64,000 nt of DNA from Candidatus Jordarchaeales archaeon (lineage in GTDB: Archaea > Asgardarchaeota > Jordiarchaeia > Jordiarchaeales > Freyrarchaeaceae), in the NCBI GenBank assembly GCA_038889235.1, contig JAWAHN010000003.1, forward strand, positions 53,703 to 117,702, written 5' to 3'. A program made the translations under genes and the position numbers. The notes below the pieces were generated by a model. It had not been told where the DNA came from. It was given only the letters and a program-made list of their open reading frames with translations, and made no database searches. Of the stretch, positions 1 to 64,000 are shown piece after piece; positions within the stretch are counted from its first letter, which is position 1; the number at the start of each line of letters is the position of its first letter.

Positions 1-452
1 CTCTTCATCTCCTCCTCGAACGCGTCCATGCGCTTGCTCATGAGGGCCAGCGCTTTCTCGAACGCGTCCATGCGCCTGGTGGTCTCCTCCCTGAACCTCT
101 TCATCTCCTCCTCGAACGCGTCCATGCGCTTGCTCATGAGGGCCAGCGCTTTCTCGAACGCGTCCATGCGCCTGGTGGTCTCCTCCCTGAACCTCTTCAT
201 CTCCTCCTCGAACGCGTCCATGCGCCCGGTTAGGCGTTCTAGTGCTTTCTGTAAAGCTTCGGTGTTTTTTCTCGTCTCTTCTATGAATGCTGATATTTTC
301 TCTACTAGGAGTCTAATCTCTCTTGCTAGGTCGGTCAGTTCCTCCCTTCTCGGCACTACTTCTGTAAGTAGTGAAATCACTTTGCTCCTAAACTCCTCGT
401 CCTCCATCAAGAGTCTGAGAAATTCCTTTTTGAGCTCCTCCCTGGTCGCCAC
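1..452 (-). CDS. Coiled-coil repeat protein, DUF3782-like, partial
   Basis: The gene starts at GTG 452 behind a GAGGTG ribosome site and runs off the left edge, so only about 150 N-terminal residues are visible. After a helical head of about 80 residues it becomes a regular coiled coil built from 32-residue units (MDAFEEEMKRFREETTRR followed by MDAFEKALALMSKR). The units are encoded by almost identical 96-bp DNA repeats. The layout matches archaeal repeat proteins that end in a PD-(D/E)XK-like nuclease domain, as in the gene at 45339, but here that domain lies outside the window. The family assignment is inferred from architecture. Function is unknown. Confidence 0.6.
   Translation of the reverse strand, partial: MATREELKKEFLRLLMEDEEFRSKVISLLTEVVPRREELTDLAREIRLLVEKISAFIEETRKNTEALQKALERLTGRMDAFEEEMKRFREETTRRMDAFEKALALMSKRMDAFEEEMKRFREETTRRMDAFEKALALMSKRMDAFEEEMK
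22..213 (-). repeat. Two tandem 96-bp repeats inside the coiled-coil gene
   Basis: Units at 22-117 and 118-213 are identical by eye. A third begins at 214 and diverges after about 12 bases, and part of another precedes position 22. The unit is a multiple of three, so it adds 32 residues (about 4.5 heptads) without breaking the frame. Confidence 0.85.
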
Positions 453-490
453 GGATTACACCTCTCTAAAGAAGAGCTTTTTATGTGAGA

Positions 491-499
491 TATTTAAAC
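491..499 (-). promoter_or_regulatory. TATA box for the coiled-coil gene
   Basis: On the minus strand this reads GTTTAAATA, about 40 bases upstream of the GTG at 452. That places transcription start roughly 15 bases before the start codon. Confidence 0.5.
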
Positions 500-660
500 G
501 AAACGAAATTAATTGTAAACATCCTGTACGAGTTATCCTTGCTTTTTCCACGCCGGCGGGCTGCATGCAAAGTTCGTCATTGCCCGGGTACCCGGTGCCG
601 CCAGAATTCCTAGAAATCCTTTAGAGCTCGTTTTCCATCGACTACTAAGGGGCTGGTAGG

Positions 661-1683
661 TTGAATTCCTACGAGCGCGTCATGTCCGTTTTGAGGGGCA
701 GCGGGCGCGTCGACTTCCTACCCTGCGTCAACTTCTCCTCCACTTGTACCAAGGAATTCATGGAGTACACTGGCGCTTGGTGGCCTGAGGCACACAAAGA
801 CCCGGCTAAGATGGCAAAGCTTGGAGCGGCAGCACACAGGATTTGTGGCCTAGACAACATCACGGTTCCATTTGACACCTTAGTCGAAGCCGAGGTTTTC
901 GGTGTCCCCGTTGACTTCCACGAGCGTTACCTGGCTTGGCCGAGCGCTAAGCGCCCCCTTCTAAAACGTGTTGTTCCACCTATACCTCCAGGGGACGTGG
1001 CGCGCTCTGGAAGGGTACCAGTGGTAGCTGAGGCCTTAAGGCTTCTGAAAGCTGAGTTTGAAGGCGTCGCACCTGTGAACGCCGTAGTCGTGCCCCCATT
1101 CACCAGCATGAGCTACTATGTTTTCGACCACACTTCTTTCATGTTAACCCTGGAAAGGGACCCGGGGGCGGTGAAGGAAGTTCTAGACGAGGTCATAGAA
1201 GTCTACGCTGAAATAGTTGATGTTTACGTCGAAGCGGGGGCTGACATCATCACCTTGTGCGAGATGGGCGGGTCGGCCAGCACATTGCACCCTTTGTTGT
1301 TCGATGAACTTGTGGCCCCATACGTTAGAAGGCTGGCTGAGCGAGCTAGCATTGCAGTCCTAAGCATTCCGGGCGAGGCGCTGCCCATCATGGATAGAGT
1401 AGTTAGGTGCGGCGTAGACGGAGTAGCAATAGACCATTATACACCGGTGAGTGACGCGAGGAAGATCCTTGACCGCTTGAAGCCCGGGTACCCCCTCATA
1501 GGGAACATAGACCCAGTCGAAGTTCTCCACGAGGGGCCAGAAGAGAAGATAAGGGAAGCCGTCAAAAGAGTGATAGAAGAAGGGGTAAGCATGGTCGCAC
1601 CTGGGTCAGACTTCTGGATAGAAACCCCGGCAAAGCACATCTCTGCGATGGTTGAAGCCACGAGGACGTTCGGTAGACGCTAA
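661..1683 (+). CDS. URO-D/MtaA-CmuA-type methyltransferase homologue, zinc ligands lost
   Basis: The 340-residue TIM-barrel protein belongs to the uroporphyrinogen decarboxylase superfamily. It is closest in outline to methylcobamide:CoM methyltransferases such as MtaA/MtbA: an N-terminal NSYERVMSVL stretch, then GLDNITVPFD and GNIDPVEVL in the expected order. In MtaA the zinc that activates CoM thiol is held by an HxC motif and a later Cys. Here the corresponding segments read VLSIPGEALP and VAPGSDFWIE, so all three ligands are absent. A standard zinc-dependent thiol methyltransferase reaction is therefore unlikely; another methyl acceptor or a binding role is possible. The start is TTG at 661, behind GGTAGG. 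No corrinoid protein or MtaB/MttB partner is visible nearby. Confidence 0.75.
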   Translation: MNSYERVMSVLRGSGRVDFLPCVNFSSTCTKEFMEYTGAWWPEAHKDPAKMAKLGAAAHRICGLDNITVPFDTLVEAEVFGVPVDFHERYLAWPSAKRPLLKRVVPPIPPGDVARSGRVPVVAEALRLLKAEFEGVAPVNAVVVPPFTSMSYYVFDHTSFMLTLERDPGAVKEVLDEVIEVYAEIVDVYVEAGADIITLCEMGGSASTLHPLLFDELVAPYVRRLAERASIAVLSIPGEALPIMDRVVRCGVDGVAIDHYTPVSDARKILDRLKPGYPLIGNIDPVEVLHEGPEEKIREAVKRVIEEGVSMVAPGSDFWIETPAKHISAMVEATRTFGRR

Positions 1684-1775
1684 GAGAGAAAAAGGGGGGT
1701 TCACTCGTTTTAGTGCAAAGGGAGTTTAGTGCACGGAGAGGAAATGAGAAAAGAGGGTGATGCTTGTAGGGTGGC

Positions 1776-2708
1776 TTACAGCCTGTGTATTCTTTTAGCG
1801 TTTCCCCCAATTATTGCCTCTATCTCCTTCTCTGTGAATGTTATGCCTTCAGGAGCCTTCTTGGGGAGGTTTTTCACCATTTCCACGAAGTCTTTATCCG
1901 GCATGGCCGCCCTCAGATAGGGCCCATCTGTTCCAAAGAGGACTCTCGACGCACCGAACTCGTCTATGCACTCTCTCAGCGCTTCGCAGAACGTTCTAAA
2001 GTTGTTGCGCGCGATGATCTGCCACCCCGAAAAGTCGACGACTAGGTTTGTCTTGGTTGCCCCCATGTGGAAGAGTTCATGCCTCCACCCGAACCCCATA
2101 TGGGCAGCCTGTATTGTCAGCTCGGGGAAGTCAAGGAGCACATCGTCAAGGTATATTGGGTTACAGAACTTGCTCCTAAGAGGCTGAACTATCTGTCCGG
2201 TGTGGAAGAGCACGGGCACATTAAACTCCCTTGCCACACACAACAACTTGTACACGCAGGGCTCGTTCGGGTAAAACCCGGAGGCAGGGTGAAGCTTTAA
2301 TCCCTTCAGTCCAAGCTCCTCAAAACACCACCTGACTATCTTATCCGCCTCCGGCCTGCGTGGGTCAACACTCGCAAAGGCAATTATCCTTTTCGGGTAC
2401 TTCTTTTGTACCTCGGCAAAAATCTGGTTCTGCTCCTCTATCGAAACACGCGGCTCACCAAGAGCCAAGCCATAGTCAAGAGGACATATGACGCTCACAT
2501 CTATACCCGCAGCGTCCATCTCCCTTATGAGCTTCGAAGCGTCCGGGTCATAGAAGTTCGGGAAAATCTGTGACTTAACCTGGTCCACCGTCATCGAGAT
2601 ACCCATCTCCTCAAGGGCTCGCACATACACTTTAGCTAGTTCATCCCACCACTTCCTCGGCATCCACCCCTCATCCACAATATGCGTATGCGCATCAACA
2701 ACCAACAC
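1776..2708 (-). CDS. Metal-dependent amidohydrolase (Amidohydro_2 family)
   Basis: A TIM-barrel amidohydrolase of about 310 residues, similar in layout to the ACMSD/gamma-resorcylate decarboxylase and TIM-barrel hydrolase group. It shows the N-terminal metal motif DAHTH, a mid-barrel LFHTGQ, an AAHMGFG segment and a C-terminal FGTDGPY carrying the catalytic Asp. These are the usual metal ligands of the family. I place the start at GTG 2708, seven bases after GGAGGG; the longer frame from TTG 2723 would overlap that ribosome site. It may be a hydrolase or a non-oxidative decarboxylase; the substrate cannot be told. It converges on the methyltransferase homologue at 661. Confidence 0.8.
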   Translation of the reverse strand: MLVVDAHTHIVDEGWMPRKWWDELAKVYVRALEEMGISMTVDQVKSQIFPNFYDPDASKLIREMDAAGIDVSVICPLDYGLALGEPRVSIEEQNQIFAEVQKKYPKRIIAFASVDPRRPEADKIVRWCFEELGLKGLKLHPASGFYPNEPCVYKLLCVAREFNVPVLFHTGQIVQPLRSKFCNPIYLDDVLLDFPELTIQAAHMGFGWRHELFHMGATKTNLVVDFSGWQIIARNNFRTFCEALRECIDEFGASRVLFGTDGPYLRAAMPDKDFVEMVKNLPKKAPEGITFTEKEIEAIIGGNAKRIHRL

Positions 2709-2818
2709 CCACCATCCCTCCAAGACATTTTACACAAAGCATTAAATTGCAAAAATGTTTAATTATGTTTTTCCATGAATAAGTAGTAATAGGACTGGAA
2801 GATGACGGTGGGGGGGTT

Positions 2819-3481
2819 GTGGTGTTTATGGGAAATCCTACTATAATTAAGGCCCAAATTAGTACTTTAAAGAGTGACCCATTGATTTCTCCTTCTTATG
2901 CTAGTTTAATTATAAACCTCGCTTTGAAGTATGTTAAGGAAAACTTCGGTTTTGAGGGTGTTGCACGCTCATTAGATGAACTAGAAGATTTTTTGCTTAA
3001 GATTGTTGACAATTATCCTGTAGAGGAAGCAGTGGTCTACGGAATTTACAAAGGAGAGAGTATGCTTGCTGGCGCCGTGGGACCCATATGCCGGAGGTTC
3101 GGCAAGGAAGCACCTAAAAGATTGGTTCAAAGCCTTGAGGCTGCAAGTGTGCTTAAGGAATCAAAGGGGCTTTACGATTGCTTATCGAAGTATAAGGAAA
3201 TTCTAGTTAAGATAGGCTTCATCAAAAACGAAGACTTGGTTTTAGAGGATTTAGGCGATGAAGTTCTCGTAAAGCTTGGAGGACGTTGCACTTACATTAA
3301 CGTTTGCACTCAGCTCAACAAAGAGGGGGTACGCGATGTTTATGGCCTTATGCCGTGTGGTAGGTTGATCGCACTCGCCGGAGTAGCTGAAGCCTTTCTA
3401 AATAAAATCTTTGACGCTAAACTCATATGCTACAATCCTCCAAATTGCTCAGGAAAGATCTTTGAGTACAAAGATAAGTAA
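2819..3481 (+). CDS. Small protein with V4R-like C-terminus, function unknown
   Basis: A soluble protein of about 220 residues. The last 60 residues (MPCGRLIALAGVAEAFLNKI, then LICYNPPNCSG) resemble the end of V4R/4-vinyl-reductase-like domains, where a helix is followed by a Cys-rich strand, although the usual GDxYCxF motif is not intact. The N-terminal 130 residues are helical and unrecognised. The start could be GTG 2819 or ATG 2828; both follow a G-rich ribosome site. It stands alone between an amidohydrolase and a glycosidase. Two clear tandem V4R proteins lie at 31-34 kb, so the family is expanded in this genome. Confidence 0.55.
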   Translation: MVFMGNPTIIKAQISTLKSDPLISPSYASLIINLALKYVKENFGFEGVARSLDELEDFLLKIVDNYPVEEAVVYGIYKGESMLAGAVGPICRRFGKEAPKRLVQSLEAASVLKESKGLYDCLSKYKEILVKIGFIKNEDLVLEDLGDEVLVKLGGRCTYINVCTQLNKEGVRDVYGLMPCGRLIALAGVAEAFLNKIFDAKLICYNPPNCSGKIFEYKDK

Positions 3482-3692
3482 GCGTTTTAGGTTAATGAGC
3501 AAGATCAGCCGTACTCCTCCTGAAAACCTGCGTTTGAAGTCTCCTGCTATGATTTGCATCTAACATTCACCAAAGAACGCAATGTCAATTTATTCTCCAG
3601 ACAAAAGTCATACCCACCTCTGTGCACCTAAAATCGCACGCTAACATCTTGGTGTAGTTAGCACTTTAAGCTCAGCTCTTGTAAGGTTAATT

Positions 3693-3700
3693 TTTAAATA
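3693..3700 (+). promoter_or_regulatory. TATA box for the GH1 gene
   Basis: TTTAAATA lies 39 bases before the first ATG of the glycosidase gene, in a non-coding stretch of about 250 bases. Confidence 0.55.
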
Positions 3701-3738
3701 CTTAGAGACCGCTATTTTTCAAGCGTTGGAAGTGCTTC

Positions 3739-5055
3739 ATGGTGGTGTGCATGGGGGAATTTAGTGATTTAGTTTTCCCTAGGGGTTTTCTTTGGGGTTG
3801 TGCTGTCTCGGCGCACCAAGTTGAGGGAAACAACACAAACAACAACTGGTGGAAATGGGAACAAGAAGGACACACACTAGACAAATCAGGAAAAGCATGC
3901 GACCACTACAACAGGTATAAAAAAGACCTAGACATCGCTAAGAGCCTTAACCTGAACACTTTTAGGACCTCAATTGAGTGGAGCAGGATAGAGCCGAAGG
4001 AGGGTGTGTGGAGCGAGAAGGAGATCAAGCACTACCGCAAGGTATTAGAGGCCATGAGGGAGCGCGGTCTTACTCCAATGATAACCTTGCACCACTTCAC
4101 TGATCCACTGTGGTTTGCCGAGAAGGGAGGATGGGAGAAGCCGGAGAGCGTTGAAATCTTCGCGCGCTTCGTTAGGAAGGTTGTGGAGGAGCTGGGCGAC
4201 CTAATACCCTTCTACAACACGATAAATGAGCCAATGGTCTACGTGGTCCTAGGCTACGCCTTCGGCATATTCCCTCCAGGGGAAAAAGACATACTGAAGG
4301 CTTTAACTGTCGCCAAGCACCTCCTGCTAGCCCACGCCAGGGCATACAGCGTTATACATGAGGTGTGCAAAGAGATGGGTTACCCGAAACCTAGGGTCGG
4401 AATAGTTCACAACATGATGGTTTTCGAGCCCTTAGACCCGAAAGACGAGAGACATGTTAACGAGGCAAATACGAGTGACGCGATATACAACAGGTGGTTC
4501 CTTGAGTGTATACACACAGGCACAATTCAGCCGCCGGCTGGGCAAGGGGAGGAGGTTGAAGGTCTAAAGGATACGTGGGACTTCATAGGGCTAAACTACT
4601 ACACGCGAAGCATATGCATCCCCTCTCCTGACCCGGCGAGAAGGTTCGCTGTGATACCAATGGACGCCGAGCTCACAGACATGCACTACGAAGTTTACCC
4701 GGAAGGGCTCTACAAGCTCCTCGTAAGCCTCAAGAAGTACGAGAAGCCGGTATACATAACCGAGAACGGGATCGCGACGTCCAACGACAAGCAGAGGTGC
4801 AGGTTCATTCTACGCCACCTAGCGGAGGCTCACAGGGCTATGCGTGAGGGAGTAGACTTAAGAGGTTACATCTACTGGTCGCTCATAGACAACTTCGAGT
4901 GGAACGAAGGGTTCAGCAAGAGGTTTGGAATAGTAGAAGTAGACTACAAGACTCTCAAGAGGACGCCGAGGGAAAGCGCCTACATGTACGCTGAAATAGC
5001 GGGAAAAAACAAGGTTACAGCAGACCTCATGCAAAAATACCTCGAACGAAAATGA
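3739..5055 (+). CDS. Family 1 glycoside hydrolase (beta-glycosidase)
   Basis: A 438-residue GH1 retaining beta-glycosidase with a (beta/alpha)8 barrel. The substrate-site segment FLWGCAVSAHQVEG is near the N-terminus. The acid/base glutamate lies in TINEP (about residue 164) and the nucleophile glutamate in YITENG (about residue 342). The aglycone/glucose-binding segment YWSLIDNFEWNEG is near the C-terminus. There is no signal peptide, so it should act on imported beta-linked di- or oligosaccharides. Family members split gluco-, galacto- or mannosides; the sequence alone does not decide. A second in-frame ATG at 3751 is an alternative start. It is monocistronic with its own TATA box. Confidence 0.93.
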   Translation: MVVCMGEFSDLVFPRGFLWGCAVSAHQVEGNNTNNNWWKWEQEGHTLDKSGKACDHYNRYKKDLDIAKSLNLNTFRTSIEWSRIEPKEGVWSEKEIKHYRKVLEAMRERGLTPMITLHHFTDPLWFAEKGGWEKPESVEIFARFVRKVVEELGDLIPFYNTINEPMVYVVLGYAFGIFPPGEKDILKALTVAKHLLLAHARAYSVIHEVCKEMGYPKPRVGIVHNMMVFEPLDPKDERHVNEANTSDAIYNRWFLECIHTGTIQPPAGQGEEVEGLKDTWDFIGLNYYTRSICIPSPDPARRFAVIPMDAELTDMHYEVYPEGLYKLLVSLKKYEKPVYITENGIATSNDKQRCRFILRHLAEAHRAMREGVDLRGYIYWSLIDNFEWNEGFSKRFGIVEVDYKTLKRTPRESAYMYAEIAGKNKVTADLMQKYLERK

Positions 5056-5091
5056 AACACCCTTTAAACTTTCAAATAAAACAGCTCCTCC

Positions 5092-6699
5092 TCATTTTCC
5101 CGAAAAACGTGTTTCAGGATTAACGCCAGGATAGAAAAAATTGGGGAATTGGCAGGCTAACTTAACCCGTATGCTGTCCGTGGCCAGTAGTCCGTTTCCG
5201 GCAGCTGATGCCTTGCAAAACAGGCTAACTGCTGCTGGCTGGCTTTGCTCGCTAGGCTGGTCGACACACTGTGCAGTGTAAACGCGCGCCTTGGAAGAGC
5301 TGGTGGATGGCGTGTAATCGTTGAAGTGCACTGTTATCCTGTGTCCTCCATCGGGCGAATCTGAAGGCCAGTTGGGGACATTTATGGTTCGGATGCTTTC
5401 GCCTCCTCGCGATACAAGTGTGATGTTAATCACGCCCGCCCCGCCTGGGCTTGCGGGGATGTAGAGGTCGACCCCTGTCTGGAACAGCAATCTGTGGAAG
5501 ACCTCTATCGGAGTATTGATATTGCTTTTTCCGTCTGAGTCCTTATCGTAGACCCATATCCCGCAAACTAGTTTCGCGACGGGGCAGTTGTTTTGATTGA
5601 TCACGTTAGTCCCGTTTATCCAAAGCTCATCATTCTTGATCCCTTGATCACCCCAAAACTCCTTGTTTCGCATGAAGAGGAGCATCACATGGTTTTCGCT
5701 CACGTTAACGTAGTCGGATACCCCTCCCGGAGCCGATGTGAGAAGGGTAACCCAGTAGTTGCTCCTCATAAACGGCTCACGATATATGTGGTGTACAGGT
5801 CTCCCCTCGCGGACGATGGCAAACTCGTAGTATGTGCCCGGCTTAGCTTTAAACGGCCCCCATCTCCCGTCGGGTCCGGTTATGTTAAAGGTTGCAACAG
5901 GCTGGCTTCCACTTCTCTGTCCAGTCGAATTGTTAACCTCCCATATTTCTAGGATCGCTTCGACTTCATCGTTATATATGTTGTGCGGGAAGATGACTAC
6001 TCGCCCTTCAACAGTGATATCGTCCTCAGGAACTATGTCTAATGTTTTAGGCTCCCTTCCAGTAAGAAATTTGTACATTTCAGCGAAAGTCTCGGCGGAG
6101 GTGCAAAGTTCGGTGTGCGTCTGACTCGGAATCCATATGTTCCTAGTAGCTCCTAGCATTACGCGCGCCGTGGATAGGTTAGACCAGAGAGCCAGTGTTG
6201 GTATACCCCTGGGCGCCCTCTGCCCACCACTACCATCTATGTTCACGTAGTGTGCTACCTTAAGGCGGTGGGGTGCGTAAGCCAGGTACTGTAAGGAGAC
6301 CACTGTGCCAAGCGAGTGGCCTACAAGATCCACCTTGTCAGCTTTAGTCTCCTCTAAAACCTTGTCGATGAACGCGTCAAGCCGCTCTAGGACTGCATCG
6401 AAGGACTCTACGGTGAAACTTGAATCGTACTCGAACACCCTTATGTACTCGGGCGGATAATCGTTGCTCGTGAAACGCATGGCTTGGGTCTCAAACTGCT
6501 GTGCTGAACCTGCACCGCCGTGAACGAAAACTATGGGTCTAATGGCAGGCTGAGCTGCAGGAAGCCCTTCACTTAGCAGCAGTGAGGGCAACCAGTACTG
6601 CTCGTTTGGAATCTTTGAAGCGTTAACGCCCGCGGCAATGCCGAACGACAGTCCAACGAGAACCAGAATCGTCAGAGCTAGACTAGTCGTCCTACGCAA
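5092..6699 (-). CDS. Secreted lipase/esterase, alpha/beta-hydrolase plus C-terminal beta domain
   Basis: An exported 535-residue hydrolase. Residues 1-27 form a signal peptide (RR, a hydrophobic core, then a small-residue region). The alpha/beta-hydrolase domain carries FVHGGAG as oxyanion segment, GHSLG with Ser129 as nucleophile, a likely Asp in VNIDGSG and a likely His in SQTHTEL. The C-terminal 330 residues are beta-rich and include Asn-rich sequons. This two-part plan recalls the Archaeoglobus fulgidus AF1763 lipase, where a beta-barrel domain helps bind long-chain substrates; that similarity is from memory of the family. The start is TTG 6699 behind GGGGAGGAG. It is divergent from the membrane protein at 6897. 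Confidence 0.85.
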   Translation of the reverse strand: MRRTTSLALTILVLVGLSFGIAAGVNASKIPNEQYWLPSLLLSEGLPAAQPAIRPIVFVHGGAGSAQQFETQAMRFTSNDYPPEYIRVFEYDSSFTVESFDAVLERLDAFIDKVLEETKADKVDLVGHSLGTVVSLQYLAYAPHRLKVAHYVNIDGSGGQRAPRGIPTLALWSNLSTARVMLGATRNIWIPSQTHTELCTSAETFAEMYKFLTGREPKTLDIVPEDDITVEGRVVIFPHNIYNDEVEAILEIWEVNNSTGQRSGSQPVATFNITGPDGRWGPFKAKPGTYYEFAIVREGRPVHHIYREPFMRSNYWVTLLTSAPGGVSDYVNVSENHVMLLFMRNKEFWGDQGIKNDELWINGTNVINQNNCPVAKLVCGIWVYDKDSDGKSNINTPIEVFHRLLFQTGVDLYIPASPGGAGVINITLVSRGGESIRTINVPNWPSDSPDGGHRITVHFNDYTPSTSSSKARVYTAQCVDQPSEQSQPAAVSLFCKASAAGNGLLATDSIRVKLACQFPNFFYPGVNPETRFSGK

Positions 6700-6834
6700 A
6701 TCGCTCCTCCCCTTTTTACCTCCAAACCTTCCTTATGCATCACTTCGCAACAACTTTCCAAATAAACTTTGCCACCAACAAGAATACTTCAGAGCGAAAA
6801 ATAAGAAACAATTGAGCAGTGGAAATAGAAATGA

Positions 6835-6842
6835 TTTTATAT
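6835..6842 (+). promoter_or_regulatory. TATA box for the membrane protein gene
   Basis: TTTTATAT lies 55 bases before ATG 6897. It falls inside the longer open frame that begins at 6819, which argues against that upstream start. Confidence 0.5.
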
Positions 6843-6896
6843 CTAGTAGAGTTTCGATATGATTTAAAAGGTGTGCATGGTGGTGGGGAGAGGAGT

Positions 6897-8294
6897 ATGG
6901 CAGCTGAAGGCAAATTTAAGCAGCCGTGGCGCGGGGTTCTGTCGCTTCTCACAATTTACGCTATCAGTTACACTGCTTATGCAGTTTTCCTGAACCCAGT
7001 GAAAGGGTTGCTGTCGAGGCTCGTTGTCGGGGATGCCTTCCTTCTAAGGAACCTACTAGAGTACGCTGTCAGTAGAGATCTGGCTGCGCTCCTGGCTCCC
7101 GTGTTGGCGACGCGGTCCGCTGAGGTAGTCGCCCTCAACCCGTTAGGCTACCCATTGGACTGGATGAGCGTAGTGGTCTTCAGCATAGTCTGGTTCATAG
7201 CGATCGCCCTACTTTTCGCCCCCCTGGAAAGGAAGGAGCCTCCGAAGCAACCGAAAACCGGGCTAATAGTTGCATTCCTCTCGCTGGTCCTGGCATTCTT
7301 AACGTTCTGGGTTCTCGGCTCGGTGTTCAGAATGAATGGGTACGAGATGCTGCTGCTGGGCACCTGCGGCTTCCTAGTATTCCCAATCTGGGCCACACTG
7401 TTCAATTACTGGCCCTTTGTTCCAAAGAAGCCGGACGTGCACCCTGCCGTTAGGGGTGCCATCTACACAATGCTTTCCTGGGCTATAACGGTCGCCCTCT
7501 ACTGCATCATTAACATGTTAGCTTGGAGGGAGGCAGTATTCTTCGAAATGTACACTCCCAGCCACGACCTCTTCACAACGCTACTCAGCCCGCTCTTCCC
7601 GTTCAAACACTACGACAAGTGGTTGTCCTTCCTGGTCGCGGTGATCCTAGGGTGCAACATAGTGGGGCTGGTCAACCCCTTCGGAAAGAAGAGCCAGCCA
7701 GCTAGGGGAGGCATAAACCTAGTCATAGCAGCTGTGATCGGTGTAGCCCTCTGGCTTATCCTAATGCCTATTCTGGGCAAAGCCCCCCACTTCTTCACCC
7801 TAACCATAGAAACAATAGTTACAGTGAGGATTCCCCTAGTGGTCACTGTGAGCTCGCCCAGCAACGTGACAGTTTACCTACTCTACGTAATTCTAGCTAT
7901 ACTAATAATTAGGTATGTCTTCGAAATGCACTGGTTCACTGGCACTAGGGGGAGTGTTCTAGCAGTAGTGTCCGCGTTTATAGCCGGCACCCTGCTATTC
8001 TTCGCAACCACAGCTATAACCCCCGTAGCGGTGTTCCTTTCGGGAGCAGATGCGGCCATGTATGCGTCTGGATTACAAGCACTCACCAACGACGCAATCA
8101 TAACCTATATAGGCTACGCTCTCGGGCTGAGGTGGTATGCTGGACCCATGCTGCTGACAGCTCTGAGCTACATGCTAGAATCCCAAGCAGCGCTACAACA
8201 CCTAGCCGTAACCCTCACCTTCGGGTGGTTCGTGCTAGCCAGCATAATGTGGCTCCTAATATACACATCATTCGACCACTGGCCATGGAAGTAA
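6897..8294 (+). CDS. Polytopic membrane protein, paralogue of the one at 26291-27727
   Basis: An integral membrane protein of about 465 residues with roughly 10-12 hydrophobic segments and no family I can name. It begins MAAEGKFKQPWRGVLSLLT, and the paralogue begins almost the same way. Both keep LNPLGYPLDWM, the block GYEMLLLGTCGF, an SHDLFTTLL or GHDLFTTLL loop and a C-terminal FxHWPWK. The conserved Trp/His motifs at loop positions hint at a transporter or membrane enzyme, but nothing in the sequence tells which. The start is ATG 6897, behind GGTGGGGAGAGG. The divergent neighbour is a secreted lipase. Confidence 0.8.
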   Translation: MAAEGKFKQPWRGVLSLLTIYAISYTAYAVFLNPVKGLLSRLVVGDAFLLRNLLEYAVSRDLAALLAPVLATRSAEVVALNPLGYPLDWMSVVVFSIVWFIAIALLFAPLERKEPPKQPKTGLIVAFLSLVLAFLTFWVLGSVFRMNGYEMLLLGTCGFLVFPIWATLFNYWPFVPKKPDVHPAVRGAIYTMLSWAITVALYCIINMLAWREAVFFEMYTPSHDLFTTLLSPLFPFKHYDKWLSFLVAVILGCNIVGLVNPFGKKSQPARGGINLVIAAVIGVALWLILMPILGKAPHFFTLTIETIVTVRIPLVVTVSSPSNVTVYLLYVILAILIIRYVFEMHWFTGTRGSVLAVVSAFIAGTLLFFATTAITPVAVFLSGADAAMYASGLQALTNDAIITYIGYALGLRWYAGPMLLTALSYMLESQAALQHLAVTLTFGWFVLASIMWLLIYTSFDHWPWK

Positions 8295-8309
8295 GCGCAA
8301 AACACCTCC

Positions 8310-8334
8310 TTTTTCTTTTTAAAAAAAGAAAAAA
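8310..8334. terminator. A/T-rich inverted repeat between convergent genes
   Basis: TTTTTCTTTTT is followed directly by AAAAAAAGAAAAA. The two halves pair almost perfectly, and each strand presents a T-run. It sits 16 bases after the membrane protein stop and 100 bases from the stop of the convergent acyl-CoA synthetase gene, so it could terminate both. Confidence 0.55.
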
Positions 8335-8436
8335 GCGGAAATACCATAAATTTAGCGCTGAAATTCTGGCTGCCTGGCTTCTAACCGAGAGTGTTTCTCT
8401 TCATTAAACAGGGAGGCCACGTCTTTCTTTCCCAAT

Positions 8437-9888
8437 CTACTTACTTCCGCCCTTTATCTGTTTATATTTGTAGAGTGCGGCTATTGCTTTAGCTGTCAGT
8501 GTCAGGTTCCTTAATACGGGAATCTGCTTTTTCTTGAATCCACTTTCAGCCATCTTAATTATTCTTTCGTCCCCAAAACCTAGAACTACTGTTGGCTTGC
8601 CCGTTCTCGACGCCGTTTCACCGAGGATTTCGAAGAACGGGGTGAGATCTGCATTGAAGTATCGTGGACTCGAAACTATTCCTGGTATGGCAAAGATCAT
8701 GACGATGGCGCCGACGTTTGGGTCACTTCCCAGTAACTCAACGGCTGGCATAGCTGACTCTACCACTGCTGGTCCAACGTCTACGGGGTTCGCGCACGAC
8801 GCCCACGGAGGTGCGGCTTTCCTAAGCCCGTTTATCGTTTCAGGCAGTAGTGTTGCAAGCTTCAACCCTAATGTTTCGAGCTCGTCACACATCATTGCGC
8901 CAAGGGATCCCGAGTTTGTTAGGATGGCTACGCCCCCGTCTGGTGGGAGGGGCTGAGAAGCCAAGACCATGGCGGTGTAGAATAGCTCGTCTATGCTTTC
9001 CACCCTTATTGCTCCTGACTGCTTTATGGCTGCGTCAAAGACCTTGTCGCTTCCAGCCAAGCTTCCCGTGTGGCTCCTCACAGCCCTAGAGCCAGCCTCC
9101 GTCCTCCCAGACTTCAACACCAGTATGGGCTTCTTCGCCGATGTCCTCTTGAAAACCTCAATCATTTTCTTACCTCTCCCGGGTTTGACGCCCTCAACGT
9201 ACAGCCCTATGACCTTTGTTTCTTCATCGTCCGCCAAGTACTCTACTACGTCTACTTCGTCCACGTCGCACTTGTTGCCTAGGGTGACAACCTTGCTCAG
9301 CCCTAAGCCCTCCGAGCAAGCCCTGTCAACCAGCGCTGTCCCGAAAACCCCTGACTGGGCGACGAAGGCGACACCTCCTTTCACGAGGATTGCCACGTCC
9401 ACGTCAGCCGTGGTGAACATGTTGGACGTGTTAACCACGCCAACACAATTCGGGCCTATAATCCTCATGCCGTTAGCCCTAGCAATCTTTACTACCTCCC
9501 TTTCTAGCCTCGCCCCCTCCTCTCCCGTCTCAGAGAACCCCGCTGACTCTATTATGACGTGGCGAACCCCCTTCTCAGCACACTCCTTTATTACTTCTAT
9601 GACTGCGCCACTTGGAACCATGATGACGGCGAGGTCGACGACCTCTGGAAGCTCCCTCACAGACCTGAAAACATCAACTCCCATAACCTTCCCCCCCTTA
9701 ATGTTTACAAGGTAGGTTTTGACGCCCTGATGCGACAGAATGTTCTTCGTTGGGACATGCCCGAAGCCGAGGGTCTCAGTCGCCCCTATGACAGCCACCG
9801 ATCGTGGGTTAAAGAACGCGTCAAGAGACCGCAAGGCAACGCCACCCTTCCCCTTCTCCGTGTAGTCGTCAGACAAGCTGTTCGACAA
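8437..9888 (-). CDS. ADP-forming acyl-CoA synthetase, alpha subunit
   Basis: A 483-residue protein with the domains of the alpha subunit of archaeal acetyl/acyl-CoA synthetase (ADP-forming): a CoA-binding Rossmann domain (PRSVAVIGATE, PNCVGVVNTS), then two succinyl-CoA-ligase-like domains. The phosphohistidine is probably the His in RSHTGSLAGS. In the family, acyl-CoA, ADP and phosphate give acid, CoA and ATP. The ATP-grasp beta subunit that completes the enzyme is not fused and is not seen anywhere in the window. Its start overlaps the end of the TauE/SafE permease gene by 20 bases, so the two are co-transcribed. A paralogue lies at 29540-30952. Confidence 0.87.
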   Translation of the reverse strand: MSNSLSDDYTEKGKGGVALRSLDAFFNPRSVAVIGATETLGFGHVPTKNILSHQGVKTYLVNIKGGKVMGVDVFRSVRELPEVVDLAVIMVPSGAVIEVIKECAEKGVRHVIIESAGFSETGEEGARLEREVVKIARANGMRIIGPNCVGVVNTSNMFTTADVDVAILVKGGVAFVAQSGVFGTALVDRACSEGLGLSKVVTLGNKCDVDEVDVVEYLADDEETKVIGLYVEGVKPGRGKKMIEVFKRTSAKKPILVLKSGRTEAGSRAVRSHTGSLAGSDKVFDAAIKQSGAIRVESIDELFYTAMVLASQPLPPDGGVAILTNSGSLGAMMCDELETLGLKLATLLPETINGLRKAAPPWASCANPVDVGPAVVESAMPAVELLGSDPNVGAIVMIFAIPGIVSSPRYFNADLTPFFEILGETASRTGKPTVVLGFGDERIIKMAESGFKKKQIPVLRNLTLTAKAIAALYKYKQIKGGSK

Positions 9889-10708
9889 TCATGATCACCC
9901 CCAATAGCGCGAATATTGCCCCAATAATTTTGGCGAGCTTTTCCTCCGGCGCCCTGTTAGCGTAAACCGCCCCAATCCTCCCCCCAACCACAGTTCCCGC
10001 ACCCACAACGAACGCTGCCAAGAAAGCCACGTTCCCATTTAGAGCGTAGCCGAGGGTGCCGGAGAAAGCTGTCACAGCCATTATGAGCGTTGAAGTCCCA
10101 ACCGCCTTGTGAACAGGGTACTTGAGAAGAAATATTAAGACGAGAAGGAACATGACTCCACCCCCAGCACCGAAAACCCCGCTTATAACACCTATCAAGA
10201 AGCCTATGATGAAAGATGCTGCAGCCTGCTTTAACCCGACCTTACTCACGCCACCTACAGTCTCCACGCCGTGCACCACGGAGGCTCCCGAGAAAAGGCG
10301 CAGCTTGCGGCGCACATCCTCCCTCCAAAGCCCGACCCCGCTTATCATTAGGAAAACCCCGAATCCCCCTCCAAGCTCGAGCTCAGGTATGTGTGCTGCC
10401 AGAACGCTGCCAGCCTGCGCTCCGAGTACTGCGCCCAAGGCCAGCCACACACCAGACTTCAAGTCCACGTTCCCACGTCTGTAGTAGACGTACGTCACTA
10501 TTAACGAGGCGATAACGTCCACCGCGAGACTGGTACCAATTGCAGCGTGAATGGGCAGCCCTAGGACCATGGTGAGAGCTGGCACAACAATGAGCACGCC
10601 GCTTGCACCCATTAGCCCAGTAAGACAGCCAGAGCAGAACCCTATTGCAACCGAGGCGACGGAGGAAAGCCAGTCCATACCGCAGCACCCGGAGAGCTCG
10701 CCTAGCAC
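9869..10708 (-). CDS. TauE/SafE-family sulfite/organic anion permease
   Basis: A 279-residue membrane protein with two repeated halves, each starting with a Gly-rich helix: GFCSGCLTGLMGASGVLIVV and GFLIGVISGVFGAGGGVMFL. That duplication is the hallmark of the TauE/SafE (DUF81) family. Members export or import small anions such as sulfite, sulfoacetate or other organosulfonates. Coupling to an acyl-CoA synthetase alpha subunit through a 20-base overlap suggests that it moves an acid that is made or used by that enzyme; this is inference. The start is GTG 10708; an internal ATG at 10678 is also possible. Confidence 0.85.
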   Translation of the reverse strand: MLGELSGCCGMDWLSSVASVAIGFCSGCLTGLMGASGVLIVVPALTMVLGLPIHAAIGTSLAVDVIASLIVTYVYYRRGNVDLKSGVWLALGAVLGAQAGSVLAAHIPELELGGGFGVFLMISGVGLWREDVRRKLRLFSGASVVHGVETVGGVSKVGLKQAAASFIIGFLIGVISGVFGAGGGVMFLLVLIFLLKYPVHKAVGTSTLIMAVTAFSGTLGYALNGNVAFLAAFVVGAGTVVGGRIGAVYANRAPEEKLAKIIGAIFALLGVIMIVEQLV

Positions 10709-10904
10709 ATGTCACCTAGTCAAAAAAAAGCAACTTTAAAAAAGTTCCCACAAGGAAAGCAAAAACGAAAGTGGATGCCAAGGCCTCCACACTACCTTAA
10801 CCCGCACGTTCCCGGCTTCAAGCAGTTGGCTTCAGCTCCTCACCACATTACTCTTCTATGCACTCCAGAACCCCTAGCCAGCCCTTTGCGCGTCTTCAAA
10901 TGAA

Positions 10905-11250
10905 TTACTCCTTAAATACGTGGTCAAAAAGGTTAAGGGGCTTCCTAGGCAAACGTCGCCCACTTGTCTCCTGAAACACTTTGTCACGCTCTCCCGGGCT
11001 GGTGCGGGACGTGTGGCAGGCGACGGCGGCTATGGTGGTAGCGACTGCGTCGAAGTAAGTGTGCTGCCTCTTCTGGTGGGCTGCGATTTCAGCCATATTC
11101 AGTGTCCATATGGACTCAGAAATCCAGTCCATGAGGTGGTCTAGCCACCGGGCAGAACTGTAACCTACTTCTTGCGTTCTTCACCACTCTATCGAGAAGG
11201 GGAGGGTGAATCGTCCCAGAAGCTTCGACTTTAAGTTCGTGCACGTCCAT
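10905..11250 (-). pseudogene. Frameshifted small gene of unknown function
   Basis: ATG 11250 follows a strong GGAGGGGGTT ribosome site and an AT-rich element. The frame reads MDVHELKVEASGTIH and then ...RLQFCPVAR before stopping early. In a neighbouring frame it resumes without a gap at WLDHLMDWISESIWTLNM and continues to TAA 10905. Joined at about 11146, the two parts give a protein of about 115 residues. The second part contains HQKRQHTYFDAVATT. I recognise no family. It may be a disabled gene, a sequencing error or a real frameshift site. No other gene occupies 10709-11445; the rest of that stretch holds only promoter elements. Confidence 0.45.
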
Positions 11251-11390
11251 AACCCCCTCCACAGACTGTTAAATGCATAACTTAAAAACTAATTTTGACG
11301 ACTCTCTTTAACAGCTGGTGGGAGCCCAGATTTGTTCTAGTATTATTTATTTAATTAATTACTACTTTTTATTTTTTGAAAAAAGAAATA

Positions 11391-11398
11391 TTTAAATA
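11391..11398 (+). promoter_or_regulatory. TATA box for the ACR3 gene
   Basis: TTTAAATA sits in a very AT-rich stretch, 48 bases before GTG 11446. Confidence 0.5.
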
Positions 11399-11445
11399 TT
11401 AGAATAAGTCGATGTTTCTCCAAGCTAGGAACCGTGGAGGTTGCG

Positions 11446-12615
11446 GTGTTGAGTGGCAGCGTTAAGCTTGGCCTGCTGGACAGGTATCTAACGCTGTGGA
11501 TATTCCTAGCCATGGTGCTCGGTGTCGGGTTGGGTGCTGTTCTGCCGGAGTTCAGCAGCTTACTTAATAGGCTCAGGATGGATACTGTGTCGCTTCCCAT
11601 AGCTATAGGGCTACTACTCATGATGTACCCGCCTCTAGCCAAGGTGAAGTATGAGGAGTTGTCAAGGCTCATGAACCTTAAGGGTGCGTTCACCGTGTCA
11701 CTGGTGCAGAACTGGGTCATAGGCCCGGCGCTCATGTTCGCGCTTGCATGGATTCTGTTGCCAGACTTGCCGGAGTACAGGGTTGGGTTGACCGTGGTTG
11801 GGCTTGCGCGTTGCATAGCTATGGTTCTAGTCTGGAATCAGCTTGCAAAAGGTGACAATGAGCTCTGCGCAGTACTAGTTGCTCTGAACTCTGTTTTCCA
11901 GATGCTAATGTACTCGGTGCTGGCTTACTTGTACGTTACTCTGCTTCCATCATGGCTTAGCGGTGTGCCCGTGTGGCTTGCAGAAGTTCCAAGGTGGGTT
12001 TGGATGCTATCCCCGGAGCTTTCGCTCGCAGGATTAGCCGTCTCTGCCTCCGGTGCGTCAACGGTCAACGTGTCCATAGTTGACATAGCGAAAAGCGTGC
12101 TCATATACCTCGGGATCCCATTCACTGGCGGTGTTATAACTCGCTACACGCTGATTAGGAGAAGGGGCAAGGAGTGGTATGAGACTGTTTTCGCGAGGAA
12201 GATTAGCCCCCTCACCCTTGCAGCGCTGCTCTTCACGATAGTTGTCATGTTCTCTCTTAAAGGTGAAACCATAGTTGCACTGCCAATCGACGTGTTAAGA
12301 GTAGCTATCCCGCTAATGTTCTACTTCGTTCTAATGTTCTTCTTGTCCTTCATCATGGTTTGGAAGCTTGGCTTCAACTACCCTGAGACGGCAACCATAT
12401 CATTTACCGCGGCGAGCAACAACTTCGAGCTCGCAATAGCGGTCTGCGTCGGAGTCTTCGGCATAGCGTCAGGGCAGGCGTTCGCGGCGGTCATAGGGCC
12501 GCTCATCGAGGTTCCAGTGCTTATAAACCTGGTTAACGTCTCGCTGTGGCTTGAAAAGAAGCTCTTCAAGCCTTCAATTCCTGCACCGGTGATCGAGGTC
12601 GCAACTAAAAAGTAG
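11446..12615 (+). CDS. ACR3-family arsenite efflux permease
   Basis: A 10-TM permease of the bile/arsenite/riboflavin transporter superfamily with the ACR3 signature. The segment [18 protein letters not shown] contains the conserved thiolate Cys, and the following [16 protein letters not shown] helix is typical. ACR3 exports arsenite and sometimes antimonite, driven by the proton motive force. The start is probably GTG 11446 or TTG 11449, because GGAGG at 11436-11440 would overlap a start at GTG 11434. No arsR, arsC or arsM is visible nearby, so resistance may be constitutive or controlled elsewhere. Confidence 0.9.
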
Positions 12616-12717
12616 CCTTCTCCCTCTAACCTTCCCTTTTTCTGTTTGCTGAAAGTTATATTTTAAAGTCTTTTCTCTCTCCTCTACAGCGGACTAAGAA
12701 AGAGGGGAGTTGGCCGC

Positions 12718-13980
12718 TTGAAGAACATTGACGAGATTAACGCTAAGATACTGAGTGGGGATGCTGTCGTCCTCACGGCTGAAGAGCTTAAGCGAATGAT
12801 TAGGGGTGGCGAGGAGGTTCGGGCTGAAGACATCGACGTTGTTACGACTGCGACTTGCGCTGTTATGTCGGGTACTGCTGCTATCCTGGTCATCCCCGTA
12901 GCTGAGAGGGGGGCTTTTGAGAGGGCTGAGATGGCTTGGCTTAACGGTGTTCCCGCTTTTCCGGGTCCCTGCCCAAACGAGAGACTGGGCGTGGTTGACG
13001 TCATAGTTTATGGAACTGCTAGCGCGAGCCGTGATTACGGTGGAGGGCACCTCTTCCGCGACTTAGTCGAGGGGAAGACTGTTGAGGTTAGAGTTGAGGC
13101 TGAAGGCAGGTTTTTCGAGAGAGAGGTGACGCTCGCCGACATCTCCTTTGCTCGCATGTTTACCACGCGTTCAGCCTTCAGGAACTACGCCGCCATGGTG
13201 AACACGAGGGGGGGTGTGGTTAAAACGATATTTTCCGTCACGGGGCTTAGAGGCCCACTTATGGAGGCAACGGTTTCAGGTTCGGGGGAGGTTAACCCCA
13301 TCGAGAATGACCCTGCTCTGAGGACGATAGGAGTTGGAACAAGGGTTTTGCTTAACGGCGCCGTCGGCTACATAGTGGGTGAGGGTACGAGGAGCAGCGC
13401 GGAGTGCCCGAACGTCTCGGTGGTCGCCGAAATGAGGGACATGGACCCGGAGTTCATGGGTGGATTTGTGACCTCAGCTGGCCCGGAGTGCATAACGTCT
13501 GTTGCTGTACCAATACCTGTGCTTGACGAGCAGGTGTTTAGGGGGCTCAAAGTGTTAGACGAGGAGATAAAGCTCCCCGTTAAAGACGTTAACACCAGGG
13601 TTGAAATCGCTGAAAGCAGTTATGCACGCGTCTGGCAGGATGCCCCGCTTGAAGTTAAGTTCGACGCCGGCAAGTGTAGGAGGTGCACGTTGCGCTGTGA
13701 GGTGGAGGAGGTGTGTCCGACTAGGGCGTTTTCCAGGGGTAGGATAGATAGGAGGAGGTGCTTTAACTGCCTCACCTGCGTGCATCTTTGCCCGATGCAA
13801 GAAAAGGAGTATGCCGCTATAGAGGTGGAAGGTGTAAAGGTTCCCATCGTTTTGAGGCAATCTGATAGAAGCAGGGCAAATAGGCTGGCGATGAAGCTCA
13901 AAAGGATGATAGAGGCAGGCAAGTTCCTTTTAACAAGTCCTCTACAACCCCTCCGCCCGCCGAGACAAGCCAGCAGTTAG
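12718..13980 (+). CDS. DUF39 / L-aspartate semialdehyde sulfurtransferase-like protein with fused 2[4Fe-4S] ferredoxin
   Basis: Residues 1-310 are a DUF39 (HcyS_N) domain with conserved cysteines in TTATCAVMSGTA and FPGPCPNERLG. In methanogens this family makes homocysteine from aspartate semialdehyde and a sulfur donor. The C-terminal 110 residues carry a cluster CRRCTLRCEVEEVCP and a second CFNCLTCVHLCP, both ligating [4Fe-4S]. The ferredoxin partner encoded separately in some methanogens is thus fused here. The start is TTG 12718 after GAGGGGAGTTGG. The gene points to O-acetylhomoserine-independent homocysteine and methionine synthesis from sulfide. A basic tail of about 50 residues follows the second cluster. 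Confidence 0.85.
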   Translation: MKNIDEINAKILSGDAVVLTAEELKRMIRGGEEVRAEDIDVVTTATCAVMSGTAAILVIPVAERGAFERAEMAWLNGVPAFPGPCPNERLGVVDVIVYGTASASRDYGGGHLFRDLVEGKTVEVRVEAEGRFFEREVTLADISFARMFTTRSAFRNYAAMVNTRGGVVKTIFSVTGLRGPLMEATVSGSGEVNPIENDPALRTIGVGTRVLLNGAVGYIVGEGTRSSAECPNVSVVAEMRDMDPEFMGGFVTSAGPECITSVAVPIPVLDEQVFRGLKVLDEEIKLPVKDVNTRVEIAESSYARVWQDAPLEVKFDAGKCRRCTLRCEVEEVCPTRAFSRGRIDRRRCFNCLTCVHLCPMQEKEYAAIEVEGVKVPIVLRQSDRSRANRLAMKLKRMIEAGKFLLTSPLQPLRPPRQASS

Positions 13981-14113
13981 CACCACACCCACTCCGTCTA
14001 GCCACCAACCTTGAACTTGTGAAAACGGGCATGTCGGTTTTAATTGGTGTTACGTCAACTGGCAGCCCTATCGTGGCTAGAAAAAAGATGGGAAAGGGAG
14101 GGGGCTTAATGCG

Positions 14114-16117
14114 TCATCCTAACATGTATATGACTGCGTGTGTGTTTGTGGCGTCAAAGATTATCCGTTCGCATCCTAGTATGTCCTTGTAGTTGCTCCA
14201 TCTTGGTAGTTTTCCAAGTAAGCCGTCGGGATCTCCTGGATACCCGTTCCTCATGAAGTTGCTGATGTAGGCTATGATGGCGTTGGACAATTCAATTCTT
14301 CCAGGTTCATTCTCCTTAGTCCACGCGAAGTTGCAGTAGGGGAATCCTTCACCCTCACCTACGTTGCCGAGGAAGAATGGCACGTCAATCGAGTGACATG
14401 CTCCTAGGAGGAAGTCAAGCGGCTTAGGCTCCTGGTTCCAGCAGAACCTGAAGACGTAAACGTTGCTCTGGTATTTGCTCATAAGCGTTGCAATGAGGTC
14501 TGTCCCCACGGCTTCCCATAGTTTCGTGCTTATCGTTGAAATGAGCTCGTATCCGACTAAGAGCAGCCAGTCAAGGAATGGTGCCAGCTCCTCTGGCCAT
14601 GGGCGTGTGGCTTCCAAGTACTCTGAGAGACTTGGGATGTAGCGTCCAAATGTCGTGTTAAGGTAGCTTGCCATGTCTGAGAGTCCCATTGAGAGGAAGA
14701 ATTTGAACTCCTCCTCGCAGCTACCTATGATCACGGGTACTTTAATGTAGTCTCCGTCTCTTAGTCTAACGTATGGGTTCTTAGCTACAACATACCCGTC
14801 CGCGTAAGTCATGGAGACCACGTTCATTAGCGCCATGAGGTACTTGCCCGCTGAGTCTTCGGGCAGTAATCTGGAAATCAACTCGGGTGGGACTAGACTC
14901 ATTATAGTCTCAATCAGCTTGTTCATCTGGTCAACTAGCTCGGATACTACCGGTTGTATGCTGGGCGGTAGGAGACCTATGAGCAAGTCTGATGGAAGTA
15001 AGCCTGTCATTAGGGCAATCAAGTCTGCTTGTGCTCCACTGTGGTCTCTTACAGCTTCGTAGAGCTCCTTCATGTCTGCGTTTCTCAGCAAGCTTGCAAT
15101 TTCACTCTGACTCATCGCTGCAATTTTGCTCAATGCCTCGTTTATGCTGCTCGCGTTCCCCCTCTTCACCAGCAAGCTGGCCAGCACGAGGTTCGCCGAC
15201 TGCTCAGCTTCCTCAAGCGTCGCCGTCATTATCCCCCCGCTCTCAAGTATGGCCCTGTGAAACAGCGGGTTCCCTTTATCGAAGAACTCCTGCTTAACGT
15301 AGGGCGAGGTTATTAAGGCAAGTATGTTCATGGCGCCAGCAGACTCGCCTGCGACAGTTATGCAGTTGGGGTTGCCGCCGAAGTTCTTTATGTTTTTCTT
15401 CACCCATTCAAGTGCTTTAACTATGTCGAGCAAGCCGTAGTTGCCGGAGTCATTTACCGGGTCACCTGTCTTAAGGGCCGGGTGGTAGAACCAGCCCTCT
15501 ATTCCAACCCTGTAGTTGAATGTAACGACTACGGCGTTGGCCTTACGGGCCAAGTTAGCTCCGTAATACAGCGGCATCGAGCTACTGCCCGATATGTCAG
15601 CTCCACCGTAAACCCATACGAAAACTGGTAGGTTGCTGGGCAGCTTTCCGTCCTTAGCCTTCGGCACCCATATGTTCAAGTAAAGGCAGTCCTCGCTCCC
15701 TATTACGGCACCGGTAGCTATCTCGTCTTCATAGCTCTCGTCTGCGACACACATTATTGATGCAATCTGCATTGGTATGTCGGAAAAGCTTGTCGCATTA
15801 AGCACACCTTGCCAAGGATCAGGGTCCTGTGGTGCTTTCCAGCGTAGCTCGCCCACAGGTGGCTTCGCGTACGGAATGCCAAGCCAAGCATAAGTGTAGT
15901 TGTCCCATTCAAAGCCGCGAACCAGCCCGTACGCTGTCTTCACGAGCAACGGGTCGCTGCTGCTCTGAGAGCTAGAAGTAGACGAGATTACTCTTTGCAG
16001 AAGGATTTGTTGAAGTCTGGAAGGCGTTGCAGCATTTACGAGGATGCCGCCCTCCATACCCACAATGATGGATACACAGAGGAAAACTGCAATCACAGCT
16101 AAGTACTTCCTCCTCAC
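14114..16117 (-). CDS. Secreted type-B carboxylesterase
   Basis: A type-B carboxylesterase/lipase (COesterase family) of about 667 residues. Starting at GTG 16117, which follows GGGAGGAGGAG, gives a clean signal peptide (VRRKYLAVIAVFLCV...VNA). A TATA-like AAATTTATAA near 16171-16181 would put the earlier GTG 16153 upstream of transcription start, which supports this choice. The family landmarks are GSEDCLYLNIWVP, a VYGGAD oxyanion loop and AGESAGAMN with the nucleophile Ser. The charge-relay Glu and His lie further on, the His probably in LLGACHSIDVPF. About 80 residues between ESGG and VAKNPY are extra helical sequence. It hydrolyses esters outside the membrane; substrate unknown. Confidence 0.88.
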   Translation of the reverse strand: MRRKYLAVIAVFLCVSIIVGMEGGILVNAATPSRLQQILLQRVISSTSSSQSSSDPLLVKTAYGLVRGFEWDNYTYAWLGIPYAKPPVGELRWKAPQDPDPWQGVLNATSFSDIPMQIASIMCVADESYEDEIATGAVIGSEDCLYLNIWVPKAKDGKLPSNLPVFVWVYGGADISGSSSMPLYYGANLARKANAVVVTFNYRVGIEGWFYHPALKTGDPVNDSGNYGLLDIVKALEWVKKNIKNFGGNPNCITVAGESAGAMNILALITSPYVKQEFFDKGNPLFHRAILESGGIMTATLEEAEQSANLVLASLLVKRGNASSINEALSKIAAMSQSEIASLLRNADMKELYEAVRDHSGAQADLIALMTGLLPSDLLIGLLPPSIQPVVSELVDQMNKLIETIMSLVPPELISRLLPEDSAGKYLMALMNVVSMTYADGYVVAKNPYVRLRDGDYIKVPVIIGSCEEEFKFFLSMGLSDMASYLNTTFGRYIPSLSEYLEATRPWPEELAPFLDWLLLVGYELISTISTKLWEAVGTDLIATLMSKYQSNVYVFRFCWNQEPKPLDFLLGACHSIDVPFFLGNVGEGEGFPYCNFAWTKENEPGRIELSNAIIAYISNFMRNGYPGDPDGLLGKLPRWSNYKDILGCERIIFDATNTHAVIYMLG

Positions 16118-16644
16118 CGGACTCCTCCTCCCAAACACCCCTTTGACGCCCACTCATTCTCTTTCAATAAATTATAAATTTTACGGTAAACTATGATACC
16201 TTCGTAGGTATATAGAAAAGGTATAGTTGAGTGGGAAGCTAAAGGGAAACCGAGTACTTATTGAAACCGAGTGTTTCTTAGCGCACTTGCGGGAACTGTG
16301 GGCCACTCTTCCTCCTCTCGCTTCCCCCCAGGGGGACGAAGGCGTCCAGCACCGCTTTGCGCGCCTCCTCGACCACCGTCTTCAACCTCTAACTGTTGAG
16401 AGTGCCGAACTTTTGAATTCTCAATCTTCAAGTTTTCTAAGACCTAATTTCACATGTAAAGCGTTAGCGCCGAGCGCCGTGCCTACTAACAAGAGGGATG
16501 ATGGTGGTTCAAGTCATCCAGTGTGCTGGCAAAATGAGAAAGGATTTGTTAGGAAGGGTGCTTCTTTAATGGAGTACCAACTTTCTAGCAGCCTGTGCCC
16601 TAAAAAAGGGACGTTAAGAGCAGGTTTCCGTGCCTTTCTCCGTG
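16118..16644. other. Non-coding stretch with a possible minus-strand coding remnant
   Basis: This is the head-to-tail interval between the split-barrel gene and the esterase gene. On the minus strand about 35 codons ending at TAA 16278 read LKTVVEEARKAVLDAFVPLG and on, which looks like the helical end of a lost gene, but no start or family is recognisable. A plus-strand open frame across the interval has low-complexity composition and is not convincing. Confidence 0.3.
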
Positions 16645-17439
16645 TTATTCCAGCGGTATTTTTTCTCCAGGTCTTGGAGGAGTCAGCGTGTATGCTTCCT
16701 CGACGCTTACTACTCCCACCTCTCCCAGCAGTGTTCTCTTTTTCCCCTCGTAGACTCCTTTCACCTGGTACGCCATGGCTTCCATTGTAAGCACTGCTGT
16801 CGCCACGTATTCTCCCGGCTTCAGCCTCTCGGCATCCGTTGAACGGGTGCCGAAGACTAGTTTTGTGCCTCCGACGGCCCTCATTGATATCGCTGGAATT
16901 ATGACCGGCTGTCCATCTTCAATTTTGGCTACGACTTTTACCGCGTTCAGCCTGTTAAACTTCTCGGATATGTTTGGGTGCAGCCGTTTTCCGCCTCCAC
17001 TCACAGGGGTAACCATGGCTGCTAGGGTGTCGAGGAGTATGGCTGCTTTAGACTTCGCTCTTTCCACCTGCCAAACTTCTTCAACCTTGATTACGCCGGC
17101 CGCCCTCGCTCCCGTGTAAGCGTTGTACTTGAAGAGCGGGATCTCCGATACGAACTCGTAGTACTTGCCTCTTCTCTCGAACCCTTTAAAGACACCCGTC
17201 GCAACGTAGTTTTCAAGTTTCTCGGTGACGACGCAGGCGCACACCTTGCACCCCTCGGCTAGGTTTTTCCTCGTCTTGAGCATCATGAACTCGCCGAACA
17301 CGAGGGTCTCCTCATCGAAAGCCCTAAGGGATATCACGGGAACAACGTTTGGCTTCCCGTCCCCGCCGGCGGTTGCGAGGAACTTGCCTGCCATCTCAAG
17401 GTTGAAAGCCTCAACAGCTCCGCGGGGGAGAGCCATCAT
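16645..17439 (-). CDS. FMN-binding split-barrel (pyridoxamine 5'-phosphate oxidase-like) protein, two tandem domains
   Basis: A 264-residue protein with two copies of a PNPOx-like split beta-barrel. The first begins FLATAGGDGKPNVVPVISLR and the second VAKIEDGQPVIIPAISMR; each continues to a VFGEFM or VFGTRS strand. Such barrels bind FMN or F420 at dimer interfaces and serve as reductases or oxidases. Its start overlaps the stop of the glycyl-radical activase gene by four bases (ATGA), so it is the third gene of the glycyl-radical operon. A plausible role is supplying electrons to the activase or handling the product; this is inference from position only. Confidence 0.75.
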   Translation of the reverse strand: MMALPRGAVEAFNLEMAGKFLATAGGDGKPNVVPVISLRAFDEETLVFGEFMMLKTRKNLAEGCKVCACVVTEKLENYVATGVFKGFERRGKYYEFVSEIPLFKYNAYTGARAAGVIKVEEVWQVERAKSKAAILLDTLAAMVTPVSGGGKRLHPNISEKFNRLNAVKVVAKIEDGQPVIIPAISMRAVGGTKLVFGTRSTDAERLKPGEYVATAVLTMEAMAYQVKGVYEGKKRTLLGEVGVVSVEEAYTLTPPRPGEKIPLE

Positions 17440-18377
17440 TTCACCTCCTTTTCAACCTCTCTTTCAACCATTCCGCTCCAAGCGACCTTTCTCACTCCTT
17501 CCTCCTCAGCGACCCGGGCAAGCCTCTCCATCTCCTCTCTCCTCATAAGCCTCGCCCCCTCAAGCGGGAACTTCAACCCAAGGCGCTTGTACTTGGACAC
17601 GCAGAGATTATTGAAGGCGAGTAGGTCGTAGCGTTCAACGGTCGGCAGTTTCTCGACTATGAAGCGTGAAACCGCCCTCACGTTCTCCTCGCTGTCCGTC
17701 ATCCCTGGTATGATCGGGGTCCTAATCCACATGCGCACCCCTTCCTCAGCAAGTCTAACAGCGTTCTCCCATATCAGCCATGGGTCCACCCCTGTAAGCT
17801 CCCTGTGCTTCGCAGAGTCCATGACCTTCAAGTCGTAGAGGACGAGGTCAACCCACTCCAGCAGCTCCTCGAACTTCCCCCATGGGGCGAAACCGCTAGT
17901 GTCTAGAGCCACGTGGACTTCGTGCTCCTTGAGGGATGGGAGCACCTCCACTAGGAAGTCGGCCTGAAGCATAGGCTCCCCTCCTGAGAAAGTGACCCCG
18001 CCTCCAGACGTGTCGTAGAACACTTTGTCGCGCAGCACTTCGTCTACAAGCCTCTCAGGAGTGTACTCGACACCTATGACTTCAAGCGCCCCCGTGGGGC
18101 ACGCCTTCACACAAAGCCCGCACGCGGTGCACTTTCCCCTGTCTATGTGAAGGCCGTCCCTTTCCAGTTTGAGAGCTCCGGCGCTGCAAGCTCTAACGCA
18201 CGCCCTCACACCTATGCATCTCACGTCATACCACACGAGCTCCGGCCTCGGGTTGAGCCCCTCTGGGTTCTGGCACCATAGGCATCGGAGAGGGCAACCC
18301 TTCATGAAAACCGTCGTCCTTATCCCGGGCCCATCCTCCGTGGAGAACCTTTGAACGTTGAACACCACTCCTTTCAA
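17436..18377 (-). CDS. Glycyl-radical enzyme activating enzyme (radical SAM)
   Basis: A 313-residue PflA-like activase. The radical-SAM cluster is CPLRCLWC (Cys28, 32, 35), preceded by the family segment FSTEDGPGIRT. Between this and the core lie two extra ferredoxin-like clusters, CIGVRACVRACSAG and CTACGLCVKACP, as in activases of glycerol dehydratase, choline lyase and related enzymes; plain PflA lacks them. TFSGGEP is the SAM-binding GGE motif. It uses S-adenosylmethionine to place the glycyl radical on the enzyme encoded just upstream (18391-20757), 13 bases away. Such chemistry requires anoxic conditions. Confidence 0.93.
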   Translation of the reverse strand: MKGVVFNVQRFSTEDGPGIRTTVFMKGCPLRCLWCQNPEGLNPRPELVWYDVRCIGVRACVRACSAGALKLERDGLHIDRGKCTACGLCVKACPTGALEVIGVEYTPERLVDEVLRDKVFYDTSGGGVTFSGGEPMLQADFLVEVLPSLKEHEVHVALDTSGFAPWGKFEELLEWVDLVLYDLKVMDSAKHRELTGVDPWLIWENAVRLAEEGVRMWIRTPIIPGMTDSEENVRAVSRFIVEKLPTVERYDLLAFNNLCVSKYKRLGLKFPLEGARLMRREEMERLARVAEEEGVRKVAWSGMVEREVEKEVK

Positions 18378-18390
18378 GGGCTTTCCGCTC

Positions 18391-20757
18391 CTACAAGCCG
18401 TGGCAGGCTCTGGCTATTATTTCCTCCTGTTGCTCCTTTCCTAAGGTCACGAAGTACGCGTTGTACCCTGTTACGCGGACTAACAGGTTCCTGTATTCTT
18501 CCGGCTTCCTCTGAGCCTCCCTCAAGACCTCCGGGTTTATCATGTTGACTTGTAGGCTTGTCCCTCCTATCTCGCAGCATGCTAACAGGAGTGCCGCAAG
18601 CTTTTCGAGGTGCTCGGCGTCCCTCACCGACGACGGGTTCAATGTGATCACTTGCGACGCGCCGTTCGGAACGGTTTCGAGCCCAAGCTTTCCGACCGAG
18701 CGTATGACTGCTGTCGGCCCCTTAGAGTCCATTCCTTGGACTGGTTGGACGCCGTTAGACAGGAATTTGCCTCTAGGCCTCCCGTCTGGTGTGGCTGCAG
18801 TTTTTGGGGCGAAGTCTATGTAGTAGTTCCAGGAGAGGTATCCTCCCCTGTACCTTCTCCCGGTTGCAGGCGAAACATGTTTGAACACCTCCTGCGTCCA
18901 GTACCTTGATACCTTTCTGGCTATCTGGTCCACGTAGTCGTCGTCATTACCAAACTTCGGCGCCTTGAACAGAAGCCTTCTTTGGAGTTCCTCGAACCCT
19001 TCAAAGTTCCTCTTTATCGCCTCCACAAGCTCCTCCATTGTTACCTCTTTATCTTCGAAGACAAGTTTCTTGACTGCAGCCAGGCTGTCCGCCACCGTCG
19101 CCAGCCCCACACCCTCAACGGTTATAAAGTTGTAGACCGCTCCTCCCTGCCTAACGTCAATTCCCTTCTCAGCGCACCCGTCCACTAGGGCGGAGAGGTA
19201 TGGAACCGGCTCCCAGCGCGCCCTGATAGCGTCAGCCTCCGAGGCGAGCTCAAGCGTTCTTTCAATGCACTTTTTAAGCTGGGCGAAGTATGCCTCCTCG
19301 AACTCCTCGTAGCTCTTAAACTTCCTCGGGTCCTTAGTTTTTACGCCTATCATTTCGCCGGTCTTCAGGTCGCGCCCCATGCCGAAGACGAGCTCCAAGG
19401 GCTTAGCCAGGTTTATGTTGACGTCCACGGTTCCCGACCTGTCTTTTCCCTGGGCTGTGTTTTCAAGGCATCCTACGACCCCGTAGTCCCAGGCTTCGTC
19501 CTCGGGGATCCCTTCCCAGACGAGCCCCTTTATCGCCTGCTCGTCGAAGTTTATGAGGAAGGGTGAGCCCTGCGTTCGGGCTAAGACCTCGCACATCTTA
19601 AGCAAGAACTCTCTTGATATGTTCTTGTGTATCCTTATGTTGAGTTTCGGCTCGAGCATGTTCATTTCCTCGGCGACCTCGAGGACTAGCCAGGTGAGCT
19701 CGTTCACAGCGTCGCTTCCATCCTTCTTAATTCCGCCTATCGTTATTAGCTGTCCGAACCCGGAGTTAATCCCTTGGTTCCCTATCTTCCCCATGTAGTC
19801 GTAGGCGTAGTTGTGCTTAACCCAGAAGCAGCGAAGCAGCTCCTTCGCCATTTCCTTCGTCAGTCTGCCCTCTTCAATGTCCCTCTTGTAGTACGGGTAC
19901 ATGTACTGGTCGAACCTTCCATGCGACAGCCCGGGTCCCGGGTAACTCTCAGCAGCCATCACGAGCATGTGGGTGAACCAGAGTGACTGGAGTGCCTCCC
20001 AGAAAGTTTCCGCCGGCTCCCATGGGACCTTCCTGCATATCCTGGCTATTTCGAGCAGCTCGCGTCTCCTCTCTTCGTTCTCCTCTTTCTCCGCTAGTCT
20101 CTCAGCTTCCTCAGCGTACCTCTCAGCCAGCCTCTTAACTGCTTCAATGGCTATCACCATGGCTCTAACATAGTCCTTTTTCTCCTTGTCCTCATGCTTC
20201 TCCATCCACTGGAGGAGCTCGTCCCTTATCCCCTTAAACCCTTTCTCGAGAACCTTCCTGTAGTTTGGTATTATGTGCCCGGGTATGGCGCCGCAGTTCA
20301 TGACACCTAGGTCGGATAGTTTAACCATTTTCCTGAACCATTTCTCCTCAGCCTTCCTCCACTTTTTAGCCTCTTTCTTTGTGAAGCACTTTGACAGGGC
20401 GGTGTTGAAGTTGAAGCCAACTATGAGTTCGCCGTCAAGTATTCTCACCGGGAGGTATTCCTCTACTACCTTCCTGAAGAATATAGCCCTCCTGACCGGT
20501 AGGCTCTCTTTCCAGAACCCTTCGGGGGGCTCGACTTTAACGGCTATCGTCTTAAGTGTGTCTCTTATAGCTGGAAGGAAGGGAAACAACTCGGGAACAA
20601 CTCCCCAGTCGTGGTAGGAGAAAACCTCGTCCCAAGGCGTCCCCGTGGTGTAAGCGATCACCTCGTTCGTTGGACGCCTTTCAAAGGAAAAGTACTCGTC
20701 CCTGAGTTTCCTGACCCTCTCGGAAAGTTTCTCCGAGGGAGACCAAATCTTCATCAT
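18391..20757 (-). CDS. Glycyl-radical enzyme, dehydratase/decarboxylase-type (PflD-like)
   Basis: A 788-residue glycyl-radical enzyme of usual family length. The C-terminal radical loop is VRVTGYNAYFVTL with Gly764. The thiyl site is GCLEN with Cys430 followed by Glu432; a Cys-x-Glu site is typical of eliminating and decarboxylating members (glycerol or diol dehydratase, choline lyase, hydroxyphenylacetate decarboxylase), not of pyruvate formate-lyase (Cys-Cys). GHIIPNYRKVLEKGF matches the first substrate-site loop. The second loop reads PGPGLSHGRFDQYMYPYY, whereas dehydratases usually have GHSISPGRxDQY, so the His there is displaced. The substrate is therefore open. It leads an operon with its activase and an FMN split-barrel protein. 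Confidence 0.9.
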   Translation of the reverse strand: MMKIWSPSEKLSERVRKLRDEYFSFERRPTNEVIAYTTGTPWDEVFSYHDWGVVPELFPFLPAIRDTLKTIAVKVEPPEGFWKESLPVRRAIFFRKVVEEYLPVRILDGELIVGFNFNTALSKCFTKKEAKKWRKAEEKWFRKMVKLSDLGVMNCGAIPGHIIPNYRKVLEKGFKGIRDELLQWMEKHEDKEKKDYVRAMVIAIEAVKRLAERYAEEAERLAEKEENEERRRELLEIARICRKVPWEPAETFWEALQSLWFTHMLVMAAESYPGPGLSHGRFDQYMYPYYKRDIEEGRLTKEMAKELLRCFWVKHNYAYDYMGKIGNQGINSGFGQLITIGGIKKDGSDAVNELTWLVLEVAEEMNMLEPKLNIRIHKNISREFLLKMCEVLARTQGSPFLINFDEQAIKGLVWEGIPEDEAWDYGVVGCLENTAQGKDRSGTVDVNINLAKPLELVFGMGRDLKTGEMIGVKTKDPRKFKSYEEFEEAYFAQLKKCIERTLELASEADAIRARWEPVPYLSALVDGCAEKGIDVRQGGAVYNFITVEGVGLATVADSLAAVKKLVFEDKEVTMEELVEAIKRNFEGFEELQRRLLFKAPKFGNDDDYVDQIARKVSRYWTQEVFKHVSPATGRRYRGGYLSWNYYIDFAPKTAATPDGRPRGKFLSNGVQPVQGMDSKGPTAVIRSVGKLGLETVPNGASQVITLNPSSVRDAEHLEKLAALLLACCEIGGTSLQVNMINPEVLREAQRKPEEYRNLLVRVTGYNAYFVTLGKEQQEEIIARACHGL

Positions 20758-20802
20758 TCAATCACAACCAAAGTCTCTTTCACCTCAATCTTTGCCTCTT
20801 CA

Positions 20803-20811
20803 TATTTTTAA
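20803..20811 (-). promoter_or_regulatory. TATA box for the glycyl-radical operon
   Basis: The minus strand reads TTAAAAATA, about 46 bases before ATG 20757. Confidence 0.45.
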
Positions 20812-20981
20812 GCGCTTTCACGGGAAGCAGCTTTATAAGTGGTTTAAAGCCTGTGTGCTCTCTAGCGCCCCCTGAAACCAGTCTGACCGTGTATCACTAG
20901 CCTGAGCACCAGCCTTTTGAGCCCTTCCTGGAGTAACCGCCTGCCTTATGTTCCCTTAAACGCCACGCTCACCCGTTTAGC

Positions 20982-20989
20982 TTTTAAAT
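20982..20989 (+). promoter_or_regulatory. TATA box for the vapBC pair
   Basis: TTTTAAAT lies 29 bases before ATG 21018, so the transcript has almost no leader. The longer open frame from 20988 begins on this element and is rejected. Confidence 0.45.
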
Positions 20990-21017
20990 GCATATTACAA
21001 TAGTGTATTTCACGGTG

Positions 21018-21245
21018 ATGTTATTGTCTGTCATTACGATTAGAATTCCGGACGAGCTGAAGGAAAGAATGCGCCGAGTGAAGGTCAACTGGAGCGAAGA
21101 GATAAGGAGATTTATCATCCAGCGTGTCGAGGAAGAGGAGCGTAGGGAGAACTTGGAGAGGGCACTTGAAATGTTGAAAGGGAGGAAAGGTGTCGAGAGA
21201 GGTTTCTCGGCGTTGTCGGTGAGGGATGACCGTGATAGTGGTTGA
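21018..21245 (+). CDS. vapB: VapB-type antitoxin
   Basis: A small basic/acidic protein of about 75 residues. The N-terminal ITIRIPDELKERMRRVKVNW is a DNA-binding ribbon-helix-helix-like segment of archaeal VapB proteins. A charged helix follows (RVEEEERRENLERALEML) and should wrap the toxin. It overlaps the downstream PIN-domain toxin gene by 20 bases. The gene at 41263 is clearly homologous (both have IP-LKE-M-xxxxVNWxEE-R-FI). By family knowledge it neutralises VapC and represses its own promoter. Confidence 0.8.
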   Translation: MLLSVITIRIPDELKERMRRVKVNWSEEIRRFIIQRVEEEERRENLERALEMLKGRKGVERGFSALSVRDDRDSG

Positions 21246-21624
21246 CGCTTCAGCCCTAGCTAAGGTCCTCCTGCAAGAGGAGGGTTGGGAGGGCGTTGAA
21301 CTAACAGCTAGGACAGCCACACTTGACCACGCGCTGATTGAAGCGCTTAACGCCGTGTGGAAGGCGGCAATTCTAGGAAAACTAGGGAAGGATGACGCCA
21401 TAGAGAGAGTTGAAGCCCTGAAGCTCATTAGCAGGGGGCTACTCGTTTTCAAAGCCCAGGAACACTTTAACCGCTCGATGGAAATAGCTCTCGCAGAAAA
21501 ACTCACCATTTATGACGCGGTCTACATAGCCCTTGCTGAGCAGCTCGGAGCAGAACTTCAAACCTCAGACACTAAACAGTTCTATGCAGCTAAAAAGTAT
21601 GTAAAAGCGAAACTCATAAAGTAG
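21226..21624 (+). CDS. vapC: VapC-type PIN-domain ribonuclease toxin
   Basis: A 132-residue PIN domain. The first acidic residue lies in VVDASALAKVLL, the second is the Glu in HALIEALNAVW, and the C-terminal pair is in TIYDAVYIALAEQ and LQTSDTKQF. These four acidic positions bind Mg2+ and cleave RNA, often tRNA or rRNA, in characterised VapC toxins. ATG 21226 lies inside the end of the antitoxin gene, which indicates translational coupling. It is similar in plan to the second VapC at 40841. Confidence 0.87.
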   Translation: MTVIVVDASALAKVLLQEEGWEGVELTARTATLDHALIEALNAVWKAAILGKLGKDDAIERVEALKLISRGLLVFKAQEHFNRSMEIALAEKLTIYDAVYIALAEQLGAELQTSDTKQFYAAKKYVKAKLIK

Positions 21625-22044
21625 GACGTGAGGTGCCAATCAATGTAACGTGAAGAAAAAGTTTGCTCCCTTAACAAACCGCAATAATGTCTGCTCCCAC
21701 CTTGTAGGCTGTATTTTTCCTGGAGTCGGTCCGCGGGTCTTAGTTTGAGTTCCCAAAGGAATAATTTCTGTATTTTCAGGAGTCCTCGTCTTTGACCATA
21801 ATTCCAAGTTGTGGGTTGTTGCTGCTGCCGCCGCTGTGCAGTTGTTTTCGCTTACACTAAGCCCCTCCTTCATAGTGAGAAAGATTTCGGCTGGCCTTGA
21901 AGAGCACCTCATCGCCTAAAAACTAATGACGTTGAATGCCCCTTCCAACCTCTTCTTAAAAAAAGAGCCCGTCTTTCCTACACCTAGTGTACTATAGAGC
22001 GAGATAGTGGAATGGTGGAATTCGACTTCTCCACCAATAGCTGA
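21625..22044. other. Intergenic stretch without a recognisable gene
   Basis: No convincing coding frame, RNA gene or repeat is visible. On the minus strand, short open runs such as TLGVGKTGSFFKKRLEG and a frame ending at 21640 look like decayed coding sequence downstream of the VapBC-like remnant, but they are too weak to name. Confidence 0.4.
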
Positions 22045-22315
22045 AGCTTTCCACGGTCGAATACCCCCAGATAAAAATACTAAAGTCTAAGATAACTCCA
22101 TTGGACCTACGTACTTCTATCCTCGACGAGCTCTTCCCACTTCCCTCCTCTCCGTTTTTTCTCTACAAGCCTTTTCAGAGCAAACCTCACCTAAGCTCCC
22201 TGTAGTCACGAAGCATCCTTCTTATGGCCTCGTCGATACCCAGCTCTCAGCCTCTTTTTCTCACGTACAGCCTCCTCCACTAAATCCTTCAAAACAGCTA
22301 TGGTCGTTCGCCACG
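22045..22315 (-). pseudogene. Decayed VapBC-like toxin-antitoxin remnant
   Basis: Minus-strand fragments in shifting frames read, in order, TTIAVLKDLVEEAVREKKRL, LGIDEAIRRMLRDYRELR, LKRLVEKKRRGGKWEELVED, VGPMELS and then VILDFSIFIWGYSTVES. The first four match the shape of an archaeal antitoxin with a helical tail. The last resembles the beta-strand 1 segment of a PIN domain (VxLDxSxxI). At least three frameshifts or stops interrupt it, so it cannot be functional as read. The identification rests on pattern recognition, not on an alignment. Confidence 0.4.
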
Positions 22316-23175
22316 TAAACCCGCATTTACACATCATCAATTTGTCACAGAGTTTCTCTCTGCGATACTGTGAACCTTCCCCTTCAACGGTCCGGATAGT
22401 ACGTAGAAAAGAACGAAAAATTATAGTTAAACTCAACTGTAAGTCAGAAAACTGTTCTAAGTGAAGGGTCACCTTCAGAGAGAAAAAAGGCCGAAGGTCT
22501 CTCCAGAAAAGATTAGAGAAAGAGGCGATGGAATACTAACAGTGGTTGTGCATGTGAGAGTTCTGGATACGTTAGTTTCCGCTCTGCGGTGGAAGCATCC
22601 GCTGGGTCAAACCTCTCACCCCTAGACTTCCTAACCGCCTTCACAGTCCTTAGAGGCGAAATTCGCCGCTTCCAGAGCCTTCTCAGTTAGCTTCTTAAGT
22701 CTCCTTCCTCTTCACCCCCACCTCGTTCTCGACAGCTGTCCCAACCACACATGTCTCAGGTCCATCCTCGAGCTTCTCCGCGTCCCTCCTTAAGCTCACG
22801 CCTTTAACCCTTACAAGCACTACAGAAGCAGCCGAAGCGACGCCATCCAAGAGCATGTGAATGTGTACATGGCCGCATGCGCGCATAAGTACCTTGCATA
22901 CGCGAAATTATTGTATACGTAAGAGTGTACAAAACTGTAAGGTTAATAGCGTGTTAGGCTTTTGAGTAATCCTGAACAGCCCCGGGTTTCCACAAAACTT
23001 AGGAGAAACAGTATTAGAGCGTGAGCGAAAGAGGCCTAGAATCGTCAGAAAGAAGGCAATTTAGAGTCGAGCCCTCTCCGAAAAGGGGGTTTTAAAATCT
23101 TCGTAACTAGACCTGCATCCATAGGAAGAGATGTGAAAGCGTAAAGGGGGGTGTTGGACTTGTGTTGCAACGCTA
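22316..23175. other. Intergenic stretch without a recognisable gene
   Basis: About 860 bases. A 63-codon minus-strand frame (22886-22695) with VSLRRDAEKLEDGPETCVVG and a following open run look like worn coding sequence, but I cannot assign a family. No tRNA-like cloverleaf, CRISPR repeat or terminal inverted repeats of an insertion sequence were found by eye. Confidence 0.35.
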
Positions 23176-24576
23176 TCACTTTATCTTTTCTGCTGGTAGC
23201 GCGTCGAGCTCGTTTATTATGTCGATAAACATTCTCGTTAGCTTTTCGAGCTGGTCTTCGGCGACTTTATCAGGTGTGTCTGTTGCGTCGAAGAGGTAGA
23301 CTGGCCCGCTTATCAAGCTGTATATTGGGACCCCGTTTTTCCAGAAGAGGTGCGCATCCGTTGGCACGTCTATCGGTGTATTAGTTGGCAGGACGAGTAT
23401 CCTCTCCACTCCGTTCTTGACTATGGCTTTCTTCGCGATGTCCACCATGACGGGGTTGTCTGTCGTGAAGAGGCCTCTCGGCTCCACATTCCCGGTCACA
23501 ACTCCAACCCCATCTTTTTCCAAGCACTCCTTAGCGACGTGCTCAATAGCTATATCCACGACCGCTCTCGCCACAATGTCACCCCTGTGGGCTTCTATAA
23601 ACGCCTTCTGCCCTACTCCTTCAGCACCTCCGTAAAAGTGGCCGGCCGTGAAGAGGAACACCAAGGTTTTTCTGGTTCTCTTGCCAAGCTTGGCAAAGTA
23701 CTTTGCTAGTGCCAGGACGACGGAGCAACCCGAAGCGTCCTCGACAGCGCTCTGGAAGGGGCCGTCATGATGAGAGTGGACGATTATTACGTCGTCCGTC
23801 TCCCCGGGGAGAACCCCGTAAACGTTGTGGGTCACTGCAGGCTTAACCTTTGCCTTAAGCACAATTTTACCCCTAACTTTCCCCCTACCCAGCATCTCCT
23901 TCAGTCTCGCCCCAGTTTCCCTGCTAACCCAAAGGCCAGGCATAGGCCTCATGACTCCATCGTATGGGGCATAATAAGTTAACTCCTTCCCCAGCTTCGG
24001 GTAGTCTTCAAGTATGCCGATAAATCCAACGGCTCCACGTTCACGCGCCATCTCGTAGGCGTCATATCCTCCTTCTATAAGCCTCATACCCAAACAGTTT
24101 AAACGTATCCAGGTTGCAGGATGCACCCAGTCCGGCGTTATGGTCCCCCCTGGATCGTGCGTGAAGTAAGCTATTGAGCGCAGAAGGGACACCGGCAGAG
24201 GGAGAAACTTAACGCTGACAACTACTATCTTTCCCCTCACGTCGCTCCTCTCGAAGTCCTCGGCGCGTCCCTCGCCAACATAGACCAGCTCTCCCTCCAA
24301 GCCACTAGTGGGAGCCGAGTAGGGAATGTAGAAGCACGGCAGCTTCTCAGGCTTCCCCCCTTCAGGCCGCACCTCCAAGCTCCACTTCTTAGCCATCCAG
24401 AGAGTTATGTTTATGGGCTCCATGCGCACATCCTTGAAGCCGAACTCTCGGAGCTTGTTGCGAAGGTATTTTTCAGCCTTAAGGTCGCCTTTGCTCCCCG
24501 GGATCCTGCGCCCCAGAGAGTAAAGGTCCAACACCCACCCGAAAATCTCGCTCTGAGAAGGCACAGCAAAAGCCAA
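23176..24576 (-). CDS. M28-family zinc peptidase with PA-type insert
   Basis: A protein of about 466 residues. An N-terminal segment is followed by a protease-associated (PA) insert (LEGELVYVGEGRAEDF to KIVVVSVKF, with VGFIGIL). The M28 di-zinc core then begins at HNVYGVLPG. HSHHDG and VEDASG supply likely metal ligands. The place where active members have an adjacent Glu-Glu reads FTAGHFYGGAEGVG, so the catalytic base is displaced or lost. PTDAHLFWKNGVP supplies the last His. The start is TTG 24576 behind GGAGGGAGGTG; the longer frame from 24627 lacks a ribosome site. No signal peptide. Probably an aminopeptidase relative, possibly with altered activity. Confidence 0.8.
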   Translation of the reverse strand: MAFAVPSQSEIFGWVLDLYSLGRRIPGSKGDLKAEKYLRNKLREFGFKDVRMEPINITLWMAKKWSLEVRPEGGKPEKLPCFYIPYSAPTSGLEGELVYVGEGRAEDFERSDVRGKIVVVSVKFLPLPVSLLRSIAYFTHDPGGTITPDWVHPATWIRLNCLGMRLIEGGYDAYEMARERGAVGFIGILEDYPKLGKELTYYAPYDGVMRPMPGLWVSRETGARLKEMLGRGKVRGKIVLKAKVKPAVTHNVYGVLPGETDDVIIVHSHHDGPFQSAVEDASGCSVVLALAKYFAKLGKRTRKTLVFLFTAGHFYGGAEGVGQKAFIEAHRGDIVARAVVDIAIEHVAKECLEKDGVGVVTGNVEPRGLFTTDNPVMVDIAKKAIVKNGVERILVLPTNTPIDVPTDAHLFWKNGVPIYSLISGPVYLFDATDTPDKVAEDQLEKLTRMFIDIINELDALPAEKIK

Positions 24577-24925
24577 ACACACCTCCCTCCATAGGACTAA
24601 GGTATGGAGCTGGCACCTTAATAACAATTTCTGAAGATATCAAGGAAGTAGCGCTGGAAGGGAGGTGAACAGGGAAAAATATGGGAGAGGAACGCATCGT
24701 TTACTTTAAGGAGAAACGATGCCTAAGGGTTTTTGGGGAAGAAGGGTTGGTGGGGGGAAAACAGGACACAGTCCGAGACGGGCAGCTAAAGAGACATCGA
24801 AATTGGGGGTACAGCGTATCAATGCAGCCAACAAGGTTCCGAGCAAGCTCTACGCGAGGGAAATTGATGAGTCCTGTTTGGAGGCTGCTAGGGTGGTGGA
24901 ATAGGCGTGGCATTTAGGAGGATTC
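24577..24925. other. Intergenic stretch without a supported gene
   Basis: Two overlapping plus-strand frames (24681-24917 and 24719-24904) cover it. Neither resembles a known family, and only part of each has plausible codon use. If real, the shorter one would end 21 bases before the nucleotidyltransferase gene. I do not annotate either as a gene. Confidence 0.35.
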
Positions 24926-25186
24926 ATGAGTGTGAGAGGCGTGGCGCTCTCCGAAGAGCATAGAACGAAGCTGGCTTCCTACTTGTTGAGAAAGTTGAGC
25001 GTAACCAGGGTTTACTTGTTCGGCTCGAGGGTTTACGTTGTCCCCTTCGAAGACAGCGACCTCGACATCATAGCGGCTTCAGAGGAGTTCGGCAAACGCT
25101 GCTTCATCGAGAACAATGTAGCTGCTCAGCGAACTGTGGGATGGATCATCCACGACAGAAGCCCCCTTAACCCCCCGAACAAGTAA
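24926..25186 (+). CDS. Minimal nucleotidyltransferase (MNT), probably truncated
   Basis: An 86-residue protein with the nucleotidyltransferase core: RVYLFGSRVY, then FEDSDLDIIAAS, giving the GS and DxD motifs that bind NTP and Mg2+. AGGAGG precedes the ATG. MNT proteins of this type usually run to 110-150 residues with a third catalytic Asp on a later strand. Here the similarity fades after ENNVAAQRT and the protein ends at 25186, just before a run of ten or more G at 25217. A truncation or frameshift is likely. No HEPN partner follows. Confidence 0.6.
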   Translation: MSVRGVALSEEHRTKLASYLLRKLSVTRVYLFGSRVYVVPFEDSDLDIIAASEEFGKRCFIENNVAAQRTVGWIIHDRSPLNPPNK

Positions 25187-25274
25187 AGAAGTACGGGAAG
25201 GAAGGTCACCATTGGCCGGGGGGGGGGGCGCTGGAGAAATAAATCAGAATCCGGGGCTGTAAACTATTCGAAAG

Positions 25275-26063
25275 CTACCTTGGCTTAAACGCCAGAACGC
25301 ACTTTTCCTTCCTGACAACACTCGCCACGAAGCCGACGCCTTCAAGCCTGGCGGCAACACCCTTAGCCAAGTCTTTCCCACGTATAAGCTGACCAGGGGA
25401 TCCAACATAGTGGAACAAGGAGCCCCCCGGCCTAAGCACCCTGAAAAGCTCCTTGTAAAACTCCTGCGAGTAAAGCTCGCCAGCTAAGCCGAAGCGCGGA
25501 GGGTCGTGGAGAACCCTGTCGAAAGAGCAGTCCTCGAACTCGCCTACAACCTCGAATGCGTCGCCGTGGATAACCGTAACCTTCTCCAGCTCCCGGGACC
25601 ACGGGTTATACTCCGCGAACCTCAGCACGGTTTCAGACTTCTCGATACTCGTAACCCTAGCCCCCCTACGCAGAGCGTGAATAGCAGTATAACCCAAGCC
25701 CGTGCAGACATCCAAAACCCTCTCCCGCGGCTTAACCCCAAGCACCCTAACCTTCCGCCTCGAGTCGTCCCAAGGAGTCATACCCAGAACCCTGTGCATG
25801 TAAATGCCGTTAATCTGAAGGGTCGGAGCAGAACCCTCAACCACACACCTAAGCTTGTAATACGTCTCCTCCTCGGGGTTCCACTCCTCAAGCAACCTGA
25901 CCCCGCCGTCACCCTCAACCACACAAATCGACCCATCACACCTCTCAGCAAATTCACGAAGCACACCAACATCAACACTCACGCCACCAGGCAGAAGGGC
26001 TACACCCCCCTCAACCCTAACACTACTAACAGACAATCCCAGATCCAAGCTCACCTCCACCAA
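25275..26063 (-). CDS. SAM-dependent methyltransferase, archaeal conserved
   Basis: Class I methyltransferase of about 262 residues. Motif I is RVLDVCTGLGYTAI, motif II ends in TSIEKSE, the acidic loop is VIHGDAFEVV, and motif IV is LHDPPRFGLAGELYS. FRVLRPGGSLFHYVGSPG is the post-motif strand. DPPR-type motif IV is seen in archaeal proteins of unknown target, some annotated as spermidine-synthase-like. TTG 26063 is chosen because it follows GGGGGAGAGGGG and the domain begins there (VEVSLDLGLS). The 180 bases upstream are very C/A-rich on the plus strand and hold no gene. Confidence 0.78.
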   Translation of the reverse strand: MVEVSLDLGLSVSSVRVEGGVALLPGGVSVDVGVLREFAERCDGSICVVEGDGGVRLLEEWNPEEETYYKLRCVVEGSAPTLQINGIYMHRVLGMTPWDDSRRKVRVLGVKPRERVLDVCTGLGYTAIHALRRGARVTSIEKSETVLRFAEYNPWSRELEKVTVIHGDAFEVVGEFEDCSFDRVLHDPPRFGLAGELYSQEFYKELFRVLRPGGSLFHYVGSPGQLIRGKDLAKGVAARLEGVGFVASVVRKEKCVLAFKPR

Positions 26064-26290
26064 CCCCTCTCCCCCAGCAATAAGACCAGCACTCCAACAA
26101 GACAGTACAGGCAAACCCCTAGAGTGGAAACACCAAACCCTCAACAACACCAACCCCTCAAACACACACCAAAAAACACACCAAAAACAGAGAATATCTG
26201 CCTTACGCACCAAAAACATCAAACGTGCAGGCAAACCCAAACACAGACAAAAAAAGGGGAAATTGAAAGGAGTTCAAACGTTGTCCCTGC

Positions 26291-27727
26291 TCACTTCCAA
26301 GGCCAATGGGTGAACGACTCGTATATCAGAAGCCACAGAATGCCACCAAGCACAAACCAACCAAGCACACATGAAGTAGCCAAGTGCTGCATCGCCGCCT
26401 GGATCTCCATGAACGGCAACATACCATTTAACAGAAGATACGGCGCAAATCCTGATACCAGTGGTGGAAGAGCTGCTGCAGCTTTCGCATACTCCATCCA
26501 AGCGTAGTAGGCTAGTGTCTGCAGTCCTGAAGCGCCTGCGACTGCTCCCGCTCCTGATAGGGCCATCGCTACAGACGGCGTGCCCAGCACGACCAAGAAC
26601 ACTACGACGCCAATTATGATCGCAACTATCAACGCAAGTATCCTGCCCTTAAGTCCCTTAGCAGCAAACCAGTGCAGCTGGAATGGGTGCTGAAGTATCA
26701 GTACAGCTAGCACAATGCATAACAAGAGGGCTGTCACATTTGCTGGAGCACGTATACTGAGCGTTAATGGAATCTCGAAAACTCTTGTGATTAGACCTAT
26801 AGTGACTTCATACGGGTAGGCGAAGACGTGCGGCGCTGAACCTATGATCGGCATGAGGACGAGCCAGAGTATTACGCCGATTATTATTCCTGTGATAATG
26901 TTCAGTATGCCTTTTACGGGTTGTGCTCTACCCTCGTATGGCCTGACCAGTCCTACGATGCTGAAGCCCGCTATAACGCCGACGAGTAGGGATATCCATT
27001 GGTCGTAGTGGTTGAAGGGCGCGAGTGGTTGGAGTAGTGTTGTGAAGAGGTCGTGGCCGGGTATGTACATCTCGTAGAATGTTGCACCATTCCAGGCCAG
27101 CGTGTTGAAGACCAGGTATAGTATGCCTGCTATTATCCATGAGATCACAGTGTACATCGCGCCCCTCAACACGGGGTGCAATGTGGGCTTCTTTGGTACT
27201 ATTGGCCAGAACTCAAGCTGCGTTGCCCATATTGGGAAAACTACGAAGCCACATGTGCCCAGTAGTAGCATCTCGTAGCCCTTGAAGCCCATTACTCCTA
27301 GGACGTAGAATGTTGCAAACGCTAGGATCAATGAAAGAGCTGCCGTGACTAATCCTGTTTGAGGCTGCTTGGGTGGCGCAGCCCTCTGGAATGGCATGCA
27401 CAGCACAGCAATGACTATGAACCAGACGATGCCGAAGACTATCACTGCCATCCAGTCGAGTGGGTACCCTAGTGGGTTAAGAATGACGGTGTCTGCCCCC
27501 CTCAGTGCTAGGGCTGGTGCTAAGAGCGCTGCAAGCTCGCTGCTGACGCCGAGTGCAGGTAGCACCTCGTGTAAGGCGAATGCGTCCATCACTACTAGTC
27601 TTGTCAGAATGCCTCCTATCGGGTTAAAGAAAACCATGTACATTATGAAGGCTATGGAGTATATTGTGAGCAGGGACAGTACTCCAAGCCAGGGCTGCTT
27701 AAATTTTCCTACAGCTTCCCCCGCCAT
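26291..27727 (-). CDS. Polytopic membrane protein, paralogue of the one at 6897-8294
   Basis: A membrane protein of about 478 residues with 10-12 predicted hydrophobic helices. It shares KFKQPWLGVLSLLTIY, LNPLGYPLDWM, GYEMLLLGTCGF, FPIWAT, PGHDLFTTLLQPL and a C-terminal FTHWPWK with its paralogue, so the two arose by duplication 20 kb apart. No family is recognised. The start is ATG 27727, behind GAGAGGGAGCGGGA. Transcription should begin after the TATA element at 27781. No partner gene is close, which suggests a stand-alone transporter or membrane enzyme. Confidence 0.8.
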   Translation of the reverse strand: MAGEAVGKFKQPWLGVLSLLTIYSIAFIMYMVFFNPIGGILTRLVVMDAFALHEVLPALGVSSELAALLAPALALRGADTVILNPLGYPLDWMAVIVFGIVWFIVIAVLCMPFQRAAPPKQPQTGLVTAALSLILAFATFYVLGVMGFKGYEMLLLGTCGFVVFPIWATQLEFWPIVPKKPTLHPVLRGAMYTVISWIIAGILYLVFNTLAWNGATFYEMYIPGHDLFTTLLQPLAPFNHYDQWISLLVGVIAGFSIVGLVRPYEGRAQPVKGILNIITGIIIGVILWLVLMPIIGSAPHVFAYPYEVTIGLITRVFEIPLTLSIRAPANVTALLLCIVLAVLILQHPFQLHWFAAKGLKGRILALIVAIIIGVVVFLVVLGTPSVAMALSGAGAVAGASGLQTLAYYAWMEYAKAAAALPPLVSGFAPYLLLNGMLPFMEIQAAMQHLATSCVLGWFVLGGILWLLIYESFTHWPWK

Positions 27728-27780
27728 TCCCGCTCCCTCTCTCCCGAAGAGAGGTTTGTTAACTTTCATTTTTCGGGGGT

Positions 27781-27790
27781 TATTTAAATT
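27781..27790 (-). promoter_or_regulatory. TATA box for the second membrane paralogue
   Basis: AATTTAAATA on the minus strand, 54 bases before ATG 27727. A short inverted repeat, CCTCTC and GAGAGG separated by seven bases, lies at about 27736-27754 in the leader. Confidence 0.5.
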
Positions 27791-27992
27791 TAGCGATTTT
27801 TATACATTAAGTATTCGACAAATGTCTACATTTTTTATTAATTTTTTGAAGGATGCTTAGGAAAAGCGTACCTTTTTAGCTAATACGGTGATTTGTTCCC
27901 TCCTAAGGGGATGCCTGCGATGGGCTGGTTGAGTGCTGCCGGCTTTCTCAAACCTGACTTCTCCATGTCTCTCCTAGAAGGGGGTTGTAGTT

Positions 27993-28511
27993 TTGGGGTA
28001 TGCTTCTGATTTGACTGTTTGGACTATTGGGACCAGTACTAGGTCGGCTGACGAGTTCATCTCCCTTCTTAAGGGGCTGGGCGTTGAAGTTGCTGTCGAT
28101 GTTAGGAGGTTTCCCACCTCCCGGTTTGAGTGGTTTAAGAAAGAGGAGTTGAAGCGTATCCTAAACGAGGCTGGGATCGACTACGTTCACTTTGAGGGCC
28201 TCGGCGGCTATCGAAGGGGCGGATACGAGAAGTACATGGGAACGAGGGAGTTTGAGGAAAGCTTTAGGGAGCTTCTGAGACTGGTTGAGAGTGGGAGGCG
28301 GGTCGCCATATTCTGCTCCGAGCGCCTATTTTTCAAGTGCCATAGGAGGTTCATAGCTGACGAGCTGGCGCGTAGGGGTATAACAGTCATCCACGTGGTA
28401 GACGAGAAGAGAATGTTTGTGCACAAGTCTACGGCTGGCGACCAGAGGGTGGGGGGACAGGTGGGCGGAGCGGTAGACACAGGTGGTCTAGGGGGTTCTC
28501 GGCATTCCTAG
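27993..28511 (+). CDS. DUF488-family protein
   Basis: A 172-residue DUF488 protein with the signature TIGTSTRSADEFISLLKGLG, VAVDVRRFPTSRF, FEGLGGYRRGGYEKYM and IFCSERLFFKCHRRFIADEL. The conserved Arg, Cys and His residues suggest an enzyme or nucleic-acid-binding role, but no activity is established for the family as far as I know. It starts at TTG 27993 behind GAAGGGGG. Its last 24 bases overlap the end of the convergent metallo-beta-lactamase gene. The C-terminal 25 residues are Gly-rich and look disordered. Confidence 0.85.
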   Translation: MGYASDLTVWTIGTSTRSADEFISLLKGLGVEVAVDVRRFPTSRFEWFKKEELKRILNEAGIDYVHFEGLGGYRRGGYEKYMGTREFEESFRELLRLVESGRRVAIFCSERLFFKCHRRFIADELARRGITVIHVVDEKRMFVHKSTAGDQRVGGQVGGAVDTGGLGGSRHS

Positions 28512-29282
28512 GAAGGATTTCACCACGTTCTCTCTCGCCCACTCCTTACCGCTCACAGACTCCATTATCAAAGCGATCTGGGGCGGGTTAGGGAAGAGGC
28601 GGTTCACAATTTCGTCTATACTTAACCCTTCCCTGTGCATTTCTTCAACGCGTCTTTTAAGATCCTTCAAGTACTCCAGGTATGCTTCGACATCCTGCCT
28701 GGCCATTGGACCCGTGCCTCCGAAGGCCATGTTAAAGTCAAGCTTCAAGGATTTTTCCAGAGATTTTATAGTCTCGTTGACCTCTTCCTCCCTCATCCAT
28801 ACCACCTGCTTGCCCGATATGGCTAGGTCCCCGCTGAAGAGGAAGCCGTCCACGAGAAACGAAACGTGGTCGAAGGTGTGGCCGGGGGTCTCAACAACTT
28901 CAACGTCCACCCCGCCGAGGCTTAACCTCTCATCTAGGGGTTCTGCATCAGTAGGCTCAGGCTGCCCCCAGACCACCACCCTGTACTGAGGTATCTTTGG
29001 CGGCGCCCGAAGCAGAGGGATGGTCTTCTCAGGTGCGAGCACCCTAACACCTTTAGCCTTAAGCAGGGGAGCAGCTCCTACATGGTCTTCGTGGTAATGT
29101 GTTATGAGCACGCATTTCGCCCCTTCCAGAGCGGCGGCGACCTCACCCGCCACGTTGGGGCAGCCGCAGTCGAAAACCACTCCCTTGTAGCGGTAAAAAT
29201 GGGTCCAGTAGAGGACTCGCCCTCCCACCTCTGTTCCACACTTGAAAACCTCAACGTCATCGACTAAGCTACTAACCAGCAC
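28488..29282 (-). CDS. Metallo-beta-lactamase-fold hydrolase
   Basis: A 264-residue MBL-fold protein. THYHEDHVG is the HxHxDH zinc motif, VVETPGHTFDHVSF holds the third His, and FSGDLAIS holds the bridging Asp. Such enzymes hydrolyse thioesters (glyoxalase II-like), esters, lactones or phosphodiesters. The C-terminal helical part (YLEYLKDLKRRVEEMHREG) is common in archaeal glyoxalase II-like members. No neighbour narrows the substrate. The start is GTG 29282; a second start slightly downstream cannot be excluded. Confidence 0.85.
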   Translation of the reverse strand: MLVSSLVDDVEVFKCGTEVGGRVLYWTHFYRYKGVVFDCGCPNVAGEVAAALEGAKCVLITHYHEDHVGAAPLLKAKGVRVLAPEKTIPLLRAPPKIPQYRVVVWGQPEPTDAEPLDERLSLGGVDVEVVETPGHTFDHVSFLVDGFLFSGDLAISGKQVVWMREEEVNETIKSLEKSLKLDFNMAFGGTGPMARQDVEAYLEYLKDLKRRVEEMHREGLSIDEIVNRLFPNPPQIALIMESVSGKEWARENVVKSFLGMPRTP

Positions 29283-29539
29283 GTGGTCAGCCCCCTGGGA
29301 TGAGCCCTTTCGATTTCACCGTAAGAGGGGGAGAGTTTAAACTTAACGATCGCCCTTAAAGCCGTCTATTTGGAGCAACTTGTCCCCCTGGCGTGTTTAC
29401 TCGAACGAGGCGAGACGCTTAAACGCCCCTTACAGTGGATTCTCTCGGTAAAGCCTGCATGCTCCCCGCGGTTTCCGGTTACGTGGGATGCTTTGACTGT
29501 AACACCCTATTAAATGGGGTGGTGCTTCCGGCGGTTAGG

Positions 29540-30952
29540 TTACCCGCCTCTCGCGCTTCTAAAGCACCTGTACCAGTACATTTTAGATATTGTTTTTACA
29601 GCACTATTGAATGACGAGAACACTGGGAACTTAGCGTCCTGGAAGAGCTTTGCAAGCATCCTCTCCGTCTCATAGTAGTAACTGGAGTTTACCACTATGA
29701 AGACTGGTTTACCATGCTCCTCTATGACGCGCCTGCAAGACTCGATAACTATTTCAGCCATTTCACTCCTTCTATCGGTCGACGCCCTGGAGTAAACGTG
29801 AAAGTTTTCGGGTTGCAGCTCCACTACTATGCTGTGGATGTTTCTGTCCGAGGCCGCGGTGCCCAGGGCTTCAGCCATCCTTCCCCTAGAATAAGCCATC
29901 CAGGCGTCCAGCGGGTTCTTAATACTTGACCCGGCTGCTGGGATGATGCTTCTAAGCCTTCTCTGAGTTTCCTCCTCGAACTCGGGCACCTTTAAGCCAT
30001 ACCTGGCACATATATCCGCGTAGACCACGCTCGAGCCGCCTGAATTAGTCATTATTGCAACCCCCCGACCCTTCGGTGGCTCAGCGTACATGAACCCAAC
30101 TGCTATGTCAAGCAAGTCTTCGAAGAAATCGACTTGTATGACTCCCGTCTGCCTGCAGACTCCCTCCCAGACCCTGGCTGATCCAGCCAGAGACCCCGTG
30201 TGGAAGGCCGCAGCCCTAGCCCCCTCCTCACTCATCCCTCCTTTAAGTATGGCGACAGGCTTCTTCATGCACGTTTCCTTTAGCAGTTCGAGGAGGCCGT
30301 CAGTTTTCTTGAAGCCCTCCACGTACCCCAGTATTATGTCCGTTTTAGGGTCGTCCTTGAGGTATCCGAGGAAGTCTATGAAGTCGAGGTCGCAGGCGTT
30401 GCCATAGCTTATAACCTTGCTGAACCTCACGTTTCTGAGACGTGCATTCGCAACCAGGTTCACAGCCCTTCCACCGCTCTGCGAGATGAACGCCACCGGG
30501 CCGGGCTCACTCGGCTGGTCGTTGACAAACCTCAACCCGGATTCAGGGCAGTAGATTCCCATGCAGTTTGGACCTATTATCCTGAAGCCACCCTGCCTAG
30601 CTATCTCAACCAGCTTTTCCTCAAGCGCCCTCCCCTCCGCCGTCCCAGTCTCACTGAACCCCGAAGTGAAGATGTGCACCGCTTTCACCCCTCTTCTGGC
30701 GCACTCAAGTAGAATGCTGGGTGTTTGAGTCGCCGGGACGGCCACTATAACGTAGTCAACTTTTTCCGGTATGTCTAGCAGGCTTGGGTAGCTCTTGACA
30801 CCCGAGACCTCCTTGTAGTTGGGGTTAACGACGAATACTTTGAGCATCCCGGCCTCGGCTAAAGCCTCCACGTAGTACCTCACATTCCTATCAGAGGCGC
30901 CAACCACAGCGACACTTTTAGGATAAAAAACTTCATCCAAGCTTGCACTCAT
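29540..30952 (-). CDS. ADP-forming acyl-CoA synthetase, alpha subunit (second copy)
   Basis: A paralogue of the protein at 8437-9888, about 470 residues. The CoA-binding domain begins YPKSVAVVGASDRN and continues to GPNCMGIY. FHTGSLAGSARVWEG carries the likely phosphohistidine. PVAFISQSGGRAVN is the ligase-domain loop. As in the first copy, no ATP-grasp beta subunit is fused or adjacent. ATG 30952 is preferred over the frame from 30985, because GGGCTGGTG precedes it and similarity begins at SLDEVFYPK. The substrate acid is unknown; members handle acetate, branched-chain, aryl or succinyl acids. Confidence 0.82.
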   Translation of the reverse strand: MSASLDEVFYPKSVAVVGASDRNVRYYVEALAEAGMLKVFVVNPNYKEVSGVKSYPSLLDIPEKVDYVIVAVPATQTPSILLECARRGVKAVHIFTSGFSETGTAEGRALEEKLVEIARQGGFRIIGPNCMGIYCPESGLRFVNDQPSEPGPVAFISQSGGRAVNLVANARLRNVRFSKVISYGNACDLDFIDFLGYLKDDPKTDIILGYVEGFKKTDGLLELLKETCMKKPVAILKGGMSEEGARAAAFHTGSLAGSARVWEGVCRQTGVIQVDFFEDLLDIAVGFMYAEPPKGRGVAIMTNSGGSSVVYADICARYGLKVPEFEEETQRRLRSIIPAAGSSIKNPLDAWMAYSRGRMAEALGTAASDRNIHSIVVELQPENFHVYSRASTDRRSEMAEIVIESCRRVIEEHGKPVFIVVNSSYYYETERMLAKLFQDAKFPVFSSFNSAVKTISKMYWYRCFRSARGG

Positions 30953-31085
30953 CGTGGACACCAGCCCGGTGACCGATAGGCTCACGAGAAAAACGGGAAT
31001 TTTAAACCTTACTCAAGACCTGCATAAGTTGGAAGGCGGCTGTGCGTGCAGTCAGCTGGGTGCGTGAAGAGCGAAGTGTTAACTT

Positions 31086-32288
31086 TCAGAAGGGTGAACT
31101 CGACCGCTGAAGGACGAACTCACAGTAGTCATCACCCTTAGCCACACACTTCTCCTCCCTAGAAGTGAATGGAGGCTCCCCCTTGGTCTCAGCAAAGTGG
31201 TTTAGGATTCCCTCCACGATCCACCCGTAAGTGCAAATTGGACGCTTAGCCAGCCTCCTTCTTGCAATGTAGCTTCTGGCGACCTCCGCGTAGATAGACT
31301 GGTACACCCTGAAGACCACCTCGGACTCTTCGAACTTTATCAACTCACTCTTCCCCCAACCCATGGAGGATGTTGAGGAAAGAAAGAAGTTCACCACTTT
31401 TTCAACGCCGTGTTTCTCACCCTGCTTTGCGAGCAAACGACCATAGCCCACGTGTGCCTTCATGTAAGCCGCGTACACAACTCCACCGAACAACTCGACG
31501 GGAACCAGCATTTGAGCAATAGAATACATTCCTCCTTCAACCATCAGTATTCTTTCCCTCCCAATGCCAACAGTACCGTCACTTCTCATCTCCAGCTTGT
31601 TAAGGAATTTCCAGATATCCCCGCACTCCTCAGAAGAAGGGGCTTGGACAGCAGCTGGCTCGTACTTGTTGCGGGCTAAGTATGTAAGCTCTTCCTCTAT
31701 ACCTTTGAAGGGGTCCTCCTTGTCGCATGCGGGCTCAATATAGAACTCACAATAATCGTCTCCGAGAGCGAAGCACTTTTCCGAGTAATATGTGAGCGGT
31801 GGGGCGCTACGGCCGCTTTTCTCCAACGCCGCTCTGACTGCTCCAACCCAGTTGTAACCCCACCACGGGCAACTGAAGAACGGAAACACAGCTTTAACAT
31901 TTCTAATATTTCTCTTAAACCAGCACGACACAGCTGAATTGTATATCCTCACGATGACCCTAGGCTTTTCAATGTCGGCCTCAACAATTTCAGTCTTACC
32001 CCGCCCTCCAACGGTGTAAAGCCACGCGTATTTTTCAAGCGCCTCCTCCGGAGAGTAGCCCTCGTCCATCAGCATGCTCACTGTGGTAAACCCTGGGATC
32101 ACTTGGAAGCGGAAGAAGTAATCTTTTGCCAGGAAGCCTAACGTGCTCATAATATCTTTGTAGAGCATTCCAGGTATTACTTCAGCTATGAAAGCGCAGC
32201 GTAGGTTCTTCCAGTAAATCCTCCACCTTTCGACGCGAATATCACTTATGAAGTCCTCAAGAGCGCTTCTCTGCTTTGTTTCGGGCAT
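31086..32288 (-). CDS. Tandem V4R-domain protein A
   Basis: A protein of about 400 residues with two V4R (4-vinyl-reductase) domains, each ending in the Cys signature: CFALGDDYCEFYI in the middle and CVAKGDDYCEFVL at the C-terminus. V4R domains bind small hydrophobic or tetrapyrrole-like ligands and include BchJ of chlorophyll synthesis. ATG 32288 is chosen because a TATA element at 32325-32332 overlaps the earlier TTG 32324. It lies 182 bases downstream of protein B, which has the same double architecture, and both point away from a chelatase motor gene. A role as a sensor or carrier for a tetrapyrrole is possible; this is inference. Confidence 0.75.
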   Translation of the reverse strand: MPETKQRSALEDFISDIRVERWRIYWKNLRCAFIAEVIPGMLYKDIMSTLGFLAKDYFFRFQVIPGFTTVSMLMDEGYSPEEALEKYAWLYTVGGRGKTEIVEADIEKPRVIVRIYNSAVSCWFKRNIRNVKAVFPFFSCPWWGYNWVGAVRAALEKSGRSAPPLTYYSEKCFALGDDYCEFYIEPACDKEDPFKGIEEELTYLARNKYEPAAVQAPSSEECGDIWKFLNKLEMRSDGTVGIGRERILMVEGGMYSIAQMLVPVELFGGVVYAAYMKAHVGYGRLLAKQGEKHGVEKVVNFFLSSTSSMGWGKSELIKFEESEVVFRVYQSIYAEVARSYIARRRLAKRPICTYGWIVEGILNHFAETKGEPPFTSREEKCVAKGDDYCEFVLQRSSSPF

Positions 32289-32324
32289 TGTTTCATCACA
32301 CTTGCCGTTTGATGGACATTTCAA

Positions 32325-32332
32325 ATTATATT
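32325..32332 (-). promoter_or_regulatory. TATA box for V4R protein A
   Basis: The minus strand reads ATATAATT, 37 bases before ATG 32288, implying a leader of about 14 bases. Confidence 0.45.
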
Positions 32333-32470
32333 CACGCGTCTAATTAATCTTTCCCAATCATAACATGTGTTATTAGCAAGTTTTGTATAAAAAAGTTGTA
32401 AAAATCGTGATTGTGCCGCGCTCAGGTGGAGACATTAACGATGTAAACGATTGGCGGTCGGTTTTCTTTG

Positions 32471-33673
32471 TCATAGCTTTGATTTCTCCAATATGAACTC
32501 GCAGAACTTGTCGCCTTTTGCTACACATTTTTCCTCTCTCGCTGTGAAGGGCGGCTCCCCCTCTTTTTCGGCGAAGTAGTTTAGGACCCCCTCCACTATG
32601 TAGCCCATTGGGGCACAGGAGGGTTGGGGGTTGAGCCCTTTGAGCTTTATGTACGCTCCACACTCTTCACCGTAAAGCGGCTGGTGCATTACGATCTTTA
32701 CTTCTTGCCCGTCGACCTTTGTTGTTTTCATGTAACCCCACCCCATAGACGATGCTGAATTCAAGAAGAAGTTTAGCACGTTCTCTGCCCCGTACTTTTC
32801 ACCTTGCCTTGAGAGGTATTTTCCGTACTCGTTGTTTGCCCTTCTGTAAACGGCGTATATCATGTCCCCGAATTTTTCGAGCGGCAGCATCCAGTAAGCA
32901 ATGGAGAAGAGCATGCTAGGTGTTAGGAGTGTTCTGTCGCCTCCTATGCCCACAGTTCCATCCTCTTTAACATCTAGAAGGCTGAGGAAGCCTTTAATGG
33001 CCTCCTCAGGGCTTCCGGGCGCCTGCCCCCCGTTTACGGCTGCCTTAACGTTTTCGTAGTTGAAAAACTCTCTCAGCATGTTGGACTCGAACAAGCGTAA
33101 ACTTTCATCTTCCCCCTGTGTTATAACCCACTCGCAATATTTCCCCCCTTTAGCGAGGCACTCCGTTTCTTCGTAAACAAGGGGAGGCGTGCTCATCCCT
33201 TTCTCCATCATGGCTGCTCTGAACGCCCCGATCCAGCCGTAACCCCACCACGCGCAGTCATAAAAGGGAAAAACCTTTTCCAGGTTTTCCACGTTATCCC
33301 TAAACCACGAAGCGATACTTGAATTGTAGGTCCTCACTACCATTTCGGGCTTTTCGAAGTCGACGCTAACCACCTCGGTGAACCCCCACCCGGCTGCACT
33401 GACGAAGCTAGCGAAGCTTTCAAGCGCCTCCTCGGGAGGCAACCCTCCTTTCACGATTTTGCTCACCTCTGCGAAACATGAAAGGGCAGTGAACTGTAAG
33501 ATGACGCTTTTAAGCGAAGGCCCGAGGACCTTCATCAGCTCCCTCGTAACCCGCATGAGTAGCTCACGCGAAATGAAAGCGTACCTCATCCCGCCGTAAA
33601 TTATTCTCCACCCGTCAAAACCTAAACGAGACTTGAAATCGCTGAGAGCGCGTTTCACTTCTTCAGCAAACAA
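32471..33673 (-). CDS. Tandem V4R-domain protein B
   Basis: A 400-residue paralogue of protein A. The two halves end in CLAKGGKYCEWVI and CVAKGDKFCEFIL, and each half also has an AxxxxVxEGxLNYFAE- or WWGYGWIGAFRAA-type segment. Shared stretches with protein A include NSSIASWF or NSAVSCWF, SSASSMGWG or SSTSSMGWG and REEKCVAKGD. The start is TTG 33673 behind GGGGGG. AT-rich TATA-like sequence (TTAATATA near 33731) precedes it, so A and B may each have their own promoter. Function unknown; see the neighbouring chelatase genes. Confidence 0.75.
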   Translation of the reverse strand: MFAEEVKRALSDFKSRLGFDGWRIIYGGMRYAFISRELLMRVTRELMKVLGPSLKSVILQFTALSCFAEVSKIVKGGLPPEEALESFASFVSAAGWGFTEVVSVDFEKPEMVVRTYNSSIASWFRDNVENLEKVFPFYDCAWWGYGWIGAFRAAMMEKGMSTPPLVYEETECLAKGGKYCEWVITQGEDESLRLFESNMLREFFNYENVKAAVNGGQAPGSPEEAIKGFLSLLDVKEDGTVGIGGDRTLLTPSMLFSIAYWMLPLEKFGDMIYAVYRRANNEYGKYLSRQGEKYGAENVLNFFLNSASSMGWGYMKTTKVDGQEVKIVMHQPLYGEECGAYIKLKGLNPQPSCAPMGYIVEGVLNYFAEKEGEPPFTAREEKCVAKGDKFCEFILEKSKL

Positions 33674-33805
33674 GTAATACCCCCCTCTTCACACAACCCC
33701 GGTCCTTAGAACTTCTAAGGAGCTCCCTGATATATTAACTTTTTTAACTAGCTTTATTAACTTCCTTTTTATTTTAAAACGTTGAATTTGAGGCTTGAAA
33801 ACCTG

Positions 33806-35725
33806 TTAACTTATACTGCCTTTAACAATTGCGTGAATTTTCTCTGGGTCTACTTCTGGTAGCCTCACATAGCGTGCCTGAGCGTGTTTCACTATTGTTT
33901 CTATGTAGCTCGGCTTCCAGTAGTTGGTGCGCGTGTCGACGACTATGGTTGTTGCTCCAATCCTCCTGAGGTTTTCCGAGAGTCTTTCCAGCTCCGCCCG
34001 CACTCCCAACCTCCAGTCTAGGGGTACGTTAGCCTGCCCATCTGTTATGATTAGCACGATCGGTTTAAGCTCGCTTCTGGAAAGCTTCTCCCTCTTAATA
34101 AGCTCTAACGCCTTGAGCATTGCTGAGGAAAGCGGAGTCTTTCCCCCCGTGGGAAGGCTCTTTAGGAGGCTTGCAGCTGCGTCGAGGTTTGAAGTCGGCG
34201 GAAGCACAACTTGCGCTTCCCTTCCTCTGAAAGCCACGAAGGCAACCCTATCCCTGTTAATGTAAGCGTCCCTTAGAAGGGAGAGCGCCACCCCCTTAGC
34301 TGCCTCCATTCTCCTTAGAGCCGCCATGGAGCCGCTTGCGTCGACAATTAACACCACGAGTGCTGGAGCCCTAGCGAACCTAACTTTCTCCCTAAGGTCT
34401 TCAGGCTTAATAACCAATCTACCCTCCCTCCACCCTCCCCTGGCAGCTGCAGCCCTTATTGTGGCGTCGAGAGCTATGTCCCTGGTTTTACCTCGTGGGA
34501 TGGTGCTCGCCACGTAAGCTCCCCGACCATTGCTCGACTTAACCCTCAGCCTTCTTCCGCACCTTACGGTGCAGTTCGCCTTCTCGTCAAATTCGAAGCT
34601 TAGGTGGTAGGAGGGGTCTGCCTCGAAAACCTTCTCACCCATAAGCTCCCCCTCGCTACCATTCCCCTCTCTAACTTCACCTGGCGACTCCCTAGCCTTC
34701 TCAAGCAGCTCCCTGACTTGCTGCATGTCTAAGCGCGGCTGCTCGAAGGGGTGCCTCCTCATCCTGTGCGGGAGAGCTAGGCTCATGGCTTCCTCGACGT
34801 CTCGCTCGCTCACAGTTGTGCGGCCCTCGAACGCCGCTATGGTCTTAGCTGTCTTGACCACTGTTATCTCAGCTCTACTGCTCGTCCTTAAGCTGGCGCA
34901 CACGCTGGCCACGGCAAGCAGTAATTCGTCGCTCATCGTAACGCTTGGAAGCGTCTCCATAGCTCTGGCAATCTTAGCTTTGAGCCCCTCCTGCTCTTCC
35001 CTGTACTTCTCTATGAACGCTAACGGGTCATTCTCGAACTCCTCAACTCTCCTCACAATCTCAGCTCTAAGACGGGGGTCGTCGAGCCCCCCGACCTCAA
35101 CCTGGAGGCCAAACCTGTCGAGAAGCTGCGGCCTCAGCTCACCTTCCTCGGGGTTCATCGTGCCGATGAGAATGAACTTCGCCGGGTGCGAGACCGAGAC
35201 CCCCTCCCGCTCCACGACGTTGACACCGCTCGCGGCGGCGTCCAGCAGCACGTCGGCGACATAGTCGTCGAGGAGGTTGACCTCATCCACGTAGAGTATC
35301 CCCCTGTTGGCTTCAGCCAGCAATCCTGGCTCCAGCGCCTTAAGCCCCTCCTTCATCGCCCTCTCTATGTCAAGGGACCCTGCAACTCTGTCGACTGTGG
35401 CGTTTAGGGGGAGGTCCACGATCCTAACCTTCCTCTTGACATGGGGGAGCACCCCCTCCTTTTCAAACCGTTCGAAGCAGTTGTCGCACATCTCCGCCGG
35501 GTTACGCGGGTTACAGTTGAACGGGCACCCGTCCACAACTTCTATCTCCGGGAGGAGCTCGGCCAGCCCCCTGACAGCCGTAGACTTACCTGTCCCCTTC
35601 TCGCCTCTTATCAGCACCCCGCCTATCCTGGGATTTATGGCGTTCAGTATCAGCGCCTTCTTCATCGACTCTTGGCCCACGATCGCCGAGAAGGGGTAGG
35701 TGACGCGCCTCACGTGGTGGGGCAT
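33806..35725 (-). CDS. Magnesium/cobalt-chelatase-type motor subunit, fused AAA+ and vWA (ChlI/BchD-like)
   Basis: A protein of about 640 residues with an N-terminal AAA+ ATPase and a C-terminal von Willebrand A domain. Walker A is GEKGTGKST, Walker B is [13 protein letters not shown], and a Cys-rich insert [17 protein letters not shown] lies between them as in BchI-like proteins. The C-terminal [10 protein letters not shown] is the MIDAS motif, with [10 protein letters not shown] and ITDGQANV. It combines what bacteriochlorophyll synthesis splits into BchI and BchD, a form common in archaea and in cobalamin synthesis. It should drive metal insertion by the large CobN/BchH subunit encoded at 37020. 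ATG 35725 is preferred; GTG 35734 is an alternative. Confidence 0.88.
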
Positions 35726-35883
35726 GGAAACCACCGCTTATACACGACAACACATTATTAAAAAATTTTTTCAAAGTATTACCATCACTCGGCGTCCAAG
35801 CACCCCAATGGCCTTAACGTGGCGGCGACTGCGAAAATGTTTTAACGTTTTTTGGCTTAAAGGACCCTTTTGGAGGGATTTAC

Positions 35884-36741
35884 TTGTGTGACTTTTGCAG
35901 GAAGCACGCTGAGAAGTACGGCAAATGGTACCTTAACCCGAAAGGCTACTCCGAGGAACTCTTCTACAAGCTAACCATCCTAGACCGAATCCTCAACAGG
36001 AAACCTTTAAGGGAGAGGGTCATGTGGAAGTATTCGGACGCCGCGTGGTACCCCCTCTTCCTATCGAAAACGCTGGACACCGTTGACCTAGCCGCGAAGC
36101 CAATCATAGGCGGGCTAATAAGAGTAATAGGAAACGTTATCGCTGTTAGGGAGCACGCGGGGCAGGTTGTCCCTTTGGAGGACGCCTACAAGATAGTGGA
36201 GCTAAGCGAGGGGCAAGCCCTCTTCCCGTGCATGTGCAAGCGCCTCTTTAAAGGGGATGACGAGTACAAGTGCCTGAACTTCACCCCCGCACCGGAGATA
36301 GCTGAGAAGCATCCTCGAGGGTGGCGGGTTAAGTGGCTCGACAAGGAGGAGGCGAAAGAGAAACTTGAAGAGTTCTCCGAAAAAGGTTATGTTCACGCGG
36401 TCTTCTGGTGGTATGGTTTACCCCAGGTTATATGCATCTGCAACTGTGATGTCAAGTACTGCTACGCGGCCCGCCCCCGCCTGTGGTATGGTATAAGGAA
36501 AGCGTACGTTAAGGCCGAGTACGTTGCCGAGGTCGACCCGGACAGGTGTAGCGGGGACATTCCCAGGTGTGGCGACTGCGTGGCGAGGTGCCAGTTTGGC
36601 GCGATCACGCTTACGAGCGGAGCGGCAAAAATTGACGTTTACAAGTGCTTCGGGTGTGGGCAGTGCAGGTTTGGGTGTGAGGAGAATGCCATAAAGCTCG
36701 TCGATAGGAACGAACACCCGGTGGCTAGGAGGTTGTGGTAG
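35884..36741 (+). CDS. Fe-S protein with C-terminal 2[4Fe-4S] ferredoxin domain
   Basis: A 285-residue protein. The N-terminal 130 residues are unrecognised, begin CDFCRKHAEKYG and contain FPCMCKRLF. A central stretch has VICICNCDVKYCYAARP. The C-terminal part holds two ferredoxin clusters, CSGDIPRCGDCVARCQFG and CFGCGQCRFGCEENA. At least 15 Cys are present. The last Cys of each ferredoxin motif is followed by Gln or Glu instead of the usual Pro. It probably passes electrons, perhaps to a corrinoid or other tetrapyrrole protein; that is inference from the neighbouring chelatase genes. It is divergent from the chelatase motor gene (158 bases) and is followed after one base by a second ferredoxin gene. 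Confidence 0.75.
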   Translation: MCDFCRKHAEKYGKWYLNPKGYSEELFYKLTILDRILNRKPLRERVMWKYSDAAWYPLFLSKTLDTVDLAAKPIIGGLIRVIGNVIAVREHAGQVVPLEDAYKIVELSEGQALFPCMCKRLFKGDDEYKCLNFTPAPEIAEKHPRGWRVKWLDKEEAKEKLEEFSEKGYVHAVFWWYGLPQVICICNCDVKYCYAARPRLWYGIRKAYVKAEYVAEVDPDRCSGDIPRCGDCVARCQFGAITLTSGAAKIDVYKCFGCGQCRFGCEENAIKLVDRNEHPVARRLW

Positions 36742-36742
36742 C

Positions 36743-37006
36743 TTGGTTAAGTTCGTGTACGACGCGGAGAAGTGTATTCTTCCACACGACCCGGAGAAGC
36801 TCCGCCCCACCGTCTGCCTCAAGTGCATTGAAGCGTGTCCCAAGTCGCTCCTAATGTTCAGGCCGCTCAGGGAGGAAGGGGCCGACGGCTCCCCCGTGAG
36901 GTATGAAATATACCTGACTTTTAGGAGCCAGGCGAGCAAGTACTGTCCAGGCTGCCTCAAGTGCGTCGAAGTATGCCCGAAGAAAGCGATACAGATTAAG
37001 AAGTAA
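36743..37006 (+). CDS. Small ferredoxin, two [4Fe-4S] clusters
   Basis: An 87-residue protein with CILPHDPEKLRPTVCLKCIEACP and CPGCLKCVEVCPKKA, enough Cys for two [4Fe-4S] clusters with an unusually long first spacing. It starts at TTG 36743, immediately after the stop of the larger Fe-S gene and behind an internal GGAGG, so the two are an operon. It converges on the CobN-type gene with 13 bases between stops. Probable electron-transfer partner of the larger protein. Confidence 0.8.
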   Translation: MVKFVYDAEKCILPHDPEKLRPTVCLKCIEACPKSLLMFRPLREEGADGSPVRYEIYLTFRSQASKYCPGCLKCVEVCPKKAIQIKK

Positions 37007-37019
37007 GGGTTAGAAGTGT

Positions 37020-40000
37020 TCAGTCTTCTTCAAGCATAGACTCCGTTGCAGCGTACTCGTCCTCCAAGCGTCTAAGTGTTTCCTTGTCAGCCTTCCAGTA
37101 GCCTCTTTTGTTCGCTTCTAGGAGGCGGCTGACCGTCTTCATGAATGCCCACGGGTTTTCTTTCCTCATCTTTTCTCTCCTCTCATCGTTGAGGACTATG
37201 TTCTGCGCGGCGAGGTTCCACATCCAGTCCTCTACACCGCCTAACGTGGCGGCTATCCCGAGCAGGTACTCCACCCTGTCCGCTATCTTGGCCGCCCCTG
37301 TGAACCCTGACTCGAGCATGGAGTCGAGCCACTTCGGGTTCGTCAGCCTGGTTACGACCCCTCTCCTCACAGCTTCCTCCGCCCTCTCCACTTTAACTTT
37401 CTCCCTTGTCGTGTCTGCTACCAAGACCATGGGTTTCTCACCTTTGGCCTCCTCAACAGCCTTGGTCAGCCCGCCTAGGAACTCGTAGTAGTGGTCTAGG
37501 TCTGTTATCTCGTAGTCCACAGTGTCCCTCACCTGTGTGACCACGTCGACTCTTGATAGCAACCTTCTGAACTCGTCTTCAGCCTCCACGCTCCTGTAAC
37601 CGTCGCCGTACGCGTACCTCATGCTGTCAACATAAGCTCTAACAAGGTCCGCTTCGCTTCTCCAAGACGAGGACTCAACCATGCTCGTCATCGACGTGGC
37701 GTACTCGCCTTCAGGTGGGCCGAATATTCTGTAAAGTGGACCGGTCTTCAAGTTCGCCTTAACAAAGTTCTGCTCCTCAGTCTCGTCGAGCGACGCAACT
37801 CTCCTGAAAGCCTGGTCAAGTAGCTCAACAATGTTATAGAACGTATCCCTGAGTATGCCGCAAATGGTGACGACTACATCTATCCTCGGCCTTCCGAGCT
37901 CCTCCACCGGGATTACTTCGATGTCCCTAACGTAAATGCTCTTCCAGACGGGCTTAACCCCTAGCAGTCTGAATACTGCTGCCAGCGTTTCGCCGCCGGT
38001 CTTCATCGTTTCGAAAGCCCATAGGACTACGCTGACTGCTCTAGGCCACCTCCCATGCTTCCTGTAGTAGTTTGCCACGTACTCCTCCGCTATCCTCGAC
38101 CCCCTCTCCCAGGCAGTTTCGGACGGGATGTTCGTCGGGTCAAGCTGGTACGTATTCCTACCAGTCGGGTAAACCTCGGGGCTCCTGACAGGGTCTCCTC
38201 CGGGTCCAGGTTCGACGAACTTCCCCTCTAAGGCATCGAGCACCGCCTCTATCTCCCTTGACGAGTCCACTCTCTCCGCCACCTCCTTCAAGTAAGCTAT
38301 TTCTCCGCTCACATGGGCCGGGGACTTCTCGCCTTCAAGCACGTATCGCTTTATGAGACTGCGCACCTCTCCTTCAACTTTCTCGAGCAGCTCGGCGTAC
38401 GTTTCACCGTTAACCTTCAAGTGGGGCTTTTCCAAGGCTTCGTCATAACTCAACCCTTTAGCCTCCATGAGCACCCTGTGCAGGCTCCTAATCTTCCCCC
38501 TGTCATACCTGGCAACATAGGTTAGGTAGTCCAGCTTCTCCTCTTCTCCCATTCTCTCGCCGAGCACGTGTAGTCCTCTAGGTATAAGACTCCTCTTGTA
38601 CTCCATGAGGGCGTCATACACCTCCTCGACTCCGCCGGTGAAGCCGTACTTTCCAGCCTCCTCCAAAACCTTTCTCTTAGCTTCCTCAGCTCTCTCTCCT
38701 CCGAATTGAGCCGCGTCGAAGTACTGCAGGATGAGCCTCTCAAGCTTGGAGAAGTCGCCGTGCAGCCCACTCGAGGACACGGGCGGCGCCCCATGGTTGA
38801 CTATCACCGCGTAGCTCCTTCTCTTAGCTATCGAGGCCTCCGAGGAGTTTACGATATCGTACACGTAGACGTTCGGCAAGTCGGCTATCATTATGTCGGG
38901 GAAGCATTTACCCGAAAGTCCAACCTCCTTACCTGGGAGAAACTCGAGTGTTCCATGCGTTCCAACGTGGACAACCACGTCCGCGCCGAAGACGTTCCTC
39001 AACCAGTAGTAGAAGGCAAGGTACTGGTGGTGGGGTGGAATATCCCTCCCATGATACTGTTTCCCAGCCTTCTCGTGAACCCCCCTTGAGGGCTGCACTC
39101 CGATGAAGACGTTTCCAAGCAAGACCCCCGGCACGAGAAGGCGGCCCCCGTAAACCATTATGTCTCCTGGAGGCGGCCCCCACCGTTCAAGCACTATTTT
39201 CCTAGCCTCCTCCGGCAGCCTAGAGAACCATTTAACGTAGTCTTCAAGGGGAACATTGGGCAACTTGGCCGCCCTTTCGGGTGTTAGAACCCACTCCCCC
39301 GAGTTTACTGCTCCGCTCTCGAGGAGGAGCCTTTTGAGGTCCTCCCCGCTCTTCAGTTGAGCCCCAACTTTGAAGCCTTTCCTCTCCATAGCTTTGAGTA
39401 GCCGCACGGTGCTCTCCAGAGTGTTGAGGTACGAGGCTTTCCCCAAGTTTTCTTCTCCTGGAGGATAATCGTAGAGCACTATCGCGACTTTCTTATCACT
39501 GTTGGGCTTCGTTCTGAGGCTGATCCACCGGGCGGCTCTACCTGCAATCCTTTCAACCCTGTCCTCTACTGGAACATACTCGTCGACGATGACACCCTTA
39601 AATTTCCCCTTCACGGGCCCTACTAGGGGTATGGGCTCGCACCTTCCATCCAGCTCTGGGAGTATGACCGTTGTCACCGTTTCCACGGGTGGAACCCCGT
39701 CTCTCGACTCCAGCCACTCCTCGACGCTTCTAGACGAAAGGAGTATGCCGTGGAGGAGTGGTACATTTAGGCGTCTGAGGACCTCAAGTGCCTCCCTGTG
39801 GTCTCCGCCTATAGGTCCGCCCGCCAGCCTGAACCATAGCAGGTCGACGACGCACTCGACTACGGGCTTCCCATCCTTGAAGAAGAATCGCTCTAAGCCA
39901 AGGTGATATCTGAGGTCTGAGGAGAATAACGGGACGACGCCCAGCCCCTTCGCCTCGAGCTTCTCAGCCAACATTTTTGCTGCGGGGAGAGTTTGGTCGT

Positions 40001-40709
40001 AGTGGTAGCCGCCATAGTGGTATATGCCGACGAGCCTCCTGTCAGCGTACCTGTACTCTGAAAGGTATTCTTCGAGCGAGCCGTAAATCCTCCCAGTTGA
40101 GAAGTCTTGGATCGCCATGCTCGGCATGGTCACCGGAGGCGCTGGATCCTTCACCTTGACCCCACAGTACTCCTTCAGCAGGAGGAGGAACATGTTATAG
40201 TAGTTTTCCTCGGACGGGTGATCGTAGTACTTTAATGTTAGAGCGTAGTTCCTGGCGTGTCTCATCATTCCGAAGGGGAGTGCCTTTCCAAGCTTCTCGA
40301 ACCTCTCCTGCATCCTCCTGATCTGGGCGTAGTTAACTGTCCCCTTGAAGAACCTCCTTATGAAGGGCTTTTCCCTCATAGAGGAGAACCTTGAAAGAGA
40401 GAAGCTCCCCATACGGGTTAGGTTTATGAGCTCCCTTGACCCGCCGACGAGGCAAACAACGGTGTTTTTCGAGTCTCTTAGAGCCTGCACCGTAAGGGGG
40501 ACGGCTTTGTCTCCTCCTCTCAGATCGAGGAGCACCACGTCAGCCAACCGGAGTGCTTCAACGTACTCCTCGGCTTTCACAGCCCCGCTGTCGACGTCGT
40601 AGGACTTGAAGAACTCGAAGTCGAAGTTTCCAACCTCTTTCCTGACTCTCTCAGCGGCCGACACCAAGCTTGGGCGCAGCTGGTATCCAACCATAACGAT
40701 CCTGGCCAT
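37020..40709 (-). CDS. cobN: CobN/BchH-family metal chelatase large subunit
   Basis: A protein of about 1229 residues, full length for the family. Family landmarks are GIYHYGGYHYDQTLPAAKML, LVGPVKGKFKGVIVDEYVP, VAIVLYDYPPGEENLGKASYLNTLEST, HVGTHGTLEFLPGKEVGLS, WERGSRIAEEYVANYY and MTSMVESSSWRSEADLV. The protein binds the tetrapyrrole and takes the metal: cobalt into hydrogenobyrinate diamide (CobN) or Mg into protoporphyrin (BchH). In an archaeon, cobalt or nickel insertion is more likely. It works with a ChlI/ChlD-like motor such as the one at 33806. ATG 40709 follows GCAGGTG; GTG 40718 is an alternative. No other cob or cbi genes are in the window. Confidence 0.87.
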   Translation of the reverse strand: MARIVMVGYQLRPSLVSAAERVRKEVGNFDFEFFKSYDVDSGAVKAEEYVEALRLADVVLLDLRGGDKAVPLTVQALRDSKNTVVCLVGGSRELINLTRMGSFSLSRFSSMREKPFIRRFFKGTVNYAQIRRMQERFEKLGKALPFGMMRHARNYALTLKYYDHPSEENYYNMFLLLLKEYCGVKVKDPAPPVTMPSMAIQDFSTGRIYGSLEEYLSEYRYADRRLVGIYHYGGYHYDQTLPAAKMLAEKLEAKGLGVVPLFSSDLRYHLGLERFFFKDGKPVVECVVDLLWFRLAGGPIGGDHREALEVLRRLNVPLLHGILLSSRSVEEWLESRDGVPPVETVTTVILPELDGRCEPIPLVGPVKGKFKGVIVDEYVPVEDRVERIAGRAARWISLRTKPNSDKKVAIVLYDYPPGEENLGKASYLNTLESTVRLLKAMERKGFKVGAQLKSGEDLKRLLLESGAVNSGEWVLTPERAAKLPNVPLEDYVKWFSRLPEEARKIVLERWGPPPGDIMVYGGRLLVPGVLLGNVFIGVQPSRGVHEKAGKQYHGRDIPPHHQYLAFYYWLRNVFGADVVVHVGTHGTLEFLPGKEVGLSGKCFPDIMIADLPNVYVYDIVNSSEASIAKRRSYAVIVNHGAPPVSSSGLHGDFSKLERLILQYFDAAQFGGERAEEAKRKVLEEAGKYGFTGGVEEVYDALMEYKRSLIPRGLHVLGERMGEEEKLDYLTYVARYDRGKIRSLHRVLMEAKGLSYDEALEKPHLKVNGETYAELLEKVEGEVRSLIKRYVLEGEKSPAHVSGEIAYLKEVAERVDSSREIEAVLDALEGKFVEPGPGGDPVRSPEVYPTGRNTYQLDPTNIPSETAWERGSRIAEEYVANYYRKHGRWPRAVSVVLWAFETMKTGGETLAAVFRLLGVKPVWKSIYVRDIEVIPVEELGRPRIDVVVTICGILRDTFYNIVELLDQAFRRVASLDETEEQNFVKANLKTGPLYRIFGPPEGEYATSMTSMVESSSWRSEADLVRAYVDSMRYAYGDGYRSVEAEDEFRRLLSRVDVVTQVRDTVDYEITDLDHYYEFLGGLTKAVEEAKGEKPMVLVADTTREKVKVERAEEAVRRGVVTRLTNPKWLDSMLESGFTGAAKIADRVEYLLGIAATLGGVEDWMWNLAAQNIVLNDERREKMRKENPWAFMKTVSRLLEANKRGYWKADKETLRRLEDEYAATESMLEED

Positions 40710-40840
40710 GTCTGACACCTGCGGAACTTTACAACATCTTCGATATTAAATTTTACTAGAAAAGTATTACCAACGTGTAGGATATCGGGGTGCCCGCTAG
40801 AGAAGCCCAGCCCTTTCGACTTAGCTCGCCACGTTCCAGG

Positions 40841-41266
40841 CTACTTTAGCAGCAAAACAGCCCCGTGAAACCTCGTCCCCCTGGTCTTAGCCTCCAGTTT
40901 TTCATCACACGTCAGGAGTTTCCCTCCAACCTTCTCAGCTAAAGCTAAGAAAAGCCCGTCGTAGACGGGGAGGGACAGCTCAAGTCCTATGTTTAGAGCA
41001 TCTTCGTAGAGCTCACGAGAATCCACTTTGATACACGCTTCACTTATAAACCGGACAGCCTCCCTCAGCAGTTTTTTAACCGTTTCAGCGTCGTCTCCGA
41101 AAAACCTTATCCTCTTCCACGCCACGTTCGCCACTTCTGCGACGGCTAGCTCCAACGTGTACAGCACCCCAAATTTGAACACCTCTTTTTCCGCCATCTC
41201 GGAGCACGGGTCGCTGAAGAACAGGGCAGCTATAACGCTGGAGTCGAGAACAGCGACGTCAATCAC
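40841..41266 (-). CDS. vapC: VapC-type PIN-domain toxin (second pair)
   Basis: A 141-residue PIN domain with VAVLDSSVIAALFF, LELAVAEVANVAWKR, LPVYDGLFLALAEK and LLTCDEKLEAK, supplying the four acidic metal ligands. Its ATG overlaps the stop of the antitoxin gene by four bases. The predicted activity is Mg2+-dependent RNA cleavage. It is the first of a run of toxin-antitoxin-like genes that continues to 42.5 kb. Confidence 0.87.
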   Translation of the reverse strand: MIDVAVLDSSVIAALFFSDPCSEMAEKEVFKFGVLYTLELAVAEVANVAWKRIRFFGDDAETVKKLLREAVRFISEACIKVDSRELYEDALNIGLELSLPVYDGLFLALAEKVGGKLLTCDEKLEAKTRGTRFHGAVLLLK

Positions 41267-41487
41267 CGGGACCTATCCTCCCTTATCAACTCAGCTGAGC
41301 CAACTCTCTTGGTCCTATCTCTGAGCGGTTTCACTCCTTCAACCAGTAATCTCGCCTTCTCGGCTCTAACCCTACACTCTATGAACGATCTAACCTCTTC
41401 CTGCCAGTTTACGGGAAGCTTCTTCATGTCCTCCTTAAGCTTCTTCGGAATTCTAACACTAAAAGTTTCGGAGCCCAAAAACGACAC
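41263..41487 (-). CDS. vapB: VapB-type antitoxin (second pair)
   Basis: A 74-residue protein with FSVRIPKKLKEDMKKLPVNW, then EEVRSFIECRVRAEKARLL. It is homologous to the antitoxin at 21018. It starts at GTG or TTG near 41487 and ends in the four-base overlap with the toxin gene. It is expected to bind DNA through its N-terminus and the toxin through the charged tail. Confidence 0.8.
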   Translation of the reverse strand: MSFLGSETFSVRIPKKLKEDMKKLPVNWQEEVRSFIECRVRAEKARLLVEGVKPLRDRTKRVGSAELIREDRSR

Positions 41488-41520
41488 CGCAAAACAAGTA
41501 TGTAAACAAAAATATAAACT

Positions 41521-41946
41521 TTATTCGAACACCTGACTAATTAATTTGCTGACGATTTTGTAAACATACTCGGCTTTTCGAACGGCGTCCTCAGCATCCT
41601 CCCGGTAGTAAAGTTCATCGGGTGGCACCCCGGTCTCTTCGTCGCCATACATAGAGGGTTCCCTCTCTCTACGAAGAATCCTAGAGTACCTCGAGAGGAC
41701 TCCTATCTCCGCCTGGAACCACTCTGGAAACCTGGAAGACTCCCTTCTCAGTACAGGGCCAACGTCATGCCACTTCGGCGGCTCAACGCCGACAAACCTT
41801 AACGCCGCTTTCAAGAGGAGCTCCACAGCCTCCTGGCACTGCCTCACAACGTACGGGTAGTTCCCCCTTTCAAGTGTCTCTTTCGCGTGGTGTATCCTCT
41901 CCTCCGCCTGCCTGAGGTACGACTTAGCCATCGAAGTGTTCTTCAT
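41521..41946 (-). CDS. HEPN-domain protein (putative HepT-like toxin)
   Basis: A helical protein of about 141 residues. The segment AKSYLRQAEERIHHAKETL followed by YPYVVRQCQEAVELLLKAAL is the classical HEPN start, and VEPPKWHDVGPVL is the conserved turn. An RYSRILRRER stretch follows, but a clear Rx4-6H RNase motif is not obvious. Its ATG overlaps the stop of the nucleotidyltransferase gene by four bases (ATGA). HEPN/MNT pairs are abundant archaeal toxin-antitoxin modules; in one studied type the MNT partner adds AMP to the HEPN toxin. Confidence 0.82.
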   Translation of the reverse strand: MKNTSMAKSYLRQAEERIHHAKETLERGNYPYVVRQCQEAVELLLKAALRFVGVEPPKWHDVGPVLRRESSRFPEWFQAEIGVLSRYSRILRREREPSMYGDEETGVPPDELYYREDAEDAVRKAEYVYKIVSKLISQVFE

Positions 41947-42482
41947 ATCTCTATCACGTCCCCGAACTTGTAATCCTTTTTGAGCCTCCAATACCAAGCT
42001 TTCCCGAGCCTAACCCTCTCAGCTCCAAGCTCCTGCAACCTCTCTCTCAACCTCCTTAGAATCCCATCGAAAAACCCATCCCTGTCAAAGAGTACGACCG
42101 CATCTTCAACCATGTCTAAATATAAGGGAGAAAAAACGCGTGCCTCCTCCGGCGTCTTAATAATGGGAGAAAACTCCACGTGGTAACCCATTTCCTCAAG
42201 CTCATCCAACTTCTCACCAAGTTTTTCCTCAACCTCCATAAATAACTCCTGCCTTCTAAAAGCACTCTTAGGCGCCCCCCTGAGAACTATAAGCAGGTCC
42301 ACGTCACTATCCTTCCTAGCCTCCCCTCTCGCAACAGAGCCGTAAACAACAACAGACACGAGGTCCTCCCCAAATTTTTCAAGCAGCCTCTCAACAAGCG
42401 ACGAAAGCAACTTTTCATAAGGCCACCTCAACCTCCACGCACACAACCCCGCCCCCCAAATTTCTCCGATACCACTCTCCAC
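41943..42482 (-). CDS. MNT-type nucleotidyltransferase (putative MntA-like antitoxin)
   Basis: A protein of up to 179 residues with VVVYGSVARGEARKDSDVDLLIVL, fitting the GSx10DxD pattern of MNT antitoxins. FSPIIKTPEEAR and LYLDMVEDAVVLFD follow, the latter with a later acidic residue. It is co-transcribed with the HEPN gene. The annotated GTG at 42482 is doubtful: similarity begins at KLLSSLVERLLEKFGEDL, so TTG codons near 42430 or 42412 may be the real start. It is predicted to neutralise the HEPN partner by nucleotide transfer. Confidence 0.8.
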   Translation of the reverse strand: MESGIGEIWGAGLCAWRLRWPYEKLLSSLVERLLEKFGEDLVSVVVYGSVARGEARKDSDVDLLIVLRGAPKSAFRRQELFMEVEEKLGEKLDELEEMGYHVEFSPIIKTPEEARVFSPLYLDMVEDAVVLFDRDGFFDGILRRLRERLQELGAERVRLGKAWYWRLKKDYKFGDVIEI

Positions 42483-42751
42483 ACCACATCACCCTAAACC
42501 ACTCACCAACAAATGAAAAGCAAGAATTTAAATTAAATCTTTTTAAATTCCTCAACAATTAAACCAAGAAAGCTCCTTCTAACGTCTCCATCTAAAACCT
42601 CTTTTTTACGTCAAACCAAAAACAAGTAATCAGAAACAAAACATTGGAAGCAAAAGTCCCACAATGGGGGTTGAAAAGTGTTGAATCACTCAAAACAATG
42701 TTGCAAAGCGCGTACTCAGGCCGTGCCCCACTATTGTTACGTTACGCTCAT
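42483..42751. other. A/T-rich spacer, no gene seen
   Basis: This is the upstream region of the MNT-HEPN pair, with several A/T-rich runs (TTTAAATT, TTTTTAAATT near 42527-42548) that could hold its TATA box. No coding frame of note. Confidence 0.4.
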
Positions 42752-42961
42752 TCATCCCGCACTAAGCTTAAAGGTACTTCCCAGAAGCCTGATCGTTGAA
42801 TCCACTTTCTTCCTCAACTCTATCCTGGCTGCCCTTATAGCCTCTCTGACGGATAACTTGTGTTTCGAAACCTCCGCCGCGATGCAGTTAGCCAACTCAC
42901 TCTCAACAACCTCCTTTCCACTAGAGTAGTTTATCACCATACTGATGAACTTGTCTCTCAT
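42752..42961 (-). CDS. Possible small helical protein
   Basis: A 69-codon frame from ATG 42961. KHKLSVREAIRAARIELRKK is a regular amphipathic helix with plausible archaeal codon use, but there is no strong ribosome site and no recognised family. It may be a real small gene or the 5' remains of the decayed ATPase region that begins upstream at 43475. Low confidence. Confidence 0.3.
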   Translation of the reverse strand: MRDKFISMVINYSSGKEVVESELANCIAAEVSKHKLSVREAIRAARIELRKKVDSTIRLLGSTFKLSAG

Positions 42962-43104
42962 AACTCCCTAAAGTGGAAGACTAGGAACCCATCGGTAATC
43001 TCTCGGCAAACCTTTCGATGCCTTGCACGCTACGATAACCGAGCACAACCTCCCCCCTTTTTTGCAAATCCTATCCGTTTGCTTTCCATTAATGTAAACA
43101 GGGA

Positions 43105-43475
43105 GGCTCAGGACCCCTTCGGGTCGTCTATCTTATCGATCTCGCCTACCAATAAGAACCTTTTCCCCTTCTCAAAAGTTTCCTCGTCCCAGCATTACTA
43201 ATCGTCCCACTTTGCAAGCCCAGCGCCCAGAGTCCTCTTAACCCAATCAAGAAAACGACTTAGCTATCCTAGGCAGGCCAACGAGCAACACGTTGAACGG
43301 CTCACCGGGCAACACTCCTCTTCACGAACGCCTTCAAGCTGTCGAGCCCCCTTCTACCACGTCAAACAAGCCCTCTGGCACGTTGCCTTCCAAACGGCAC
43401 GCTATAGAATAGGTGAACGTCTCGATAGCGCCAGCCCCTGCCGACGAGACCCCAATACTTACACCCGTGACTAAG
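43105..43475 (-). pseudogene. Decayed AAA+ (MoxR/MCM-like) ATPase
   Basis: On the minus strand the fragments read in order LEGNVPEGLFDVVEGG, LDSLKAFVKRSVAR, EPFNVLLVGLPRIAKSF, RFLDWVKRTLGAGLAKWDD and ETFEKGKRFLLVGEIDKIDD. They switch frame at least three times and include stops. VLLVGLPRIAKS corresponds to a Walker A strand of archaeal AAA+ proteins (VLLVGxPxxAKS). RFLLVGEIDKIDD corresponds to Walker B (LLxDEIDKI). The sensor and lid parts are missing. This is a dead gene inside a toxin-antitoxin-rich island. Confidence 0.65.
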
Positions 43476-43737
43476 AACTATTAACTTGAAGGGGGGCTTC
43501 GTGGCGGTTTCTACTTGTTCTTTGAAGGTCTATTGACGACTTAAACAGCCGCCACATACCCCCTAGTTAGTAACGCCTTGTTTGAAATAAGTGATAATAT
43601 ACTATGAATCGGAAGTTGCTGTTGCTCTGGGTTAAAGCGTAGTCGGTGGGTTGCATGGAGTGAGTCGTGGGGAGTGTTCGTGTAGTTGACTGGGAAACTG
43701 GTTGCTCCGCGCCGGATCCAAGGATGTTGTATGGCTT

Positions 43738-44847
43738 TTATGGGTAAGCTTTTGAGCCTATGAATTCTTCCAGAATCTTCGCGGCGGTGGGGCTTTCGGT
43801 TATAACTTCTAGTTCCTGGTAACCGTAGCCTCTCGAGTAAAGTATGTACCTCACCAGAGACTCCCTCGTCTCCTGGTGTTTAATGTACGTCTCAGTAGCT
43901 TTTCCCAGTTTAAACCTTCCAAGCCTAATGTCCTTTACTCCTCCAACTGAGAGGATTCTCCTCAATAGCTTTCTCGCACCCTCGTCCGGTATATCTCTTA
44001 GTGGGAGAATTTTCGCGGCCTTAACTTTCCAAAGGTTACCATGTTCCCCAGCTTTGACGGCATCCCTGCCCAGAATGAGTGCAATCTTCTTAACATCACC
44101 CGAGCTGAAAGCCCTGTAAACAAGCCATCCTGCCGGCGAGAGCATACAGAGGTCTCTCTCCACCCGCTCCAGTAGCGCCCAGAAGTACTTTAAGTCTTCT
44201 CCAAACCTATTCTTGACCTCATCGTACGGCCTAGGCGATTCAATGAGCCACTTTATGTCGTCCAAGTGTTTGATCCAGACGTCAGGGTTAAAGAAGAGCG
44301 GAATTGCAGGGAGGGAGACTATCTCGTTAAACCGCTCATGAATATAGTATACGTCCACCCCGTATAGGAGCGCTGCAATGGTCGCGTAAGCCGTCTCAGC
44401 CTTAAACCCCCCAGTAGCAGCAAGCACAACACCTCCCTCCAGCCTTCGCCCCTCCTCGAATACTTCAACAAGCATGTTTATGAGACTGTTAAGACCGGTC
44501 GTGGAGAACTTTCGCTCGTCATACTTAAGCCCCTTCACCTCTTTGACGCTCACATTGTAACCCCTATCCTCGTAAAACCTCTTTAAAGCTTCAGCGCACA
44601 CCTTCCCCTCAACGGTCTCGGAGTGAAGGAGGACTAGGGTGTCTCCATACTCAAGGATCCTCTCAAGCGTGTTTGTCTCCGCACAAGCCCTGTGAAGCCA
44701 CTGCTCATCTTTCTCGCCCTTAAGGTAGCCAACCAATGCGTCAACAGTACTTTTTTCGTTGCTCAACAACACCTCCTGCCGGACGCCGACATCCCTACAG
44801 TAGTTCGAGAGGAGAGAGGCGCCAACAGTAACCACCACGCGCCTCAA
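43738..44847 (-). CDS. CRISPR-associated CARF-domain protein (Csm6/Csx1-like, APE2256 family)
   Basis: A 369-residue protein. The N-terminal VVVTVGASLLSNY and the segment GGVVLAATGGFKAETAYATIAALLYGVDVYY are the two conserved CARF strands and loops of the TIGR02619 type. They bind cyclic oligoadenylate made by Cas10 in type III CRISPR systems. The C-terminal 170 residues (ERDLCMLSPAGWLVYRAFSS onward) look like a winged-helix plus a further domain ending RESLVRYILYSRGYGY. I see no clear HEPN Rx4-6H motif, so its output could be another nuclease or a transcriptional response. It may also be a ring nuclease. No cas genes or CRISPR array are within the window. Confidence 0.75.
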   Translation of the reverse strand: MRRVVVTVGASLLSNYCRDVGVRQEVLLSNEKSTVDALVGYLKGEKDEQWLHRACAETNTLERILEYGDTLVLLHSETVEGKVCAEALKRFYEDRGYNVSVKEVKGLKYDERKFSTTGLNSLINMLVEVFEEGRRLEGGVVLAATGGFKAETAYATIAALLYGVDVYYIHERFNEIVSLPAIPLFFNPDVWIKHLDDIKWLIESPRPYDEVKNRFGEDLKYFWALLERVERDLCMLSPAGWLVYRAFSSGDVKKIALILGRDAVKAGEHGNLWKVKAAKILPLRDIPDEGARKLLRRILSVGGVKDIRLGRFKLGKATETYIKHQETRESLVRYILYSRGYGYQELEVITESPTAAKILEEFIGSKAYP

Positions 44848-45338
44848 CTAAACCACCCAGAAAAATAATTGGAGAAAAATTTACCTTAAAAATTTTTTCA
44901 AAAAAAGCGCGCAAAAACTAGCCGTGAGAGGCGCAAAACTCCTGTAAAAACCCCCACGGCCAAACTACCACACAGCTAGCCTGAAACCCCTCAGCTCACA
45001 ATCCAGACATCCACCAGCCAGACCCAAGTAATGGCCAGGCAAACTGGGACTTAACCCACCCCTCCAAAATGTGCCCCAGAAGAGAGGAAAAGTGTTCAAA
45101 GTTTTACAACGAGTAGGAAAGCGTTTTCAAGACATATAACATTCAACGAAAAACAGCCACCCTTCCACACAAATCGATCATACCGTGAGCGAAGAAAACC
45201 AGCAAAAGCGAACACATGCACGACGTCACAATTCCCACAAACTCAAAAAGCAAGCAGCCCTAAAACTTGCGAGCAGTTTAAATAGGGCGCCTGGTAGGAA
45301 AAACACGAAAAACACTTAAAAAAGAGGAAAGTTAGAAA
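44848..45338. other. Divergent promoter region, no gene seen
   Basis: About 490 bases between the CARF gene and the repeat-bearing nuclease gene, which point away from each other. An A/T run TTAAAAATTTTTTC near 44885-44900 could serve the CARF gene. The plus-strand TATA box is at 45277. No coding frame or RNA gene is evident. Confidence 0.5.
45277..45284 (+). promoter_or_regulatory. TATA box for the coiled-coil nuclease-like gene
   Basis: TTTAAATA, 55 bases before ATG 45339. Confidence 0.5.
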
Positions 45339-46139
45339 ATGACCCAAATAACCCCAGAACTCTACGAGTTCATAGTCAAAGTTGTAGAGGACAGAGTCAG
45401 AGAAATAAAGGTCACGCGCGAAGAATTCGACAAACTAACAAACTCAGTGAACAAACTTGCCGAGGCCCAGCGCAGAACAGAGGAGAGGCTGGAGCAGCTT
45501 GCCGCCAGAGTTGACCAGCTTGCCGAGGCCCAGCGCAGAACAGAGGAGAGGCTGGAGCAGCTTGCCGCCAGAGTTGACCAGCTTGCCGAGGCCCAGCGCA
45601 GAACAGAGGAGAGGCTGGAGCAGCTTGCCGCCAGAGTTGACCAGCTTGCCGAGGCCCAGCGCAGAACAGAGGAGAGGCTGGAGCAGCTTGCCAGTACCGT
45701 GCGCGAGACTAGGGATGCTTTGTCTAATTTGGCTACACAGGTTGGCCGTTTGAGCGAGGTTGTTGGTTTTGGCTTGGAGGATGTTGCCCGCATTATGGTC
45801 GCTGGGTGGCTTGACGCCTATGAGGGTATTCTTGTTGGGGAGTTCGAGAGGGGATTCTTTGTTGTTGATGGAAAGGAGGTTGAGTTTGATCTTTTTGCTC
45901 GCGGGCGAAACAGTATGGGGGAGGACTTGTTTGTTGTTGGGGAGTGCAAGTCTAGGATTTACGAGAGGGATGTGAGGGCTTTCGTTGAAAGGGTTGAAGC
46001 CGTGAAAAAGAAGTATCCGGAAGTAAAGGTGTACGCTTTCATGTTTGGCTACGTCATCCACCCGAGCGGGGACAAGGTTGCTGAGAAGCACGGGGTTAAG
46101 TTACTTGCTCCATACCGTATACCTGTGAAACAAAAATGA
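45339..46139 (+). CDS. Coiled-coil repeat protein with C-terminal PD-(D/E)XK nuclease-like domain
   Basis: A 266-residue protein starting at ATG behind GAGGAAAG. After about 40 residues it carries 21-residue coiled-coil units (LAEAQRRTEERLEQLAARVDQ) three times and most of a fourth. The C-terminal domain begins around SEVVGFGLEDVARIM. It holds EVEFDLFARGRN, then DLFVVGECKSRI, giving Asp and ExK as in PD-(D/E)XK nucleases. This is the architecture of DUF3782-type archaeal proteins, which are often found in many copies per genome. Whether it cuts DNA is unknown. The truncated gene at 1-452 appears to be a relative with different repeat units. Confidence 0.75.
   Translation: MTQITPELYEFIVKVVEDRVREIKVTREEFDKLTNSVNKLAEAQRRTEERLEQLAARVDQLAEAQRRTEERLEQLAARVDQLAEAQRRTEERLEQLAARVDQLAEAQRRTEERLEQLASTVRETRDALSNLATQVGRLSEVVGFGLEDVARIMVAGWLDAYEGILVGEFERGFFVVDGKEVEFDLFARGRNSMGEDLFVVGECKSRIYERDVRAFVERVEAVKKKYPEVKVYAFMFGYVIHPSGDKVAEKHGVKLLAPYRIPVKQK
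45456..45692 (+). repeat. Tandem 63-bp repeats inside the coiled-coil gene
   Basis: Units at 45456-45518, 45519-45581 and 45582-45644 are identical by eye; a fourth matches for its first 48 bases (45645-45692). Identity at third codon positions shows recent expansion or gene conversion, not only selection on the protein. Confidence 0.9.
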
Positions 46140-46365
46140 GCGCTACTGCCGCGTCCACTCAGCTTTAAACTTCTTCTTGCTTAAATGCTCTAGTGGGCTT
46201 TCGAGTTGGACTCTGAAGGCTTAACCTAATTACTGTGAGGAGTCCCCGCTTGGGCTCCAGCGTGATGCGATTGCAAGAGAAGTTTTTCTTTTTAGCTGGA
46301 AGGCGCCCAAGTTTTTAGGAATATTTTTAGCTTGTGCGCGTTCAGGACTTTTCTGGTGTTTGAAG

Positions 46366-46953
46366 ATGGACTTGGTTAGTGAAGCTAGGGAGCTCGCCCG
46401 GAGCATACTCGGTGACTCCTTCTCCCACGGTTACCCTCACGTGGAGAGGGTTATGAGGTATGCTGAAGTCATCGCGTCGAACGTTGGAAAGGTTGACCGA
46501 ACTCTTTTGAGTGTGGCGGTTTACCTTCACGACGTTGGCAGACCACTCGGCGAGCCTCACGCCTACTACTCATCGCTGGTGGCTAAGGGCTTCCTCAGGG
46601 GCAAGGGGTGTGGTGAGGAGTTTGTGAAACTCGTTGTCAACGCTGTGGAGTATCACAGCTACAGCTACGCTCGAACAAGGCACGTTGAGCCTCTGAGTGT
46701 TGAGGCGAAGATACTGAGTGACGCCGACAAACTTGACGCGCTCGGCGTCACAGGGTTCCTGAGGGCTTTCGAGCACAGTTACAAGTTTGGGAGGCGACTG
46801 GAGGAAACGCTCGCCCACTTCGACGAGAAGCTCTTCAAACTAAAGGAATTAATGCACTTTGACGTCTCAAGGAAGCTTGCAGGGAAACTCGACGACAGGC
46901 TTAAGGTGCTGGTTGCATGGCTTAACGAAGAGCTTTTCCAAGACACGCTCTAA
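46366..46953 (+). CDS. HD-domain phosphohydrolase
   Basis: A protein of about 195 residues with the HD metal motif in order: HGYPHVERVMRYA (first His), YLHDVGRP (His-Asp) and ILSDADKLDALG (last Asp). NAVEYHSYSYAR supplies extra His residues. This resembles archaeal HD proteins of the YedJ/HDIG type that hydrolyse nucleotides or phosphodiesters. ATG 46366 is chosen; TTG 46360 is two codons upstream. A TATA-like AATATTTTTA lies near 46319. No obvious partner gene. Confidence 0.82.
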   Translation: MDLVSEARELARSILGDSFSHGYPHVERVMRYAEVIASNVGKVDRTLLSVAVYLHDVGRPLGEPHAYYSSLVAKGFLRGKGCGEEFVKLVVNAVEYHSYSYARTRHVEPLSVEAKILSDADKLDALGVTGFLRAFEHSYKFGRRLEETLAHFDEKLFKLKELMHFDVSRKLAGKLDDRLKVLVAWLNEELFQDTL

Positions 46954-47027
46954 ATGCTTAGACAATACGTGAGCGAATAGTTGACCATTCCACACCGCTC
47001 ATTGAACGGCAATTGTTTTCCGAAAAA

Positions 47028-47035
47028 TTTAAATA
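47028..47035 (+). promoter_or_regulatory. TATA box for the glutamate-synthase-like gene
   Basis: TTTAAATA within CGAAAAATTTAAATATAC; transcription should start near 47057. Confidence 0.6.
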
Positions 47036-47052
47036 TACACGTCCTTATGTGT

Positions 47053-47069
47053 GGGTAAAGCTTTTACCC
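47053..47069 (+). promoter_or_regulatory. Perfect 7-3-7 inverted repeat, putative operator
   Basis: GGGTAAA, three bases, then TTTACCC. It covers the expected transcription start about 25 bases after the TATA box, where a bound protein would block initiation. The regulator is not known; an NrpR-like repressor is encoded at 49710 and is a candidate. Confidence 0.5.
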
Positions 47070-47090
47070 GGCATTTTGGAGGGTTGGGTC

Positions 47091-48680
47091 TTGGTAAACT
47101 TGAGAAGGCCGAACTCCGACGAAGCGTTAGGAACACTTAACCGTTCAAGGGACGTAGTTCCCATGTCTGGTTTGTGTACGAGGTGCGTCGATGGGTGTAG
47201 AGGTGGGTGTGACATCTGGCTTGCTTCCTTTAGAGGAAGAGAAGTCCTCTATCCTCAGCCTTACGGTGAGATAACTGCAGGCGGCCGTAAAGACTACCCA
47301 GTGGACTACTCGCACCTGAACATTCAAGGGTACGCCTGGGGAGCTAAGGGGTTGGATGGCAACGTTGGCCCAGATGAAGCTGTATTCACCAGGGTTGATG
47401 TGACCACGGAGTACGGGTGGAACAGTAAGGTCAAAATGCTCCTCCCCATTTTCATGGGCGCCCTTGGTTCTACGGAGATAGCGCGCAGGAACTGGGAGCA
47501 CTTCGCGGTTGGAGCCGCGATATCGGGCATATCTATAGTTTGCGGTGAGAATGTTTGCGGTGTGGACCCAGAGCTGGAGTTGGACGCGAAGGGTAAGGTT
47601 AAGAAGTCTCCGGAGATGGATAGGAGGATAAAAATCTACAAGGAGTACTATGAAGGCTACGGGGAGCTGCGTGTGCAACTTAACGTTGAGGACACGAGAC
47701 TGGGAGTTGCAGAGTACGTTTCAAGCAAACATGAGCTTGAAGCGATAGAGATCAAGTGGGGGCAAGGTGCGAAGAGCATAGGTGGAGAGATAAAGGTTCA
47801 CTCGCTTGAAAGGGCTTTGGAGCTCAAGAGGAGGGGTTACATAGTCCTACCCGACCCCGAGGAACCTGCAGTACAGGAGGCTTTCAAAGCTGGCGCCATC
47901 AAGGAGTTTGAGAGGCACTCAAGGCTCGGCTTTGTCAGCAAGGAGTCGTTCCTAGAGGAGGTTGACAGGCTTAGGGAGTTAGGGTTTAAGAGGGTGGCCC
48001 TCAAGACTGGAGCCTACTCGGCAATTGACCTCGCCATGGCGCTGAGGTACGGGGCTGAGGCGAAGCTCGACCTTATAACTCTTGACGGAGCTCCCGGTGG
48101 AACCGGGATGAGCCCGTGGCCAATGATGAACGAATGGGGAATTCCCACGTTCTACCTCGAAGCGCTAGCCTACCAGTTCTGCAGGAGGCTCGATGAGAAA
48201 GGGTTCCGGGTTCCCGACCTAGCAATGGCTGGCGGCTTCTCGACGGAGGACGGAGTCTTCAAGGCGATAGCAATGGGAGCCCCCTACGTGAAGGCGGTAT
48301 GCATGGGTAGGGCTCTCATGATACCTGGAATGGTGGGCAAGAACATCGGAAAGTGGATAGAGGAAGGAGATTTGCCTAAGACTGTCGCCAGGTACGGTAA
48401 AACGGTGGAGGAGATATTCGTCACATACGAGGAGCTGAGGGCGAAGTACGGCGAGGATGTAAAGAAGATCCCCCTCGGAGCCATAGGAGTATACACGTTC
48501 TGCCAGAAGTTCAAGGTTGGACTACAACAGCTGATGGCTGGGAGCAGGAACTTCAAGCTCTCAACGATTTCACGCAAGGACCTCGTAGCTCTAACAGAGG
48601 AAGCGGCGAAGGTTTCAGGGATACCATACGTGATGGAAGCCTACAGAGAAGAAGCGGAAAGAATACTAGATGGAGAGTAG
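47091..48680 (+). CDS. FMN-binding glutamate-synthase-like protein
   Basis: A protein of about 529 residues related to the FMN/Fe-S synthase domain of glutamate synthase. RVDVTTEYGW to LLPIFMGALGST begins the barrel, QGAKSIGGEIKV, LDLITLDGAPGGTGMSPWPMM and LAMAGGFSTEDGVFKAIAMG are the FMN-site segments. The N-terminus has an extra CTRCVDGCRGGCDIW motif that could hold an Fe-S cluster. The glutaminase domain is absent, so it may be an archaeal-type glutamate synthase subunit or a related amine-forming enzyme. TTG 47091 follows GGAGGG; the longer frame from 47013 runs through the TATA box. Confidence 0.8.
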   Translation: MVNLRRPNSDEALGTLNRSRDVVPMSGLCTRCVDGCRGGCDIWLASFRGREVLYPQPYGEITAGGRKDYPVDYSHLNIQGYAWGAKGLDGNVGPDEAVFTRVDVTTEYGWNSKVKMLLPIFMGALGSTEIARRNWEHFAVGAAISGISIVCGENVCGVDPELELDAKGKVKKSPEMDRRIKIYKEYYEGYGELRVQLNVEDTRLGVAEYVSSKHELEAIEIKWGQGAKSIGGEIKVHSLERALELKRRGYIVLPDPEEPAVQEAFKAGAIKEFERHSRLGFVSKESFLEEVDRLRELGFKRVALKTGAYSAIDLAMALRYGAEAKLDLITLDGAPGGTGMSPWPMMNEWGIPTFYLEALAYQFCRRLDEKGFRVPDLAMAGGFSTEDGVFKAIAMGAPYVKAVCMGRALMIPGMVGKNIGKWIEEGDLPKTVARYGKTVEEIFVTYEELRAKYGEDVKKIPLGAIGVYTFCQKFKVGLQQLMAGSRNFKLSTISRKDLVALTEEAAKVSGIPYVMEAYREEAERILDGE

Positions 48681-48725
48681 AAACCCCACTTCCCCCTTCC
48701 GCTGCATTTTATAACTCCCTATTTT

Positions 48726-49586
48726 TTAAACTGTGAAAGCGACGTCGAGGAGCATCATGGCCGCGAAGCCTGTCATAAAGCTTGCTGTGGCAAGGTCAGG
48801 GTTTTTCTGTGATTCAGGTATAAGCTCCTCGACAGAGACGAATATCATTGCCCCAGCCGCAAAGGACATTATATAGGGCATCAGCTGTGTTACGGAAAGT
48901 ACAGCAACCGCTCCCACGACTGCTGAGATCGGCTCAACAACCGCGGACAGCTGCCCGTAGAACGCGCTCCTTAGCGTCGAGAAGCCCTCAGCCCGAAGCG
49001 GCATGGATATGGCGAAGCCTTCAGGCATGTTTTGAAGCCCTATTCCAACGGCTAGAGCGACAGCCGAGGAGAGGCTTGTCCCGTGACTTAGAGTGGTGAA
49101 GGCTAACTCCCACGCTCCCAGGGACATGTAGAGGAAGGCGGTGTTAAGTGTAACGGTCACAGCTCCGAAGGTAACCCCTACAGCGAGCCCCTCTGGAATG
49201 TTGTGCAATGTTACCGCCATTATGAGCAGAACGCTTCGACTCCACGTGACGCTCCGGCCCTCGCTTTTCTCCAAGCCTAGGTGAATGTGAGGTATAACGG
49301 CGTCGAGTAGCCTTATCAACGCGCCCCCCAAGAGGAAGCCCACCACAGCCGGAATCCACTGGTTCCCCGCGCCCACCAGTTCAACTGAGGGGGCTAGTAG
49401 GGACCAGAAGCTGGCTGAAACCATGACCCCCGCGGCAAGCCCAAGCATCCCACTCAAAACTCTCTCGGAAACCCTTTTAAAGAGGAAAACCGCGAGCGCG
49501 CCTAGGGCGGTCAAAAACCATGTAAGGAGCCCCGCCGACGCAGCGTTCACAGCGGCTCCCGCAAGCGTCAACTGGTGTGAAAACAC
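48726..49586 (-). CDS. ZIP-family divalent metal transporter
   Basis: A 286-residue membrane protein with about eight helices. Helix IV and V motifs are VTLHNIPEGLAVG and GIGLQNMPEGFAI; these His/Glu sets form the metal path in ZIP proteins. A His-bearing loop (DAVIPHIHLGLEKSEG) precedes them. It probably imports zinc, or iron, manganese or cobalt. The start is GTG 49586 behind GAGGTG; a TATA-like TTTTTAAAG lies at 49639-49647. In this window, cobalt use by the CobN-type chelatase could be served by such a carrier, but that is speculation. Confidence 0.87.
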   Translation of the reverse strand: MFSHQLTLAGAAVNAASAGLLTWFLTALGALAVFLFKRVSERVLSGMLGLAAGVMVSASFWSLLAPSVELVGAGNQWIPAVVGFLLGGALIRLLDAVIPHIHLGLEKSEGRSVTWSRSVLLIMAVTLHNIPEGLAVGVTFGAVTVTLNTAFLYMSLGAWELAFTTLSHGTSLSSAVALAVGIGLQNMPEGFAISMPLRAEGFSTLRSAFYGQLSAVVEPISAVVGAVAVLSVTQLMPYIMSFAAGAMIFVSVEELIPESQKNPDLATASFMTGFAAMMLLDVAFTV

Positions 49587-49709
49587 GCCTAAAACACCTC
49601 TTTTTCACAGCATCACCTGAAGCCTTCAAAAAGCCACCTTTAAAAATCATGTCCCACAAGGGTTCGGGCAACCCGGCCCCTTTTTTTCAAAGGCCCCCCT
49701 TCTCCTGGA

Positions 49710-50687
49710 TCATATGACCTCCATGTCTTTTATTTCGATGAGGCAGTGGGGGGCGAACGCGTCCACCTTGATGCCCATCTCTTTTAGCGCCGCTCCCGGG
49801 GTGATGCCTCCAACCATCGATAAGCCGAACCTATCCATGGAAACCGGCACTCCTAAAACAGGTTCGTTCGGCTCGCCCACAACCAGTATCCCGCCCCACC
49901 CTCTATCCTCCAGCTTCCTCAGCGTGGCAATAGTGTCCTCCCTCGCAACAGCCGGGATTTCCCTAAAAACCACTGGCAGCATCCCCGACCCGGTTTCTAG
50001 GAAGCTCGTTATGGACGTCTGGTTGCTTCGCACAAAGACCTCAAGCGGGGGTATCGTCGTCCCATCGTAGGAGATGAGCTCCACGAAGCGTATCGGCTTG
50101 TAGTTCACTGTCTGGACGAGCCCCCCATACTTGAATATCACCGGGATCCCAGAGTGGATTAGAACACCGTCTATAGTCAGGTCGCAAACAGTGAAGAAGG
50201 CTATCTCGCCCTCGGGGACAGAGATCTCATTGTACTCCTCACCTTCATCGAGCACCTTTATGTAAGGCGCCGGGAGCAATCTTCTCTCCCACAGCGCCTC
50301 AACCATCTTAAGCATCTTCTCATAAAAGTTCTTGTCCAACAGAAAGACGTTCGTCACTACAACCCCAGACTTAGACTCAGGCCTGTAAGTAACAGAGTAC
50401 GCCAGCGAAAGAAACTGTGTTATAACAAAGTTGAGCCTCTGAGCGGCTAAAGCCCTACCCAGCTCCTCCAACCCCTTCGCAGTTATAGTCCTCCCGCTTC
50501 GCTCATGTCCCTCAACAAAACCCTTCTCCTCCAGCAGTTGAAGATGGTACCTCACCGCCCTCTCACTCATAAGAAAACCTCTCTTCTTCAGCTCTTCCCT
50601 GATCACAGTCGAGCCTACCGGTCTCTTGTACTGGCTAAGTATGCGGAGAATTTCAATCTCCTTCCTAAAGCTGTCGCTCGTCCCCAT
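49710..50687 (-). CDS. NrpR-like transcriptional regulator (winged helix plus DUF128)
   Basis: A protein of about 325 residues. The N-terminal winged helix is LRILSQYKRPVGSTVIREEL to RAVRYHLQLLEEKGFVEG. One DUF128/NRD effector domain follows, with ISVPEGEIAFFTVCDLTIDGV, IPVIFKYGGLVQ and VGGITPGAALKEMG. In methanogens NrpR represses nitrogen-assimilation genes and responds to 2-oxoglutarate. ATG 50687 follows GGAGG by eight bases. The flavoprotein gene at 47091, with its putative operator, is a possible target. Two DUF128 domains occur in some homologues; here there is one. Confidence 0.82.
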   Translation of the reverse strand: MGTSDSFRKEIEILRILSQYKRPVGSTVIREELKKRGFLMSERAVRYHLQLLEEKGFVEGHERSGRTITAKGLEELGRALAAQRLNFVITQFLSLAYSVTYRPESKSGVVVTNVFLLDKNFYEKMLKMVEALWERRLLPAPYIKVLDEGEEYNEISVPEGEIAFFTVCDLTIDGVLIHSGIPVIFKYGGLVQTVNYKPIRFVELISYDGTTIPPLEVFVRSNQTSITSFLETGSGMLPVVFREIPAVAREDTIATLRKLEDRGWGGILVVGEPNEPVLGVPVSMDRFGLSMVGGITPGAALKEMGIKVDAFAPHCLIEIKDMEVI

Positions 50688-50791
50688 GCTGGTAGCCTCC
50701 AAAGGTCCCCAGTATCTTAGAGGGTCTCATCAACTTTTATTTTTTTATTCAGAAAAGGGTCCCCTGGAACCTTGCTGGCGACGCCGCCAAG

Positions 50792-51577
50792 CTAGAGGAT
50801 CTTCTTTTTACTGAGGATCAAGTATTCTCTTTCAGGCGTGAAAACCTCAAGGGTCACAGTTTCACTGTAACCTTCCTTCTTCAGCACCTTTAGAGGGGTC
50901 TTGTAATCTATGCGCCCAACTCCAAGTGGAAGGTGGTCGTCTCTGCTTCCGAAGTTGTCGCTGATGTGGACGTGAACTATGTGTCCACGTAACTCCTCAA
51001 TGAACTTCAAGGGTGGATCTGAAGGCTTAATGCTCGCGTGCGCAATGTCTAGTGTGAACTTCAACCTCTCCGAGCCAAGCTGGCTGAAAAGCTCCCTGAA
51101 ATCGTCAACACAAGTGAAGTAGTCGGCCCCCGGAAAGACACCTGGAGGCAGGTTCTCGACTCCGAGCACGAAGCCGTACTCTTCAGCCACTTCGAGTAGC
51201 CTGCTAAGGGACTGAACCGTGTTCCTGAACGAGACATCGCGCGGGGTAAGGGGGAACCGGAACCCCGGGTGGACGACTACAACCTCGGCCTCTATGGCGT
51301 GTGCGGCCTCCATAGCTTTCAAGGTGACTCTAACGGAGGCCTCCCTAAGCTCATCGTAGAAGTTTGAGATGTCCACGAAAGTTGGAACATGGACCAGCCT
51401 ATAGAGGCTACCGGACGAAAGGACGTCAACAAGCTCTCTTCTCTTAGAGAGCACGTGGTCGGGGGTTGAAGAAGGGTACTCTATTGCCAGTTCGAAGCCG
51501 TCGAAACCGTTTTCGACAGCGAACCTCGCCTCGTCAACAGGGTCGAAAATGGTAATGTTCTCCATGCACACTTTCAC
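50792..51577 (-). CDS. Xylose-isomerase-like TIM-barrel protein (sugar isomerase/epimerase or AP endonuclease 2 fold)
   Basis: A 261-residue barrel of the AP_endonuc_2 family. It shows NGFDGFELAIEYP, EVVVVHPGF, GVLGVENLPPG (metal Glu), KFTLDIAHASI (Asp and His) and HVHISDNFGSRDDHLPLGVG with the last His/Asp metal ligands. Such proteins are sugar or inosose isomerases, epimerases or endonuclease IV relatives; this one lacks the nine-ligand endonuclease IV set, so an isomerase role is likelier. It starts at GTG 51577, with a second ATG four codons later. Confidence 0.8.
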   Translation of the reverse strand: MKVCMENITIFDPVDEARFAVENGFDGFELAIEYPSSTPDHVLSKRRELVDVLSSGSLYRLVHVPTFVDISNFYDELREASVRVTLKAMEAAHAIEAEVVVVHPGFRFPLTPRDVSFRNTVQSLSRLLEVAEEYGFVLGVENLPPGVFPGADYFTCVDDFRELFSQLGSERLKFTLDIAHASIKPSDPPLKFIEELRGHIVHVHISDNFGSRDDHLPLGVGRIDYKTPLKVLKKEGYSETVTLEVFTPEREYLILSKKKIL

Positions 51578-51661
51578 ACAGACACCCGCCTAGCGACGCT
51601 AGGGCACAAAGGCCCGCAGATAGTTAAAACCTTTTTGGAATAAAAAGGGGGAAAAGAGTGT

Positions 51662-53071
51662 TTAGAGCGGCGGCTTTCTGTCATGCCATGGTCTGATCTT
51701 TTCGAATGCCCTTGAAGCTTGAAGTACACCGAGGTCGTCATGTCTCCTCCCAACTATTTGGAGCCCTACAGGTAACCCGCTCTTCGTGAAACCGCAAGGG
51801 ACTGAGGCTGCAGGCTGACCCGTGAAGTTGAACGGGTACGTGAAGGGCATCCAACCCAGCGGTCCAACAGGCTTTCCAGCGATCTCAGTTGGCCCCATTC
51901 CCTCCTCGAGCCTGAAAGTTGGGACTGCTGTCGTCGGCGTTAGGAGGAAGTCGTAGCTTTCGAACACCTTTCTTACGGCGTCCCACAGTTCTTCTCTTTT
52001 AGCACGCACCTTAACGTAGTCCTTGAACGACAGTGTTTCCGCAAGGGGGAGAAAGCTTAGGTAGAGCGGGTATGCGACCTTCTTCCACTCCTCAAGCTTA
52101 TCCCCAACCATCGTAACGACTTCGGCAAGAACTATCGTGATTAGCTCGCCCTCCATGTTCGGTATGCTAACCTTGACCTCCTCGACCTTTGCTCCTGCTT
52201 CCTCAAAGGAAAAAGCTGCACGCCTAGTTATCTCTTCAACTTCCGGGTCAACGACCGCGTAGCCTAAATCGGGAGAGTAGGCAAACCTTTTACCCTCAAC
52301 GCCCTCCTCTAACCTTTCAAGGTAGCTGAATCCAACCGCGGGGAGGGAAGTCCTATCCCGTTCATCCGGTCCAGCTATCACGTCCATCACTAAGGCGGCA
52401 TCGGCAACGCTCCTCGTTATAGGTCCGTTAGACACCATGTCGAGGAATATAGGTGGATCATGGTAGCTTGGAACACGGCCGAATGATGGTTTAAACCCGT
52501 AAACCCCACAGAGCGCCGACGGTATCCTTATCGACCCGCCTCCGTCATTCCCTATGGCAACCGGGCACATTCCAGAGGCAACAGCCGCTGCTGCTCCCCC
52601 ACTTGACCCCCCAGGGGTCCTTTCGAGATCCCAAGGGTTCCTAGTGACCCCGAAGACGGGGTTATCCGTTATCGGTATCAGCCCGAACTCGGGGAGGTTT
52701 GTCTTCCCAACGATTATCGCGCCAGCTCTCTTCAGCCTCTCAACAAGTATTGCGTCCTCCCTCGGAACAAAGTTCTCAAACATCTTCGAGCCATAAGTCG
52801 TCCTCACACCCTTCGTCATGATATTGTCCTTAACAGTTACGGGGACGCCGAGCAGTGGTCGCCTTACACCCCTCCTAGCCTCTTCCTCCGCTCTCCTAGC
52901 CTCCTGCCTCGCCTCGTCCTCAAGCAGGGTTACGACGGCGTTAATCTTTGGGTTGCACTTGTGAATCCTTTCGAGCACAGCTTCCACGACGTCCACGGGG
53001 GAGATTTCGCGGGCAGCTATAGCCCTCGAAAGCTCAACAGCACTCATCCAGCATAGCTCTTCACCGCGCAA
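51662..53071 (-). CDS. Amidase-signature enzyme (GatA-like)
   Basis: A protein of about 469 residues with the amidase signature triad: Lys in [10 protein letters not shown], Ser in [17 protein letters not shown] and the second Ser in [17 protein letters not shown]. The length and the [16 protein letters not shown] segment near the C-terminus fit the general amidase family. It could be the GatA subunit of tRNA amidotransferase or a catabolic amidase; no gatB or gatC is adjacent, which favours a catabolic enzyme. TTG 53071 after GGAGG is chosen; GTG 53080 is too close to that ribosome site. Confidence 0.85.
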
Positions 53072-53162
53072 GCCACCCACCCTCCTAAAAATTTAATTTT
53101 AATCCGTTAAAAACGGTTTCCTTCGAAAACGAAGTTCTTCCCTACTCCGGGAGGTTAGATGC

Positions 53163-53987
53163 GTGGAAACTGTTCTATACCAAAAGGATGGACACGTAGT
53201 TGTGATAACAATTAACAGGCCCGAGGTACACAACTGCATAGACCCTGAAACGAACTGGAAGCTTGCAGACGCGTGGCGCAAGTTCTGCGAGGACGACGAC
53301 GCCTGGGTAGCCATAGTGACGGGGGCGGGCGACAAGGCGTTCTGCACGGGGGCGGACCTCAAAAAGTGGCACAGCTACGTCCTAGAACAAAGAGTGAACT
53401 TTCCTAGGAGGAACGCCTACTATGGTCCAGGATTTGGGGGGTTGACGCGCGGCATGCAGGTCTTTAAGCCGATAATAGCGGCGATAAACGGAATGTGCTA
53501 CGCTGGAGGGCTGGAGCTCGCATTGGCGGCGGACATAAGGATAGCCTCCGAAGACGCGCGGTTCGGAGTGCTAAACAGGAGGTGGAACGTCGGTCTCGGC
53601 GACGGTGGAACCCAAAGGCTTTGGAGAGTTGTGGGGCTTGGGAGGGCGCTTGAGCTCATCCTCACAGGCAAAGAGATAGATGCGTGGGAGGCTTACAGGA
53701 TAGGGTTGGTCAACGAAGTCGTACCAAAGGAGAGGCTGATGAAGAGGGCGAGGGAAATAGCGGACCTCATATGCAGCTACCCGCAAGGGTCTATTAGGAC
53801 AGATAAAGAGGCGGTCATAAGGGGGCTCGGGCTCCCGCTGGAAGAAGGCTTAAGGCTGGAAAACCTCCTCTTCTGGACGCTGCTCTTCGACAGGGATTTC
53901 TTCGAGGGGCCGAGGGCCTTTAGTGAGAAGAGAAAGCCCAGCTATAGAAACGAGACCGAGAAGCTCGGAGAAGTAATAAGGGTGTGA
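53163..53987 (+). CDS. Enoyl-CoA hydratase/isomerase family protein
   Basis: A 274-residue crotonase-fold protein. The CoA-site segments are KAFCTGADLKKW (oxyanion) and NGMCYAGGLELALAADIRIA. In place of the paired catalytic Glu residues of typical hydratases the region reads GVLNRRWNVGLGDGGTQRL, so a different reaction (isomerase, hydrolase or lyase) is possible. The start is GTG 53163, behind GGAGGTTAG. It is followed on the same strand, after about 275 bases, by an acetoacetate-decarboxylase-like gene, which suggests acyl-CoA or keto-acid degradation. Confidence 0.82.
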   Translation: METVLYQKDGHVVVITINRPEVHNCIDPETNWKLADAWRKFCEDDDAWVAIVTGAGDKAFCTGADLKKWHSYVLEQRVNFPRRNAYYGPGFGGLTRGMQVFKPIIAAINGMCYAGGLELALAADIRIASEDARFGVLNRRWNVGLGDGGTQRLWRVVGLGRALELILTGKEIDAWEAYRIGLVNEVVPKERLMKRAREIADLICSYPQGSIRTDKEAVIRGLGLPLEEGLRLENLLFWTLLFDRDFFEGPRAFSEKRKPSYRNETEKLGEVIRV

Positions 53988-54262
53988 CTGGCCGCTGTGG
54001 ACTCAGCGACTCAACTCGAAAACTTTAGCGTTATATTTCATCTTTTTTTGTGAAAAATTAAAGGAAAATCTGGTGATGCACGTTTCTATAAGAGACGGGC
54101 TAAATTATCGACCCTAGAGGCGGAAATGTGCCTGCTGATGTTTCGCGAAGCTTGCCCAATCCAAGAAAGTGCTCACAGTAGGTAAAATTCCCCGCTTCTC
54201 GAAACTCTTAAAAATTTCCGTTGGGAGTTTTCATTTTTGGAAAAGTGTTGGGAGGGTGGTGT

Positions 54263-55132
54263 TTGAAGGGTGGGGTCCCTATGGAGACTGCTGAGTATTG
54301 GATTAAAAGAAGGGAGGCGGAGCGGAAGGGCTTCTTTGAAGGCGTGAAGCAGCAGGAAGTCATTATTGCCGGAAAGAAGGGCAAGATCCCCATATTTTAC
54401 TATGATGCTAGGGCTTTGATGGTTGTTTTGCCGGCGTCCGCTAGCAGGCTTAGGAGTGTTCTGCCCGAGGTTTACGAGCCTGCGACCATAGTTCCCGGAG
54501 TTGGGTTAGTTGCTATCTCAGCTTTTAACTACCGCAACACGGATATAGAACCTTACAACGAGCTTGCGGTCGCCATAATATTGAAGCAGCCTTACGCCGG
54601 TGGCGTTTTAAGCCAGCTCAGGAAACGCGCCTTCCACGTCTACATACACTACCTCCCAGTCGATACAGAGATTGCACTTAGAGGGGGCGTAGACTACTAC
54701 AACTATCCGAAGTTTATGGCTGAGTTCGAGTGGATTGACAGAGACGGGGAAGTTGCATGTAGGTTGAGCGAGAAAGGCGAGCATATTCTAACGGTCTCCG
54801 GGAAAAAGGTTCGCGCGGAGAAGAGCCGCATAATGCGGTTCTACACCTACCTCTTCATGGACAAGCAGCCCCAGTGGACGGAGTTCAGAGTTAACGCTGA
54901 GCAGCATGCGGTGTCGTGGATGCCGGGGAAAGCGAAACTGGAGCTTGGGGAGCACCCTGTAGCGAAAGAGCTGAAAAGACTCCTACTCTCGACGAGACCC
55001 TTAATGTACATGTACTTGCCGAAAATGCAGGCAATACTCTACGGACCAATGGCGCTATCGCCACACCTACTGCTGGAGATGTTTAGAAGCGTTCCAAGAG
55101 AAGAGCTTAGAACCCTAATAAAAGAAGCATAA
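54263..55132 (+). CDS. Acetoacetate-decarboxylase-family protein
   Basis: A protein of about 290 residues. The segment VVLPASASRLRSVLPEVYEP opens the ADC beta-cone. DVDYYNYPKF or rather GGVDYYNYPKFMAEF holds the conserved Lys expected to form a Schiff base, though typical enzymes have two adjacent lysines here and this one has Lys-Phe. Members decarboxylate acetoacetate to acetone or work on other keto acids. TTG 54263 follows GGAGGG; ATG 54281 is also plausible. A TATA-like CTTAAAAATT is near 54208. Confidence 0.75.
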   Translation: MKGGVPMETAEYWIKRREAERKGFFEGVKQQEVIIAGKKGKIPIFYYDARALMVVLPASASRLRSVLPEVYEPATIVPGVGLVAISAFNYRNTDIEPYNELAVAIILKQPYAGGVLSQLRKRAFHVYIHYLPVDTEIALRGGVDYYNYPKFMAEFEWIDRDGEVACRLSEKGEHILTVSGKKVRAEKSRIMRFYTYLFMDKQPQWTEFRVNAEQHAVSWMPGKAKLELGEHPVAKELKRLLLSTRPLMYMYLPKMQAILYGPMALSPHLLLEMFRSVPREELRTLIKEA

Positions 55133-55145
55133 AGAGGAGGGGGTT

Positions 55146-55712
55146 TTAACCTCCCCTCGCCATTTTTGCCAGCTTGCTCATTACGGGCGCCACTTTCATT
55201 CCTAAGGTCATGCCGCCCTTCATCGAGAACTTCCGCAGCATGAACCCTCTAACTGGGTCTATGCTACCCAGCAGTAAGCCCATAATGTTCTCCGTTGTCC
55301 CCGAGAATTCAAGGTCAGCTTTCTCAGCCAAACCCCAGTTCCCCGTAACTTTTCCACCACTTATCTTCATGGTGACCTCGAGCGGGCTGTCTGTAGCTTT
55401 AAAGTTCATGACTACGGTCCCCAGATTTTCGAGGTCACGCTTAACGTCAGGGGTTCTTTCTGCGAGGATACTGACGCCTTCCCACACGAGGTTGGTGAAC
55501 TCCTTCGCCGCCTGAGGTGCCTCGTTCACGAACTTTTTAACATCCGTCTGTTCTAGCCTTTTAATCATCCTCGGAACCAAGTTTGGTACTGAATCTATGA
55601 GTTCCCTTACGTGTTCCTTAAGCTTCGGAGCTTGCTTTGGTAGCTCCTGCATGAGTTCGCTATCAGACATGACGAGCATTTTTTCTACTAATTTCCTCAA
55701 CTCCTCAACCAT
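55146..55712 (-). CDS. SCP2-domain (sterol-carrier-like) protein, copy 1
   Basis: A 188-residue protein. The N-terminal 90 residues are helical (EELRKLVEKMLVMSDSEL...). The C-terminal part is an SCP2 domain: LEVTMKISGGKVTGNWG, EKADLEFSGTTENIMGLL and FSMKGGMTLGMKVAPVMSKL. SCP2 domains bind acyl chains or acyl-CoA in a hydrophobic tunnel. Its ATG follows GAGGAGGAT. It is a tandem duplicate of the next gene, 71 bases away. It lies next to an enoyl-CoA hydratase relative and a decarboxylase, which fits lipid or acyl handling. Confidence 0.8.
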   Translation of the reverse strand: MVEELRKLVEKMLVMSDSELMQELPKQAPKLKEHVRELIDSVPNLVPRMIKRLEQTDVKKFVNEAPQAAKEFTNLVWEGVSILAERTPDVKRDLENLGTVVMNFKATDSPLEVTMKISGGKVTGNWGLAEKADLEFSGTTENIMGLLLGSIDPVRGFMLRKFSMKGGMTLGMKVAPVMSKLAKMARGG

Positions 55713-55783
55713 CTTATCCTCCTCCCTCCTCGATTCTCAAATTCTCCTGATTGTGAAAAATGAACGGAGGTGAGATAAGAAGT

Positions 55784-56350
55784 TTATCCTCCTCTCACGG
55801 TTTTCGTGAGCTTCGTCATCACTGGGGCGAGCTTCATTCCAACAGTTAGGTTACCGTCCATCTTATATTTTCCAGACATGAAGCCGCTTACAGGATCCAT
55901 GGCGCCGGTCATCAGTTTTATAATGTTCTCCGTTGTCCCTGAGAAGGAGAGGTCTGCTTTTTCCGCCAAACCGGATCCACCGGAGATCTTGCCTCCACTT
56001 ATTTTCACGTGCACTTCGAGCGGGCTGTCCGTAGCCTTAAAGTTTAAAGTCATGTTTCCAAGCTTCTCTAGGTCGCTTTTAAGCTCAGGGGTTCTCTCAA
56101 CCACTACACTGACACCTTCCCACACGAGGTCGGTGAACGCCCTCGCAGCCTCAGGAGCTTTCTCCATGAAGCGCTTAACGTCGATTTCCTCCATTCTCCT
56201 AACTATTTTTGATACGACGTCAGGCCTCGCCCTCAACAACTCCCCAACACGTCCTCTCAACTTCGGAAGTATGGATGGTAATTGCTTCGCCAACTCATCC
56301 TCAGACATGGAAAGCATATTATCCACAATCTTCCCCAACTCCTCCGCCAT
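55784..56350 (-). CDS. SCP2-domain (sterol-carrier-like) protein, copy 2
   Basis: Same length and order as copy 1: MAEELGKIVDNMLSMSEDEL, RFMEKAPEAARAFTDLVWEG, LEVHVKISGGKISGGSG, EKADLSFSGTTENIIKLM and MDGNLTVGMKLAPVMTKL. The two proteins differ at many positions in both halves, so the duplication is not recent. It is the upstream gene of the pair and probably supplies the promoter for both. Confidence 0.8.
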   Translation of the reverse strand: MAEELGKIVDNMLSMSEDELAKQLPSILPKLRGRVGELLRARPDVVSKIVRRMEEIDVKRFMEKAPEAARAFTDLVWEGVSVVVERTPELKSDLEKLGNMTLNFKATDSPLEVHVKISGGKISGGSGLAEKADLSFSGTTENIIKLMTGAMDPVSGFMSGKYKMDGNLTVGMKLAPVMTKLTKTVRGG

Positions 56351-56518
56351 CCACGACCACCCTAGAATACGTTAGTTCTGGTATGTTCTCCTAGAACAGG
56401 CTACTTTTAAAAATTTCGCAACCCTCCGTCCACCACCCCTCGGCATGAACACTTAAAGTTTTTATGTTTTCCTTGGAGCTTTATCAAGTAGCGGTGGTTG
56501 AAAAGGTGACCGTGCGTT

Positions 56519-57424
56519 ATGAAGATACCTAGATTCTTGTTCCAAGCAAAGGAGAACCTCGTAGAGAAGGCTTGGGGGGGACAATGGATACCGGAACTCA
56601 AAGGACTAGCCATACCGGGCAATATAGGCGAATCCTGGGAGTTTTCAGCCCACCCGTCCAATCCATCAGAAGTTATAGTTAACGCTGTTAAGCTGAAACT
56701 CCCCGACCTCATAGCCGTGGCGAGAGAGGAAATCCTCGGAAAGCTTTCCGGGAAGTACTCGTCTTTCCCAATTTTGGTGAAGTTGCTTGACGTGAGGGGG
56801 AGACTGAGCGTCCAAGTGCACCCTTCGAGCGAAGTGGCAAAGGAGCTCGGTGAAACCGAGCCGGGAAAGAGCGAGGGCTGGATCTCGCTTGGAGAAGGGA
56901 GGGTTTACATAGGCTTCAAAGAAGACGTCAGCCCCGACGAGGTTAGAAAGAGTCCTGAAAGCGTCCCACTAAGACTTAACAGGTTCAATGCAGGCTTCCT
57001 AGACACGTTCATGATACCGGCGGGAACAGTGCACTTCGCGGAGGGCGCGCGCTTCCTAGAAGTCTCGACGAACTCAAACATCACCTACAGAGTTTTCGAT
57101 TTCGAGGGGAGGGAGGTCCACCTAGAGAAAGCGGTGAAAGCGATGAGGCTCACCAAGAGCGCGGAGAGAGAGGTTAAGGGAGAGAAGGGTAGATTCGAGA
57201 TGCCTGAATTCGGAGTAGAAACAATAAAAGTAGAGGGGGAAGCCGAACTGAGCACAGGGGAAGTGTTCAACATACTGTTCGGTGTCAACGGAGAAGTAAC
57301 GCTGAAAAGCGGAAGGGAGAAAGCCAAGCTAAGAAAGGGGTACTCTTGCCTAGTTCCAGCAGCAACAGGCAGCTACACCATTGAGGGAGAACAAGCAACC
57401 ATAATCAAAGTATACGCCAAATAA
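56519..57424 (+). CDS. manA: Mannose-6-phosphate isomerase, type I
   Basis: A 301-residue class I phosphomannose isomerase. VEKAWGGQWIPEL opens the protein. The zinc site is built from LSVQVHPS (Gln, His), SEGW (Glu) and MIPAGTVHFAEGARFLEVS (His). The C-terminal cupin half is VFNILFGVNGEVTL to KLRKGYSCLVPAATGSY. It interconverts mannose 6-phosphate and fructose 6-phosphate. It is followed 281 bases later by two GH130 genes, which release mannose 1-phosphate or mannose, so it should feed their product into glycolysis after a mutase step. The start follows AAGGTGACC. Confidence 0.92.
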   Translation: MKIPRFLFQAKENLVEKAWGGQWIPELKGLAIPGNIGESWEFSAHPSNPSEVIVNAVKLKLPDLIAVAREEILGKLSGKYSSFPILVKLLDVRGRLSVQVHPSSEVAKELGETEPGKSEGWISLGEGRVYIGFKEDVSPDEVRKSPESVPLRLNRFNAGFLDTFMIPAGTVHFAEGARFLEVSTNSNITYRVFDFEGREVHLEKAVKAMRLTKSAEREVKGEKGRFEMPEFGVETIKVEGEAELSTGEVFNILFGVNGEVTLKSGREKAKLRKGYSCLVPAATGSYTIEGEQATIIKVYAK

Positions 57425-57705
57425 CACAATTCCTCTTTTGAAAACAGCCGAAAAACGAGCAACGCGCGCGAACCACATATCAATCAAACAAAAGGTTAAC
57501 AGTTAACCCAAAAGAGGCCCCGACAAACGGAGAAAGCACCATGTACAAGAAGGTCAGCACACCAATACAACATCACAAGGTAGCCTGTCAATTTTCCGGG
57601 TAAAATCAGGTAAGAAAAAGTAAAAAAGAAGCAATATAAGTAAGTAAAAAGCGAAGGTTTATGTGTTTCATTTTATTAAGGTTATGATGGCGTGAGGAGG
57701 TGTGC

Positions 57706-58689
57706 TTGGGAGTGTTAGGCGTAAAAGATGTTAAAGAGAGGTTGGTAAGGTGGAAGGGGAATCCTATTATCTCCCCGACTGGGAACAGCTGGGAGAACAT
57801 GCAGACCTTTAATCCCGGCGTGGTTTTGCTCGATGGCAGAGTCCACATTTTATACCGTGCTATAGGTGGAGATTGGGTGTCCCGTCTTGGTTACGCCTCT
57901 TCAAGTGACGGATTCAATGTTGATGAAAGGTTGACCTACCCTGTCTACGAGCACAAGTGGCCGTCTCCGTTTCTATCCTCGTCGTTCAACGCTCCCGAAG
58001 AGTACGTTTCTGGAGGGAGCGCTTTCGGGGTAGAGGATCCACGGCTAGTTAAGATGAAAGGTGAGGGCAAGGTTTACATGACTTACACTTTTTACGATGG
58101 GAGAAACATAGGGATAATGCTGACATCTATAAGGGTTGACGATTTCTTGGAGAAAAAGTGGAACTGGAAGCCACCCATCCTCATATCTCCACCAGACCAG
58201 CCGCATAAAAACTGGGTTCTCTTCCCCGAAAAGATAAATGACAGGTATGTTATACTGCACACATTGAGCCCCGACATAGGTATAGCCTACCTAGACAATC
58301 TTGATACGCCGGGCCCCATAGAAAGCTACTACAGGCCTGTTCCCAGGGATACTTGGGACAGGGTTGTGAGGGGGGCAGCTGCGCCTCCCATAAAAACCGA
58401 CCACGGCTGGCTACTCCTATACCACGCCACTACCGACGACGGCTATTACAGGGTTGGAGCAATGATACTGGACATCGACGACCCGACAAAGGTGCTTTAC
58501 AGGGCGAGAGCCCCGCTTCTCGGTCCAAAGGAGAGCTACGAGTTTAGCGGCTTCAAGCCGGGAGTCACATATGTTACGGGCGCTGTGGTCAAAGACTCTC
58601 TGCTCCTAGTGTACTACGGAGCAGCGGACACACATGTCTGCGTCGCATACACAGGTATAGACGAACTCATAGACTACTTAATCCACTAG
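57706..58689 (+). CDS. GH130 beta-mannoside phosphorylase-like enzyme
   Basis: A protein of about 327 residues, single GH130 domain with five-bladed propeller repeats (NPGVVLLDGRVHILYRAIGG, then VYMTYTFYDGRN and LLLYHATTDDGYYRVG). The catalytic Asp is in SAFGVEDPRLVKM (about residue 111). GH130 enzymes phosphorolyse or hydrolyse beta-mannosides, giving mannose 1-phosphate from beta-1,2- or beta-1,4-mannosides. TTG 57706 is chosen because GGAGG ends at 57700 and would overlap a GTG start there. No signal peptide. It is 72 bases upstream of the double-domain homologue. Confidence 0.88.
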   Translation: MGVLGVKDVKERLVRWKGNPIISPTGNSWENMQTFNPGVVLLDGRVHILYRAIGGDWVSRLGYASSSDGFNVDERLTYPVYEHKWPSPFLSSSFNAPEEYVSGGSAFGVEDPRLVKMKGEGKVYMTYTFYDGRNIGIMLTSIRVDDFLEKKWNWKPPILISPPDQPHKNWVLFPEKINDRYVILHTLSPDIGIAYLDNLDTPGPIESYYRPVPRDTWDRVVRGAAAPPIKTDHGWLLLYHATTDDGYYRVGAMILDIDDPTKVLYRARAPLLGPKESYEFSGFKPGVTYVTGAVVKDSLLLVYYGAADTHVCVAYTGIDELIDYLIH

Positions 58690-58761
58690 AAGGCTGATTT
58701 TCCTCAAAAACAAGCGGTATTTTTATTTTCTACGCTTCTTCAAACTTATTTTAGGTGATAT

Positions 58762-61700
58762 ATGTTGTTTGCCAGGCGAATGCTAGTGCAGCGCTCCGAC
58801 AGGAACCCTATTTTGAAGCCTAATCCGAGCATTCCTTGGGAGGCTGAAGCCGTTTTTAATGGTTGCCCCGCGAAGAAAGATGGAAAAATTTACTTGCTCT
58901 ACCGCGCCCTCTCCTCGCCTGAAACCATTAACGGTGTGACGCTTAGAGTTTCTAGGATAGGTTTAGCTGAGAGCGAGGACGGGGTCGAGTTTTACGACAG
59001 GAGGATGTTCATATACCCGGAGCAACACTGGGAGCGCTTCGGCTGCGAGGATCCGAGGATAACCGAGCTCGACGGCAAATACTACATCTTTTACACAGCC
59101 CTATCTCACTGGCCCCCTGTACCTGAAGGCATTAGAGTCGGTGTAGCCATAAGCAGGGACCTTAGGAGAGTCGAGGAAAAGCACTTGGTCACCCCCTTCA
59201 ACGCTAAGGCTATGGCCCTCTTCCCTGAGAGGATTAACGGGAAGCTGTGGGCCGTTCTAACAGTACACACGGATAGGCCTCCGGCGAGAATCTGCCTCGC
59301 CTCGTTCGACAGCGAGGAGGACATATGGTCCGAGGACTACTGGAGGGAGTGGTACCCCGAGTTCGAGAAGCACAGTCTCCCCCTCCAGAGGAGGCCGCAG
59401 GACCACATTGAGGTTGGCGCTCCGCCACTGGAGACCCCCTACGGCTGGCTCCTCATATACTCCTACATAAGGGACTACTTCTCGCCCCAGAAGAGGCTTT
59501 TCGGAGTTGAAGCAGTGCTGTTGGACTTGCACAACCCGATGAAGATCCTAGCTCGAACCGATGCGCCTATACTGACGCCGGGCGAGTACTATGAAAGGAT
59601 AGGAATGGTGCCGAACGTCGTCTTCCCCTCTGGGGCGCTGCTGGAGGACGACACAATATACCTCTACTACGGGGCCGCAGACACAACGTGCTGCCTGGCG
59701 TACATAAACCTCCCACTCCTGATATGGATTATGAGGGAGAAGCCTGTTAAACCCGTGCGTTCACCCTCAAACCCGATAATAACGCCTGTACGGGCCCACT
59801 ACTGGGAGTCCAAGGCCACCTTTAACCCGGCGGCAATATACCTGAACGGAAAGGTTCACATAATATACAGGGCGATGTCCGAGGATAACACCTCGGTTCT
59901 TGGATACGCTGTGAGCGAGGACGGCGTCAAGATAAGCTACCGCTCCCCTGAACCCATATACGTTCCAAGGGCGCCTTTCGAGAAGAAGGCTGCTCCTGGT
60001 TTGGGAAGCGGGTGCGAGGATCCAAGGGTGGTGCTGATCGGCGACAGAATATACATGACGTACACGGCCTATGACGGGTTGAACGCGCGTGTAGCTTTAA
60101 CGTCGATAAGCGTGGATGATTTCTTGGCTGGAAGATGGGACAAGTGGGCTTACCCTGTCATAATATCGCCCTACGACGTGTTCGACAAGAACTCGTGCAT
60201 ATTCCCCGAGAAATACAAGGGTAACTACATAATAATACACCGCATAGGTGAGTGCATAGACTACGAGCTGCGCGAAGACCTAGACTTCACAGGAAAACCT
60301 CTCAAGCACTACCCGTGGATCCTCCCAAGAAAAGGGATGTGGGACAGCAAAAAAGTCGGGATAGGCCCACCGCCTATAAGGATCAAGGAAGGATGGCTCC
60401 TGTTCTACCATGGTGTCTCCGAGGAGGGAGTTTACCGCGTGGGAGTGCTTCTCTTGGACCCCGAGAACCCCCTCAAGGTCCTAGCTAGGTCAGAAGAGCC
60501 TTTAATGGAGCCTGAAGAATGGTATGAGAGGTGGGGTCAGGTTCCAAACGTGGTCTTCCCGTGCGGTGCAGTGTTGATCGACGACACGATATACATTTAC
60601 TATGGGGGTGCGGACACCGTTGTCGGTGTGGCGACTATAAGCGTGAGAGACGTGCTGCGCCACCTTGGAATAGAGCCTGCCCCTGAGTGGACGACGCTGG
60701 AAGGCTTTATCCCTGGCGCCCCGCTAACCCTGCCAGCGGTCATAACGACCATCGACGGCAGAACGTTCAGGACGGAGGAAGTATACAGGGCGGTTTACGA
60801 GAGGAGGAGGAAGGAGTTCGAAAAATTCCTGTTCGAGAGGCTCAAGGTTCCAAGGGACGCGCCCCCATCAACGATAATTAGCGCTGTGAGATCGGTCATG
60901 GAGAAGCTTGAAGCAGAGCTTGGAAAAGTGTTCAAAGGCGACCTTTACACTCGCGAGGGAGTTGAAGAGTTCGTGAAAGTAGTCCTCTCACACTTCCCCC
61001 ACGGTAAAACCTTTGCTTTGAAGACGGAGACCGTTCAGCGGATACTCCAAGAAAACCCGCCCATAAACCTCCCGAGCAAGTTTGCGTGCACATCAATAGA
61101 GGAAGTGCCGTGCGAGCCACGCGACGCCCTAGCTCTCGCAAGCTTCTCTGAGGGAAGAGAGTACGACAACAGGATTTGGAGATGGCTGGAGAGCAACGTG
61201 AAGCCGGAGCACTTTGAAGAAACGGAGATAAAGTGCATCGTGGTGGAGCACGAGTTCCTGCCGACAGTTCTCGAGCTAAGAGAGGGGACGGCGATCTCCA
61301 GGCTTACCGGTAGAATTGTAGTTAGCACCCTTAGGCCAGGTGTTGGAGGAGAGTTTCCGAGGCTGCGTGCCTTCATAAGGATTGTGAAGCACATAGTGGA
61401 ACTTGAGCGGTTCGGCGAAATGTGGAAGAGCTTCGCTGAAAAGAGAAAGTTTGGGGTGAGCGTAGCCAACTCCCTGAGAGAGCACTGGGGGATAGAGCCT
61501 TTATCGGCACACTCAGTGTTCGAAAACAAAAACCACCGAGTAATGGTTGAACGCTTGAAGTCTATGGCTGGAAAGCTCCGGGAGAGCGGGTACACCAGCC
61601 TGGCTGAAGCTCTGGAAGACATGCTTGCATGCTACGCCTTAGCGTCAACGCTTCCGGACGGAACCTTCCTACCGTGCTCAGCGTGGACGTGGACCCTCCA

Positions 61701-61893
61701 CAGCTACAGGGGAGGAAAAGGAGTGCCACCCGCGTTCATAGCCTACGTTGAAAGAGACTGGGCGACGCGCGACCTCCTAAACGAGCTCTTCAGGCGCGCG
61801 GGAATAAGCGAGGAAGAGATCGACAGAATGGTAATCGAACTCATAAGGCGAGGAAAAGAGCCGGAGAACATAATCAAGCAGCTCTTTGAATAA
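58762..61893 (+). CDS. Double GH130 protein with a 400-residue C-terminal domain of unknown function
   Basis: A 1043-residue protein. GH130 domain 1 spans about residues 1-325 with RFGCEDPRITEL (Asp97), and domain 2 about 330-635 with GSGCEDPRVVLI (Asp420). Each ends in a DDTIYLYYGAADT or DDTIYIYYGGADT blade. From about 640 a separate region begins (HLGIEPAPEWTTLEGF) that is largely helical. Features include TFRTEEVYRAVYERRRKEFE, HFPHGKTFALKTETVQRIL, ECKCIVVEHEFLPTVLELRE-like strand and ACYALASTLPDGTFLPCSAW. I recognise no family in it. Both GH130 domains keep the catalytic Asp, so both could be active. It follows the single GH130 gene by 72 bases and has GGTGAT before its ATG. Confidence 0.85.
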   Translation: MLFARRMLVQRSDRNPILKPNPSIPWEAEAVFNGCPAKKDGKIYLLYRALSSPETINGVTLRVSRIGLAESEDGVEFYDRRMFIYPEQHWERFGCEDPRITELDGKYYIFYTALSHWPPVPEGIRVGVAISRDLRRVEEKHLVTPFNAKAMALFPERINGKLWAVLTVHTDRPPARICLASFDSEEDIWSEDYWREWYPEFEKHSLPLQRRPQDHIEVGAPPLETPYGWLLIYSYIRDYFSPQKRLFGVEAVLLDLHNPMKILARTDAPILTPGEYYERIGMVPNVVFPSGALLEDDTIYLYYGAADTTCCLAYINLPLLIWIMREKPVKPVRSPSNPIITPVRAHYWESKATFNPAAIYLNGKVHIIYRAMSEDNTSVLGYAVSEDGVKISYRSPEPIYVPRAPFEKKAAPGLGSGCEDPRVVLIGDRIYMTYTAYDGLNARVALTSISVDDFLAGRWDKWAYPVIISPYDVFDKNSCIFPEKYKGNYIIIHRIGECIDYELREDLDFTGKPLKHYPWILPRKGMWDSKKVGIGPPPIRIKEGWLLFYHGVSEEGVYRVGVLLLDPENPLKVLARSEEPLMEPEEWYERWGQVPNVVFPCGAVLIDDTIYIYYGGADTVVGVATISVRDVLRHLGIEPAPEWTTLEGFIPGAPLTLPAVITTIDGRTFRTEEVYRAVYERRRKEFEKFLFERLKVPRDAPPSTIISAVRSVMEKLEAELGKVFKGDLYTREGVEEFVKVVLSHFPHGKTFALKTETVQRILQENPPINLPSKFACTSIEEVPCEPRDALALASFSEGREYDNRIWRWLESNVKPEHFEETEIKCIVVEHEFLPTVLELREGTAISRLTGRIVVSTLRPGVGGEFPRLRAFIRIVKHIVELERFGEMWKSFAEKRKFGVSVANSLREHWGIEPLSAHSVFENKNHRVMVERLKSMAGKLRESGYTSLAEALEDMLACYALASTLPDGTFLPCSAWTWTLHSYRGGKGVPPAFIAYVERDWATRDLLNELFRRAGISEEEIDRMVIELIRRGKEPENIIKQLFE

Positions 61894-62007
61894 CCGCATG
61901 AGACACGTGAAAAAGCAGCCAGCCGGCGGACAAGCCTCTTTTCCCAAACCACCAAAAATTTTTATTAAAAACTTTCAAGGATAGGTTTTTCGAAGTCCCG
62001 TTTTTAG

Positions 62008-62349
62008 CTACCTTTGCGTCGGCTGCTCCTTCCTTGATGCTTGGAATACTTGTGCAGCTACCTCTTTGTCAATATCCCTGTAGTCTATTATCCCCGGGTG
62101 TTGCTCGCAGCCGGAGGAATGCACTATTAGGTAGTAGCTTTCCCCGTTTTTAACTATGTAGTAGCGTATGACGCAGCAGTTCCGCTTCTCGTACTGCACT
62201 ATCTGCATGTACCAGTCACAGTTTATCGTGAAGTAGCTGTACTGCTTCATCCCCTCAAAGGTCTGCCTGTTAATAACGGCTTCTAGTTTGGCAAAACTCG
62301 GGAGGCGGTAATAAACCGGCCCTTCAATCCAGATTTCAAGCTTCACCAT
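62008..62349 (-). CDS. Small conserved-looking protein of unknown function
   Basis: About 113 residues: VKLEIWIEGPVYYRLPSF, a helical-to-strand middle with several Tyr and Cys, and CEQHPGIIDYRDIDKEVAAQ near the end. Four Cys residues (two adjacent, in RNCCVIRYY) might form disulfides or bind metal. ATG 62349 is chosen, with 62358 as alternative; GGATGGTG precedes both. It lies alone between the GH130 gene and the C69-type hydrolase. No family recognised. Confidence 0.55.
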   Translation of the reverse strand: MVKLEIWIEGPVYYRLPSFAKLEAVINRQTFEGMKQYSYFTINCDWYMQIVQYEKRNCCVIRYYIVKNGESYYLIVHSSGCEQHPGIIDYRDIDKEVAAQVFQASRKEQPTQR

Positions 62350-62611
62350 ATTCACCATCCAGAGAACATAGAGAAAAACCTTTTTTGTAAACTTTTCGGT
62401 CAGAGTAAACGGAACCCTGAGAGACCGCTAAAAGTGAGAAGACAGGCCTCCACCAGAGTAGTTAAGGCATCAATCTAAGCACATTTGAGGCGGACGCCAA
62501 CTAAGACTCGGGCCCAAGGTTCGTGAGGCAAGCTTTTAGAGGAAGTCTAATAGGAGCCGCGGCGCTAAGTGCTCTTCGCCGCCTGCCGGTTAAACGCGCC
62601 AACACCCTTGC

Positions 62612-63949
62612 TTAGACGCTTATCCTCGCGGCGTAGTTTTGGAGGAACCAGTACTCATAGTACTTCTCCGGCGGCCTCCCTACGGCGTCAACCTTGGCAG
62701 CCCTCTCACACCACTCCTTGTACTTCTCGACCGCCTCCTTGAAACACCGCTCGGTGACCTCTCTGAGCGTTTTCCTCCTCTCGCCCGCCGAGGACCTAAG
62801 ACACTTGTCCCTAGCTTTGTAGGCGTCCTCTAGGAACTTTCTCTGAGTGCTTTCAAGCTCAGAACGCATAATTCCAGCCAGGTTACTGTATCCTTTCAAG
62901 TGGACTGTGCGTACAAATTTTTCGTGAACCCACCACGGTGAATCCGCACTGAAAACACCTTCACCCCTGCCAGCCTCCTCTGGTACGCCAACCCCTCCCA
63001 TGAAAACCGGAATGTAGAGGCTGAGGCACGGCGTTGATGGTGCAAACCAGTGGACTTGCTCTTCAACTGTCAGGTGTCCGACGTAACTCCCAGCAGTGTT
63101 GCTCACAACGCTTGGCCCGGCGTGCATACAGATCGTTGCCTTCGTCTGGCTCCACGGATCCCACTCTCCACCTCCGTGGTCTCTTAAAAAGTCCATCATA
63201 AGCTCTACGCTTATGTTCCCCTTGTTATCCTTGAGAAGCGTCATAGACCTAGAGAATCTTTCCGCGCACATCGCTATCTGTTCCATTTGCGGGTCACCGT
63301 AGCAGCGGGCGAAGTCAAAGTCTTTCCTAGACTCACACCACCCCATCTCCACCGCGTGCTCAACCAGCCCGGGGGACGCCATGTCCCACCTGTCCCTTAT
63401 AGTGTAACCGTTCGAGATGGCGCGTACATCCCTAACTCTCTCAGCTACCCAGAACTTGTCGGCCGTCTCCAGCACCCAAGCTTCCCTAGTGTCAGCTATT
63501 ATGAACGAGTTGTGGTAGAGCAGTTCGAAGTCCTTGTTAGCAGACCCACCTTGGCCGTACTTCTCCAGCATCTCTACTATGACCTGCAAGGCTTTGCGGG
63601 CGCTGTTGGCCCTCTCGAGTGCAAGCCTCAGCAAGTCCATTCCCAGTAGCCCGGTCTTCCTGTAAGGCTCCTTAGACCAGACAGCCTCGTTCCCTATCGC
63701 TACCCCGTACTCGTTGACCCCCATCTCGGCCCCCCAAATCCAATAGGGGGAGGACAAGACCACCTCGTACGTCTCGGGAACCTGCGGAACCTCGATGTAA
63801 GTGCACTTCACCACGGCGCCTTCAGGGTGCTCCATGCGCGGGAAGTACCTCAAAACCTGCGCTTCATTCGGGGGGCGGTCACTGTTCTTGCCAAATATGA
63901 CCGAGCCGTCCTCGGTCGAGTTCCCTAAAGCCACAAGGGTATCACACAT
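62612..63949 (-). CDS. C69/secernin-type Ntn hydrolase (dipeptidase-like)
   Basis: A 445-residue protein of the peptidase C69 / secernin family. MCDTLVALGNSTEDGSVIFG places the nucleophilic Cys at position 2, exposed after Met removal; it is followed by KNSDRPPNEAQVL, another family motif. MGVNEYGVAIGNEAV, FIIADTREAWVLETADKFW and VRAISNGYTI are further landmarks. C69 dipeptidases act on dipeptides with broad specificity; secernins resemble them. There is no signal peptide, so it is intracellular. The 250 bases upstream on this strand up to the window end contain only the promoter region. Confidence 0.87.
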   Translation of the reverse strand: MCDTLVALGNSTEDGSVIFGKNSDRPPNEAQVLRYFPRMEHPEGAVVKCTYIEVPQVPETYEVVLSSPYWIWGAEMGVNEYGVAIGNEAVWSKEPYRKTGLLGMDLLRLALERANSARKALQVIVEMLEKYGQGGSANKDFELLYHNSFIIADTREAWVLETADKFWVAERVRDVRAISNGYTIRDRWDMASPGLVEHAVEMGWCESRKDFDFARCYGDPQMEQIAMCAERFSRSMTLLKDNKGNISVELMMDFLRDHGGGEWDPWSQTKATICMHAGPSVVSNTAGSYVGHLTVEEQVHWFAPSTPCLSLYIPVFMGGVGVPEEAGRGEGVFSADSPWWVHEKFVRTVHLKGYSNLAGIMRSELESTQRKFLEDAYKARDKCLRSSAGERRKTLREVTERCFKEAVEKYKEWCERAAKVDAVGRPPEKYYEYWFLQNYAARISV

Positions 63950-64000
63950 TTACGGCACCCAGAAACTGTGTAAGCCCCATAAAAGCATTTATCACTTTCG

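Follow-up and report, generated by a model that had tools for sequence, protein, structure and literature searches.

The 64-kb window, that is, the whole stretch of 64,000 nucleotides analyzed here, contains an ORF of 266 codons (positions 45339-46139, plus strand) encoding a coiled-coil protein with a PD-(D/E)XK fold. It raises the question of what such a protein does with a perfect tandem repeat in its stalk, and whether the length of that stalk matters. The answer that we favor, and consider probable, is a stand-alone rod from a mostly Asgard, COG5493-like subfamily, in which a homo-oligomer would present clustered nuclease heads, the length being nearly free and the helical phase fixed.

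We first describe the repeat itself. TRF detected a single array in the ORF, at 45456-45692 on the plus strand (period 63 bp, 3.8 copies, or 3.76 more exactly, 100% matches). Unit-by-unit comparison located full units at 45456-45518, 45519-45581 and 45582-45644, which are identical at 63/63 positions, and a fourth unit starting at 45645, whose first 48 bp are identical to the full ones; the three identical units and partial fourth of the original prediction are thereby confirmed. Each full unit is translated as LAEAQRRTEERLEQLAARVDQ, 21 residues or three heptads; its core columns (L/T/L and Q/L/V) are hydrophobic or small and recur every seven residues, so that the predicted three-heptad coiled-coil step was also borne out. 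With the codon usage of this genome, the probability that two units share all 21 codons through protein constraint alone is about 10^-8.9, and the array is therefore a product of recent duplication or homogenization. The repeat number was read from a draft MAG-type assembly, in which the 3.8 copies may be collapsed; because of this draft status and of N gaps in two paralogous stalk arrays, the exact copy number is uncertain.

To place the array in its genome, about 2.11 of the 2.14 Mb were scanned for near-perfect arrays (at least 97% match, period of at least 12, at least 60 bp). Only eight were found, and the 63-bp array is thus not background. Five of them lie in the stalks of five coiled-coil PD-(D/E)XK genes (periods of 63, 96, 96, 42, and 84 bp), the other three being a CRISPR array, a Pro/Ala linker, and a 291-bp duplication. 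Since the only array in a 684-aa coiled-coil gene of a different kind is degenerate (75%), perfect arrays go with the coiled-coil PD-(D/E)XK family and not with coiled coils generally. Other copies in the genome, for which a search had been proposed, do exist: four further coiled-coil PD-(D/E)XK genes were found, each with a perfect array.

Several of these loci can be described individually. A canonical PDDEXK_10/DUF3782 paralog at positions 1-452 of the window (minus strand; G000:C3:53206-54157) has a perfect 96-bp (32-aa) stalk array, which is broken by a 97-base N gap at the edge of the window. In a second C3 paralog (7482-8436), the unit is also 96 bp long but unrelated, and a similar N gap is present. 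The fifth coiled-coil PD-(D/E)XK-like gene (G000:C1:173363-174316, minus strand) has a head without a Pfam match; its product shares an N-terminal cap with the C2 paralog and contains a perfect 84-bp x3.0 array, an Asn in motif II, and ExS. As to the arrays outside the family, CRISPR arrays with the repeat GAAACAAAAACAGTCCCCACAAATGGGGATTGAAAG occur at or near contig ends (G000 C1:1-894, C2:870-3755, C3:468333-469965, and C5:1101-1290), the Pro/Ala linker (APPAAPPAAPPAAPPAAPK) is a near-perfect 57-bp x4.2 array at G000:C2:298786-299025, and the 291-bp near-perfect tandem duplication (1.8 copies) lies inside an ORF at G000:C1:135625-136152.

What kind of protein carries the repeat? The AF2 model (16 homologs, monomer only) predicts a single continuous helix for residues 6-141 (45354-45761, plus strand), which spans cap and stalk and has block pLDDT values of 87-96 across residues 31-120. 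The N-terminal cap (aa 1-34, MTQITPELYEFIVKVVEDRVREIKVTREEFDKLT; 45339-45440, plus strand) is conserved and kept in all complete relatives. The C-terminal head (45765-46106, plus strand) adopts a PD-(D/E)XK fold according to AF2 and Foldseek, with helices (H) and strands (E) in the order H146-162, E170-176, E179-190, E196-203, H209-225, E230-236, H242-251, and E254-256, which is the topology predicted for DUF1626 (PMC1913061). Modelled alone, the head reached a pLDDT of 91 and a pTM of 0.84, and its top Foldseek matches were all PD-(D/E)XK proteins (EndoMS/NucS, AF1548 (1y88), Cdn1, and Card1). A head profile of nine close relatives aligned with a profile of nine PDDEXK_10 domains (hhalign probability 95.6%, E 1.3e-8, 117 columns), pairing D184 and E202/K204 with their counterparts. 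The PD-(D/E)XK-like reading made from the letters alone is thus upheld by AF2, Foldseek, and hhalign.

A Pfam scan of the 266-aa protein gave no match to PDDEXK_10 (PF07788) at the cut-off of 21.2 bits, and the cut-off for DUF3782 (PF12644; 24.4 bits) was not reached either, the score being 11.4 bits and confined to the coil region. As both cut-offs were missed, the protein represents a divergent subfamily rather than a scored Pfam member; judged by the hhalign comparison, it is homologous to PDDEXK_10/DUF3782 though outside the Pfam cut-offs. Family scans with the head alone and a PDB sequence search gave no credible match, and Rfam contained no RNA element for the 45339-46139 interval. Matches to SMC, Rad50, ZorA, JetC, and TMP_2 (Pfam, NCBIfam, and PADLOC) were rejected because they fall on the coil only; those from Pfam and NCBIfam vanished once the head was scanned alone. 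In the cap, the segment KVTREEF is similar by eye to the beta-layer motif [aliphatic]-A-T-K-[polar]-[DE], and a comparison with the motifs in PMC4786415 suggests a resemblance to the beta layers of DUF3782/DUF16 stalks, which in that work include NFVTKTEF of MPN010; the monomer AF2 model draws an unbroken helix there. Upstream, a TATA-like box (tttaaata, 45277-45284, plus strand) about 55 nt before the ATG is a candidate archaeal promoter of a single-gene unit.

Is the head a working nuclease? All expected residues are present in the 266-aa protein: the motif I acidic residue E147 in the first head helix (LEDVAR; 45777-45779), the motif II aspartate D184 (EVEFDLF; 45888-45890), and the motif III ExK, E202-C-K204 (GECKS; 45942-45950), all on the plus strand. 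In the AF2 model and the alignment, D184, E202, and K204 lie in or beside head strands 2 and 3. Among 13 close relatives, nearly all of them Asgard, motif II is N in 10, D in two (L015 and L034), and S in one. The replacement by N casts doubt on catalysis in most members of the subfamily. The ExK is retained in 12/13, the exception being L034 (E202 -> S). With D184 mostly replaced by Asn and E202 by Ser in one relative, catalysis may not be the conserved function of the subfamily. In this genome, the two C3 paralogs have D...EIK, the C2 paralog D...EVT, and the C1 member N...EVS. Comparison of these motifs indicates that loss of catalytic residues is recurrent and that the 266-aa protein belongs to the intact ones. 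The tree of the D -> N change is poorly resolved; by path, the 266-aa protein is nearest to L015, also a D. The term nuclease appears, from these residues, safe for the fold and plausible for the 266-aa protein, and not for the subfamily.

These substitutions make it possible, though we regard it as the less likely case, that the PD-(D/E)XK fold of the head is dead or dying as a catalyst and serves to bind nucleic acid or protein, the whole protein acting as a structural tether and the intact site being a leftover. The replacing Asn is strongly conserved in its turn (VQxNLFG), suggesting that a non-catalytic role has been retained, and further losses (E -> S in L034, N plus ExS in the C1 paralog, ExT in the C2 paralog) point the same way. 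However, the full D...ExK set persists in the 266-aa protein, the Guaymas relative L015, and the two C3 paralogs, and the E and K of motif III hardly vary across the subfamily, which is unexpected under pure decay. Of the two observations named in advance as counting against the original prediction, an invariant repeat number is not what the family shows, whereas loss of the nuclease motif is in part: the motif-II aspartate has gone from those 10/13 relatives.

Stalk length also supports our preferred reading. In eight complete members of the subfamily, the distances from cap (REEFDKL) to head (LEDxAR) are 112, 133, 119, 133, 91, 112, 126, and 119 aa. These are five different lengths (91-133 aa), each 0 mod 7; if lengths could change freely by single codons, the chance that four further distinct lengths match the first mod 7 would be about 4e-4 by our own arithmetic, which ignores relatedness and the heptad steps inherent in unit duplication. 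The phase rule may indeed be mutational in part, since heptad duplication alone yields multiples of 7. Within the subfamily, LAEAQ-type motifs are spaced 14 or 21 residues only. The comparison was widened to 43 loci, comprising the subfamily and PDDEXK_10 members in the Asgard phylum, with arrays scored at 85% identity or above. A scored array was present in 29/43 loci, with all periods in frame and unit lengths of 7, 11, 14, 18, 21, 25, 32, 35, and 49 aa, all of which can be written as 7a+11b; for nine distinct lengths, the simulated chance of this is 6e-4. Units outside the filter obey the same formula (14 in L040, 46 in L184, and 28 in the C1 member).

Two near-identical pairs catch the change itself. 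Over aligned residues, the C2 paralog shows 98.7% identity to its counterpart in G001, a genome of the same genus, and the 35 aa (five heptads) by which the two differ all lie in the stalk. The proteins of G020 and G034, which belong to one genus, share 98.4% identity, and here the difference is 50 aa, or two 25-aa units. The in-frame change of stalk length that had been foreseen therefore holds for the family and for these pairs (35 and 50 aa), while the ORF at 45339-46139 offers no strain or same-genus ortholog for comparison.

Could the repeat be selfish or neutral slippage with no functional bearing, or its number an assembly artefact? The assembly is a draft, N gaps lie within two sister arrays, and contigs of relatives break in arrays. 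We nevertheless consider this unlikely, as the 29/43 scored loci come from many assemblies and are all in frame and in coiled-coil phase, and near-perfect arrays are rare genome-wide and concentrated in the coiled-coil PD-(D/E)XK family. That stalk length is instead a functional ruler or contingency locus, with a repeat number tuned or switched between lineages to set the distance from head to partner, much as coiled-coil spacers do in the specificity subunits of type I restriction systems (PMC5082667), is very doubtful. In its favor, perfect arrays occur in 5/5 family genes of this genome, near-identical paralogs differ by whole units, and 5/13 array-bearing subfamily contigs end within the array, an effect expected of unstable or long repeats. 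Against it, the stalk lengths are scattered over 91-133 aa with no obvious preferred values, no within-species variation was seen, and a spacer of neutral length accounts for these observations more simply. It is equally improbable that stalk length is a selected, evolvable setting, in which rapidly re-sized, phase-locked repeats move the nuclease head by whole helical periods; if true, a contingency-type ruler would operate in five family genes of one Asgard genome simultaneously. The nuclease held at a variable distance from a binding partner, as originally imagined, is conjectural; in the data, the phase is fixed and the length loose.

We also examined where relatives occur and what surrounds them. 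Relatives occur in 11/228 Asgard genomes searched. Those found with a subfamily profile come from MAGs named Jordarchaeia, Baldrarchaeota, Njordarchaeota, Helarchaeota, and Freyarchaeota, along with one Guaymas MAG labelled Thermococci; the genomes with Jordarchaeia relatives belong to the order of the host. These names point to an Asgard archaeon as the host. No ortholog was present in three same-genus genomes (70-83% complete). In one genome, G003, the HD gene that in the window comes after our ORF has an apparent MNT-like gene in the 0.5 kb upstream and no trace of a homologue of our ORF, which thus appears to have been gained or lost at this site. No recurrent neighbor genes were found beside relatives, which fits a stand-alone role. 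A defence operon with CARF, HEPN/MNT, or HD neighbors was rejected because none is conserved beside relatives. As for a type III CRISPR ancillary nuclease, the 266-aa protein has no CARF domain and its CARF neighbor is not adjacent to relatives; the G003 CARF gene sits elsewhere, without a homologue of the ORF. A mobile or viral origin was likewise rejected, as viral contigs, phages, and plasmids yielded no relatives.

In the window, a CARF protein of the APE2256/CARF7-RelE type is encoded at 43738-44847 (minus strand), divergent from our ORF, and its G003 ortholog occupies a different place relative to a magnesium-chelatase-like gene. A HEPN/MNT toxin-antitoxin-type pair (41521-42482, minus strand) appears to be kept beside the HD gene in G003. 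In a Freyarchaeota genome, the subfamily copy L023 (G007:C34, 5734-6438) is broken: its cap and head are split between different frames interrupted by stops, and another fragment of the head lies downstream, from 7769 onward.

The closest known proteins are those of COG5493/DUF1626 (PF07788, PDDEXK_10) with a DUF3782 (PF12644) stalk, which likewise have cap, coiled-coil stalk, and PD-(D/E)XK head in this order, have lost active-site residues recurrently, and have three clear members in this genome. Unlike them, the 266-aa protein has a different cap sequence, its own unit (LAEAQRRTEERL), and the D -> N change in most relatives. COG5493 proteins occur broadly in archaea and in some bacteria, and we found no assigned function for them in the literature searched, in keeping with the original description of a type known in archaea whose role is unassigned (PMC1913061; PMC4786415). 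The solved DUF3782 stalk Tcar0761 (PDB 5APZ, PMC4786415) also has near-perfect internal repeats and, having been solved as a trimer, gives the best indication of oligomer state; its nonad repeats form beta-layers and it has no nuclease head, whereas the 266-aa protein has a pure heptad array, with the beta-layer-like KVTREEF confined to the cap. A direct precedent for heptad steps is RepMP1/DUF16 of Mycoplasma pneumoniae (PMC3472980), with in-frame 21-nt (one-heptad) repeats whose number varies among strains, although these proteins belong to a different lineage without a nuclease head, and variation within species was seen there and not here. In SMC arms, coiled-coil length is tied to helical periodicity, as here, but SMC arms also have a super-helical period (about 91-99 aa) and sharply defined length modes (PMC5344682), neither of which was seen in our eight sequences. 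The nearest solved folds of the head, EndoMS/NucS (2vld and 5gke) and the nuclease domains of Card1/Cdn1/Can2, reach a TM of only about 0.5-0.58, lack a stalk, and have other partner domains (the NucS N-terminal domain and CARF). Phase-locked stalk growth in a COG5493-type family was not found described in the literature searched; the protein family is already known, and the growth pattern appears new.

Taken together, we propose that the 266-aa protein is a stand-alone, soluble, rod-shaped protein with a DUF3782-like stalk and a DUF1626/PDDEXK_10-like head. The stalk would be about 17 nm long, with about 3 nm per unit (our own arithmetic, at about 0.15 nm per residue), and would form a parallel homo-oligomer, most likely a trimer by analogy with Tcar0761, so that a single rod would carry a group of two or three heads. 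These would bind nucleic acid, and the 266-aa protein, whose site is intact, would cut it with a divalent metal. Stalks lengthen or shorten, as the comparisons show, when in-frame tandem units made of whole coiled-coil periods (7a+11b residues) are duplicated or lost; this keeps the rotational phase between cap and head while length drifts, and within this constraint length would be nearly neutral. Expansion would then be slippage or unequal recombination in a register-selected repeat and not a switch. Such a phase-held, length-drifting rod is easier to understand as a rigid presenter of clustered heads than as a tuned ruler.

What makes the locus of interest is the phase rule, and the fact that it is concentrated in a single gene family, rather than this lone array. 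A rule under which length is free, phase is fixed, and units are 7a+11b implies that the stalk works as a rigid, register-keeping rod. The family thereby supplies a natural series of stalk-length variants, and the subfamily with the D -> N change marks where a nuclease fold may have turned into a binding module.
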